From assembly GCF_026419855.1 (NCBI RefSeq), contig NZ_JAOAKP010000015.1, forward strand, positions 1-37,225: a DNA stretch of 37,225 nt, written 5' to 3'. The DNA is from Methanothrix sp. GTDB lineage: Archaea > Halobacteriota > Methanosarcinia > Methanotrichales > Methanotrichaceae. The notes under the pieces are model-generated. The model was not told where the DNA came from and ran no database searches. It saw only the letters and a program-made list of their open reading frames with translations. Positions 1-37,225 of the stretch are shown here, one piece after another. The position numbers and the translations under genes are program-made. The first letter of the stretch is position 1. The number at the start of each line of letters is the position of its first letter.

Positions 1-187
1 CAGGAAGCTAACTGTGCCATTACCCACAAATAATCAGTATGCTGCGGATCCACATGCCTAAATTATGGGGAGCTTAGGTTTGAACTGTGTGCCGGTCGGT
101 GTGGGTTTGTACAACGAGATTTTCGTGTATAGAGATGCATGGTTCAGGAGTCCATTCTGTCCTCAGAGACTGACCAATTGACTGCTA
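1..187. other. Left-edge region, no gene recognised
   Basis: I see no convincing gene here. On the + strand one reading frame stays open from the window edge to a stop at 59-61, giving a 19-residue tail. It could be the C-terminus of a gene that begins outside the window, but nothing in it is recognisable. The region contains no tRNA-like motif and no strong repeat. Confidence 0.3.
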
Positions 188-203
188 AGTAAAAAATATA
201 TAT
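188..203 (+). promoter_or_regulatory. Archaeal TATA-box promoter
   Basis: An AT-rich block (taaaaaatatatatt) is preceded by purine-rich AAG, as in an archaeal BRE/TATA pair. Its centre lies about 43 nt before the ATG at 239, which predicts a transcription start near 222 and a short leader. It would drive the regulator and, through translational coupling, the UbiA gene behind it. Confidence 0.55.
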
Positions 204-238
204 TCAGAAAATCTGCTAGATGCTCCTGCATCGAATGC

Positions 239-562
239 ATGGGATTGGGTGGTGCAGGGTTGAGGCACTGCAGACCGCTCGAGGAGGGAGCGCTGGCTCT
301 GATTGGCAGCGATGGGATCGTGCAGTCTGAGCTCGCAAGGCTTCTTGGAATAAGCAGCAGCAAATGCTCGCGTATTGTGTGCAGCCTGGAGAGGAAAGGG
401 CTCGTGAAAAGGAGCAAGACCACCTTCAGGGGGAGGAGGACCTACCTGGTAAGGAGGAACCTCTCGCAGAGAAGGCTGATCGACAGCTACTTAGCGGAGC
501 TGTATGTCCTTTTCCTTGTGAGTTCTTCTCGAAATACCAAAAATCGGAGGCGCTCTTCTTGA
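239..562 (+). CDS. Small winged-helix (MarR-like) transcriptional regulator
   Basis: This 107-residue protein has a clear winged helix-turn-helix at about residues 24-75. The helix-turn-helix runs through SELARLLGISSSKCSRIV, followed by a second helix and a basic wing (KRSKTTFRGRRTYLV). That order matches MarR-type or archaeal wHTH regulators, which bind DNA as dimers. No ligand-binding domain is visible and the C-terminus is short and basic. The ATG at 239 is the first usable start downstream of a good TATA box. The stop codon (560-562) overlaps the TTG start (559-561) of the following prenyltransferase gene, so the two are probably translated together, and the regulator may control that gene or simply be co-transcribed with it. 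The DNA-binding fold is fairly certain; the target is unknown. Confidence 0.7.
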   Translation: MGLGGAGLRHCRPLEEGALALIGSDGIVQSELARLLGISSSKCSRIVCSLERKGLVKRSKTTFRGRRTYLVRRNLSQRRLIDSYLAELYVLFLVSSSRNTKNRRRSS

Positions 563-1362
563 TCCTCCTGGAGATCATGCGCCCTGCGAACTGCGCTATG
601 GCAGGAGCTGCGTCGTTCATAGGCATGATCGCATCAGGCGCACTTCCGCAGTCTTTGCATCTGCCTGCTCTGGTATTCTCAGCGGTTTTTCTCATTACCG
701 GCGGAGGTAATGCGATAAACGACTACTTCGACAGGGAGATCGATGCAGTAAACCGTCCTGAGCGGCCGATACCGAGCGGCAGGCTTTCCCCGCGTGCAGC
801 TCTGATCTGGTCGGTTACGCTCTTCGTTGCAGGATGTGTAATCGCTAGACTGATAAATCAGATGTGCATGGCTCTGGCCCTGCTGAACTCGTCCGTGCTC
901 ATCATCTACGCTGCGAGGCTCAAGGGGCTGCCTCTCGCAGGCAATATCGCGGTCTCGTATCTCACAGGCACAACCTTTATGTTCGGTGGGCTGGCCGCGA
1001 TGCCATCGAGCATAACAGCCTATCTCTCCGTGCTCTCAGCCCTCGCAACCCTGAGCAGGGAGATCGTCAAGGACATCGAGGATCTTCCGGGAGATCTTGC
1101 ACACGGAGCGAAAACGCTCCCTGCATTCATTGGAGAGAGATATTCATTCATCCTGGCATCTCTTGCTCTGATCATGGCGATGATGCTGAGCTATCTTGTG
1201 CCGCTGGGAGTTGAGTACATGGCAACTGTCAGCATAGCAAATCTTGCGTTTCTCGTATCCATAAACAGAATGCTCCGTGGCGATGCCTCTGGATCTCAGA
1301 GGTGCATAAAGATGGGAATGGGGACGGCGCTCGTCGCATTCACGCTGGGATCTATTGTGTAG
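559..1362 (+). CDS. UbiA-family prenyltransferase, probable DGGGP synthase
   Basis: This is a polytopic membrane enzyme of the UbiA family, most likely digeranylgeranylglyceryl phosphate synthase. That enzyme adds the second geranylgeranyl chain to GGGP in archaeal ether-lipid synthesis. Both Asp-rich motifs are visible: NDYFDREIDAVNRPERPIPS in the first half and DIEDLPGDLAHGAKTLP in the second. They bind the Mg2+-diphosphate of the isoprenoid donor. The frame is open upstream to 364, but I place the start at TTG 559 because GGAGG lies at 546-550 and because the family usually begins just before the ExxRPxN segment, here LEIMRPANC. With this start the protein is 267 residues, close to family length. 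The TTGA overlap with the regulator indicates one transcript. Family assignment is firm; the substrate is inferred from closeness to archaeal DGGGP synthases. Confidence 0.85.
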   Translation: MILLEIMRPANCAMAGAASFIGMIASGALPQSLHLPALVFSAVFLITGGGNAINDYFDREIDAVNRPERPIPSGRLSPRAALIWSVTLFVAGCVIARLINQMCMALALLNSSVLIIYAARLKGLPLAGNIAVSYLTGTTFMFGGLAAMPSSITAYLSVLSALATLSREIVKDIEDLPGDLAHGAKTLPAFIGERYSFILASLALIMAMMLSYLVPLGVEYMATVSIANLAFLVSINRMLRGDASGSQRCIKMGMGTALVAFTLGSIV

Positions 1363-1494
1363 CATCTGCCACATCGCTCAGCACGATACGGCTCGATCTG
1401 CGGCGGAATGTTTTCTCATGAGGTGCAGGGACTTCATGAATCTATGAGGTGTGGAGGATGCCTGAAGCTGGAGGCTGCGGGCTTTTAAGCATGC

Positions 1495-2262
1495 TCAAAG
1501 CCTCTCCACTATCGATGCGAAGGCGAACCTCTGCTTCACGGCTCCTATCCTTATCCTGAGCCTCTCTCCGGGGGAGGCGTCCTTCACTATAACGGCGAAT
1601 CCCTTTATCATCGCTATCCCGTCGCCTGTGCGTCCAGCTGATTCTATCGTGACCTCGTATACCTCACCGGTTCGCACAGGCGCGCTGAGCAGCTTCTTCC
1701 CGATGACGTAGATCTCAGCGCTCTCCTTTCTGGATGCCGGCGGCGTGTACGCGTGTACTGAGCTGAACTCGCGTTTGACCTCCTCGATGTAGTCATCGAA
1801 CATATCTCCCTGGAAGACCTTAACCAGAAAGCTGCCGCCGGGGCGCAGAAGACGCTTCGCTATCCTGAGCGCTGCCCTCGAGAGGTCTATCGATCTGGCG
1901 TGATCCACATCCCATATCCCTGAGAGGTTGGGAGCCGCATCCGATATCACAACATCCGCCTGCCCTCCGAGAACTGCTCCGATCTCCTCGAGGGTCTCCT
2001 CCTTCGTGATATCCCCCTGTATCGTGACAACACCCTCAACCGGCTCTATCCTCTCCAGATCCACTCCCACGACGATGCCGCCGGAGAGCTCCCTCGCTAC
2101 CTGCAGCCAGCCGCCGGGCGCTGCACCGAGATCGACAACTTTGGATCCCTTACGGATGAGATGAAACTTATCGTTAATCTGCTTCAACTTGTAAGCTGAC
2201 CTCGCCCGGTAGCCCTCCTCCTTCGCTTTTCTGTAGTAGTAATCCCTCTGATCTCTGGCCAT
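1495..2262 (-). CDS. rlmE: 23S rRNA 2'-O-ribose methyltransferase RlmE (FtsJ/RrmJ) with TRAM domain
   Basis: This 255-residue protein starts with the typical FtsJ N-terminus (YYYRKAKEEGYRARSAYKL). The SAM-binding motif VDLGAAPGGWLQVA follows at about residues 43-56. The catalytic K-D-K-E set is represented by the Lys in the RARSAYKL segment, the Asp in ISDAAP, the Lys in FLVKVFQGD and the Glu in SAEIYVIG. Residues about 195-253 form a TRAM domain, an RNA-binding OB fold found in archaeal RlmE proteins but not in E. coli RlmE. The enzyme methylates a uridine of 23S rRNA, or possibly tRNA, in the cytoplasm. GGGTGAAC lies just before the ATG at 2262. It begins 4 nt after the DUF763 stop, so it is the last gene of that minus-strand run. 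Confidence 0.92.
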   Translation of the reverse strand: MARDQRDYYYRKAKEEGYRARSAYKLKQINDKFHLIRKGSKVVDLGAAPGGWLQVARELSGGIVVGVDLERIEPVEGVVTIQGDITKEETLEEIGAVLGGQADVVISDAAPNLSGIWDVDHARSIDLSRAALRIAKRLLRPGGSFLVKVFQGDMFDDYIEEVKREFSSVHAYTPPASRKESAEIYVIGKKLLSAPVRTGEVYEVTIESAGRTGDGIAMIKGFAVIVKDASPGERLRIRIGAVKQRFAFASIVERL

Positions 2263-2266
2263 AAGT

Positions 2267-3367
2267 TCACCCAGAACGCGATTTGCTGATTAATCCTGAG
2301 AGCCGCTTCATCGCCTCGTACCTCTCCCTATCGCCCAGCTTTGCCTCCTCAAGCGCCTCTCTGAGATGCTCTATGCTGCGATCGTAGTTCTCCCTGTCCA
2401 CCGGATATGGATACCCGTCCTTACCACCGTGTGCGAAGCTGTACCTCGCGGGGTCCCTCCAGCTCGGCGGTGCCCCGAAAATCAGCTCTGCTATCAGGGA
2501 TAAAGCGCGAATCCTCTTTGGACCCATGCCCCTGAGCGTTATCAGCTCCTCGTAAGTTGATGGCTGCAGCTCGTAGGCTGCCTGCAGGATCCTGAGGCCA
2601 TCTCTGCCGATATCCACAGGAAGTATCTCATGCCTCGCAGGCATCCTCAGCGCCAGCGCGAAGTCCTCCAAGCTCCGCTGTGCTGTGTACTTCCTGATGT
2701 GCACCGGGCCATCCCTTATGAGATCGAGCGTGGCCTGCCTGTTCTCCCTGCTCTCCCTAGATGTGAGATCCAGAACCCTGGATTCGAGATGCTGTGCGCA
2801 TATCGCTGTGTGCGGCTCCTCGATCATGCTGCACAGGCCATCTGAAAGCCAGTGGTATCTGCGCGCGTACCTATCGTTCATACCCTGCTGGACCACTGCC
2901 CAGTCGCCATTCGATGTCAGTATGAATGCATGGTGGTAAAGCCGGTAACCATCCTGCACAAGAGCATTATCAACCTTCGCCGAGAGCCTGCTCGCCCGTA
3001 TGAGTTCCTCGACTCTCCTCTCCGGCAGCGAGAAGATCTCCCCGTAACGCCGGATCTCCTCAGGGGTGTTCAGAGATGTTGCTCCCTTTCCTCCTGCAAC
3101 CACCACACCATCCTCTGGTCGGAGAGATGCCTTCAGCGCTCCGGTGGTTGTGGTAGTCGTGCCTGATGAGTGCCAGTCGAAACCGAGAACGCAGGAGAAC
3201 GCCTGGAACCAGAATGGATCCGAGATCCTGCGCAGGAGCTCCTTCTCGTCGTACTCGTATATGATCGCCCTGGCTATCTCACCTGCGAGAAGTCGCATCC
3301 TCCTGAAGAGCCATGGCGGCGCTCTGCCATCATGAAGCGGGAGATCCGCGGTTCCGGTTCGTGTCAT
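2267..3367 (-). CDS. DUF763 family protein with helix-hairpin-helix segment
   Basis: The N-terminus MTRTGTADLPLHDGRAPPWL is the signature of DUF763, conserved in archaea and some bacteria and without an established function that I know of. The protein is 366 residues from the ATG at 3367; the frame is open 20 codons further upstream, but the family signature begins at this ATG. A Thr-rich stretch after GFDWHSS (six Thr in a row) is part of the family pattern. At about residues 270-285, TLRGMGPKRIRALSLIAE looks like a helix-hairpin-helix and suggests nucleic-acid binding. It is followed 4 nt later by rlmE, so a role in RNA or DNA transactions is a reasonable guess, but this is inference only. 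Confidence 0.82.
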   Translation of the reverse strand: MTRTGTADLPLHDGRAPPWLFRRMRLLAGEIARAIIYEYDEKELLRRISDPFWFQAFSCVLGFDWHSSGTTTTTTGALKASLRPEDGVVVAGGKGATSLNTPEEIRRYGEIFSLPERRVEELIRASRLSAKVDNALVQDGYRLYHHAFILTSNGDWAVVQQGMNDRYARRYHWLSDGLCSMIEEPHTAICAQHLESRVLDLTSRESRENRQATLDLIRDGPVHIRKYTAQRSLEDFALALRMPARHEILPVDIGRDGLRILQAAYELQPSTYEELITLRGMGPKRIRALSLIAELIFGAPPSWRDPARYSFAHGGKDGYPYPVDRENYDRSIEHLREALEEAKLGDRERYEAMKRLSGLISKSRSG

Positions 3368-3511
3368 ATCCCCTACAGTATCATCCCCTCCAGGTTCATA
3401 ACACCTCCGGGGAACCCTGCCCAGCATCTCACAGGTTTTCTTAATATCCCTGAAGGTCGGATTTCACAGAGCTTCCTGGTGGTAGCTGAAACTCCCGTTC
3501 AGGCCGATGGT

Positions 3512-4402
3512 TCAGATCATCACGCCAATAATCACATCGAGCATCAGCGCTGCGAAGAGCACAGCTCTGTAGTTTGCGCCCTGGTAGAAGAGCTTATCAC
3601 CGCGCGATGGCGTGGGGTTCCTGACGAAATCAGCGCACTGGATGAGCATCCAGACGCCTGATAGAAGTGCTGATGCTTGGTAGAGGGGGCCTAGTCCTGA
3701 GAACATGCCAAGCAGCAGCGACAGAATCACCCCTGCTGTCCAGAAGGCTGCCACCAGCTTCGATGTGAGGGGGATCCCATACGTCGCAGGGGTCGTGGGG
3801 ATGCCCTTTGCACGATCCCCGGGGACATCCCTGGATGCATCACAGTTTGTGAACCCCCAGTCTGTTATGCAGATCATGAGACCAAGGATGAGGGCTGCAG
3901 GATGGAAGCCAGGACCGGGCATGAGGTATCCTGCAGGCGATATGGCAAGCCAGACGCCCACGGGAACCATGCCGTAGGCAAGCCCGACGAATATCCAGCT
4001 CAGCGGCGTTCTACGCTTCGCCCATGCAGAGTAAGCTGTTATGATCGCGGTGGCGGCGAAGAGCATCACAAGGCTCTCAGGGTTGAGGTATGCTGCTGCA
4101 ACAGCAGCGAGCATGAGAAGTATAATGGCGTAGATGCCGGCGCCGCGTCTGCTGACCTTAGAGGAGGGGAGAGGCCTGCCCGGCATCGCCACCCTGTCAA
4201 CATCAACATCTACGTAATCGTTGAAGACGTATGAGCTGGTTATCGCAAAGTATGCTCCGATCGTTGCTATGATAAATGGCGCTGCTCCTGGAAGCGAGCC
4301 CGTGGTCGCGTACGCGGAGAGCAGAGCTGATGCGGCAGGAAGCGCCAGGTCCATGGGCGCCAGCGGGGGGCGGAGCAGCTCCAGGTATGCTCTCACATCC
4401 AT
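3512..4402 (-). CDS. UbiA-family prenyltransferase (second paralogue)
   Basis: This polytopic membrane protein of about 296 residues carries both UbiA motifs: NDYVDVDVDRVAMPGRPLPS and DASRDVPGDRAKGIPTTP. The frame extends to a GTG at 4411 that overlaps the pgi stop. I prefer the ATG at 4402, which gives the usual UbiA opening (MDVRAYLELLRPP) and has GGAG a suitable distance upstream. It differs clearly from the DGGGP synthase-like enzyme at 559-1362 and is closer in look to chlorophyll/quinone-type UbiA enzymes. Organisms of this group use methanophenazine, a prenylated phenazine, as membrane electron carrier, so attaching that prenyl chain is one possible role (inference). It lies directly behind pgi on the same strand. 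Confidence 0.85.
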   Translation of the reverse strand: MDVRAYLELLRPPLAPMDLALPAASALLSAYATTGSLPGAAPFIIATIGAYFAITSSYVFNDYVDVDVDRVAMPGRPLPSSKVSRRGAGIYAIILLMLAAVAAAYLNPESLVMLFAATAIITAYSAWAKRRTPLSWIFVGLAYGMVPVGVWLAISPAGYLMPGPGFHPAALILGLMICITDWGFTNCDASRDVPGDRAKGIPTTPATYGIPLTSKLVAAFWTAGVILSLLLGMFSGLGPLYQASALLSGVWMLIQCADFVRNPTPSRGDKLFYQGANYRAVLFAALMLDVIIGVMI

Positions 4403-4407
4403 AAAAA

Positions 4408-5133
4408 TCACTCCAGAATGCCCTCAAAGAGGCTCAGGTGATCCTGTGGTTTTGTCAGAAACTCCAGCCTGTCGGGTTCCTTAAGAGCAGAGTACATCTC
4501 CCTGCTGCGGCTGAGCCCGAATCTTCTCAGTACGCCATCATCCGGGGCGTCAAGCTGCATGATGGGCGCAGGATCCCTGTACCTGGGATTCTTCACGAAC
4601 CCATCCTTTGTGCAGTAGTATGCTCCACCGCGCAGATCTCTGTACGGGCCGTAGATCGATGAGAAGCTCCTGCATACAAAGTTCGCCATCTTGAGGCGCC
4701 TGTTTGAGCGGTTGATTGTGACGTGACCGTAGCCGGGAGGTATAACGACCTTATCGCCCTCAGATGCTGCTATACACACTACAGAGCTCGCGTCCTCGTT
4801 CTGAAGAAGGTAAAGCGCCTCGCCCTCCAGGACCTCGTATACCTCAGGGTATGTCACATCCGTGCCAGGAACCTTAGGATGGTAGTGGCCAGCTGTCTTC
4901 ACGTACTCCCTGCCGAGCATTCTGGGAGGTATGATGGTTATGTCATACCGCAGATCATGCTCGATGAGCCTGCTCTGATCCGCCCTGCTCAGGTAAAGAT
5001 CCCTGTACATGTAGTAGAGATCGATATCCTCAGCGGATGATGCCCATTCTGTATCGCAGAGAAGGTCGCGCATATCGCTCAATCGCCTGATATCAGGCTC
5101 CCACCATCTGCCTCCAATCTCGAGAGTCAGCAA
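4408..5133 (-). CDS. pgi: Archaeal cupin-type glucose-6-phosphate isomerase
   Basis: This 241-residue protein belongs to the cupin phosphoglucose isomerases of archaea, which interconvert glucose-6-phosphate and fructose-6-phosphate with a divalent metal and are unrelated to bacterial Pgi. The metal-binding cupin motif is visible at about residues 90-115: AGHYHPKVPGTDVTYPEVYE supplies two His and a Glu, and a second cupin motif PPGYGHVTIN supplies another His. The N-terminal EIGGRWWEPDIRRLSDMRD matches the family opening, which supports the TTG start at 5133; GGGGTG lies 8 nt upstream of it. A TATA-like AT block at about 5230-5246 could serve as its promoter, giving a leader of about 85 nt. 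It is the first gene of a four-gene minus-strand run. Confidence 0.93.
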   Translation of the reverse strand: MLTLEIGGRWWEPDIRRLSDMRDLLCDTEWASSAEDIDLYYMYRDLYLSRADQSRLIEHDLRYDITIIPPRMLGREYVKTAGHYHPKVPGTDVTYPEVYEVLEGEALYLLQNEDASSVVCIAASEGDKVVIPPGYGHVTINRSNRRLKMANFVCRSFSSIYGPYRDLRGGAYYCTKDGFVKNPRYRDPAPIMQLDAPDDGVLRRFGLSRSREMYSALKEPDRLEFLTKPQDHLSLFEGILE

Positions 5134-5268
5134 TCAAACACCCCGTCTGTATCGCTCCAGTGATCTGGTCTCCTGCTGCAGGTCTTCAGCTATCCATCCT
5201 GAAACCTGTATCCCAGCCTATGCCGGAGCGCAAAAATAAATTCTTTAGGGTGACCCTGAGAGAAGGGA

Positions 5269-5311
5269 TGTCACGGTTCACGGGCGCAACTCAAAGACCC
5301 GAACCATGACA
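5269..5311. repeat. Imperfect inverted repeat, 11-bp arms
   Basis: The arms tgtcacggttc (5269-5279) and gaaccatgaca (5301-5311) pair at 10 of 11 positions. The 21-nt interior contains a GGG and a CCC that could extend the stem. An AT block that could act as a TATA box lies about 25-30 nt upstream on the + strand, so a small structured transcript starting near 5262 is possible, but I see no direct evidence of transcription. Confidence 0.5.
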
Positions 5312-5374
5312 AGAGACAATCGCATCTTGGATCACCAAAAGAGCGGGTCGTGTGCTCGAATGACTGAACCGGCT

Positions 5375-5412
5375 GTCAGGAATCAGTGCGTACTGACATA
5401 ATGCCATCTATA
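5375..5412. repeat. 38-bp direct repeat, copy 1
   Basis: This copy begins gtcaggaatcagtgc and ends atgccatctata. It matches copy 2 (5448-5485) at 36 of 38 positions. Inside it is a short hairpin, tcagt-gcgt-actga, enclosed by a GTCAG/CTGAC pair. The 35-bp separation from copy 2 resembles CRISPR geometry, but only two copies exist. Confidence 0.7.
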
Positions 5413-5447
5413 AGACTCTGGCGAGTATCATGCCGGCAGGTATGGAC

Positions 5448-5485
5448 GTCAGGAATCAGTGCATACTGACATAATGCCATCCATA
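5448..5485. repeat. 38-bp direct repeat, copy 2
   Basis: Second copy of the repeat at 5375-5412, with two substitutions (one in the loop of the internal hairpin, tcagt-gcat-actga, so pairing is kept). The conservation of the paired bases suggests that the structure, or binding of a protein to it, matters. Confidence 0.7.
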
Positions 5486-5675
5486 GCATCGCATGTATCT
5501 GAGCTCAATGATACAGGTACATGGCCGGAGATCGCAGGCCGGACATTATAGTCCTTTGCGTCAGTTCATATAAGCCAATTTAAAATATGCTGGATATGCC
5601 GCAATTCCTACATGATTTTATGTAATATGAATATTATATCAACTTATGCAGAATACTATAGTCGCAGGCCGCAAG

Positions 5676-5713
5676 CTCCGGCCTTCATGCTGGAGAGTGA
5701 GTCAGGCGACTCA
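5676..5713 (+). repeat. Two adjacent hairpins in the leader of the exported-protein gene
   Basis: The first hairpin, ctccggcc-ttca-tgctggag (5676-5695), is a decayed member of the CTCCGGCC hairpin family seen elsewhere in the window. The second, tgagtc-aggc-gactca (5698-5713), is perfect. They lie 60-100 nt before the ATG at 5772, so they would be in its leader if transcription starts from the AT-rich DNA before 5660. Confidence 0.5.
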
Positions 5714-5771
5714 GTTCTACGATAACTATTTCAGTGAACCGGCCGAAATTTACACATAGGAGATGTGGGAC

Positions 5772-6458
5772 ATGCGATATATTGCTATCATGATGCTTTT
5801 TATGCTTGTCATGGGTGCAACCGCCCACCAACCCTTCTTTGAGGATGTGGATATCACATCAGAGGATCCGTGGTTTGTGGCAGACCCGACGATCTCGACT
5901 GCGATTTATGCAACTCTTGATGGTCCTGAGGACGTCGATTACTATTCATTCAACGCCACCCGAGGCCAGACTGTGCTGCTGAGCATGGTCATCCCACAGA
6001 TCGAGGGGCATGAGAATTTCACGCCCATGATGGCGCTTATGGGTCGCGGTCTCGCTCCTGCCAGGCCTCCGGACAGGGTATTCAAACCGGAAGGATACGG
6101 CACAATGGTGCTGATGCCACCGGTAAACGCGAGCGTGTTCTTTGAACCGTTTACCCGAACATCATACTGGACCCGCCAGAGGGAGCTCGTGAAGATCCCG
6201 GCCGACGGCCAGTACCTTGTGGCTGTCTGGGATGCTGCAGGGAGAACGGGAAGATACGTCTTCGTCATCGGCGATCGGGAGGTCCCGGGCGGAGATCTCG
6301 CATTCCCGCTGAGGATTCGGGGATACTGGAGACCTCCTGAAGAGGCCAAGCAGAACATGTCCCGGAACGTGAGCACCCCCATTGCACAGCCAAGTCCAGG
6401 AGCCGCCGCGGCATCGATATGCATGCTGCTCGCGTTTCTTCTGAAGAGAAAACGGTGA
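5772..6458 (+). CDS. Exported protein with C-terminal membrane anchor, possible archaeosortase substrate
   Basis: The protein (228 residues from the ATG at 5772) has an N-terminal signal peptide (MRYIAIMMLFMLVMGATAHQ) and a central extracellular part rich in beta-strand-like sequence. The part around DGPEDVDYYSFNATRGQTVL resembles the beta-sandwich domains of secreted proteins (PPC-like). NFT, NAS, NAT, NMS and NVS are candidate N-glycosylation sites. The C-terminus is tripartite: a Pro-rich spacer, a hydrophobic segment (GAAAASICMLLAFLL) and KRKR. This resembles PGF-CTERM tails cut by archaeosortase, although the canonical PGF triplet is replaced by PSPG. An upstream ATG at 5763 exists, but TAGGAG at 5757-5762 fits the 5772 start. 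Function is unknown; surface location is well supported. Confidence 0.75.
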   Translation: MRYIAIMMLFMLVMGATAHQPFFEDVDITSEDPWFVADPTISTAIYATLDGPEDVDYYSFNATRGQTVLLSMVIPQIEGHENFTPMMALMGRGLAPARPPDRVFKPEGYGTMVLMPPVNASVFFEPFTRTSYWTRQRELVKIPADGQYLVAVWDAAGRTGRYVFVIGDREVPGGDLAFPLRIRGYWRPPEEAKQNMSRNVSTPIAQPSPGAAAASICMLLAFLLKRKR

Positions 6459-6459
6459 G

Positions 6460-6582
6460 CGCTCTTGTGTGTTCAGCAACTTAGAGATCACGCGAGCTGG
6501 TTGCTGGAACCGCACATTCATTCTCCAGGAACGCAAAGCAGGATCGATGCCTCTTCTGCAGACCATCATATGGATAAGAGCA
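6460..6582 (+). repeat. Dispersed ~120-bp repeat, copy A
   Basis: It begins one base after the stop of the exported-protein gene (cgctcttgtgtgttcagcaa) and ends with atggataagagcaa. It aligns at roughly 80 percent identity, by eye, with the reverse complement of 9454-9574 and with the partial copy at 37144-37225. It has no open frame that is shared intact by all copies. It may be a miniature element or a relic of a longer mobile gene. Confidence 0.7.
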
Positions 6583-6732
6583 ACGGTGGGATCCGCCCAT
6601 GTGCCACAGCCCACATATGGCACCGAAGAGCGACCTGCGCATCTCAGTCCCGGAGTGCTCATTTGCTTCACCTCAGATAATACCTTGGCATACCGCAAAG
6701 GCTTTGATCTTCCAATTGATTCATAGCCTTTG

Positions 6733-7542
6733 ATGCCCCTAAAAGTTGGCCTTGTAGGCTGCGGAGCCATAGGTTTTGAGATCGCGTCTGCAATAGACCG
6801 TGGGGAGATCAATGCAGATCTTGCGGCTGTCTTCGACAGGAACCCGAAGAACATGAGAAGGCTGATAGAGGCCCTGAGGAAGAGGCCGGAGGTCGTGGAG
6901 CTCGAGAAGCTCGCGGAGGTCTCAGATATAATCGTCGAGGCCGCATCTCAGGCAGCTGTTCCCCAGGTCGCAGAGGCTGCTCTAATGCGCGGAAAGGATC
7001 TCATGATCATGTCTGTCGGCGCGCTCATGGACAGAGAGCTTTACAAAAAAATATGCTCAATGGCTGAGTCCAGCGGCTGCAGGGTGTACATACCCTCAGG
7101 CGCGATAGCAGGCCTCGATGGGCTCAAGTCCGCCTCGGTTGGTCGTTTGAGAAGAGTCGTCCTCACCAGCACAAAGCCTCCCGCAGGCCTTGAGGGGGCG
7201 CCGTACATCGTCGAGAAAAATATAGATCTCCGGTCATTCAGGGAGCCGACCTTGATCTATGAAGGGCCTGCATCAGAGGCTGTCAGGGCGTTCCCTGCTA
7301 ACGTCAACGTCGCAGCAACTCTGAGCCTCACATATGGGCAGGACGCATGGGTAAGGATAGTTGTGGATCCCAGCGCCACTGTGAACATTCACGAAGTGGT
7401 CGTTGAGGGCGATTTCGGCAGGATGGTGACAAGGGTTGAGAACGTACCATCACCCAGGAACCCGCGGACGAGTTACCTCGCAGCCCTCTCGGCGATAGCT
7501 ACCCTGAGAAACGCAACACTGAACGTCAGGATCGGCACTTAA
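6733..7542 (+). CDS. nadX: L-aspartate dehydrogenase
   Basis: This 269-residue protein opens with a Rossmann motif (VGLVGCGAIGFEIASAI) and has the aspartate dehydrogenase pattern throughout: EAASQAAVPQVAEAAL, IMSVGALMD, YIPSGAIAGLDGLKSA with the catalytic region, and FPANVNVAATLSL near the C-terminal dimer domain. The enzyme oxidises L-aspartate to iminoaspartate with NAD(P)+. In archaea this feeds quinolinate and NAD synthesis in place of aspartate oxidase. I take the ATG at 6733; a TTG directly before it (6730) is also possible. No Shine-Dalgarno sequence is visible. It is the first gene of a tightly spaced + strand run, 10 nt before DUF1890. The neighbouring methanogen-specific genes do not obviously belong to NAD synthesis. 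Confidence 0.9.
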   Translation: MPLKVGLVGCGAIGFEIASAIDRGEINADLAAVFDRNPKNMRRLIEALRKRPEVVELEKLAEVSDIIVEAASQAAVPQVAEAALMRGKDLMIMSVGALMDRELYKKICSMAESSGCRVYIPSGAIAGLDGLKSASVGRLRRVVLTSTKPPAGLEGAPYIVEKNIDLRSFREPTLIYEGPASEAVRAFPANVNVAATLSLTYGQDAWVRIVVDPSATVNIHEVVVEGDFGRMVTRVENVPSPRNPRTSYLAALSAIATLRNATLNVRIGT

Positions 7543-7552
7543 CGGAGGATGC

Positions 7553-8011
7553 ATGAGCAAAACTGAAGCGCTTATTCTTATGGGATGCCCTGAGGTGCCG
7601 GTTCAGATGAGCATTGTGCTATACCTCTCCGGGGCTCTAAGGGACAAAGGAGCTGATGTCTTCATCGCTGGAAACCCCGCAGCTTTAAACCTCGCCAGGG
7701 TCGCGGATCGGAAGAGATGCTACGTGGGAAGATTGATCGAGCTTGAGCGAGCGATAGCGGATATCGTCGAGAAGAGGCGATCTTTCAACATCTGCTTCGC
7801 CCTCGCTCACAACGATGCTGGGATCACATATGCTGCAACTGTCAGGGCGCTGCTGCCGGAATCAAAGTTCTTCATGATAATCTTCGGCAGGAACGCGGAG
7901 GAGCTTGCTGGCACTGTGGATTTTGATGTGGAGATGATCGTGGAGAAGGCGGTCCACAACCCTCTCGGGCTGAAGAAAAAGATTGACGGGGTGCTGGCAT
8001 GGGCTGTATAG
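7553..8011 (+). CDS. DUF1890 family methanogen protein
   Basis: This 152-residue protein matches DUF1890, a family found essentially in methanogens and normally paired with DUF1894, as here. It opens with a Rossmann-like beta-alpha unit (EALILMGCPEVPVQMSIVLY) and contains GADVFIAGNPAALNLARVAD, suggesting a nucleotide- or cofactor-binding fold. The catalytic role is unknown. A GGAGG stands at 7544-7548, just before the ATG. It overlaps the DUF1894 gene by 13 nt. The constant pairing of the two families suggests a two-subunit complex or pathway linked to methanogenesis (inference). Confidence 0.85.
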   Translation: MSKTEALILMGCPEVPVQMSIVLYLSGALRDKGADVFIAGNPAALNLARVADRKRCYVGRLIELERAIADIVEKRRSFNICFALAHNDAGITYAATVRALLPESKFFMIIFGRNAEELAGTVDFDVEMIVEKAVHNPLGLKKKIDGVLAWAV

Positions 8012-8307
8012 AGATGCTCAAACCCCAGGTTCTTCTGAGAGGAATATCGTTCAGAGAGGCCAGAGAGTACATAGAGTCGAACTGCGACGAATACTACTAT
8101 TTCCAGCCAGGGTTCAAGCTCTTCGGCGAGTACATAATTGGAGTGCCACCGATAGCTGTTGGTATCATGAAGGACGGCAGCGTTGTGTTTCCATACACAA
8201 AACCATGCCATGGCACCTTTGTGCTGAAGCACAGGGACGAGGCAGAGGCAGAGCGGGTCAGGAAGCTGGGGAAGGAGGAGGTCATTAGATCCCTAAAGAG
8301 GCGTTGA
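7999..8307 (+). CDS. DUF1894 family methanogen protein
   Basis: This 102-residue protein matches DUF1894; the segment LLRGISFREAREYIESNCDE is typical of the family. It starts inside the 3' end of the DUF1890 gene, so the two are translationally coupled. The start at 7999 gives the family-like opening (MGCIEMLK); an ATG at 8014 is possible. No catalytic motif is evident. The stop codon TGA (8305-8307) is the first element of the repeat that contains the hairpin at 8329-8348, so the last codon is at the border of inserted DNA. Confidence 0.82.
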   Translation: MGCIEMLKPQVLLRGISFREAREYIESNCDEYYYFQPGFKLFGEYIIGVPPIAVGIMKDGSVVFPYTKPCHGTFVLKHRDEAEAERVRKLGKEEVIRSLKRR

Positions 8308-8349
8308 TGGAGAGCATCAGGGCACAAACTCCGGTCTCCAGGCCGGAGA
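8305..8349 (+). repeat. Hairpin repeat, IS200/IS605-TnpB right-end-like, copy 1
   Basis: The unit is tgatggagagcatcag followed by a short spacer and the hairpin ctccggtc-tcca-ggccggag (8329-8348), an 8-bp stem with one G-U wobble and a 4-nt loop. It matches 12881-12925 over about 45 bp. The tail gaggaggtca (8347-8356) resembles the sequence that follows right-end hairpins of archaeal IS200/IS605 TnpB elements, and it now supplies the ribosome binding site of the moaD-like gene. No transposase or TnpB gene is present nearby. Confidence 0.6.
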
Positions 8350-8359
8350 GGAGGTCATA

Positions 8360-8638
8360 ATGAGGATAAAGATCAGGGCGTTCGCCAGCTTCAGGGAGAT
8401 TCTGGGAAGGGAGATGCTGGTCGAGATCGAGAGCGGATCCCGGGTATCGGATCTAATAAACCACCTCTGTAAAATCAAGCCAGATCTCAGGAGGGCGCTC
8501 TTCTCCGATACAGGAGAGCTCAGGGATTACTTCATAATCATGCTCAACCGGCGGCGGCTGGATCTTCCGAAGGATCTCGAGGCGGCAATTTCTGACAACG
8601 ACGAGGTTGCCATATTCCCGCCTGTGGCAGGTGGTTGA
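8360..8638 (+). CDS. moaD: MoaD/ThiS-family ubiquitin-like sulfur carrier
   Basis: This 92-residue protein is a beta-grasp sulfur carrier. It opens with IKIRAFASFREILGRE, contains LNRRRLDLPKDLEAAISDNDEVAIFPPV and ends in Gly-Gly. In MoaD the C-terminal Gly-Gly is activated and converted to a thiocarboxylate, which donates sulfur to molybdopterin. The gene directly before moaE supports that role. In archaea such proteins can also serve as SAMP-type protein modifiers. A strong site gaggaggt at 8347-8354 precedes the ATG, and it lies in the tail of the hairpin repeat. The stop is directly followed by the TTG start of moaE. Confidence 0.88.
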   Translation: MRIKIRAFASFREILGREMLVEIESGSRVSDLINHLCKIKPDLRRALFSDTGELRDYFIIMLNRRRLDLPKDLEAAISDNDEVAIFPPVAGG

Positions 8639-9037
8639 TTGATATCTGACAGCGAGATAGATCTGGAAGAGCTGCTCAATCGCTCCATGAAGCCTGACGC
8701 TGGCGCGGTGGTCGCATTTGTTGGGGTTGTGAGAGCCGACCCGGGGGTCAGGGCCCTTGAGGTGGAGGCATATGAGGAGGCAGCCCTGGAGGAGCTCAGA
8801 AGGATAAAGGATGAGGCCATCGGCCGCTTCGGCGTCTCATCAGTGGATGTTGCGCACCGGAAGGGCCGCCTCTCGCTGGGTGAGGTGATCGTTGTGGTGG
8901 TATGCGCATCAGCTCATCGAAAAGAGGCATTTCAGGCTTGTGAGTATGTCATCGAGGAGCTGAAGAGAAGGGTTCCCATATGGAAAAAGGAGCTGACGGA
9001 GGAGGGTGAAAGATGGGTGAGAGGCGATGCATGCTGA
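8639..9037 (+). CDS. moaE: Molybdopterin synthase catalytic subunit MoaE
   Basis: This 132-residue protein is the large subunit of molybdopterin synthase, which with MoaD converts precursor Z (cPMP) to molybdopterin. The family signatures are present: GAVVAFVGVVR near the N-terminus, LEVEAYEEAALEELRRI, VDVAHRKGRLSLGE, and near the C-terminus RRVPIWKKE with the conserved Lys pair. The start is a TTG at 8639, immediately after the moaD stop, since the family has about 20 residues before GAVVAF. In a methanogen the cofactor is needed for the Mo/W formylmethanofuran dehydrogenase. The 3' end overlaps cutA by 25 nt. Confidence 0.92.
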   Translation: MISDSEIDLEELLNRSMKPDAGAVVAFVGVVRADPGVRALEVEAYEEAALEELRRIKDEAIGRFGVSSVDVAHRKGRLSLGEVIVVVVCASAHRKEAFQACEYVIEELKRRVPIWKKELTEEGERWVRGDAC

Positions 9038-9330
9038 TAGTAACAACAGCACCTCCAGGAGAGGCGGACCGTATAGCGCAGGCTCTTGTGGAGGAGCATC
9101 TGGCAGCATGCGTCAGTGTGATACCGGTCAGGTCGCACTTCATCTGGGAGGGGAAGATCTCCAAGGAGAACGAGGAGATGCTCTTTGTAAAAACGACATC
9201 TGATGCAGCAGAGAGGGCCTGCAGGCGTATCCTGGAGCTCCACAGCTACCAGCTGCCTGAGATCATAGCTCTGGAGATCGCAGACGGGCATGAGCCGTAT
9301 CTGAGATGGATACAGGAGTCGGTGCGGTGA
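9013..9330 (+). CDS. cutA: CutA1 divalent-cation tolerance protein
   Basis: This 105-residue protein matches CutA1, a trimeric ferredoxin-like protein related in fold to PII. Recognisable segments are VTTAPPGEADRIAQALVEE, LAACVSVIP, SHFIWEGKI, EMLFVKTT and the C-terminal LPEIIALEI followed by YLRWIQESV. Deletion in E. coli affects copper tolerance, but the biochemical role is unsettled. It overlaps the 3' end of moaE and is the last gene of the run. A 6-bp hairpin (9345-9363) follows its stop. Confidence 0.93.
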   Translation: MGERRCMLIVTTAPPGEADRIAQALVEEHLAACVSVIPVRSHFIWEGKISKENEEMLFVKTTSDAAERACRRILELHSYQLPEIIALEIADGHEPYLRWIQESVR

Positions 9331-9344
9331 TTGTGATGGATCGG

Positions 9345-9363
9345 AGAGCTTCTTTTCAGCTCT
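9345..9363 (+). terminator. Possible terminator hairpin after cutA
   Basis: The arms agagct and agctct pair perfectly around a T-rich 7-nt loop (tcttttc), 14 nt past the cutA stop codon. Archaeal termination mainly needs T-rich DNA, which is limited here, so this is a weak call. Confidence 0.3.
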
Positions 9364-9453
9364 GGTACATGACCACATGCAATTTCGAGGGCTAGAGAGG
9401 TGCGTTCAAGGGAAGGAATTGGGCTCATGCGACCGATGCATGCACATTAGGGT

Positions 9454-9574
9454 TTGCTCTTATCCATTTGATGACTTGCTTTGAGAGGCACTGTTCCCGC
9501 TATGTGCTCCTGGCGAATGAATGCATCCAGCAACCAGTATGCGTGCCCTCTAAGCTGCTGAACACACAAGAGCG
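9454..9574 (-). repeat. Dispersed ~120-bp repeat, copy B
   Basis: In reverse complement this copy starts cgctcttgtgtgttcagcag and ends atggataagagcaa, matching copy A at 6460-6582. Over the shared part it is nearly identical to copy C at 37144-37225. Read on the minus strand it is open in one frame (WLLDAFIRQEHIAGTVPLKA), but no start or longer frame is attached. Confidence 0.75.
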
Positions 9575-9715
9575 TTAGGGTTTAAGGGGTTGTCGGGCTT
9601 CTCTTTGCTAAGCTTTCTGTCGCACAGTGGATGTGCTGGTCGGATTGCAGGAATGAATGCTTGAACTCCTCTTCAGCTGGCTGGCGCTCTTTTCATCTCG
9701 AGTGTGATGATGGTG

Positions 9716-10129
9716 ATGCGTAGCATAAAACAGAATCCAGATCCCTGGTACCGCGAGGGGCTGAGGTTTGAATGCGTGCGGTGTGGCAGATGCTGCAGGG
9801 GTCCGGGCGTCGTCTGGATCTCGCCCGAGGAGTGCAATACGATCGCGGATTTTCTGGGCGTTTCTCAGGATGTGCTCATCAGTGAGTATCTTCTTGAGTG
9901 CGATTATGGCTTCGCCCTGAGGGACCATCTGGATATGAGCTGTGTGATGCTTCAGGGCGATAGATGCATCATCTATCCAGCGCGCCCGCTCCAGTGCAGG
10001 AGCTACCCGTTCTGGGCGGAGATCCTGGAGAGCAGGGAATCATGGCTCTCCGAGGCATCAAGATGCCCTGGAATCAATCGAGGCCGCAGATGGAGCTTCA
10101 GGGAGATAAGGGAGAGGATGCTGAGGTAG
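9716..10129 (+). CDS. YkgJ-family cysteine-cluster protein
   Basis: This protein of about 137 residues has the YkgJ (UPF0153) pattern: CVRCGRCCRGPG near residue 20, a cysteine at CVMLQ, CIIYPARPLQCRSYPFW, and a final RCPGI. These conserved Cys probably bind a metal or a [4Fe-4S] cluster. Family members have been linked to Fe-S or zinc handling, without a settled function. The start is ambiguous: GTG/ATG codons follow each other in frame from 9704 to 9716, within a GGTGATG sequence. The entry uses the last of these. The gene stands alone between two longer gaps. Confidence 0.8.
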   Translation: MRSIKQNPDPWYREGLRFECVRCGRCCRGPGVVWISPEECNTIADFLGVSQDVLISEYLLECDYGFALRDHLDMSCVMLQGDRCIIYPARPLQCRSYPFWAEILESRESWLSEASRCPGINRGRRWSFREIRERMLR

Positions 10130-10434
10130 CCGCTTCAGGACAATGCGAGTGCATATCGGACTGCACTCATTTGAGGTTGGGCAAGTGTGACCTTGTGTAT
10201 GCATATGCTGGTACATGCTGATTCCCTGGCAGCCCGCTCAGCTGCTCGAAACCACGAGCTGCTCCATGTAACCCACGAGCGGATACAGTAGACCACCACA
10301 ACCGCAACCGTTAAATCCGATTCTCAGCATCCGCGGCGTTGATTGTACGAAGTTGTCCATGAATGTAAAAAATCCGGTAAGAGTGTCTGCCGCACATGAC
10401 GGCAGTTGAGGGGATTGGTAGGGTGATCCGAACG

Positions 10435-11715
10435 ATGTACAGATATCACAATGAAAGGATGGAAACTGCGTCCCGAGAGGAGCTGCGCGATATCCAGGCC
10501 AGGGGGCTCCGCAGAACCGTGCGTCACGTTTACGAATCGAATCCTGTTTACAGGAAGCTCTTCGACTCTCACGACATCTCGCCTGAGGATATCAAAACTC
10601 TTGACGATCTCCAGAGGCTCCCGATGATGAACAAGGAGCTGCTCAGGGAGAACTACCCTCTCGGGCTGAGCTGTGCCCCCAGGGAGTCGATCGTGGAGAT
10701 GCACATGTCGAGCGGCTCCACAGGGACCCCTGTTATAATGCCGTACACCGAGGGGGACCTAGCGCAGTGGGCGGAGTGCATGGCGAGATGTTACATAATG
10801 TCCGGCGCCAGAAGGGGCGATGCTGTGCAGATCACGCCCCTCTTCGGTCTGTTCAATGGCGGCTTCGGCATGTACCATGGCGCAAGGGCTGCAGGCCTGT
10901 TTGTCATACCCGCAGGCCCCGGAAACACTGCAAGGCAGATCAGGCTCGCCAGAGACCTCAAGACCAGGATCATCACCGGGGTTGTGAGCTACGGAGTGCG
11001 TCTGATAGAGGTGATGAACGAGCTCAACGTGGAGCTTCCTGAGCTCGAGATTGGAATATTCGGAGCGGAGACGTTCTCGGATGCGATGAAGAAAAGGATC
11101 TCAACAGGTCTCGGCGTGGAGGTCTTCGACATATACGGAATGACTGAGACAGGAGGAGTCGGAACCCTCGGGATGGACTGCCTGGCGCACGACGGCATAC
11201 ACGTCTGGGAGGACCATTACATCGTGGAGATTGTGGATCCGAAGACGGGAGAGCCTGTGGAGGATGGCGAGACAGGTGAGCTCGTCGTGACCTCGATCAC
11301 AAGAGAGGCGCTTCCAGTGATACGTTTTCGCACTGCAGACCTCACAAGGATCATCTCGCGGGAGCGCTGCGATTGCGGCAGAACGCACATCAGGATAGCG
11401 CCCATAACAGGCAGGCTGGACGACATGATCATAGTGAAGGGGGTGAACTTCTTCCCGAAGCAGGTCGAGCAGGCGCTGATGCAGATACCAGGCGTTGGAG
11501 CGAACTACCAGATAATCGTTGAGGATATTGATGGTGTCAAGGATATCAGGATCAACGTCGAGGCGGAGCCGGGGGTGACTGGGTACACAGTCGAGAAGGC
11601 GCTCAAGGAAGCGCTGGGTTTCAGCCCGAAGGGGGATGTCTTCCCGATAGGATCTCTCCCGAGAACAGAGGGCAAGGCCCAGCGGGTGATCCATGTGAAG
11701 CGCCAGAGTGGATAA
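10435..11715 (+). CDS. paaK: Phenylacetate-CoA ligase-like (PaaK family) acyl-CoA ligase
   Basis: The protein (426 residues) belongs to the PaaK branch of AMP-forming acyl-CoA ligases. The ATP-binding P-loop is HMSSGSTGTPVIMPYT, followed by the adenylate-forming motifs IYGMTETGGVGTLGMDC, ITREALPVIRFRTADLTRI and ITGRLDDMIIVKGVNFFPKQ. The C-terminal ~95 residues form the lid domain. Such enzymes activate phenylacetate or other aryl acids in archaea, often those formed from aromatic 2-oxoacids; the true substrate cannot be read from the sequence. The frame is open to an ATG at 10396, but GGTGATCC at 10422-10429 is a perfect match to the archaeal anti-SD and fits the ATG at 10435. It is followed 27 nt later by purE. 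Confidence 0.88.
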   Translation: MYRYHNERMETASREELRDIQARGLRRTVRHVYESNPVYRKLFDSHDISPEDIKTLDDLQRLPMMNKELLRENYPLGLSCAPRESIVEMHMSSGSTGTPVIMPYTEGDLAQWAECMARCYIMSGARRGDAVQITPLFGLFNGGFGMYHGARAAGLFVIPAGPGNTARQIRLARDLKTRIITGVVSYGVRLIEVMNELNVELPELEIGIFGAETFSDAMKKRISTGLGVEVFDIYGMTETGGVGTLGMDCLAHDGIHVWEDHYIVEIVDPKTGEPVEDGETGELVVTSITREALPVIRFRTADLTRIISRERCDCGRTHIRIAPITGRLDDMIIVKGVNFFPKQVEQALMQIPGVGANYQIIVEDIDGVKDIRINVEAEPGVTGYTVEKALKEALGFSPKGDVFPIGSLPRTEGKAQRVIHVKRQSG

Positions 11716-11742
11716 AGTTCATCTTCAACACAGGACTCTGAT

Positions 11743-12132
11743 ATGTACATGCCAGACGTATCGATCATATCAGGATCAAAATCAGATCAGCATGTCGTGG
11801 ACCGAATTCTGAGAGTGCTTGATGAGGGCGGTGTGAGCTACGAGCACAGGGTAATCTCCGCGCACAGGAACCCGAAGGAGCTCGATCAGTACATCGAGAG
11901 CACGGATGCGAGGGTATTCATAGCGGTTGCCGGAATGTCAGCTGCACTTCCTGGAGCGGTGGCGGCCAGGACCGAGCGGCCTGTAATTGGCGTGCCGGTG
12001 AGCGGGAAGCTTCTCGGTATAGATGCGCTCCTTTCCATAGTCCAGATGCCTCCCGGAGTGCCTGTTGCATGTGTCGGGATAGATGCGGGAGAGAATGCCG
12101 CATTACTGGCCCTGCGGATGCTAAAATCCTGA
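11743..12132 (+). CDS. purE: PurE, N5-carboxyaminoimidazole ribonucleotide mutase / AIR carboxylase
   Basis: This 129-residue protein is PurE, which forms 4-carboxy-AIR in purine synthesis. The active-site motifs are clear: [11 protein letters not shown] for phosphate and ribose binding, [14 protein letters not shown] with the catalytic His, and [20 protein letters not shown]. The later [21 protein letters not shown] completes the family pattern. An ATG at 11749 is an alternative start. It may share a transcript with the PaaK-like gene upstream. A new promoter for the stress-protein gene follows the stop. Confidence 0.94.
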
Positions 12133-12138
12133 AGATAG

Positions 12139-12148
12139 CTATTTATAC
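12139..12148 (+). promoter_or_regulatory. TATA-box promoter of the universal stress protein gene
   Basis: The sequence ctatttatac lies about 42 nt before the ATG at 12185. It predicts a start near 12170, leaving a leader that contains the GGTGGGAT ribosome binding site at 12173-12180. Confidence 0.6.
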
Positions 12149-12184
12149 CAAGCCGTTGAGAGATGTCACAAAGGTGGGATTAGG

Positions 12185-12616
12185 ATGTACAAGCGTATTT
12201 TGATTGCCACAGATGGCTCCGACAAGTCCAGACTGGCTGCGCAGGAGGGGCTTGAGCTTGCGAAGGCTCTGGGTGCGGAGGTCCTGGCGCTTTACGTGGT
12301 CAACGAGGTCGTCATAGCGAGCGCTGTAAGGCAGCTTGGCGCCGACAAGAAGGAGGTTGAGGCCAAGCTGCAGAAGCAGGGCGAGAAGGCCCTGGATGAC
12401 ATAAAGGAGATGGGCGAGAAGATAGGCGTCAAGGTCGAGCCTGTCATAAGGATCGGTGCGCCTGCTAATGTCATCATAGATGTGGCCAGAACCGAGAACA
12501 TCGACTGCATCGTGATGGGCAGCCACGGCGAGAGCGGCGTCTCGAAGCTTCTCATAGGCAGCGTGGTCCAGAAAGTCTTATATTGGGCAACAACTCCTGT
12601 CCTGGTAGTGAGATAG
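12185..12616 (+). CDS. Universal stress protein (UspA family)
   Basis: This 143-residue single-domain Usp opens with YKRILIATDGSDKSRLAAQE, the usual first strand and Asp. It carries the ATP-binding motif G-2X-G-9X-G-S as GSHGESGVSKLLIGS, so it is of the nucleotide-binding class. These cytoplasmic dimers accumulate under stress; their exact output is usually unknown. A TATA box (12139-12148) and a good ribosome binding site precede it. Its stop codon touches the start of a tiny membrane-protein gene, with no spacer between TAG and ATG. Confidence 0.92.
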   Translation: MYKRILIATDGSDKSRLAAQEGLELAKALGAEVLALYVVNEVVIASAVRQLGADKKEVEAKLQKQGEKALDDIKEMGEKIGVKVEPVIRIGAPANVIIDVARTENIDCIVMGSHGESGVSKLLIGSVVQKVLYWATTPVLVVR

Positions 12617-12733
12617 ATGACTGGCGGAGAGTTCGTCATAGCAGATTCGATGGTCTTTGGCGCATTTGCAGTTGTGTTTGTTGTCGGTACGCTCCTAGCT
12701 TATCTGGTCATAAGCCTGATAGGGGGCAGCTGA
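12617..12733 (+). CDS. 38-residue single-pass membrane microprotein
   Basis: The ATG immediately follows the stop of the stress-protein gene. It encodes 38 residues: a short polar start (MTGGEFVIADSM) followed by one long hydrophobic segment (VFGAFAVVFVVGTLLAYLVI) and a short GGS tail. Composition and length fit a single transmembrane helix. The perfect abutment suggests translational coupling to the Usp gene, and a Usp-membrane partner relation would be a natural hypothesis. There is no homology I can name. It could be a chance ORF, but the hydrophobic pattern and position argue for a gene. Confidence 0.55.
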   Translation: MTGGEFVIADSMVFGAFAVVFVVGTLLAYLVISLIGGS

Positions 12734-13002
12734 GGCGGGCGTGAAGGACTGCCGCCTCATGTCAACGTTTTTGAATCATTTTTATCTAAACAGGTTTGCG
12801 GATGCTGATAGCCCTCTCTACGTCTGCATCTGCAGGCGGCTCGCAAGATATCGCATGCCTACAGAAGAGGCTCGCCAGAATGATGGAGAGCATCAGACCG
12901 CAGACTCCGGCCATCAGGCCGGAGACAACGAATGCAGTTACAGAGTTGGCTTGTGGGACCACAATCGTAGTTACGCACAATGGTAATGATGAGGACCGGA
13001 AA
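12734..13002. other. Gap before the radical SAM gene, with repeat and possible promoter
   Basis: This stretch contains a TATA-like sequence (tttttatcta, 12780-12789) and hairpin repeat copy 2 (12881-12925). The downstream radical SAM frame is open through it from a TTG at 12796, but the encoded 69 residues show no family resemblance and include the repeat. Confidence 0.5.
12881..12925 (+). repeat. Hairpin repeat, IS200/IS605-TnpB right-end-like, copy 2
   Basis: The unit is tgatggagagcatcag, a short spacer, and the perfect hairpin ctccggcc-atca-ggccggag (12905-12924). It matches 8305-8349 closely. It lies about 80 nt before the probable start of the radical SAM gene and would form in its leader. 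Confidence 0.6.
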
Positions 13003-14040
13003 ATGATGCCTGTGGAGTGGGTTCAGGACGGCACCGGATCATTCCACAACTACCTCCCTCCAGGATGTGAGATATGCAGGCAGGGCGCATCTCTGGTCCT
13101 GTTCGTGACAGGTGTATGCGCCAGAGGATGCTTCTACTGTCCGCTGTCTGTGGAGCGCAGGGGTAGGGATATCATCTTCGCGAACGAGCGGATGGTCACA
13201 TCTCCGGCGGATATCCTGGAGGAGGCGCGAGCGATCGATGCCCTCGGAACGGGCATAACAGGAGGAGAGCCTCTGCTGAGGCTGGACCTGGTTCTCGATA
13301 CAATTCGCCTGCTGAAGAGGAATCTGGGGAATGAGCATCACATCCACCTCTACACGGGGATCATACCAGGAGAGGGTGTACTTTCACGGCTTCGCGATGC
13401 GGGTCTGGATGAGCTGAGGATGCATCCCGACCCTGAGCGAGAGGATGCCCGCCTTGCAGAAGCACTTAAATCCGCGATGGATCTCGGGATCGAGGCTGGC
13501 GTGGAGATACCCGCGATCGCTCCTGCGCCGTGGATCGCGGAGGCCGTTCGGAGCGCCGGTGCTTTTCTTAACATAAATGAACTCGAGTTCTCCGAGACAA
13601 ATGCGGATACGCTCATAGCCAGAGGATTCAGGGCCGACCCGGACTCATGCGCTGCGACCGGCAGCGAATCGATCGCGAGATCGTTCATGAGTTACGGGAT
13701 AAAGCTCCACTACTGCTCCTCCGTCTTCAAGGACTCTGTCCAGCTCAGGGAGAGGCTGAAGCGGCGCGCTGAGAGGGTCCGGAGAGAGTTCGATATCGTG
13801 AGCGATGATGGCACTCTACTGACAGGAGTCATCCTCGCTCCTGATCCGCAGACTGCGATCAAGGTGCTGGAGGAGCTCGGTGTTCCTGAGAGCATGTATG
13901 AGCTCGTGGATAACGGGATAGAGATCGCGGCCTGGATACTGGAGGAGATCGCAGATGATGTTAGGCACATCGGATCTCCTCACGTAGTTGAGAGGTATCC
14001 AACAGCTGATAGAATGGTCGTGGAGAGAATACCTTTATAA
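13003..14040 (+). CDS. Radical SAM protein related to pyruvate formate-lyase activating enzymes (COG2108-like)
   Basis: This protein of about 345 residues has the radical SAM cluster motif CARGCFYCPLS, followed by a GGEPLLR motif for SAM binding and LHYCSSVFKDSV near the end. An extra N-terminal pair, CEICRQGA, precedes the cluster, as in the archaeal COG2108 group. Substrate and product are unknown. The open frame begins at 12796, but its first 69 residues lie in repeat DNA; GAGG at 12991-12994 and the family-like start support ATG 13003 or 13006. The next gene is DUF2551, 38 nt after. Confidence 0.78.
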   Translation: MMPVEWVQDGTGSFHNYLPPGCEICRQGASLVLFVTGVCARGCFYCPLSVERRGRDIIFANERMVTSPADILEEARAIDALGTGITGGEPLLRLDLVLDTIRLLKRNLGNEHHIHLYTGIIPGEGVLSRLRDAGLDELRMHPDPEREDARLAEALKSAMDLGIEAGVEIPAIAPAPWIAEAVRSAGAFLNINELEFSETNADTLIARGFRADPDSCAATGSESIARSFMSYGIKLHYCSSVFKDSVQLRERLKRRAERVRREFDIVSDDGTLLTGVILAPDPQTAIKVLEELGVPESMYELVDNGIEIAAWILEEIADDVRHIGSPHVVERYPTADRMVVERIPL

Positions 14041-14078
14041 GCCATCGCATCCTTCTTTATGGCCGGTGAGCTTGCTGG

Positions 14079-14381
14079 ATGGAGAGCGCTGAGGAGAAAA
14101 TTCAGGAGCGGCTGAGGAATTATCTGAAGCGAGATGGTATAGGAATCAGAAAAGCGGTGCTGAAGTTGTTCTTGAGTGATTCGTCATTTACGACCGAGGA
14201 CATCTTCACGTATCTTGAGAAGGAGGGCTTCAATGTAAGCTATCGCGGTGTGTCTGCCATGGTTGGACTCATGAACACGCGCCTGGGAATTCTCAGCATA
14301 GATGTATCCGGAGACCACAACGTGTACTCATTGAAGAACGACCACAAGATGATAGTGAAATCGGTGCTGGAGAACTACTAG
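14079..14381 (+). CDS. DUF2551 methanogen winged-helix protein
   Basis: This 100-residue protein matches DUF2551, a family of methanogens and relatives. The segment YLEKEGFNVSYRGVSAMVGL is the recognition part of a winged helix, followed by a wing ending NVYSLKNDHK. It probably binds DNA as a regulator; the target is unknown. GGTGAG at 14063-14068 precedes the ATG by 10 nt, and a TATA-like ctttataa overlaps the end of the radical SAM gene upstream. The gene converges with the radical SAM gene at 14419-15912. Confidence 0.82.
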   Translation: MESAEEKIQERLRNYLKRDGIGIRKAVLKLFLSDSSFTTEDIFTYLEKEGFNVSYRGVSAMVGLMNTRLGILSIDVSGDHNVYSLKNDHKMIVKSVLENY

Positions 14382-14418
14382 CTTCAGGCCATCCTCAGTC
14401 TTGGATTGAAAATTTCTT

Positions 14419-15912
14419 TCAATTTGGCGGTTCTCCTCTTTTCATTCTTCTCATGTACTTCGGGAGAACTATGTCCGCTGCCATGTTGATCGCACGCAGG
14501 CCCATGTGCACCAGCGGATTTGGCGTCATGCGCTCTCTGTATAGGCTGTGAAGCTTCCTGAGATGTCTGAGATTGTACTCCATGCAGGTCCCGACGAGCT
14601 CCCAGTGCTCGGGAAGGGCATTGTCCTTTCCGAGGCCTCTGTAAGTACCAAGCGCCGTCCCTGCCATTGGTGTGAAGAAGAGCGGCAGCATCAGTCCCGT
14701 GTATTCTTTAAGAGACTCCACGAGCTCTGTGGTCCTGACGACATCCTCAGCGGTCTCACCGGGCAGCCCCAGGACCAGGCTCGCGACCGGCACCCAGTGC
14801 TCCTCATGAAAGAGCGCGTAGCACTCCCTGACGATTTCGGGCCAGCGATCCGGAGATTCTGGAAGCGCCTTCCTGGGCATGTGCATCTCAAGCATCCGAC
14901 AGCTTCCGGTCTCTATTCCTATCCATGCTGACATGTATCTCTGATCTGTGCCAACGCCAACCACCTCAGAGACCTCGCTGAGGAGATCCATGGACTGATG
15001 CACAGTCGCCAGGCTGAGGTGTGAGACATCTATTGTGTGCGGCGAGAGCTGCTTGACGCTCCTGAAAAGCTCAAGCACCTTTTCAGGTTCGGGGTACATT
15101 CCTCTGGACCCGTATGTGAAAACGTCCTCTGAGTGAAGGAGAACATCCCTCATGCCCTCCCTCATGTTCACCCTGACGTCCTCCAGAATGCTGGATAGCG
15201 GCCGGTGTCTAAGCGACCTCATCGTCGGGGAGCAGAATGCACAGCCGCGCCAGCATCCTCTTCCGATCTCAACTATGCCCGCGATCGTGGCGCCCCTGTT
15301 CACCGGGATCATCTCCCCGGCCACAGGCGTTCCCTGTATGATCCTGGGAACATTTCTCCCATCGAGGATCGCCCTGCACACCTCCGGAAACACGCTCTCG
15401 CCCTCGCCCAGGTAGATGTGATCGACGTCCACATCCTCATCTGCAAGCTCCCATGCGCCATTTCCACCGACCACGATCACAGGATCATATTTTTTTATAA
15501 TAGGATGATTTATGAGCTTCAGGAAGCTGTGCCTGTTGTGGGGTGGGCCCCTGTTGATTATATCCTCGATCTCGCGGACTGCTATCTTCCCCATTGGATC
15601 GTCATGTGTTATGCCAACGATCTCGGTGTCGCTGCCGATGGCCTTATCGAGGTGGTCAGGATGCGCGACCATGACATCATCGCTGGAGAAACCAGCCTCT
15701 AAGAGCGCAGCCTCCACCTTTCGCATGCCACATGGCGCATAAACAGCCCTGCCGTCGGGATATGCCCTCACCGGTGGACAGAACAGAGCTCTAAGCATCC
15801 ACTCGGGCATGACTGCCCTGGGCATAATTGCGGCGAATCCGAGCAGAACGCCCCCGTGATAGGAGGACATCATTGTGCGGTCGCTGGTCAGGACGATCCT
15901 CTTTCCAGACAT
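14419..15912 (-). CDS. Radical SAM protein with N-terminal B12-binding-like domain
   Basis: This 497-residue protein has an N-terminal domain (about 1-190) like the cobalamin-binding/Rossmann part of B12-dependent radical SAM enzymes; EIVGITHDDP and VIVVGGNGAWELAD followed by YLGEGESVFPEVCRAI are typical. The radical SAM domain follows with CWRGCAFCSPTMRSLRHRP at about residues 215-230. The partner residues for B12 are not certain, and some members of this group do not use cobalamin. Substrate unknown. It is a single gene on the minus strand, with T-rich DNA after its stop. Confidence 0.82.
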   Translation of the reverse strand: MSGKRIVLTSDRTMMSSYHGGVLLGFAAIMPRAVMPEWMLRALFCPPVRAYPDGRAVYAPCGMRKVEAALLEAGFSSDDVMVAHPDHLDKAIGSDTEIVGITHDDPMGKIAVREIEDIINRGPPHNRHSFLKLINHPIIKKYDPVIVVGGNGAWELADEDVDVDHIYLGEGESVFPEVCRAILDGRNVPRIIQGTPVAGEMIPVNRGATIAGIVEIGRGCWRGCAFCSPTMRSLRHRPLSSILEDVRVNMREGMRDVLLHSEDVFTYGSRGMYPEPEKVLELFRSVKQLSPHTIDVSHLSLATVHQSMDLLSEVSEVVGVGTDQRYMSAWIGIETGSCRMLEMHMPRKALPESPDRWPEIVRECYALFHEEHWVPVASLVLGLPGETAEDVVRTTELVESLKEYTGLMLPLFFTPMAGTALGTYRGLGKDNALPEHWELVGTCMEYNLRHLRKLHSLYRERMTPNPLVHMGLRAINMAADIVLPKYMRRMKRGEPPN

Positions 15913-16028
15913 CCGTAGAGGCTTCTCCGGATGTAGAATATAACCCTGTTCGTGGAAGGAGAAACCTGTAATGAGGGTCGGTCATGTACCTGTATAAATC
16001 CGCAGCGCTTAACTGTCAAGATCCACTG

Positions 16029-16159
16029 AAATTTGCTGTGTTGGATAACCTTTTGAGATAACGTCTCAAGATATCGATTCCGATCTATTCTCCACGCGTT
16101 CCTGGAATCGTCTTCTGCTTGTGGATTTTAAAGACTTGTCCAACACAGCACTTAAATTT
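16029..16159. mobile_element. 131-bp MITE-like element with terminal inverted repeats
   Basis: Left end aaatttgctgtgttgga and right end tccaacacagcacttaaattt are inverted copies; the inner 12 bp are perfect, and the outer AAATTT also matches after a 3-nt offset. An internal hairpin (ttgaga/tctcaa, 16053-16069) adds structure. It has no coding capacity. Size, inverted ends and AT-rich borders fit a miniature inverted-repeat element, although a target-site duplication is not obvious. Confidence 0.5.
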
Positions 16160-16269
16160 AGTCTGTGGCTATCGATTCCAGAGGAGACATTCAGTGCTTT
16201 ATGCCCACGAACGATACGGGCATAGGGACCTCATATTTCTTTCAGAATTTGTATATGTTCATCACGTAT

Positions 16270-16285
16270 GGGATATCTTTTTATT
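16270..16285 (+). promoter_or_regulatory. TATA-like promoter before the DUF39-CBS gene
   Basis: The sequence ggatatctttttatt lies 23-38 nt before the GTG at 16308. A start site near 16305 would produce a nearly leaderless mRNA, which also supports that GTG. Confidence 0.4.
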
Positions 16286-16307
16286 GGAAAAGGTGCAAGC
16301 CCCAGCC

Positions 16308-17819
16308 GTGGAAGCAGAGAAATCGCTATCTGAGATCAACGAGCGGATACGTGACGGAAGCGTCAGGGTTGTGACCGCAGAGGAGATGCCAGCCATTGTC
16401 GAAGAGCTGGGTCCGGACGGGGCGGTGCGCGAGGTTGATGTCGTGACCACCGGCACCTTTGGGGCGATGTGCTCCTCCGGAGTCTTCCTGAACCTCGGGC
16501 ACAGCGATCCGCCGATAAAGATCTCGAGGGCATGGCTGAACCGGGTTGAGGCATACGGTGGAGTTGCCGCAGTCGACCTATTTCTCGGAGCGACCCAGCC
16601 GTCTGAGGACAAAGGCATAGAGTACGGCGGTGCTCACGTCATAGAGGATCTGGTTTCGGGGAGACCTGTGGATGTGATCGGCGAGGGTGTGGGCACAGAC
16701 TGCTATCCCAGGATGGAGATAGAGACGACCCTACATCTGGAGGACCTAAACCAGGCGCTAATGGTCAATCCAAGAAACGCTTATCAGAGGTATAACGCTG
16801 CCACGAACTCCTCAGAGAGGACCCTCCACACATACATGGGCACGCTGCTTCCACGCTTCGGGAATGTTCATTACAGCGGAGCTGGCGTTCTGAACCCGAT
16901 CTCCAATGATCCGGGGTTCGAGTACATAGGGACCGGGGTCAGGATATTTCTCGGGGGCGCGCAGGGTTACATCGTGGGACCCGGCACACAGCACAGCCCT
17001 GAGAGCGGGTTCGCCACGCTCATGGTCGCAGGAGATCTCAAGAGGATGACCAGTGAGTTTCTGAGAGCTGCCACGTTCACAAGATACGGCCCGACGCTTT
17101 ACGTCGGCGTTGGCGTTCCGATACCTATACTGAACGAGAGGCTCGCGCTGAGCACTGCTGTTCGGGATGAAGACATCACGGTTCCGATCGTCGATTATGG
17201 TGTGCAGCGAAGGGAAAGGCCTGTGCTGAGGAGCGCGAGCTACGCGGAGCTGAGGTCCGGTTTCGTGGAGATAAACGGAAAAGAGGTCCCAACTGCATCT
17301 CTATCAAGCTTCCACATGGCCAGGAGGGTCGCGGGAACCCTGAAGGAGTGGATCGAGAGAGGGGAGTTCCTACTTACAGAGCAGGCAGAGCCTCTGCCAA
17401 GAAGTGGCGTAATCAGGCCTATGAAGCAGACGAAGGAGCTCCCGTACGTCGGGGATGTCATGAACAGGGACGTTGTCACAGTGGGAGAGAACATCAGCGT
17501 CCCAGAGGCCGCACGTGTCATTGTTGGAAGCCGGTTCGATCATCTCCCTGTGGTATCTGATGATGGAAAGCTCATGGGCATAATAACGACATGGGACATA
17601 TCCAAGGCTGTTGCGAACGGCAACATATCAAGAGTCTCAGAGATCATGACCAGAAGAGTGTACTCAGCGACACCGGATGAGCCGATAGAGCTGGCCGCGA
17701 GGACGATGGATATCCACAGCATCTCTGCGCTGCCTGTTGTGGATAAGGATAACCGAGTCATAGGGATGATAACAAGCAACGACCTGAGCAGGCTGTTCGC
17801 TGGGAGGAGATCGAGATGA
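16308..17819 (+). CDS. DUF39-CBS protein, L-aspartate semialdehyde sulfurtransferase (homocysteine synthesis)
   Basis: This protein belongs to the DUF39 (HcyBio) family with two C-terminal CBS domains, the type shown genetically in Methanosarcina acetivorans (MA1821) to make homocysteine from aspartate semialdehyde and reduced sulfur. The DUF39 part covers about residues 1-370, with TFGAMCSSGVFLNLGHSDPP near the N-terminus and GTDCYPRMEIETT further on; the conserved Cys are candidates for persulfide chemistry. CBS domains follow at about 385-500 (VGDVMNRDVVTV, VSEIMTRRVYSA). I prefer the GTG at 16308 since the family begins just before SEINERI; GTG 16293 is possible. Its ATGA overlap with the next gene shows a functional pair. 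Confidence 0.88.
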   Translation: MEAEKSLSEINERIRDGSVRVVTAEEMPAIVEELGPDGAVREVDVVTTGTFGAMCSSGVFLNLGHSDPPIKISRAWLNRVEAYGGVAAVDLFLGATQPSEDKGIEYGGAHVIEDLVSGRPVDVIGEGVGTDCYPRMEIETTLHLEDLNQALMVNPRNAYQRYNAATNSSERTLHTYMGTLLPRFGNVHYSGAGVLNPISNDPGFEYIGTGVRIFLGGAQGYIVGPGTQHSPESGFATLMVAGDLKRMTSEFLRAATFTRYGPTLYVGVGVPIPILNERLALSTAVRDEDITVPIVDYGVQRRERPVLRSASYAELRSGFVEINGKEVPTASLSSFHMARRVAGTLKEWIERGEFLLTEQAEPLPRSGVIRPMKQTKELPYVGDVMNRDVVTVGENISVPEAARVIVGSRFDHLPVVSDDGKLMGIITTWDISKAVANGNISRVSEIMTRRVYSATPDEPIELAARTMDIHSISALPVVDKDNRVIGMITSNDLSRLFAGRRSR

Positions 17820-18202
17820 AGCTCATGCTCAGGGTCGCACCTGGAATAGTCAGAAAGCCGCTAATAGCATCAGTAATCCTGGAGACAGGCGCGCTCATAA
17901 ACATCGAGAGGGCGAGCATAGATGCTGTCAGCGGCGAGATAGTCCTCGATGTCTCCGACGATAAATGCAGGCAGGTAAAAGACGCATTCGAGCGGAGGGG
18001 CGTAGATGTCATACTTCTCGAGATCCCTGTGATGAGAAACGAGGAGGAGTGCGTCCACTGCGGCGCATGCATCGCGATATGCCCCACCGGCACATTCAGA
18101 TTCGACGACTGGAAGGTTGTGACAGATCCGGGAAAATGCATCCAGTGCGGAGCGTGCGTGACGGCATGCCCCCACCGCGCGCTTCAGCTTGTGCTGCGGT
18201 GA
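17816..18202 (+). CDS. NIL-domain ferredoxin, partner of the DUF39-CBS sulfurtransferase
   Basis: This 128-residue protein has an N-terminal NIL domain (about 1-70, beginning LMLRVAPGIVRKPLIAS) and two [4Fe-4S] ferredoxin motifs, CVHCGACIAICPTG and CIQCGACVTACPHR. It matches M. acetivorans MA1822, which works with the DUF39-CBS protein in homocysteine synthesis, probably passing electrons or sulfur. The ATG at 17816 overlaps the upstream stop, so the two proteins are made together. All eight cluster cysteines are present. Confidence 0.93.
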   Translation: MKLMLRVAPGIVRKPLIASVILETGALINIERASIDAVSGEIVLDVSDDKCRQVKDAFERRGVDVILLEIPVMRNEEECVHCGACIAICPTGTFRFDDWKVVTDPGKCIQCGACVTACPHRALQLVLR

Positions 18203-18601
18203 TCTGCGATACATAACATACCGCAGCCGCTTGCTGATAAAGCTACCAGGAAAGCATGACATGAGGGTTAAACTCCTGTGTCGATCCGTTTTTGTATGAT
18301 GCATCCAGCTCTGGTCGTGTTACCCCAAGCACTGAATGAATATTCAGAACTCAGCATTCTCATGCACAGCAGATTACAAATCCTGCGATGTCACATGCTG
18401 GTGGGTTCAATGATCTGAGTCCGAGACCCGGCTTTTATGAGTACCTGAATAGAGTTAGCAATACGGTTCCGGGCAGGAGTGGAAGATCCAGCTGGTTTTA
18501 TGTGCACTCCTCCGGGGATCCGTGGAGCAGGATCTGCGATGCAGTCGTATGATCGCCCCCATGAGATCTTACGACATCCTCTCGCAACCTTTAGACGATA
18601 A
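18203..18601. other. Gap without recognised gene
   Basis: No supported gene. A perfect 6-bp hairpin (ctgaat-gaat-attcag, 18332-18347) lies in the middle. The short frames on both strands have no family resemblance. The base composition is ordinary for the window. Confidence 0.5.
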
Positions 18602-18612
18602 GTTATTTTTAT
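18602..18612 (+). promoter_or_regulatory. TATA box for a probably leaderless gene
   Basis: The sequence agttatttttatc is centred about 27 nt before the GTG at 18634. That is the standard TATA-to-start distance in archaea, so transcription should begin at or next to the start codon. No ribosome binding site is present, in agreement. Confidence 0.6.
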
Positions 18613-18633
18613 CTTCAGATCATCGTTTGTGGT

Positions 18634-19689
18634 GTGCATCGAGACGGGATAGAGCTTCCCACACCGGATGCGAGAAAGTCGATCACGCTGGTGGTGATCG
18701 GCACAGCACTGTATCTCATCTATCTATACCACGTCGGGTTCCCAGATATAGCCGAGAGCATTAGATCTGTGGATATCCGCATATTCTCGCTCGGATTCGT
18801 CCTAGCGCTTCTCGGCGTGCTCTTCGATGGGCTCGCCTGGAGGCGTGTTGCCATCAAGTTCGACTGCAGGATGTCGATAGCGGACGCGTTTTTTATGTAC
18901 CTGTCTTGCATATTCCTGAACAATCTAATACCATCTGGCAGCTTCTCTGGCGAGACCGCCAGAATATATTTCCTGGAGAAGATCGCGTCTCCTGGTATAG
19001 ATAAATCCTCGGCGACGGTAGCTGCGACGCGCATAATCACAGCTGTGCCGTTCTTCTTTGGTGTGGTGATCGGTATGGCCTATCTGGTGCTCGAGACGAG
19101 CGCGCCGGCATGGGCGATCGCGACATGCTCAGGGATTGCGGTTGTTCTTCTTGGAATCAATGCGATATTCGTAGGTATATGCTTCTCCAGCGGCTGGCTT
19201 GAGGGAATCATATCGAGGCTGATCGAGTTCGTGGAAAGGGTGTTCCATCGCAGGATCGACAGGAGCATGTGTATCGGAATAGTCCGCAGATTTCATTCAG
19301 CGATGAGCGGATTCACGGAGCACAGGTGGACGATCGTTGTGAGCACAGCCTGGGCATTTGCAGCCTGGCTCTGCATGAATCTGGTCGCGTTTGTCACGTT
19401 CAGATCAATGGGCATCGAGGTATCGATGTGGGCGATATTCGCGGTCTATGCTGTGATGATATTCATCCAGATGCTGCCCCTGGTGCTCCCCGGCGGAATC
19501 GGGCTCGTCGATATAGTGATGATAACGCTCTTCAGCGCCATTGGGGTTCCCACAAGCTACGCTGTCGCCGCAACGATACTATCCAGGCTGATACAGCTCT
19601 GGTTCCTCACGATCGCAGGAGGCGCTGCCACCGCGTACCTTCTTAGAAGAATAGATGGAACCCAGAAGGGATCAAAGAGCCCAGCATGA
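18634..19689 (+). CDS. Flippase-like integral membrane protein (YbhN/AglD, UPF0104 family)
   Basis: This 351-residue protein has about eight hydrophobic segments and the family signatures FFMYLSCIFLNNLIPSGSFS and, near the C-terminus, LPLVLPGGIGLVDIVMI. The family contains the lysylphosphatidylglycerol synthase membrane region, YbhN and archaeal AglD C-terminal domains; it is thought to move lipid-linked molecules across the membrane. The specific substrate is unknown; dolichol- or polyprenyl-linked sugars are possible in an organism that glycosylates its surface proteins. The GTG at 18634 follows a TATA box at leaderless spacing. It stands alone, with 214 nt before the next gene. Confidence 0.85.
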   Translation: MHRDGIELPTPDARKSITLVVIGTALYLIYLYHVGFPDIAESIRSVDIRIFSLGFVLALLGVLFDGLAWRRVAIKFDCRMSIADAFFMYLSCIFLNNLIPSGSFSGETARIYFLEKIASPGIDKSSATVAATRIITAVPFFFGVVIGMAYLVLETSAPAWAIATCSGIAVVLLGINAIFVGICFSSGWLEGIISRLIEFVERVFHRRIDRSMCIGIVRRFHSAMSGFTEHRWTIVVSTAWAFAAWLCMNLVAFVTFRSMGIEVSMWAIFAVYAVMIFIQMLPLVLPGGIGLVDIVMITLFSAIGVPTSYAVAATILSRLIQLWFLTIAGGAATAYLLRRIDGTQKGSKSPA

Positions 19690-19903
19690 TAGAGAAATGG
19701 CAGGGCGCAAACACCAATCTTTGGATGAAGCCCGTACGAAGGAGATAAGTGCAATATAGATCATCCCACATTCCGCACTGGAGCTCCAGTTCGTATATCC
19801 CTCACATTCTGGCCCTGATTGTTCGAGTGGGTTCTGCAAGTATCCGCAGCCACTCAGCGCAGAGCTATATCTCAGGCTGCAGGGTATTCTGAAAGGTGAT
19901 TCT

Positions 19904-21607
19904 TTGAGAATCAGTGATCTGATAGCCGCAGCGAGGGGCGAGCTTGAGGCGGATCTGCTCCTGGAGGGAGGGGAGCTGGTCAACGTCTTCTCAGGGGAGA
20001 TACACAGGGCTGACGTTTCGATTTACGGCGGATACGTGGCAGGTTTCGACTGCTCGAGCGCCAGAAGAGCGATCTCGGTCGAGGACCATCTTGTAGCGCC
20101 GGGGTTCATAGATGCACATGTTCACATCGAGAGCTCCATGGTGATGCCATCTGAGTATGCGAGGGCGGTCGTCCCGCGTGGGACTCTCGCGGTGATAGCA
20201 GATCCACATGAGATCGCGAACGTCATGGGCGTTGAGGGCATATCGTATCTGCTCAGAAGCGCTGATGGCATCCCGATGAGGTTCCTCGTGACAGCACCAT
20301 CGTGCGTGCCTGCGACCCCCCTGGAGACATCAGGCGCTGCTCTGGGCGTGAACGAGATAGCCAGTCTACTCGAGGACCCCAGGGTCGTGGGTCTGGGAGA
20401 GATGATGAACTATCCCGGAGTGCTACACAAGGACGAGCTGGTGCTTGCGAAGCTGGAGGTCGCGGCCTCGAAGAACAAGACGATCTGCGGCCATGCTCCC
20501 GGGCTGAGGGGCAGGGATCTCCATGCATATGCCGCTGCGCTGGTCGAGGACGACCACGAATGCACCAGAGCAGATGAGGCGATGGAGCAGCTCCGCTCAG
20601 GCATATGCATAATGATCAGGGAAGGCAGTGCGGCGAGGAACCTCGATGAGCTCCTGAAGATCATCAGAGAATACAACACCCCAAACATCATGCTCTGCAC
20701 AGATGATCTGGACCCGAGAGATATCATGCAGAGGCACATCGATCACATGATAAGAAGAATCGTGGATGCGGGCGTAGATCCCGTCGCGGCGATACAGATG
20801 GCCACGATCAATCCTGCGCGCCACTTCGGGCTACGCAGGACAGGGGCCGTCGCCCCGGGATACAGGGCTGACATTGTGGTTATGGATCACGATCTTGATG
20901 TGAAACGCGTGATCTTCGAGGGGATGGAGGTGGCCAGGGAGGGAAAGCTCACAGCGAGGTTTGAACCTAAGAGGCTGCCGCTGCAGAGCAGCATGAACGT
21001 GCGCAGGCCCATCATGCTGGAGTCATTCAGGATCCCCGCAGCAGGCAGGGTCGCCAGGGTCATCGGCGTTGTGCCGAACCAGATTCTGACAGAGACAATC
21101 GTGGCACGCCCTCCTGTGATGGATGGAGAGGTTATATCGGATACCGCAAATGACATACTCAAGGTTGCTGTGGTGGAGCGGCACAGGGCCACAGGCAACA
21201 TGGGTCTCGGTCTCGTGAGCGGGTTTGGTTTGAAGAGGGGTGCGATCGCGAGCTCTGTCTCACATGACTCCCACAACATAACAGTCGTTGGTGTTGATGA
21301 TGAAAGCATGCTCAGAGCTGTGGAAGCCCTGATATCCATGGGCGGTGGATGGGTTGCTGTTGATAAGGGAATGCTCGCTTCGTTGCCCCTGCCAATCGCT
21401 GGTCTGTTATCTGAGCGATGCGTGGAGGATGTGGTCGAGGACGCGAAGAATGTGATATCAGCAGCTCACGCTCTTGGATCTGAGCTTGACGATCCCTTCA
21501 TGACGCTATCCTTCCTAGCACTGCCGGTCATACCCGAGCTCAGGATCACAGACAGAGGCCTCGTGGATGTGCGGGAATTCAGACATGTTCCTCTATTTTT
21601 GGAGTAA
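19904..21607 (+). CDS. ade: Adenine deaminase
   Basis: This 567-residue amidohydrolase converts adenine to hypoxanthine in purine salvage. The metal-binding HxH motif is in VAPGFIDAHVHIESSMVMPS, followed by the family-specific AVIADPHEIANVMGVEG. Further metal ligands are in GHAPGL and in LCTDDLDPRDI. The C-terminal domain contains GFGLKRGAIASSVSHDSHN and DDPFMTLSFLALPVIPELR, both typical of adenine deaminase. The start is TTG 19904, with AGGTGAT directly upstream. Length fits the family. The radical SAM gene follows 9 nt after the stop, so both are likely on one mRNA. Confidence 0.94.
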   Translation: MRISDLIAAARGELEADLLLEGGELVNVFSGEIHRADVSIYGGYVAGFDCSSARRAISVEDHLVAPGFIDAHVHIESSMVMPSEYARAVVPRGTLAVIADPHEIANVMGVEGISYLLRSADGIPMRFLVTAPSCVPATPLETSGAALGVNEIASLLEDPRVVGLGEMMNYPGVLHKDELVLAKLEVAASKNKTICGHAPGLRGRDLHAYAAALVEDDHECTRADEAMEQLRSGICIMIREGSAARNLDELLKIIREYNTPNIMLCTDDLDPRDIMQRHIDHMIRRIVDAGVDPVAAIQMATINPARHFGLRRTGAVAPGYRADIVVMDHDLDVKRVIFEGMEVAREGKLTARFEPKRLPLQSSMNVRRPIMLESFRIPAAGRVARVIGVVPNQILTETIVARPPVMDGEVISDTANDILKVAVVERHRATGNMGLGLVSGFGLKRGAIASSVSHDSHNITVVGVDDESMLRAVEALISMGGGWVAVDKGMLASLPLPIAGLLSERCVEDVVEDAKNVISAAHALGSELDDPFMTLSFLALPVIPELRITDRGLVDVREFRHVPLFLE

Positions 21608-21616
21608 CCGATAAGC

Positions 21617-22732
21617 ATGGCCGGTCCTGATATATGGTTCAGGTGGAACAGAAAGAACAGGTATACAATAGCAGCCCTCCTCCCGCTCGTGAGCGGCGCC
21701 AGGCTTGCGGATGGCCCGAGGCCAGGAATCATGCTCTACAGCATTGCAACTCCGCAGGCTGAAGAGGTTTACAGAGAGGTCGATGCAGCTCGCCGCTCAG
21801 GTATGAGATCCGTCTTCATCGCTGGTGGGCCTCATCCATCTGCGAGGCCTGCAGAGGTCCTCAGGTACTTCGATTACGTCGTCATCGGGGAGGGTGAGGA
21901 GACGCTGCCGGAGCTCATCGATGCTCTCCGCTCGGGCCGCGATCCGGGATCTGTGAAGGGGATAGCATACATGAAGGACGGGGAGCTGGTCTTGACGGAG
22001 CGCAGGGATCTCGTGGACCTCGATCTGTACCCCTCTTTCTCACGCCCTCTTCTCGCGCCGATAGAGATAAGCAGGGGATGCCCATGGGGATGCGCCTACT
22101 GCCAGACACCAAGGCTCTGTGGAAGCGTCATGCGCCATCGCTCCATACCATCGATTCTCAGCCACGCCAGTATGCACATGGATCTGAGGTTCACATCCCC
22201 AAACGCTCTCGCATACGGCTCAGACGGTCTCAGACCAAGACTGGAGAAGGTCGAGATGCTTCTCAGAACGCTGTCAGAGCTCCGCAGGCCGGTGTACTTC
22301 GGCACGTTCCCATCAGAGGTGCGGCCGGATTTCGTCTCAGAGAGAGCGCTTGAGCTCATAAACACATACTGCACGAATCGAACTCTCAGCATAGGTGGGC
22401 AGTCAGGGAGCGACAGGATTCTGAGATCCATCAACAGGGGTCATGATGTGCATGATATCGAGATGGCATGTGAGCTCTGCATCGATCATGGCATCATCCC
22501 GAATGTCGATCTGATACTCTGCCTTCCCGGGGAGCGCGAGGAGGACCAGATGCTCACGGTCGAGCTGGCTGAGCAGATAGTGAGAATGGGGGGCAGGGTC
22601 AGAGCCCACAGGTTCATACCTCTCCCGGGAACTCCGCTGGAATCTGAGGAGCCATCGCCACTCCTGAAAGAGGCGGAGCTCAGGCTGGGCCGGCTGGCGC
22701 TGGCGGGGAAGCTGAAAGGAAGGCTGCACTAG
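21617..22732 (+). CDS. B12-binding/radical SAM protein of the MJ1487-type archaeal family
   Basis: This 371-residue protein has an N-terminal Rossmann-like B12-binding region (VFIAGGPHPSARPAEVLRYF, then VIGEGEETLPEL) and a radical SAM domain with ISRGCPWGCAYCQTPRLCG. The downstream QSGSDRILRSINRGH and PLPGTPL are typical of the MiaB/Elp3-like fold of this class. It resembles the archaeal MJ1487 family found mainly in methanogens, of unknown substrate. Its last four bases overlap the end of the convergent gene: the palindrome CTAG at 22729-22732 gives TAG stops to both. It is coupled to ade by position. Confidence 0.85.
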   Translation: MAGPDIWFRWNRKNRYTIAALLPLVSGARLADGPRPGIMLYSIATPQAEEVYREVDAARRSGMRSVFIAGGPHPSARPAEVLRYFDYVVIGEGEETLPELIDALRSGRDPGSVKGIAYMKDGELVLTERRDLVDLDLYPSFSRPLLAPIEISRGCPWGCAYCQTPRLCGSVMRHRSIPSILSHASMHMDLRFTSPNALAYGSDGLRPRLEKVEMLLRTLSELRRPVYFGTFPSEVRPDFVSERALELINTYCTNRTLSIGGQSGSDRILRSINRGHDVHDIEMACELCIDHGIIPNVDLILCLPGEREEDQMLTVELAEQIVRMGGRVRAHRFIPLPGTPLESEEPSPLLKEAELRLGRLALAGKLKGRLH

Positions 22733-23064
22733 AGGTAGAACTGCCTGAACGGCAGCATGTAGCTGTCCTGGAGCTCGTATCTGATCAGTATCTCCTTCGG
22801 GCGCACCTCTATCTCCCTGACAGCCTGCGAGAACATGTACCAGACATACCCTCTCTGTGGAATCCTGTACTTGTCAGGAAGCGTTGATGCAAAACCTGAC
22901 GCGTTCAGGATGTACGTGCGCAGGAGCTCGCTGCCCGACGCAAACAGGAACGGCAGGCTCAGCTTATCAAGGGCCTCTGCGCTCTTTCCCTCAAGCCTGA
23001 GCCGCTCCAGAAGAAAGTCACGGATCTCCTCCTCGTTTATGACAAGCTCTCGCATCTCGCTCAT
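22729..23064 (-). CDS. Conserved-looking protein of unknown function (111 residues)
   Basis: I do not recognise this family. The protein is acidic at the N-terminus (MSEMRELVINEEEIRDFLLE), probably alpha-helical there, and more beta-like afterwards (YRIPQRGYVWYMFSQAVREI, then VRPKEILIRYELQDSYMLPF). No Cys-rich motif, signal or membrane helix is seen. It is probably a real gene since AGGGTGAT, an excellent ribosome binding site, lies just before the ATG at 23064 and the codon pattern is like that of its neighbours. Its stop shares CTAG with the convergent radical SAM gene. Confidence 0.65.
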   Translation of the reverse strand: MSEMRELVINEEEIRDFLLERLRLEGKSAEALDKLSLPFLFASGSELLRTYILNASGFASTLPDKYRIPQRGYVWYMFSQAVREIEVRPKEILIRYELQDSYMLPFRQFYL

Positions 23065-23192
23065 GGTATCACCCTAAGAGAGTGAGATGGGGATTATAAA
23101 ATTAGCTGCTTCGCAACACAGTCTCGCAAACCGGTGTCAACCGGCCTGCTGTCTCGGACATGTCGGATTCTCCGCATGGCGCCAGGGACAAT

Positions 23193-23212
23193 CTCCGGCC
23201 TTCAGGCTGTAG
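23193..23212 (+). repeat. Hairpin repeat, IS200/IS605-TnpB right-end-like, copy 3 (decayed)
   Basis: ctccggcc-ttca-ggctgtag has the classical CCTTCAGG core with a partly lost 3' arm. It overlaps the 3' end of the FwdC-like gene: the loop ttca, read on the minus strand, provides that gene's TGA stop. Confidence 0.5.
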
Positions 23213-24104
23213 TAATTGGCATAGGCACGATCTTCCGGTACATCATCGCGTGAATGCTGCTGATCCCGAAGATCTTTGAAATTCTCCGGAGATCGTCCGG
23301 GCTGGCTGAGGTGTTCCTGGCTGGAGGCACAGGCCTGCACTCCCTCGCAAACACAGACCCCCCGCGCATCCTGGAGCATGCAAAATCGCCTGCATTTCCC
23401 TTCACGAAGATCTCGCCAGATCTCATCTCTGTCGCTGTGAAATCCCCTGTGTCGCCGTGCACCACCACAGTTCCACCACTCAGCAGGACCCCTGTGTTTC
23501 TGCCCGAGCTGCCGTGAATCTCGAGAACCCCTGCGCGCATGAGTATTCCTGCGCTCATTCCCGCATTCCCGAAGACTTCGATCTTCCCTGGAAATTCGTT
23601 CCTCGCCCCTATCGTCTCCCTGGTTATGCCATCGGATATCCTGAGAACGCCATCAGACAGCTCGTTCGGATGCAGCGGGGAATACCCTCTCTCAAGAAGC
23701 TCTGTTATGGACACAAACCTTCTGTACCCAGATAGATCGCTCTCCACCTCCATGACATTTCCCAGCGGCTCCTCGACCCTGCCACTAACGTAGATTGCAC
23801 CTCTGATCATCGAGATCCCCATTCTCGGGCCCACGTCTCCATCCACTATTACCTTCCCTGCATCCACAGCGCCACCGCTCCCGCCCAGCCTCCTCAGATC
23901 CACGCCCATGCTGGAGCAGAGCCTGCTCCCTGCATCTCCGAGAATCCTCACGGTCTCGCCACGCCTGAGCGCGTCCACCAGAGCCCTGTAGCTCCATCCA
24001 TCGATCTCAGCATCCGGATCGAGACGCGAGCCCCTGTGCTGCCAGTAGAAATCAAAGGTGAAATCACAGAGGCATTTCTCCCCTGATGTCCTGATTGTGA
24101 TCAT
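23202..24104 (-). CDS. Orphan FwdC/GltB3-like GXGXG beta-helix protein
   Basis: This 300-residue protein is built of the repeated G-x-G / GxxGxxM units of the GXGXG fold, as in formylmethanofuran dehydrogenase subunit C and the C-terminal domain of glutamate synthase: VDGDVGPRMGISMIRGAIYV, VFGNAGMSAGILMRAGVLEI, VHGDTGDFTATEMRSGEIFV and KGNAGDFACSRMRGGSVFA. The first ~70 residues (with CLCDFTFDFYW) do not look like the usual FwdC start. No other fwd or glt genes are near, so the partner is unknown. Its C-terminus ends in repeat DNA, which may have replaced the original tail. Confidence 0.75.
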   Translation of the reverse strand: MITIRTSGEKCLCDFTFDFYWQHRGSRLDPDAEIDGWSYRALVDALRRGETVRILGDAGSRLCSSMGVDLRRLGGSGGAVDAGKVIVDGDVGPRMGISMIRGAIYVSGRVEEPLGNVMEVESDLSGYRRFVSITELLERGYSPLHPNELSDGVLRISDGITRETIGARNEFPGKIEVFGNAGMSAGILMRAGVLEIHGSSGRNTGVLLSGGTVVVHGDTGDFTATEMRSGEIFVKGNAGDFACSRMRGGSVFARECRPVPPARNTSASPDDLRRISKIFGISSIHAMMYRKIVPMPITTA

Positions 24105-24184
24105 GGATATATCCCCTTGTGACCTCGATAATGATATGTTTTGGCAGTCTCATATCATCCTTCCAGATGCTGTGGCGCAGCATC

Positions 24185-25276
24185 TCATACATGCTCAGCA
24201 TATACCCTCTCGATATCTTCGCATATCACATCCCAGTCGTATCTCCTGGCGAGCTCTCTGCATTTTTGGCCAGCAGTTCCTGAGAGATCGAGCGCAGCCC
24301 GGATCGCATCCGCCAGCGAACCCGGCGAGGGCTCTGCGATCACTCCTGTCTCAGGGGTGAGAAGATCACATGCGGCATTCATCCTGTGGCGCACTGTGAC
24401 CACAGGAACCCCGCATGCCATCGCCTCCAGCGCAGCAATCCCGAACCCCTCCCTTGTTGATGGGAGCACAAAAGCCCGCGAGGACTTTATCAGGGCGATC
24501 GTTTCCTCGTATTCGAGAAAGCCGCTGAAGCTCACCCTGTCATCCACACCCAGCGATCTGGCGAGGGCGTGAAGCCGCGGCGCCTCCGGCCCCTCTCCGA
24601 TTATAAGGAGATTCACATCCGAAAGTAGAGCGATGGCCTCCAGGAGCATGTGCAGATTCTTGTGGGAGATCAGCCTTCCTGCGAATACAAGATCATGCTC
24701 CGAATCAGCGGGCATGATTGAGTGTATGTGCTTGAAATCTATCCCATTCGGAACCACAGTGCTCTCAGCCCCGAGCTTCATCAGCTCCCTCCCCGTCATC
24801 TCAGAGACAGCTATGTTGTTTCCGGTCAGCATCGCAGCAGCCCTCTCAACTGCCATTCCAAGATAGCCTGACCTGCCCAGGTACTCAAGCCAGTAAGCCC
24901 CCCAGATCTCGTGCCAGGTTATGAAGAAAGATGCACTCCCAGAGCGAAGTCTTGCGGAGAAGCATGAAAGATACGGAAACTCCTGGCAGTCAATCACATC
25001 AAAACCACATTCGAGTTTCCTCAGAATGCCAAGCGAGAAGAGCAGGGCCTGCTTCACAGACCTTTTATTTTTGGTGTATAGCGGATACGGAGGGGAGACG
25101 CCGTGATGCCACACATCGCCGAGTTTTATGTGCTCATCACCCTCCCACCATCTGGCCCCGTAGCAGTGGACATCATGCCCCCTCCGGGCGAGCCTCTGCG
25201 AGAGCTCGTAAACCCTCCGCTCAGCACCGCCCTTTATCCAGGGGTAGACTGCGTCATAAACATACGCTATTCTCAT
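24185..25276 (-). CDS. Glycosyltransferase, GT4 family (GT-B fold)
   Basis: This 363-residue protein opens with the GT4 pattern (YDAVYPWIKGGAERRVYELS), carries VPNGID in the linker and the donor-binding EX7E motif in STREGFGIAALEAMACGVPVV. It transfers a sugar from a nucleotide-sugar donor, retaining the anomeric configuration; the acceptor is unknown. No membrane segment is evident. The GT2-type gene lies 31 nt upstream on the same strand, so both likely act in one glycan pathway such as N-glycan or surface polysaccharide synthesis. No ribosome binding site is obvious before the ATG. Confidence 0.88.
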   Translation of the reverse strand: MRIAYVYDAVYPWIKGGAERRVYELSQRLARRGHDVHCYGARWWEGDEHIKLGDVWHHGVSPPYPLYTKNKRSVKQALLFSLGILRKLECGFDVIDCQEFPYLSCFSARLRSGSASFFITWHEIWGAYWLEYLGRSGYLGMAVERAAAMLTGNNIAVSEMTGRELMKLGAESTVVPNGIDFKHIHSIMPADSEHDLVFAGRLISHKNLHMLLEAIALLSDVNLLIIGEGPEAPRLHALARSLGVDDRVSFSGFLEYEETIALIKSSRAFVLPSTREGFGIAALEAMACGVPVVTVRHRMNAACDLLTPETGVIAEPSPGSLADAIRAALDLSGTAGQKCRELARRYDWDVICEDIERVYAEHV

Positions 25277-25307
25277 GGTGATCTGCCCTGCTTTTCAAAA
25301 TGCATGC

Positions 25308-26435
25308 TCACCATTCTCTGCCGTCTGTGAGCAGGAAGAGGCTTATGAGCATGCCTGAGAATATCGTCTGGATCCCGATCATGGAGAGAACCATCGCAAT
25401 CATCGCGCTCTGTACCTCCGCAAGCGATCCGAAGCCGGAGCTGATCCAGCTCATCAGAACCCTGCCACCGATCGCGATGCCTGCTATTATAAACGCCATG
25501 CCCAGAAGAATCTCCTTCTCCAGGGAATGATAGCTCAGAAGCCGCTCCGCAAGCCAGCTGGTCGCGATTCCGTGCATGGCGCCAAATACGCTGAAGTGAA
25601 CGCCCGCCAGAAACGTCTGGTAGCCTATAAAGAGCATCATGATCCCCAGGATCAGAGAGTGCATCCGGAGCTCAGAGGAGCGAGATACGAGAAGAATCCC
25701 CACAGTGAGCATCATCCCCAGAGCCATTACCATAGCGCCGGGCGCTACGAGAAACGGGATCGGCTGGTAGAGCATCATGAACCTCAGATGGCGCCAGCCG
25801 TCTGAGAATGAGCGGAGCTTCGATCCACCCCTTCGCCTCGGATAGTAATCGATCGGCGCCTCGGCAATCCTGAGGCCCCTCCGAGATGCCTCAACCAGCA
25901 TCTCTGAGGCAAATTCCATCCCAGAGGTTCTCAGCATCATCTTATCAAGAGCATCCCTCCTTACCGCTCTGAGCCCGCAATGCGCATCAGAGACCCTGAT
26001 GGAGTAGAGACGGTTGAGAATCCATGTGAGAAGCGGATTTCCGATGTATCTGTGAAGCGCCGGCATCGACCCCGGATGAATCCTGCCGCGAAGCCTGCTG
26101 CCCATCGCCAGATCTGCGCCCTCTTCGAGCAGATTCAAAAGCTTTGGAATGTCCTCGGGGGCATATGTCAGATCCCCATCCATGAGAACGATGTAATCCC
26201 CGGATGCCGCCTCGAAGCCCATGAGGTATGCCCTTCCGTATCCGAGCGCCTCAGCTCTCACCACCCTGGCGCCGTGGCTCTCCGCTATCCTGGGGGTTTC
26301 ATCATCGGAGCTGTCGACAACGATTATCTCCCACTCAGAGGCAACGCTCTGAAGAACAGCACGCGATCTCATTATGCATTCGCCGATCGTTTCTGCCTCG
26401 TTCAGGGTGGGTATGATCAGACTGACTGAGCGCAC
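25308..26435 (-). CDS. GT2 glycosyltransferase with C-terminal membrane helices (dolichol-phosphate hexosyltransferase-like)
   Basis: Residues about 1-220 form a GT-A catalytic domain: SVSLIIPTLNEAETIGECI, VVDSSDDETPRI, and the DxD motif in YIVLMDGDLTYAPEDIPKL. The region around DAHCGLRAVRRDAL and EMLVEASRRGLRIAEAPI is typical of DPM1-like enzymes. The last ~150 residues carry about four membrane helices. The protein probably loads a sugar on dolichol phosphate for protein glycosylation or a lipid glycan. The GTG start at 26435 lies 27 nt after a TATA box, so it appears leaderless. It leads a two-gene unit with the GT4 gene. Confidence 0.88.
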   Translation of the reverse strand: MRSVSLIIPTLNEAETIGECIMRSRAVLQSVASEWEIIVVDSSDDETPRIAESHGARVVRAEALGYGRAYLMGFEAASGDYIVLMDGDLTYAPEDIPKLLNLLEEGADLAMGSRLRGRIHPGSMPALHRYIGNPLLTWILNRLYSIRVSDAHCGLRAVRRDALDKMMLRTSGMEFASEMLVEASRRGLRIAEAPIDYYPRRRGGSKLRSFSDGWRHLRFMMLYQPIPFLVAPGAMVMALGMMLTVGILLVSRSSELRMHSLILGIMMLFIGYQTFLAGVHFSVFGAMHGIATSWLAERLLSYHSLEKEILLGMAFIIAGIAIGGRVLMSWISSGFGSLAEVQSAMIAMVLSMIGIQTIFSGMLISLFLLTDGREW

Positions 26436-26455
26436 ATATGGCCAGGGGCACGCGA

Positions 26456-26467
26456 GATTTATAAGAG
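26456..26467 (-). promoter_or_regulatory. TATA box for the GT2 gene
   Basis: On the minus strand ctcttataaatc is centred about 27 nt before the GTG at 26435. The gene lacks a ribosome binding site, as expected for a leaderless mRNA. Confidence 0.6.
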
Positions 26468-26677
26468 TTTGTTATCGGAGCAGCAGCCGTATCACAGGAT
26501 GCGAATCCGTGCTCCATCATCACAGGAATCGCATTGCTGTCCCGCCCCCGCAACGGCCAGCATACAGAGAGCGGGCATACTGGCGGGCATTTCTGAGCTC
26601 TAAAAACCTAGGTCCGCAGCATCCTTTTTCGAGATCGGACTCATAAAAATTCCCTGGCGTCGGCTGCACATGCAGAG

Positions 26678-26704
26678 CATGAAAAATTGAAATTTTAAAG
26701 ATCT
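26678..26704 (-). terminator. T-rich terminator after gfcR
   Basis: Read on the minus strand, the gfcR stop is followed by aaagatcttt and then two T-rich runs (aaaatttcaattttt). T-runs of this sort are the usual archaeal termination signals. Confidence 0.55.
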
Positions 26705-27316
26705 TTAGTTGACCCTGATGACCTTCAGCAGAGAGCAGACCGGCACGCCTGCGATGCTGTCCACGCCCCTCTTGTCGATCAGCACTGCTATGACGTTTGT
26801 CTTGGCGCCATGATCATCCAGGTATGCGACCGCCTCCTCCAGGGTCCTGCCAGATGTTATCACATCATCAACGATGACGCACTCTCTGCCATTGACGTCG
26901 GCGAAGTTCGTGCTCAGGTTTCCGTGCGGTTTGACGTCCTGCGATGCCATCTGCTTTGTGGGCATGTAGACAGCGAGTCCAACGCCCATGTGGTTCGCGA
27001 CCATGCTCGCGAGGGGCACGCCGCTCAGCGCCACGCCCACGACCATATCGATGTCAAGCTCCTTTTCGTCCAGAACATCGAATATCATCTCTGAGAGCGC
27101 CTGTGCTATGTGGCTCAGCCTGTAGGCGCTCCTTCCTATCATCGACCAGTCCACCGAGATATCCTTCGGCCCGGGAACCGTGGCGCGCTCGGCATGCGTG
27201 AGAAGCCAGGTGACTGTCTCCCTGGATACATTCAGCTCCTCAGATATCTGGCCCTCTGAAAGACCCTCAGACTTGAGCTCTGTGGCTTTCTTTATGAGAT
27301 CCTCTATACTCTTCAT
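26705..27316 (-). CDS. gfcR: GfcR-type HTH-phosphoribosyltransferase transcriptional regulator
   Basis: This 203-residue protein is an orotate phosphoribosyltransferase-like protein with an N-terminal helix-turn-helix. The HTH is at about residues 10-40 (LSEGQISEELNVSRETVTWL) and the PRPP-binding motif is VIVDDVITSGRTLEEAVAYL. It matches the archaeal PyrE-like regulators; GfcR in haloarchaea controls sugar and pentose pathways, presumably by sensing PRPP. I place the start at ATG 27316, with AAGGGA at a good distance; ATG 27322 is possible. The nob1 stop codon (27321-27319) lies between these two ATGs, so the genes are coupled. Confidence 0.85.
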   Translation of the reverse strand: MKSIEDLIKKATELKSEGLSEGQISEELNVSRETVTWLLTHAERATVPGPKDISVDWSMIGRSAYRLSHIAQALSEMIFDVLDEKELDIDMVVGVALSGVPLASMVANHMGVGLAVYMPTKQMASQDVKPHGNLSTNFADVNGRECVIVDDVITSGRTLEEAVAYLDDHGAKTNVIAVLIDKRGVDSIAGVPVCSLLKVIRVN

Positions 27317-27318
27317 GA

Positions 27319-27768
27319 TCATCCCTTCTTTCTTCTTTTTGGAGGTGTTCCGCATACAGGACAGAGATCTCCCTCAAAGGCTCTGCCACATCCAGGACAT
27401 CTCTGTGTGCGCTTTATGAATCGCCTTATTCCACGCTGGACGACCGGCTCAACCCTGAGACCCAGATGAACAGCGACGTTCTGAAGTGCATAGTCATCTG
27501 TGGCAAGCACTGCATCATACTCAATGGCCTTTGCAAGGACCTCCAGATCTGTCTGTGAGAGCCTGGAGAGATCACCTGTCTCCCTTGCTGCATCTGTCGC
27601 CCTTTTCAGGGTCTCTTTTGTGGGTGGCTCGATCCTCACATCTGATATCTGCAGCTTGATCCTCGAGCGGATGTCCTTGAGCTCCTGCTCCACTGCAGGA
27701 ACCGTGATCACCTCTCCCCTCAGCGGCTTTCCAAGTATGAACACAGAGGCGTCTGCAACTATATACAC
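27319..27768 (-). CDS. nob1: Nob1 ribosome-maturation endonuclease (PIN domain plus zinc ribbon)
   Basis: This 149-residue protein has a PIN domain with acidic residues in VADASVF, in QTDLEVLAKAIEYDAVLATDDYALQ, and a C-terminal zinc ribbon CPGCGRAFEGDLCPVCG followed by a basic tail. This is the archaeal Nob1 arrangement; Nob1 cuts the 3' end of pre-16S rRNA. The start is GTG 27768; a TATA-like tactattag on the minus strand lies about 27 nt upstream and no ribosome binding site is seen, so it is likely leaderless. It is followed at once by gfcR. Confidence 0.9.
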   Translation of the reverse strand: MYIVADASVFILGKPLRGEVITVPAVEQELKDIRSRIKLQISDVRIEPPTKETLKRATDAARETGDLSRLSQTDLEVLAKAIEYDAVLATDDYALQNVAVHLGLRVEPVVQRGIRRFIKRTQRCPGCGRAFEGDLCPVCGTPPKRRKKG

Positions 27769-28042
27769 ATTGATGCCATTGAGCTAATAGTACTTGGACT
27801 TTTGCAGTACTTATGCGGAGCTGTCGGTATTAAGCCAGATCGCATGGTACTGTGCAGAACACATGTGACGCGGAAAATATTGCTTTGCAAAAGGGCTGTG
27901 GGAAGATACGCTCCGATATCCCCAGAATGCTGGGACAACCTATGCGATATGTTTGGGATCACTGTAACGCCGCGAGGGTGCTATTATAGGTCCCACGCAC
28001 TTCCACAAAGTTAATAGGAGCATCACAACCATCCTTAATGGT
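27769..28042. promoter_or_regulatory. Divergent promoter region between nob1 and the Cys-rich gene
   Basis: This 274-base region contains two copies of agtact (27789-27794 and 27806-27811), a perfect hairpin cccag-aatg-ctggg (27921-27934) and, on the + strand, two TATA-like sequences, ctattatagg (27981-27990) and gttaatagg (28010-28018). The second would make the gene at 28043 almost leaderless. On the minus strand, tactattag near 27788-27796 fits nob1. A 70-codon TTG-start frame here has no family resemblance. Confidence 0.45.
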
Positions 28043-29053
28043 ATGTACAGGGACGAGCTTGTGGAGCGTGTTGCGAGGAGGATCAACCCGAGGGAGGGCG
28101 CATGCGGCACCTGCCACGCAATAGCTGAGGAGGTGTGCGCCACCGGGGGATCCATCCTCGCATACGAGCGTCCTTCAGGAATACTCGCCAGGATAACAGA
28201 CGACAGAGGAGAGGTGATCGGGGAGGGTTTCGGCATCGTCTGGTCTCCGGCAGTCCTTGCAGCAGAGCTTGATGCGGGCATAGTGCCCGATGATCTTGAG
28301 GAGTCTCTTAGAAGAGATGGGACCAGCACCCAGGATGTTGTGGATAAGGTTGCAGCACTCTTCGGCTACGGCAGGGTCGTGACCCCGGCGGTCCTGGCGC
28401 TGAACATGGTCAAGGATATGGGCGGGAGAACACTGATCAGGCGCGAGGGGCTGGGTGTGGTGGCGACTTTCTTCGACTCAAACGGAGATGTGATAGCATC
28501 ATCTCCACCATCCTACTGCCCGACATGCGCGGTCACGATCGCCGCAGCGATCACGCCGAAGCTGGCGGATCACATTAAAAAAGCGCTTGAGGGGAAGCCG
28601 AACACGGGAAAGAAGAAGCTAGATCTCGGTCTCGAGAACAGGTACGAGATAGAGCACGGCCACGTCCGCGTCACCCTGTCAAAGGGAGATGAGGTTCTGG
28701 CCAGCAGAGTTCTCGGATGCTGCATGGCATACGCAACTGTGAAGGCCGAGATCGTCGCAGGGCTTGTGCCACAGGCGAGCGCAGAGCAGTTCAAGCTCTA
28801 CTGCAACCTCTGCCCATTCAAGCACTGCTGGATGGACAAGTCCATGGGCGCCACTGGAAACATCATTCTGCAGAGGCTCACAGAGATCGGCGCGGAGATC
28901 GAGGTCTCTGCTGAGGGCTACATAGTCGCCAGACTTGCTGGAGAGGAGATAGAGGGGCGAGGCACACTCTGCTCCCTGAGCGCCCTGACCAACATGCTTC
29001 TAAAGGGTGACGCGGAGAGGATCCTGAAGCCGTCATCGGCCAGGAGATGGTGA
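28043..29053 (+). CDS. 11-cysteine protein of unknown function, upstream of ycaO-tfuA
   Basis: I do not recognise this 336-residue family. It has 11 Cys in clusters: CGTCH at residues 21-25, Cys32, CPTC at 159-162, the pair CC at 226-227, CNLCPFKHC at 254-262, and Cys310. No signal peptide or membrane helix is visible, so it is cytoplasmic and probably binds zinc or a Fe-S cluster or carries sulfur. Two parts look related by an internal repeat (LARITDDRGEVIGEG and VVATFFDSNGDVIASS). Its stop is followed one base later by the TTG start of the YcaO gene, with the ribosome binding site inside its 3' end. That makes participation in YcaO-TfuA chemistry the best guess, perhaps as sulfur donor (inference). 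Confidence 0.7.
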   Translation: MYRDELVERVARRINPREGACGTCHAIAEEVCATGGSILAYERPSGILARITDDRGEVIGEGFGIVWSPAVLAAELDAGIVPDDLEESLRRDGTSTQDVVDKVAALFGYGRVVTPAVLALNMVKDMGGRTLIRREGLGVVATFFDSNGDVIASSPPSYCPTCAVTIAAAITPKLADHIKKALEGKPNTGKKKLDLGLENRYEIEHGHVRVTLSKGDEVLASRVLGCCMAYATVKAEIVAGLVPQASAEQFKLYCNLCPFKHCWMDKSMGATGNIILQRLTEIGAEIEVSAEGYIVARLAGEEIEGRGTLCSLSALTNMLLKGDAERILKPSSARRW

Positions 29054-29054
29054 G

Positions 29055-30266
29055 TTGCGACTGAGATCCTGCCTGAAGAGGTACAAGAAGGACACACACC
29101 GTGCTCTGCCCCCTGAGGAGACACTCGAGATTGTGGAGATAAAGATGCCTGCAGCCGGAATAACAAGGGTTGCGGACATCACCAACCTCGACCGGATAGG
29201 CATACCTGTATTCACATCAATAAGACCAACCGCAGAGAAGGGCGCGATATCCGTATACAATGGAAAGGGTGCCACGCCGACCGAGGCGAAGGTCTCTGCC
29301 ATAATGGAGGGCATTGAGAGATACTCGGCAGAGGTCCGCAATGCTGATCTCATAAATGCCAGGTTCTCGGAGCTCAGGGAGAACGCTTTGAACCCGGCTG
29401 AGCTCATACTGCCAAGAGGGGCTGATCCAGATGCTGAAATCCCATGGGTTAGGGGATATGATCTCATAGGAGATGAGGAGATCCTGGTCCCGGCGAACGC
29501 TGTATTCCATCCACTCCCCTCGAGATACACGCGTTTGTTCAGGACAAACACCACAGGCCTCGCATCCGGGAACCAGCTGGAGGAGGCGATCTTTCACGGG
29601 CTCGCAGAGGTCGTCGAGAGGGATGCGTGGTCGATAGCAGAGCACACGAGGAGCATGGGGCCGCTGCTTCGATACAACGGTAACGGCCTTGCAGGGGAGC
29701 TTCTTGGGATGTTCCAGCGCGCAGAGGTCCGGGTTTACGTCAGAGACATAACAAGCGATGTGGACGTTCCAACATTCGCCGCGGTCTCAGATGATGTGAA
29801 GCTCAAGGACCCGGCGCTTCTGACCGCAGGAATGGGCACGCATACCGATCCGGAGGTTGCGCTTCTGAGAGCGCTAACAGAGGTTGCACAGAGCCGGCTC
29901 ACACAGATACACGGCGCCAGGGAGGATACTGTGAGCGCGGATTTCAGGCGGATGATGGGTTATGACAGGCTGAAGCGCCTGAACAGGCACTGGTTCGAGT
30001 ACGAGCGCGAAGAGGACTTCAGCTCCATAAAGTCATATGATACTGACGATTTTCTGGATGACATAAGACACATGCTCGATAGACTCCAGTCGGCCGGATT
30101 TGAGAGGGCAATAGTTGTGGATCTCACAGCCCCCGAGATAATGGTGCCAGTGGTCAGAGTGATAGTGCCCGGGCTGGAGATCTCGGCTGTAGATCCGGAG
30201 AGGGTTGGCAAGCGGTGCAGGGATGCCAAGAATCGTCGTGTTTCTGGGCCCAAGCATGCCTCATGA
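29055..30266 (+). CDS. ycaO: YcaO-domain protein, probable McrA thioamide synthase component
   Basis: This 403-residue YcaO protein is of the methanogenesis marker 1 type. The ATP-binding glutamates are in [16 protein letters not shown] and [17 protein letters not shown], with [10 protein letters not shown] completing the site. YcaO enzymes activate a backbone amide with ATP; with TfuA they make the thioglycine in the alpha subunit of methyl-coenzyme M reductase, as shown in Methanosarcina acetivorans. The TfuA gene overlaps here, which supports that role. The start is TTG 29055, with GGAGATGGTGAG before it. The C-terminus ends without the Pro-rich tail of TOMM-type YcaO proteins. Confidence 0.9.
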
Positions 30267-30906
30267 TGAGGCGCGCTCCATACTCGATGCAGACTACAGG
30301 CCGCCGGCCAGGCGTGGCGATATTCTCGCGGCTGCAAGAGATGGGGCAGACATAATATGCCTGATAGATGGCGTCTTCTTCCAGGACTCCTCTGTGGCGC
30401 ACAAGGAGATCCTCGAGGCGCTCCAGATGGGCGTGAGGGTGATAGGCGCCTCCAGCATGGGAGCTCTGAGGGCGGCTGAGATGGATATCTACGGGATGGA
30501 GGGCGTCGGCGGGATCTACAGTGCATATAAGAGCGGAGAGATAGTCGCCGATGACGAGGTCGCCCTGGTCTTCGATCCCATCACGCTCGAGCCCCTCTCC
30601 GAGCCTCTGATCAACATACGCCACAACCTCAGGCTGGCTGTGAATGAGGGATTCATCGATGAACGGAGCGCTGCAGATCTGCTGGAGATTGCGAGGGCCA
30701 GGTACTTTCCGTCGAGAAGCTACGAGAATCTGATGAAAGATGCCACAGGCAGGGTTCCGGAGGGGATGCTTCTCCGCTTCAGGAGCTTTCTTGAGACCCG
30801 ACGGGAGGATCTGAAGCGGGAGGACGCCGTAAAGGCGCTCAGGAGGGCGGCAGAGGTTGCCAGGGAGCTGCAGGGGTCCGGTGATCCGTCACTCAGATCT
30901 CTTTAA
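30223..30906 (+). CDS. tfuA: TfuA-like protein, partner of YcaO
   Basis: This 227-residue TfuA-domain protein has the family opening [13 protein letters not shown] and the core IDGVFFQDSSVAHKEILEAL followed by VIGASSMGALRAAEM and GVGGIYSAYKSGEI. TfuA works with YcaO in thioamide formation, probably by binding or delivering sulfur. The frame begins at TTG 30205, but ATG 30223 has GGTG upstream at good distance and opens closer to the family start. It overlaps the YcaO gene by 44 nt. Confidence 0.9.
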   Translation: MPRIVVFLGPSMPHDEARSILDADYRPPARRGDILAAARDGADIICLIDGVFFQDSSVAHKEILEALQMGVRVIGASSMGALRAAEMDIYGMEGVGGIYSAYKSGEIVADDEVALVFDPITLEPLSEPLINIRHNLRLAVNEGFIDERSAADLLEIARARYFPSRSYENLMKDATGRVPEGMLLRFRSFLETRREDLKREDAVKALRRAAEVARELQGSGDPSLRSL

Positions 30907-30943
30907 GTCTCAGAATCATTCCATCCCAGTGGATCTGAAAGGA

Positions 30944-30956
30944 AAGAGTAATATAC
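30944..30956 (+). promoter_or_regulatory. TATA-box promoter of ppsA
   Basis: The sequence gagtaatatacag lies about 60 nt before the ATG at 31012, predicting a start near 30978 and a leader with GAGG at 30999-31002. A second AT-rich block (attataatg, 30986-30994) is possible but would be too close. Confidence 0.5.
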
Positions 30957-31011
30957 AGTCGCGAATTGAAGCACCACCATCTCTCATTATAATGCTAAGA
31001 GGCTGACTTTA

Positions 31012-33276
31012 ATGGCGATCGTTGTTTGGCTTGAAGAGGTGGGGAAGGAGGATATACCTGTAGTCGGCGGAAAGGGCGCGAGCCTGGGCGAGATGATAAA
31101 CATAGGTATCCCTGTACCTGGCGGGTTTGCGGTCACAGCACAGGCCTTCCGGCAGTTCCTCGAGCGAGCGGGCATTGCGAAAGAGCTCTTCGACTCTCTA
31201 AAAGTGGATGTGAACAACCCTGAGGAGCTTCTAAGGGCAGAGGCCAGGGCCAAGAAGATCGTGATGGACGCAAAGGTTCCAGAGGATATAGAGAACGCAA
31301 TAAAGGAGCGGTACAGAGAGCTCTGCGAGCGGGAGGGCGAGGAGGTTTTCGTCGCTGTCAGATCCAGCGCGACCGCTGAGGATCTTCCGGATGCGAGCTT
31401 CGCCGGCCAGCAGGAGACCTACCTGAACGTCAGGGGCGCTGATGCTGTATTCGAGGCGGTGAAGAAGTGCTGGGCATCCCTTTACGGCGCGAGAGCGATA
31501 TTCTACAGGGTCGAGCAGGGATTCGAGCATGAGAAGGTCAACCTCTCCGCGATAGTCCAGAAGATGGTCGACTCAGAGAAGTCAGGGGTCATGTTCAGCT
31601 CTCAGCCGAGCACAGGAGAGCCGCTTGTTGTGATCGAGGCTGCATGGGGTCTAGGGGAGGCGGTTGTCAGCGGCAGCGTGTCTCCAGACAACTACGTTGT
31701 TGATAGAGCCTCGAAGAAGATAGTCCACAAGATGATCGCCACGAAGGAGATCATGGTCGTCAGGGATCCGGTGACTTCGAAGACCGTGACGGTTCCGGTT
31801 CCACCCGAGAAAAGGAATGCGCAGGTTCTCACGGAGAGCGAGATACTGGATCTCGCGAAGTATGCCGAGATCCTGGAGAGGCACTACGGCATACCCCAGG
31901 ACATCGAGTGGGGTGTGCAGAAGAACAAGATATACATCCTACAGTCGAGGCCGATAACAACAATAGCAAAAAGTGCCGCAAAGGCCGCGGCAGAGGCTCC
32001 CGGCACAGCCAGGGTGCTGGTCACCGGTCTAGGAGCATCTCCAGGCACAGCCACCGGCACTGTGAGGATCATCTCCGGAGTCAGTGATCTGGAGAAGATA
32101 AAGGACGGGGACATAATGGTTACCCGCATGACCATGCCCGACATGGTTCCTGCAATGAGGCGTGCGGGCGCCATAGTCACAGACGAGGGCGGCATGGCGT
32201 GCCACGCTGCCATAGTGAGCCGCGAGCTCGGCTGCCCCGCAGTTGTGGGAACAAAGAACGCGACAAAGGTGCTCAGGGATGGTATGGTTGTCACAGTCGA
32301 TGGCACCAAGGGCCAGGTGTACGAGGGGAGGATGGCCGTGGCTGAGGAGAAGAAGGCTCAGCCGCTCGCTGTGGCATACAAGCCGGTGACTGCGACAGAG
32401 GTCAAGGTCAACATCAGCGAGCCCACGAGAGCTCAGGCCGCAGCCGCAACGATGGCAGATGGTGTGGGGCTGCTCAGAATAGAGCACATGATCCTTGGGC
32501 TTGGAAAGACACCTGGCTATTACATAAGATCAGGGCGGAGCGAGGAGTACGTCGATGAGCTCGTCAAGAATATCAAGATAGTGGCCGATGCGTTTTACCC
32601 GAAGCCTGTGTGGGTGAGAACCCTGGACGCGCCCACAGATGAGTTCCGCGCGATGGAGGGCGGCGAGAACGAGCCTGTGGAGCACAACCCGATGCTCGGC
32701 TGGCGCGGGATACGCAGGGACCTCACAGAGGTGGAGCACTTCCGGCTGGAGATAAGGGCGTTCAAGAAGCTCCACGAGCTCGGGCTCACAAATGTGGGGA
32801 TCATGCTTCCAATGGTCCAGCACGTGAGCGAGCTCAGACGGGCAAAAGAGATCATGGTCGAGGAAGGTCTGGATCTGAGCAAGATCGATGTGGGAATAAT
32901 GGTTGAGACGCCAGCTGCTGCGCTCACAATCGATGACTTCATCGCGGAGGGGCTGGACTTCATATCGTTCGGCACGAACGATCTCACACAGTACACGCTC
33001 GCTGTGGACAGGAACAACGAGAACGTCGCTGCTCTCTATTCTGAGATGCATCCAGCGGTCATCAAGCTCATAGAGTATGTCGTGGAGCGGTGCAAGAAGG
33101 CCGGTGTCAAGACATCGATATGCGGCCAGGCTGGATCTTACCCGGAGATGGCCAGGCGGCTTGTTGAGATCGGAATAGACAGCATATCCGCGAATATCGA
33201 CGCGGTGGCTGCTGTGAGGGAGACTGTGGCGAGGGCTGAGCTCTCAATACTCCTAGAGGCTGCAAGGAAGCGATGA
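31012..33276 (+). CDS. ppsA: Phosphoenolpyruvate synthase
   Basis: This 754-residue enzyme converts pyruvate and ATP to PEP, AMP and phosphate, the entry to gluconeogenesis from acetate-derived pyruvate. Three domains are seen: an ATP-binding PPDK-N domain (about 1-320, with GGKGASLGEMINIGIPVPGG and RSSATAEDLPDASFAGQQET), the swivelling phosphohistidine domain (about 340-450, with the catalytic His in GGMACHAAIVSRELGCPAVV), and a C-terminal TIM barrel (about 470-750, with FGTNDLTQYTLAVDRNN and CGQAGSYPEMA). Length fits. The stop overlaps the start of mfnA (ATGA at 33273). Confidence 0.96.
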   Translation: MAIVVWLEEVGKEDIPVVGGKGASLGEMINIGIPVPGGFAVTAQAFRQFLERAGIAKELFDSLKVDVNNPEELLRAEARAKKIVMDAKVPEDIENAIKERYRELCEREGEEVFVAVRSSATAEDLPDASFAGQQETYLNVRGADAVFEAVKKCWASLYGARAIFYRVEQGFEHEKVNLSAIVQKMVDSEKSGVMFSSQPSTGEPLVVIEAAWGLGEAVVSGSVSPDNYVVDRASKKIVHKMIATKEIMVVRDPVTSKTVTVPVPPEKRNAQVLTESEILDLAKYAEILERHYGIPQDIEWGVQKNKIYILQSRPITTIAKSAAKAAAEAPGTARVLVTGLGASPGTATGTVRIISGVSDLEKIKDGDIMVTRMTMPDMVPAMRRAGAIVTDEGGMACHAAIVSRELGCPAVVGTKNATKVLRDGMVVTVDGTKGQVYEGRMAVAEEKKAQPLAVAYKPVTATEVKVNISEPTRAQAAAATMADGVGLLRIEHMILGLGKTPGYYIRSGRSEEYVDELVKNIKIVADAFYPKPVWVRTLDAPTDEFRAMEGGENEPVEHNPMLGWRGIRRDLTEVEHFRLEIRAFKKLHELGLTNVGIMLPMVQHVSELRRAKEIMVEEGLDLSKIDVGIMVETPAAALTIDDFIAEGLDFISFGTNDLTQYTLAVDRNNENVAALYSEMHPAVIKLIEYVVERCKKAGVKTSICGQAGSYPEMARRLVEIGIDSISANIDAVAAVRETVARAELSILLEAARKR

Positions 33277-34421
33277 TGTATACGTTCCCGGAGATAGGTC
33301 TGTCAGAGGAGATGGTCACAGACCTCCTGAGGGAGATGCGCAGGAGGGACTGCTCCTATGATCGTCTCCTCTCCACGATGTGCACCCGCCCCCATCCGGT
33401 GGCGATGAGGGCCTACACCATGTTCCTGGAGACGAACCTGGGAGATCCAGGGCTCTTTCCTGGAACTGCAGAGATAGAGCGCAGGGTTGTAGGGATCCTC
33501 GGAGCTTTGCTGGGATGCCCAGATGCAACAGGCTACATATCAACAGGCGGCACAGAGTCCAACATCCAGGCGATACGTGCCGCCAGGAACTCATCCGGCA
33601 GGCGCGATGGGAACATAGTGGTCCCGAGATCAGCGCACTTCTCTTTTGATAAGATCGCGGATCTGCTCAACCTTGAGGTTAGGAAGGCCGGGCTCGATGA
33701 GATGCTCAGGGTTGATATAGGGGATGTGGAGAGACTCATCGATGAGCGCACGGTCTGTCTTGTAGGCATCGCCGGAACAACAGAGTTCGGCCAGGTCGAT
33801 CCGATAGAGGATCTCTCAGAGCTCGCAATCGAGAACGGAATACCCCTTCATGTGGATGCTGCATTTGGCGGGTTCGTGCTGCCGTTTCTTGGCTGTGATT
33901 GCATCTGGGATTTCAGGGCTGATGGAGTGCAGTCGATAACAATCGATCCGCACAAGATGGGGATGAGCCCAATTCCGGCAGGCGGTTTGATCTTCAGGAA
34001 CTCAGATCCTGTCAGGCGGCTTGAGACAGAGACGTACTATCTGACGGTCGCAAGACAGGCATCGCTGACGGGCACAAGAAGCGGAGCAGCTGCTGCCGCC
34101 ACATACGCTGTGATCATGCATCTCGGCATTGAGGGCTACAGGAAGGTCGTGAGAAGATGCATGGACATGACGAAGCATCTTGTCTCAGGAGCGCGTGCTA
34201 TGGGAATCGAGCCTGTCATCGAGCCTGTGATGAATGTCGTCGCACTGAAGGTAGATGATCCGGCCGGGGTCAGGAGTGCGCTGCTTGATAGAGGATGGCA
34301 CGTCTCGATGACCAGAGAGCCAAAGGCGCTGAGGCTTATACTGATGCCGCACATGACAGAGGAGAACCTCGAGCTATTCCTGAACGATCTGGAGGACGTG
34401 CTCTCCTCAAGAAGATCCTGA
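33273..34421 (+). CDS. mfnA: MfnA, L-tyrosine/L-aspartate decarboxylase
   Basis: This 382-residue PLP enzyme of the group II decarboxylases matches archaeal MfnA, which makes tyramine for methanofuran and can act as aspartate decarboxylase for CoA synthesis. Typical segments are GYISTGGTESNIQAIRAARN, LHVDAAFGGFVLPF and the PLP-binding ITIDPHKMGMSPIPAGG with the catalytic Lys. ATG 33273 overlaps the ppsA stop; ATG 33276 is equally possible. The link with ppsA suggests a shared transcript rather than one pathway. A palindromic AT-rich signal follows. Confidence 0.94.
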   Translation: MMYTFPEIGLSEEMVTDLLREMRRRDCSYDRLLSTMCTRPHPVAMRAYTMFLETNLGDPGLFPGTAEIERRVVGILGALLGCPDATGYISTGGTESNIQAIRAARNSSGRRDGNIVVPRSAHFSFDKIADLLNLEVRKAGLDEMLRVDIGDVERLIDERTVCLVGIAGTTEFGQVDPIEDLSELAIENGIPLHVDAAFGGFVLPFLGCDCIWDFRADGVQSITIDPHKMGMSPIPAGGLIFRNSDPVRRLETETYYLTVARQASLTGTRSGAAAAATYAVIMHLGIEGYRKVVRRCMDMTKHLVSGARAMGIEPVIEPVMNVVALKVDDPAGVRSALLDRGWHVSMTREPKALRLILMPHMTEENLELFLNDLEDVLSSRRS

Positions 34422-34445
34422 TAGCAGCGCGACGGCTCATAAAAT

Positions 34446-34464
34446 TCATTTTTTATAAAAATGA
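34446..34464. terminator. Palindromic bidirectional terminator between mfnA and dph2
   Basis: tcattttt-tat-aaaaatga is a perfect 8-bp palindrome, with T-runs on both strands, in the gap between the convergent mfnA and dph2 genes. It could end transcription from both sides. Confidence 0.55.
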
Positions 34465-34554
34465 TTGAAGATGTGTGCGACAACCTGTGAGGAACTGGTG
34501 ATGGGATCCCCGCGCGCTCCGGCGCCAGATCCTGAGTTGTCTGCAGGGACTGGA

Positions 34555-35553
34555 TCACGGGCTGCCAGGCTCGCCGCAGGCCTCCAGGATCTCATCGAAG
34601 ATGTAATCATTCCTCACGCCAAGCGCGATTTCGAACTCTGGCGGTGTGAGAACAGGAACGCTGTACCTGCGTGCGTCATCGAGCGCGATTCTCGGGCATG
34701 CTGTCGAGACAGCTGCGTCCAGGCCGAGGTCGAGAATCCTCTCAGGCTCGATTCTGTCTATGTAGACATCAAGCATGCTCTTTCCTTTAGATCTCCCGAG
34801 AGAGCTGAGCCTCCTCGCTGTCATGCATCTCCTCTGGCCCGGCTTCTTCGATATCAGGATCCCGAAGCTCTTCGCATCTGATGCTCTGGCGATGATCCCG
34901 TATCTCCACCTTAGGAAACCATGTGTATCGATCTCCTCCACCGAGCCTGTGACAGGATCTGCTGCTATCACCCGCATGCCTGTCGCCATCGATAGACCCA
35001 CAGGATGGAACCTGCCAGTGCCTATGAAGAGTGCCTCCTCTGCCCCGACCCTGGCGGCTGCATAGCAGCAGCCGAGAACCTGCCCGCGGTACCTGGTTCT
35101 CTGAGACGGCCCGCCTGCGATGGCATCGATCCCATGCGATCTCAGTATACCCAGCACACGATCGATCATGTGAGCATGCTGGACGGTTGTGCAGACGGCC
35201 ACCCTGCTTTTCGTGAGAAATCCAAGAGATCTCTCCACGACATCTCCGGCATCGAATGACATCCTCGCCTCTACATAAACGATCCTGTCGCTCACGCTCT
35301 CGCACATCTCCGAGTGGCCTATGTGCACCATCAGATCGACCATGCTGCAGAGCTGTAAATCCACATCGCACGCCCCATAGCAGGGATCTCCTGAGACCAG
35401 AACCTGAGCGCCGGTCTCCTCTATGATCCTGGAGATCTCAGCAGCAGATCTCTTCAGGCCATCGGGAACCTGAATGCCGACTCTTCTGACTCCGGCTCTT
35501 TTAATGATGCTGAGCGCCTTCTCGAGATCGATCTCATACCCTGTAATGAGCAT
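34555..35553 (-). CDS. dph2: Dph2, diphthamide synthesis radical enzyme
   Basis: This 332-residue protein makes the first diphthamide intermediate on elongation factor 2. It uses a [4Fe-4S] cluster held by three Cys to cleave SAM and form an aminocarboxypropyl radical. All three are visible: Cys58 in SGDPCYGACD, one in VLGCCYAAAR and one in VSTACPRIALDD, at spacing like that of the Pyrococcus enzyme. I start at ATG 35553, sharing one base with the fen stop (TGATG). The frame continues 8 codons upstream, but those lie in fen. It is the last gene of the regulator-fen-dph2 run. Confidence 0.93.
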   Translation of the reverse strand: MLITGYEIDLEKALSIIKRAGVRRVGIQVPDGLKRSAAEISRIIEETGAQVLVSGDPCYGACDVDLQLCSMVDLMVHIGHSEMCESVSDRIVYVEARMSFDAGDVVERSLGFLTKSRVAVCTTVQHAHMIDRVLGILRSHGIDAIAGGPSQRTRYRGQVLGCCYAAARVGAEEALFIGTGRFHPVGLSMATGMRVIAADPVTGSVEEIDTHGFLRWRYGIIARASDAKSFGILISKKPGQRRCMTARRLSSLGRSKGKSMLDVYIDRIEPERILDLGLDAAVSTACPRIALDDARRYSVPVLTPPEFEIALGVRNDYIFDEILEACGEPGSP

Positions 35554-36563
35554 CAGAACCACCTCTCGAGTGTGCACTGCCCTCCGCGGAACGATGCATT
35601 CAGGCGCTCTGCAGCTTTTCTGACCCTCTCCTCCGAGAAGTCCCTCTCGTTACATAAAAACCCGATAATCTCATCGATGCTGGGCTTTTTCATCCTGAGC
35701 TCGTAGCTATCTGTGACCTCCGGATGGAGGAAGATTTCTCTTATCTCCTGAAGATTTTCTATGCTCTCTCCAAGCGCATCGAGCACAGCCTCCAGGCATC
35801 CATGCTCTTTTATGAGCTTGAGCGCCCTTTTCGGACCCACCTTCTGAAGCCCTTTGTTATAATCGGTCCCGCACATTATCCCTATATCCACAAGCTGCTT
35901 CCTGCTTATTCCGAGCCTTGTGAGCTCCTCCTCCAGGATGATTACCTCAGGAGGGACATCGATGTACACATTCTTCCTCGGCATCTTCCTCCTGCCCGTG
36001 ATCGCGAGGTTCCTCACAACCCTGGGCGCACCAAAGAGGAGGGAGTCGTAGTCCTGGGACGCAACATAATCAACATCCCCGCGGATCGCCATAAAGGCTG
36101 CCTGTGCCTCGCCCTCTGATGGAGCCTGCACATACGGGATCCCCATGGCATCCAGGAGCCTGATGGAGTCATGGAGTATCTCGCTGTTTATCCTGGTGGC
36201 CGCCTGCGCATACCTGAAGCTCTCAGCGCCAGTTGCTATCGCCTCCTGGAGCTGTATCTCTGCAGCCTCCCTCATCTGGGCCCTGGCAGCGAGCGTTCCT
36301 GCCTTGAGCTCTGGAGGCCTGCCATCGAAGACGAATGCAACCCTGATCCCAGCCTCTATGAGGTTCGTCATGCGGTAGAGCAGTCCTGAGAGGTGAGATG
36401 TTACTCTTCCAGAAGAGTCCATGAGGGGTGTGCCGTCAGGCTGTCTTATGGTCGAGAGAAACTGGTAGAGGGTGTTGAAGCCGTCGACTGCGATCCAGCT
36501 TCCAGACAGATCCTCGATCGAGATCTTCTTTTTGGTGAGAATATCCCCCAGATCGACGCCCAT
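35553..36563 (-). CDS. fen: Flap endonuclease 1
   Basis: This 336-residue FEN-1 cuts 5' flaps in replication and repair. It opens with MGVDLGDILTKKKI and contains FVFDGRPPELK, the acidic active-site segments APSEGEAQAAFMA and SQDYDSLLFG, and the helix-hairpin-helix part MCGTDYNKGLQKVGPKRALK. The C-terminus QCTLERWF is a PCNA-interacting box. Length is usual for archaea. GAGGT precedes the ATG, 4 nt after the end of the upstream regulator gene. dph2 begins in its stop codon. Confidence 0.96.
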   Translation of the reverse strand: MGVDLGDILTKKKISIEDLSGSWIAVDGFNTLYQFLSTIRQPDGTPLMDSSGRVTSHLSGLLYRMTNLIEAGIRVAFVFDGRPPELKAGTLAARAQMREAAEIQLQEAIATGAESFRYAQAATRINSEILHDSIRLLDAMGIPYVQAPSEGEAQAAFMAIRGDVDYVASQDYDSLLFGAPRVVRNLAITGRRKMPRKNVYIDVPPEVIILEEELTRLGISRKQLVDIGIMCGTDYNKGLQKVGPKRALKLIKEHGCLEAVLDALGESIENLQEIREIFLHPEVTDSYELRMKKPSIDEIIGFLCNERDFSEERVRKAAERLNASFRGGQCTLERWF

Positions 36564-36567
36564 GCGC

Positions 36568-37086
36568 TCATACCTCGATCTTCTTTGCCGCGACCTCTAT
36601 CGCCCTCTTGACGCTCTCCCTGGGTATTATCGTGGCGACCGGTATTGTGAGAAGCTTCTCAACCGTCGGACTGACGATCGGGGCACAGACTACTGCAGCT
36701 GCACCATCAGATTCTGCCCTAACCGCAGCGATGATCGCCTCCTCAATATTTGTCGCTGAGTACTCGCGGAGCGTGAAGACCTTATCTCCAATACGCATCT
36801 TGGTCTCCTCGATCTTGTCCAGAACAGGCCTGGCAGCAATTATCGCTATGAACCTCTCGCCTCCGCCCTCGAGATCACGAATGGTCTTCACGATCTGCCG
36901 GAGCGTCGTTATGTTCGGCTCCCTGTGCCCTGAGAGTATCTTGTAAAGTGTGCTCTGAGGTATGGATGAGATCCTGCTGAACTCCCTGGTGCTCATCCCC
37001 ATCTCTGAGATAACAGATCTTATCGCCTCCCTCAGAGCCTCATCCGACTGGAATGCTGCCCTTATGATCCTGTCGGCGTGAGTCAT
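36568..37086 (-). CDS. HTH (XRE-like) transcriptional regulator with C-terminal ligand-binding-like domain
   Basis: This 172-residue protein has an N-terminal XRE helix-turn-helix at about residues 25-60 (MSTREFSRISSIPQSTLYKI then SGHREPNITTLRQIV). The C-terminal ~100 residues (FIAIIAARPVLDKIEE, then EEAIIAAVRAESDGAAAVVC and VSPTVEKLLTIPVATIIPRE) look like a small alpha/beta sensor domain, similar to PrpR-N-like folds; the ligand is unknown. The frame extends to a GTG at 37104; I prefer ATG 37086. A TATA-like gctattatcc (37123-37132, minus strand) fits. It leads the run with fen and dph2, which it may or may not regulate. Confidence 0.78.
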   Translation of the reverse strand: MTHADRIIRAAFQSDEALREAIRSVISEMGMSTREFSRISSIPQSTLYKILSGHREPNITTLRQIVKTIRDLEGGGERFIAIIAARPVLDKIEETKMRIGDKVFTLREYSATNIEEAIIAAVRAESDGAAAVVCAPIVSPTVEKLLTIPVATIIPRESVKRAIEVAAKKIEV

Positions 37087-37143
37087 AATTGTGAATTGGA
37101 TCACTGCCTATTTCTACTTTTGGGATAATAGCATCTGGTGTTC

Positions 37144-37225
37144 GCTCATATCCATTTGATGACTTGCTTTGATAGGCACTGTTCCCGCTATGTCCTCCTG
37201 GCGAATGAATGAGTGCATCCAGCAA
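37144..37225 (-). repeat. Dispersed ~120-bp repeat, copy C, cut by the window edge
   Basis: In reverse complement it runs from ttgctggatgca to atggatatgagc and is nearly identical to copy B over the shared 80 bases. It differs by a short extra tetranucleotide (ctca before ttcattcgcc). The rest of the copy lies outside the window. Confidence 0.75.

Follow-up and report, generated by a model that had tools for sequence, protein, structure and literature searches.

The locus analysed here lies in a window of 37,225 nucleotides from Methanothrix sp. (the whole stretch of DNA studied). Pfam identifies the neighbouring genes as DUF1890, DUF1894 and ThiS/MoaD, then MoaE (PF02391) and CutA1 (PF03091). 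Between DUF1894, whose TGA stop occupies 8305-8307, and moaD, whose ATG begins at 8360, sits a unit composed of TGAT and the 50 bases that follow (8309-8358), which is longer than the stretch delimited by an earlier, sequence-only reading of this DNA. Hairpin and purine-rich tail, like the stop of DUF1894 and the start of moaD, are found just as that reading described them (Table 1). The hairpin, CTCCGGTC-TCCA-GGCCGGAG, forms 8 pairs including one G-U and folds moderately better than shuffled sequences (z -1.6 and -1.8; 11 and 6 of 200 shuffles equal it). In the predicted fold, AGGAG stays single-stranded; it is flanked on one side by the hairpin and on the other by a weak outer helix of 3 pairs that contains the next GUC. 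A search of Rfam with 7900-8700 gave no match. The window also holds a short remnant at 19687-19714, consisting of the left part TGATAGAGA..GCAGGGCGCAAA alone, without the hairpin.

Table 1. Features of the DUF1894-moaD intergenic region and further family copies in the window.
Feature	Position	Strand	Basis
DUF1894 gene, upstream; insertion target includes its TGA stop	7999..8307	+	ORF; Pfam PF08979, E 7.3e-35
Target TGAT (TTGAT from 8304), putative element inserted after it	8305..8308	+	34/47 scored copies in the window's genome; empty sites of locus L046; likeness to ISDra2
LE-derived part	8309..8328	+	Consensus against LE of a tnpB element from genome G001 19/20, against RE 6/20
Hairpin common to LE and RE, 8-bp stem, 4-base loop	8329..8348	+	Consensus against LE hairpin 20/20, RE hairpin 19/20; fold
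RE-derived tail with Shine-Dalgarno-like GGAGGT (8350-8355)	8349..8358	+	RE 9/10, LE 0/10; predicted anti-SD duplex -11.3 kcal/mol
moaD (ThiS/MoaD family), ATG 5 bases 3' of GGAGG	8360..8638	+	Pfam ThiS PF02597, E 4e-14
Second family copy, degenerate right tail	12881..12928	+	Model R1, E 2.5e-11
Third family copy, decayed	5654..5705	+	Model R1, E 1.1e-8

The unit belongs to a dispersed family. With up to 3 mismatches allowed, the 1.9-Mb genome matches the 20-base hairpin pattern 40 times on the forward and 29 times on the reverse strand, some places being counted on both since the pattern is palindromic; the reversed control gives 0 and 1 matches, and the frequency of the pattern is far beyond chance. 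When 42 places were read with their flanks, 23 agreed at 12 or more of 20 positions in the left part and at 5 or more of 10 in the tail with the unit, TGAT followed by AGAGAGTAGCAGGGCGCAAA-CTCCGGTCTTCAGGCCGGAG-AGGAGGTCAC. The 16 better copies, aligned without gaps (alignment A2), were used to build a model of the unit. Counting matches with E up to 0.01, and with the ends of full elements included, this model finds at least 67 places in the window's genome (G000) and, in five relatives of the same genus, at least 115 (G001), 58 (G002), 15 (G003), 22 (G004) and 17 (G005); outside the genus, 5 of 19 genomes have matches, at least 1 to 10 places each. Against model R1 the window unit scores 76.9 bits, this copy itself being among the model's input sequences.

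The anatomy of the unit becomes apparent in the sister genome G001, which has open tnpB frames and where 15 TnpB matches represent 14 distinct places. Eleven of these end in a hairpin of the moaD-unit type, 8 with the tail AGRAAGTCAC (R being G in 7 and A in 1) and 3 with TAGTTGAC; two more end in other hairpins, and the sequence of one lies outside the comparison. The elements are laid out as TTGAT, AGAGAATAGCAGGGCGCAAA-hairpin-TAAGCCCG, tnpB and hairpin-AGGAAGTCAC, and the left end (LE) thus carries the same hairpin as the right end (RE). Set against a 1,288-bp element of this genome, the first 20 bases of the solo consensus match LE at 19/20 and RE at 6/20, the hairpin matches that of LE at 20/20 and that of RE at 19/20, and the last 10 bases match RE at 9/10 and LE at 0/10. 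Fusing the two ends of this element in silico reproduces 48/50 positions of the solo consensus and 42/50 of the window copy. Because of this pattern of matches the 50-bp unit is, as judged from sequence, LE plus RE of an IS200/IS605-type TnpB element, fused at their common 20-base hairpin.

This bears on several claims of the sequence-only reading. A TnpB-type IS200/IS605 origin has been confirmed by the G001 ends. The description as a solo right end has to be abandoned, since the left 20 bases are LE and not RE, and the unit is such a fusion, one of dozens of copies. The expectation that TnpB elements end in the same hairpin holds in G001; in the window's own genome, on the other hand, the one PF07282 match, a broken one located elsewhere, has a different end hairpin, with the tail AGGAAGTCAC. 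The absence of tnpA stated there extends to the whole genome, which has 0 Y1 matches; for tnpB, the genome has that one broken match.

Encoding no Y1 TnpA, the unit is a derivative rather than an autonomous member of IS200/IS605; it does share the fixed target of that family at its left border. Of the same-genus genomes, G000, G001, G002, G004 and G005 have no Y1 match and G003 has one. In G012, a genome from another genus of the same family, the same LE twice precedes a Y1 tnpA match, in one case an intact frame and in the other a partial match; this connects the ends with an IS200/IS605 element that carries TnpA. At the G012 locus L211 (about 108-1113), the Y1 tnpA frame behind this LE is intact and a fragment of tnpB is present as well, which makes the locus a candidate for the kind of transposase source.

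Insertion can be seen directly where relatives retain the empty site. Joined flanks were searched against the five same-genus genomes (14 of 26 pairs were searched, and junctions were read for 7, at 21 loci). At L046, an exact 50-bp insertion lies between GTGAT and GCTTGTG, with no target duplication, and the site is empty in 5/5 relatives, reading GTGAT in G002-G005 and GTGAC in G001. L030 is empty in G004 and G005 (AATGAT followed by AGAGCGG) and occupied in G001; the alignment puts AGAG inside the element, since the element too begins with AG. At L012, the G002 sequence reads as an empty site with an altered flank, and in G001 the match runs straight through. Junctions at L019, L038 and L016 have diverged beyond reading, and the clean reads are thus L046, L030 and moaD. 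In G002 one gene reads through the L046 site; the unit (about 483-532) cuts its 5' part, by eye the signal-peptide part of a repeat-protein gene, and an in-frame GTG 8 bases after the GGAGG of the unit could restart the protein without its apparent signal peptide.

At moaD itself the site is empty in three relatives, with AAGAGGCGTTGACC-ATG in G004 and G005 and GGCGCTGAT-ATG in G003. G001 has TGATGGCGAGCAGGGCGCAAAATCTTGGCAGAGGTTATC-ATG, a decayed copy from which the hairpin has gone. In G002, moaD is preceded by about 400 bp resembling a decayed tnpB element, with an LE-like start and an RE-like end one base before the ATG, the same distance as in the window: identity to the tnpB 5' part is 72% over 112 bases (E 4e-9) and an RE match covers 21 bases (E 0.013); a protein search gave no significant match. 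Its RE resembles another hairpin type, and its left flank is not DUF1894, which stands elsewhere in G002. Among the sites compared, none cleanly pairs a full element in one genome with a solo unit in another. The decayed G002 element (L110, about 3590-4008), which abuts moaD with DUF1894 separated, may mark a rearrangement breakpoint.

These data speak decisively against a regulatory hairpin native to the DUF1894-moaD operon, and we see practically no room for one: the position between co-directional genes would suit it, but the site is empty in three same-genus genomes, dozens of copies lie elsewhere, Rfam recognizes nothing here, and 24 moaD loci of other genera have no unit-model match between DUF1894 and moaD (E up to 10). 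Conservation in distant relatives, which the sequence-only reading named as grounds for its own refutation, is not seen at these loci.

We favour, with a probability of roughly 0.8, a history in which a TnpB element inserted 3' of TTGAT, was reduced to the 50-bp unit and thereby had its tail placed as the Shine-Dalgarno (SD) sequence of moaD. An IS200/IS605-type element with tnpB would have inserted 3' of the TTGAT that holds the DUF1894 stop, one base before the moaD ATG, at an empty site that would have read TTGAT-AATG; the empty sites observed are TTGACCATG and CTGATATG. The end hairpins of such an element are near-identical 20-base direct repeats, and deletion between them would remove tnpB and leave a terminal-only 50-bp unit with the LE part, one hairpin and the RE tail. 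This anatomy is read directly from the alignments; we infer the deletion, which would have taken place at moaD or before the arrival of the unit. Insertion would then have widened the gap from the stop of DUF1894 to the start of moaD to 52 bases, compared with 1-2 in relatives, and the RE tail AGGAGGTCAT, by its observed position and predicted pairing, may now serve as the moaD SD. The empty sites in relatives illustrate how a TnpB element may shrink to a scar of 50 bp, which can end up on the start signal of a house-keeping gene. Such a history would also explain why this methanogen genus has a dispersed hairpin family, one that could be taken for a regulatory RNA.

Comparable remnants are known elsewhere. 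Haloquadratum walsbyi has terminal-only forms of 52 bp, derived from the PATE HqIRS46 and from the TnpB-bearing transposon ISHwa23 by deletion between palindromes close to the termini (22 bp and 19 bp long, respectively); PATEs cause no target duplication and show strain-specific insertions, and the authors say that the 52-bp form may be mobile (PMC3119063). The Methanothrix unit resembles these forms in its palindrome with an 8-bp stem near the termini, in being 50 bp long and too short to code, in its sharp borders without target duplication (L046 against five empty relatives, L030 against G004 and G005), in its fused IS605-type termini (with the deletion again a matter of inference) and in insertions that differ between close relatives (L046, L030, moaD). 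It differs in host, Methanothrix not being a haloarchaeon, in length (50 rather than 52 bp), and in having one copy where the SD of a gene would lie, a placement that the consulted passages on the Haloquadratum forms do not mention (PMC3119063). In the features tested, the Methanothrix unit fits a terminal-only IS605 derivative of the Haloquadratum kind. Borrelia carries free-standing IS605 stem loops without transposase, retained next to genes; these are single left or right stem loops at gene 3' ends, kept as RNA structures (PMC2775950), whereas the Methanothrix unit is an LE/RE fusion before a start codon. ISDra2, an IS200/IS605 element with TnpA and TnpB, targets TTGAT and inserts 3' of it without duplication (PMC8612924); the Methanothrix unit does likewise but consists of fused ends only, without transposase or TnpB.

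The coincidence of unit border and stop codon follows from the target. For border scoring, 54 places in G000 were tried, 7 scored too low and 47 were counted, of which 34 have TGAT exactly at the left border. The DUF1894 stop does form the 5' border, as the sequence-only reading had it, because the target TGAT contains TGA. More generally, 15/47 copies terminate a frame of 80 codons or more at this border, compared with 40/425 TGAT sites in the window (binomial p 1.6e-5, with copies that are related, a control of one window and a frame test that ignores real annotation); 14 of the 15 do so by TGA at the target and one by TAA further left. Insertion directly 3' of a stop leaves the gene whole, and the enrichment thus fits simple tolerance.

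Whether the tail acts as a ribosome site was approached by comparison, by taking, for the 25 bases 5' of each start, the best pairing with the anti-SD AUCACCUCCU (the genome contains CTGGATCACCTCCT once). Among 25 moaD loci, with starts set by alignment and doubtful in L102 and L103, the window moaD has the strongest predicted duplex, at -11.3 kcal/mol, with GGAGG 5 bases from the ATG. At the empty sites, pairing is -5.8 in G004 and G005, through GAGG in the last codons of DUF1894, and -8.7 in G003, further upstream and off SD spacing. Against the capture, GAGG in those last codons could still support reinitiation. Pairing in G001 (-7.0) and G002 (-5.8) is no stronger than at empty sites. AGAGGT in G001 and AAAGGT in G002 still precede the ATG, though the hairpin has decayed; a purine tract in three genomes offers only little evidence of selection. 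The proposal that moaD has captured this tail as its ribosome site is supported by comparison, in position and predicted pairing, and the tail may be used as such.

The strongest competing explanation, which we regard as unlikely but deserving of serious weight, is a neutral insertion with an incidental GGAGG, in which translation of moaD would still start by reinitiation behind DUF1894 or at some other site. First of all, many copies with an SD-like RE tail have no gene start nearby, as this explanation would have it. Second, the family shows no enrichment in front of start codons: the start of a frame of 80 codons or more falls at -2 to +8 in 4/47 G000 copies (3 with the RE-type tail) compared with 76/425 TGAT control sites of the window, and in 0/28 copies of G001, 0/12 of G002 and 2/7 of G003-G005, these two being L271 (ATG, with a tail off the RE pattern) and L274 (TTG). 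A general role of the family as SD donor is therefore rejected. At moaD, on the other hand, neutrality has to accommodate a gap widened from 1-2 to 52 bases, the strongest pairing of the set at a 5-base spacing, and a purine tract kept before the ATG in the decayed G001 and G002 copies. We thus see moaD as a single likely capture, well placed, and not as a family function. Among open-licence full texts, we found no report of a unit of fused IS605 ends as a ribosome site. Elsewhere, the tail AGAGGAAGTCGC of L271 (in G004) directly abuts an ATG that opens a frame of 116 codons or more, a possible second ribosome-site capture.

Two further explanations are very improbable. In one, the locus is a right end that still yields a TnpB guide (omega) RNA with its 3' end at the moaD unit. 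Tail and hairpin match the RE ends of tnpB elements and the bordering TTGAT resembles the ISDra2 TAM, but the left 20 bases are those of LE, and the unit is 50 bp long whereas the ISDra2 reRNA has about 150 nt including the tnpB 3' end (PMC8612924). The window's genome, with just one broken PF07282 match, moreover falls short of an intact TnpB. In the other, equally improbable, the unit is a repeat of the REP type that a domesticated TnpA (TnpA-REP) has spread. REP elements are short dispersed palindromes tied to Y1 transposases, and a short high-copy palindrome related to IS200/IS605 ends recalls them; there is, however, no Y1 gene in the window's genome, nor in 4/5 same-genus relatives, and the borders of the unit are those of a tnpB element, whose LE and RE it clearly fuses.

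A bolder reading can be entertained tentatively, at rather less than even odds: single-hairpin 50-bp fusions would themselves be mobile, with TnpA lost or acting in trans, and would act as linkers combining a stop with a ribosome site, the coupling at moaD having been replaced by independent initiation. Two patterns are relevant to mobility. Solo copies in G000 far outnumber its tnpB matches, and either cores were lost or 50-bp units moved themselves. The tail AGGAGGTCA occurs in 8/16 copies of alignment A2 (AGGAAGTCA in 1/16), while the 8 G001 TnpB right ends carry AGGAAGTCAC or AGAAAGTCAC; a tail variant shared among solos would be in keeping with the solo unit itself having spread, or with a lost parent type. 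If mobile, the 50-bp fusions would be among the smallest mobile elements, and if the linker role is true, the TGAT stop and the SD-like GGAGG would make each intergenic insertion a ready-made linker. The family provides insertion sites at which the mobility of single-hairpin elements can be tested.

Other dispersed sequences lie close to this family. A second family of solo ends (window 23193-23212; L020, L022, L024, L033, L045) has the form ...TCTCGGACATGTCGGATTCTCCGCATGG...hairpin, with a similar hairpin and a tail, mostly YAGTTGAC, that is the tail of another G001 tnpB group (L126, L129, L132). A dispersed AT-rich repeat (TATAGTATTCCGCATAAGTTGATATAATATTACATATTACATAAAATTATGTATGAAG...) at the right flank of L026, with many matches in G004 and G005, adjoins some of the 50-bp units (by eye also L015, L021 and L011) and looks like a separate MITE.
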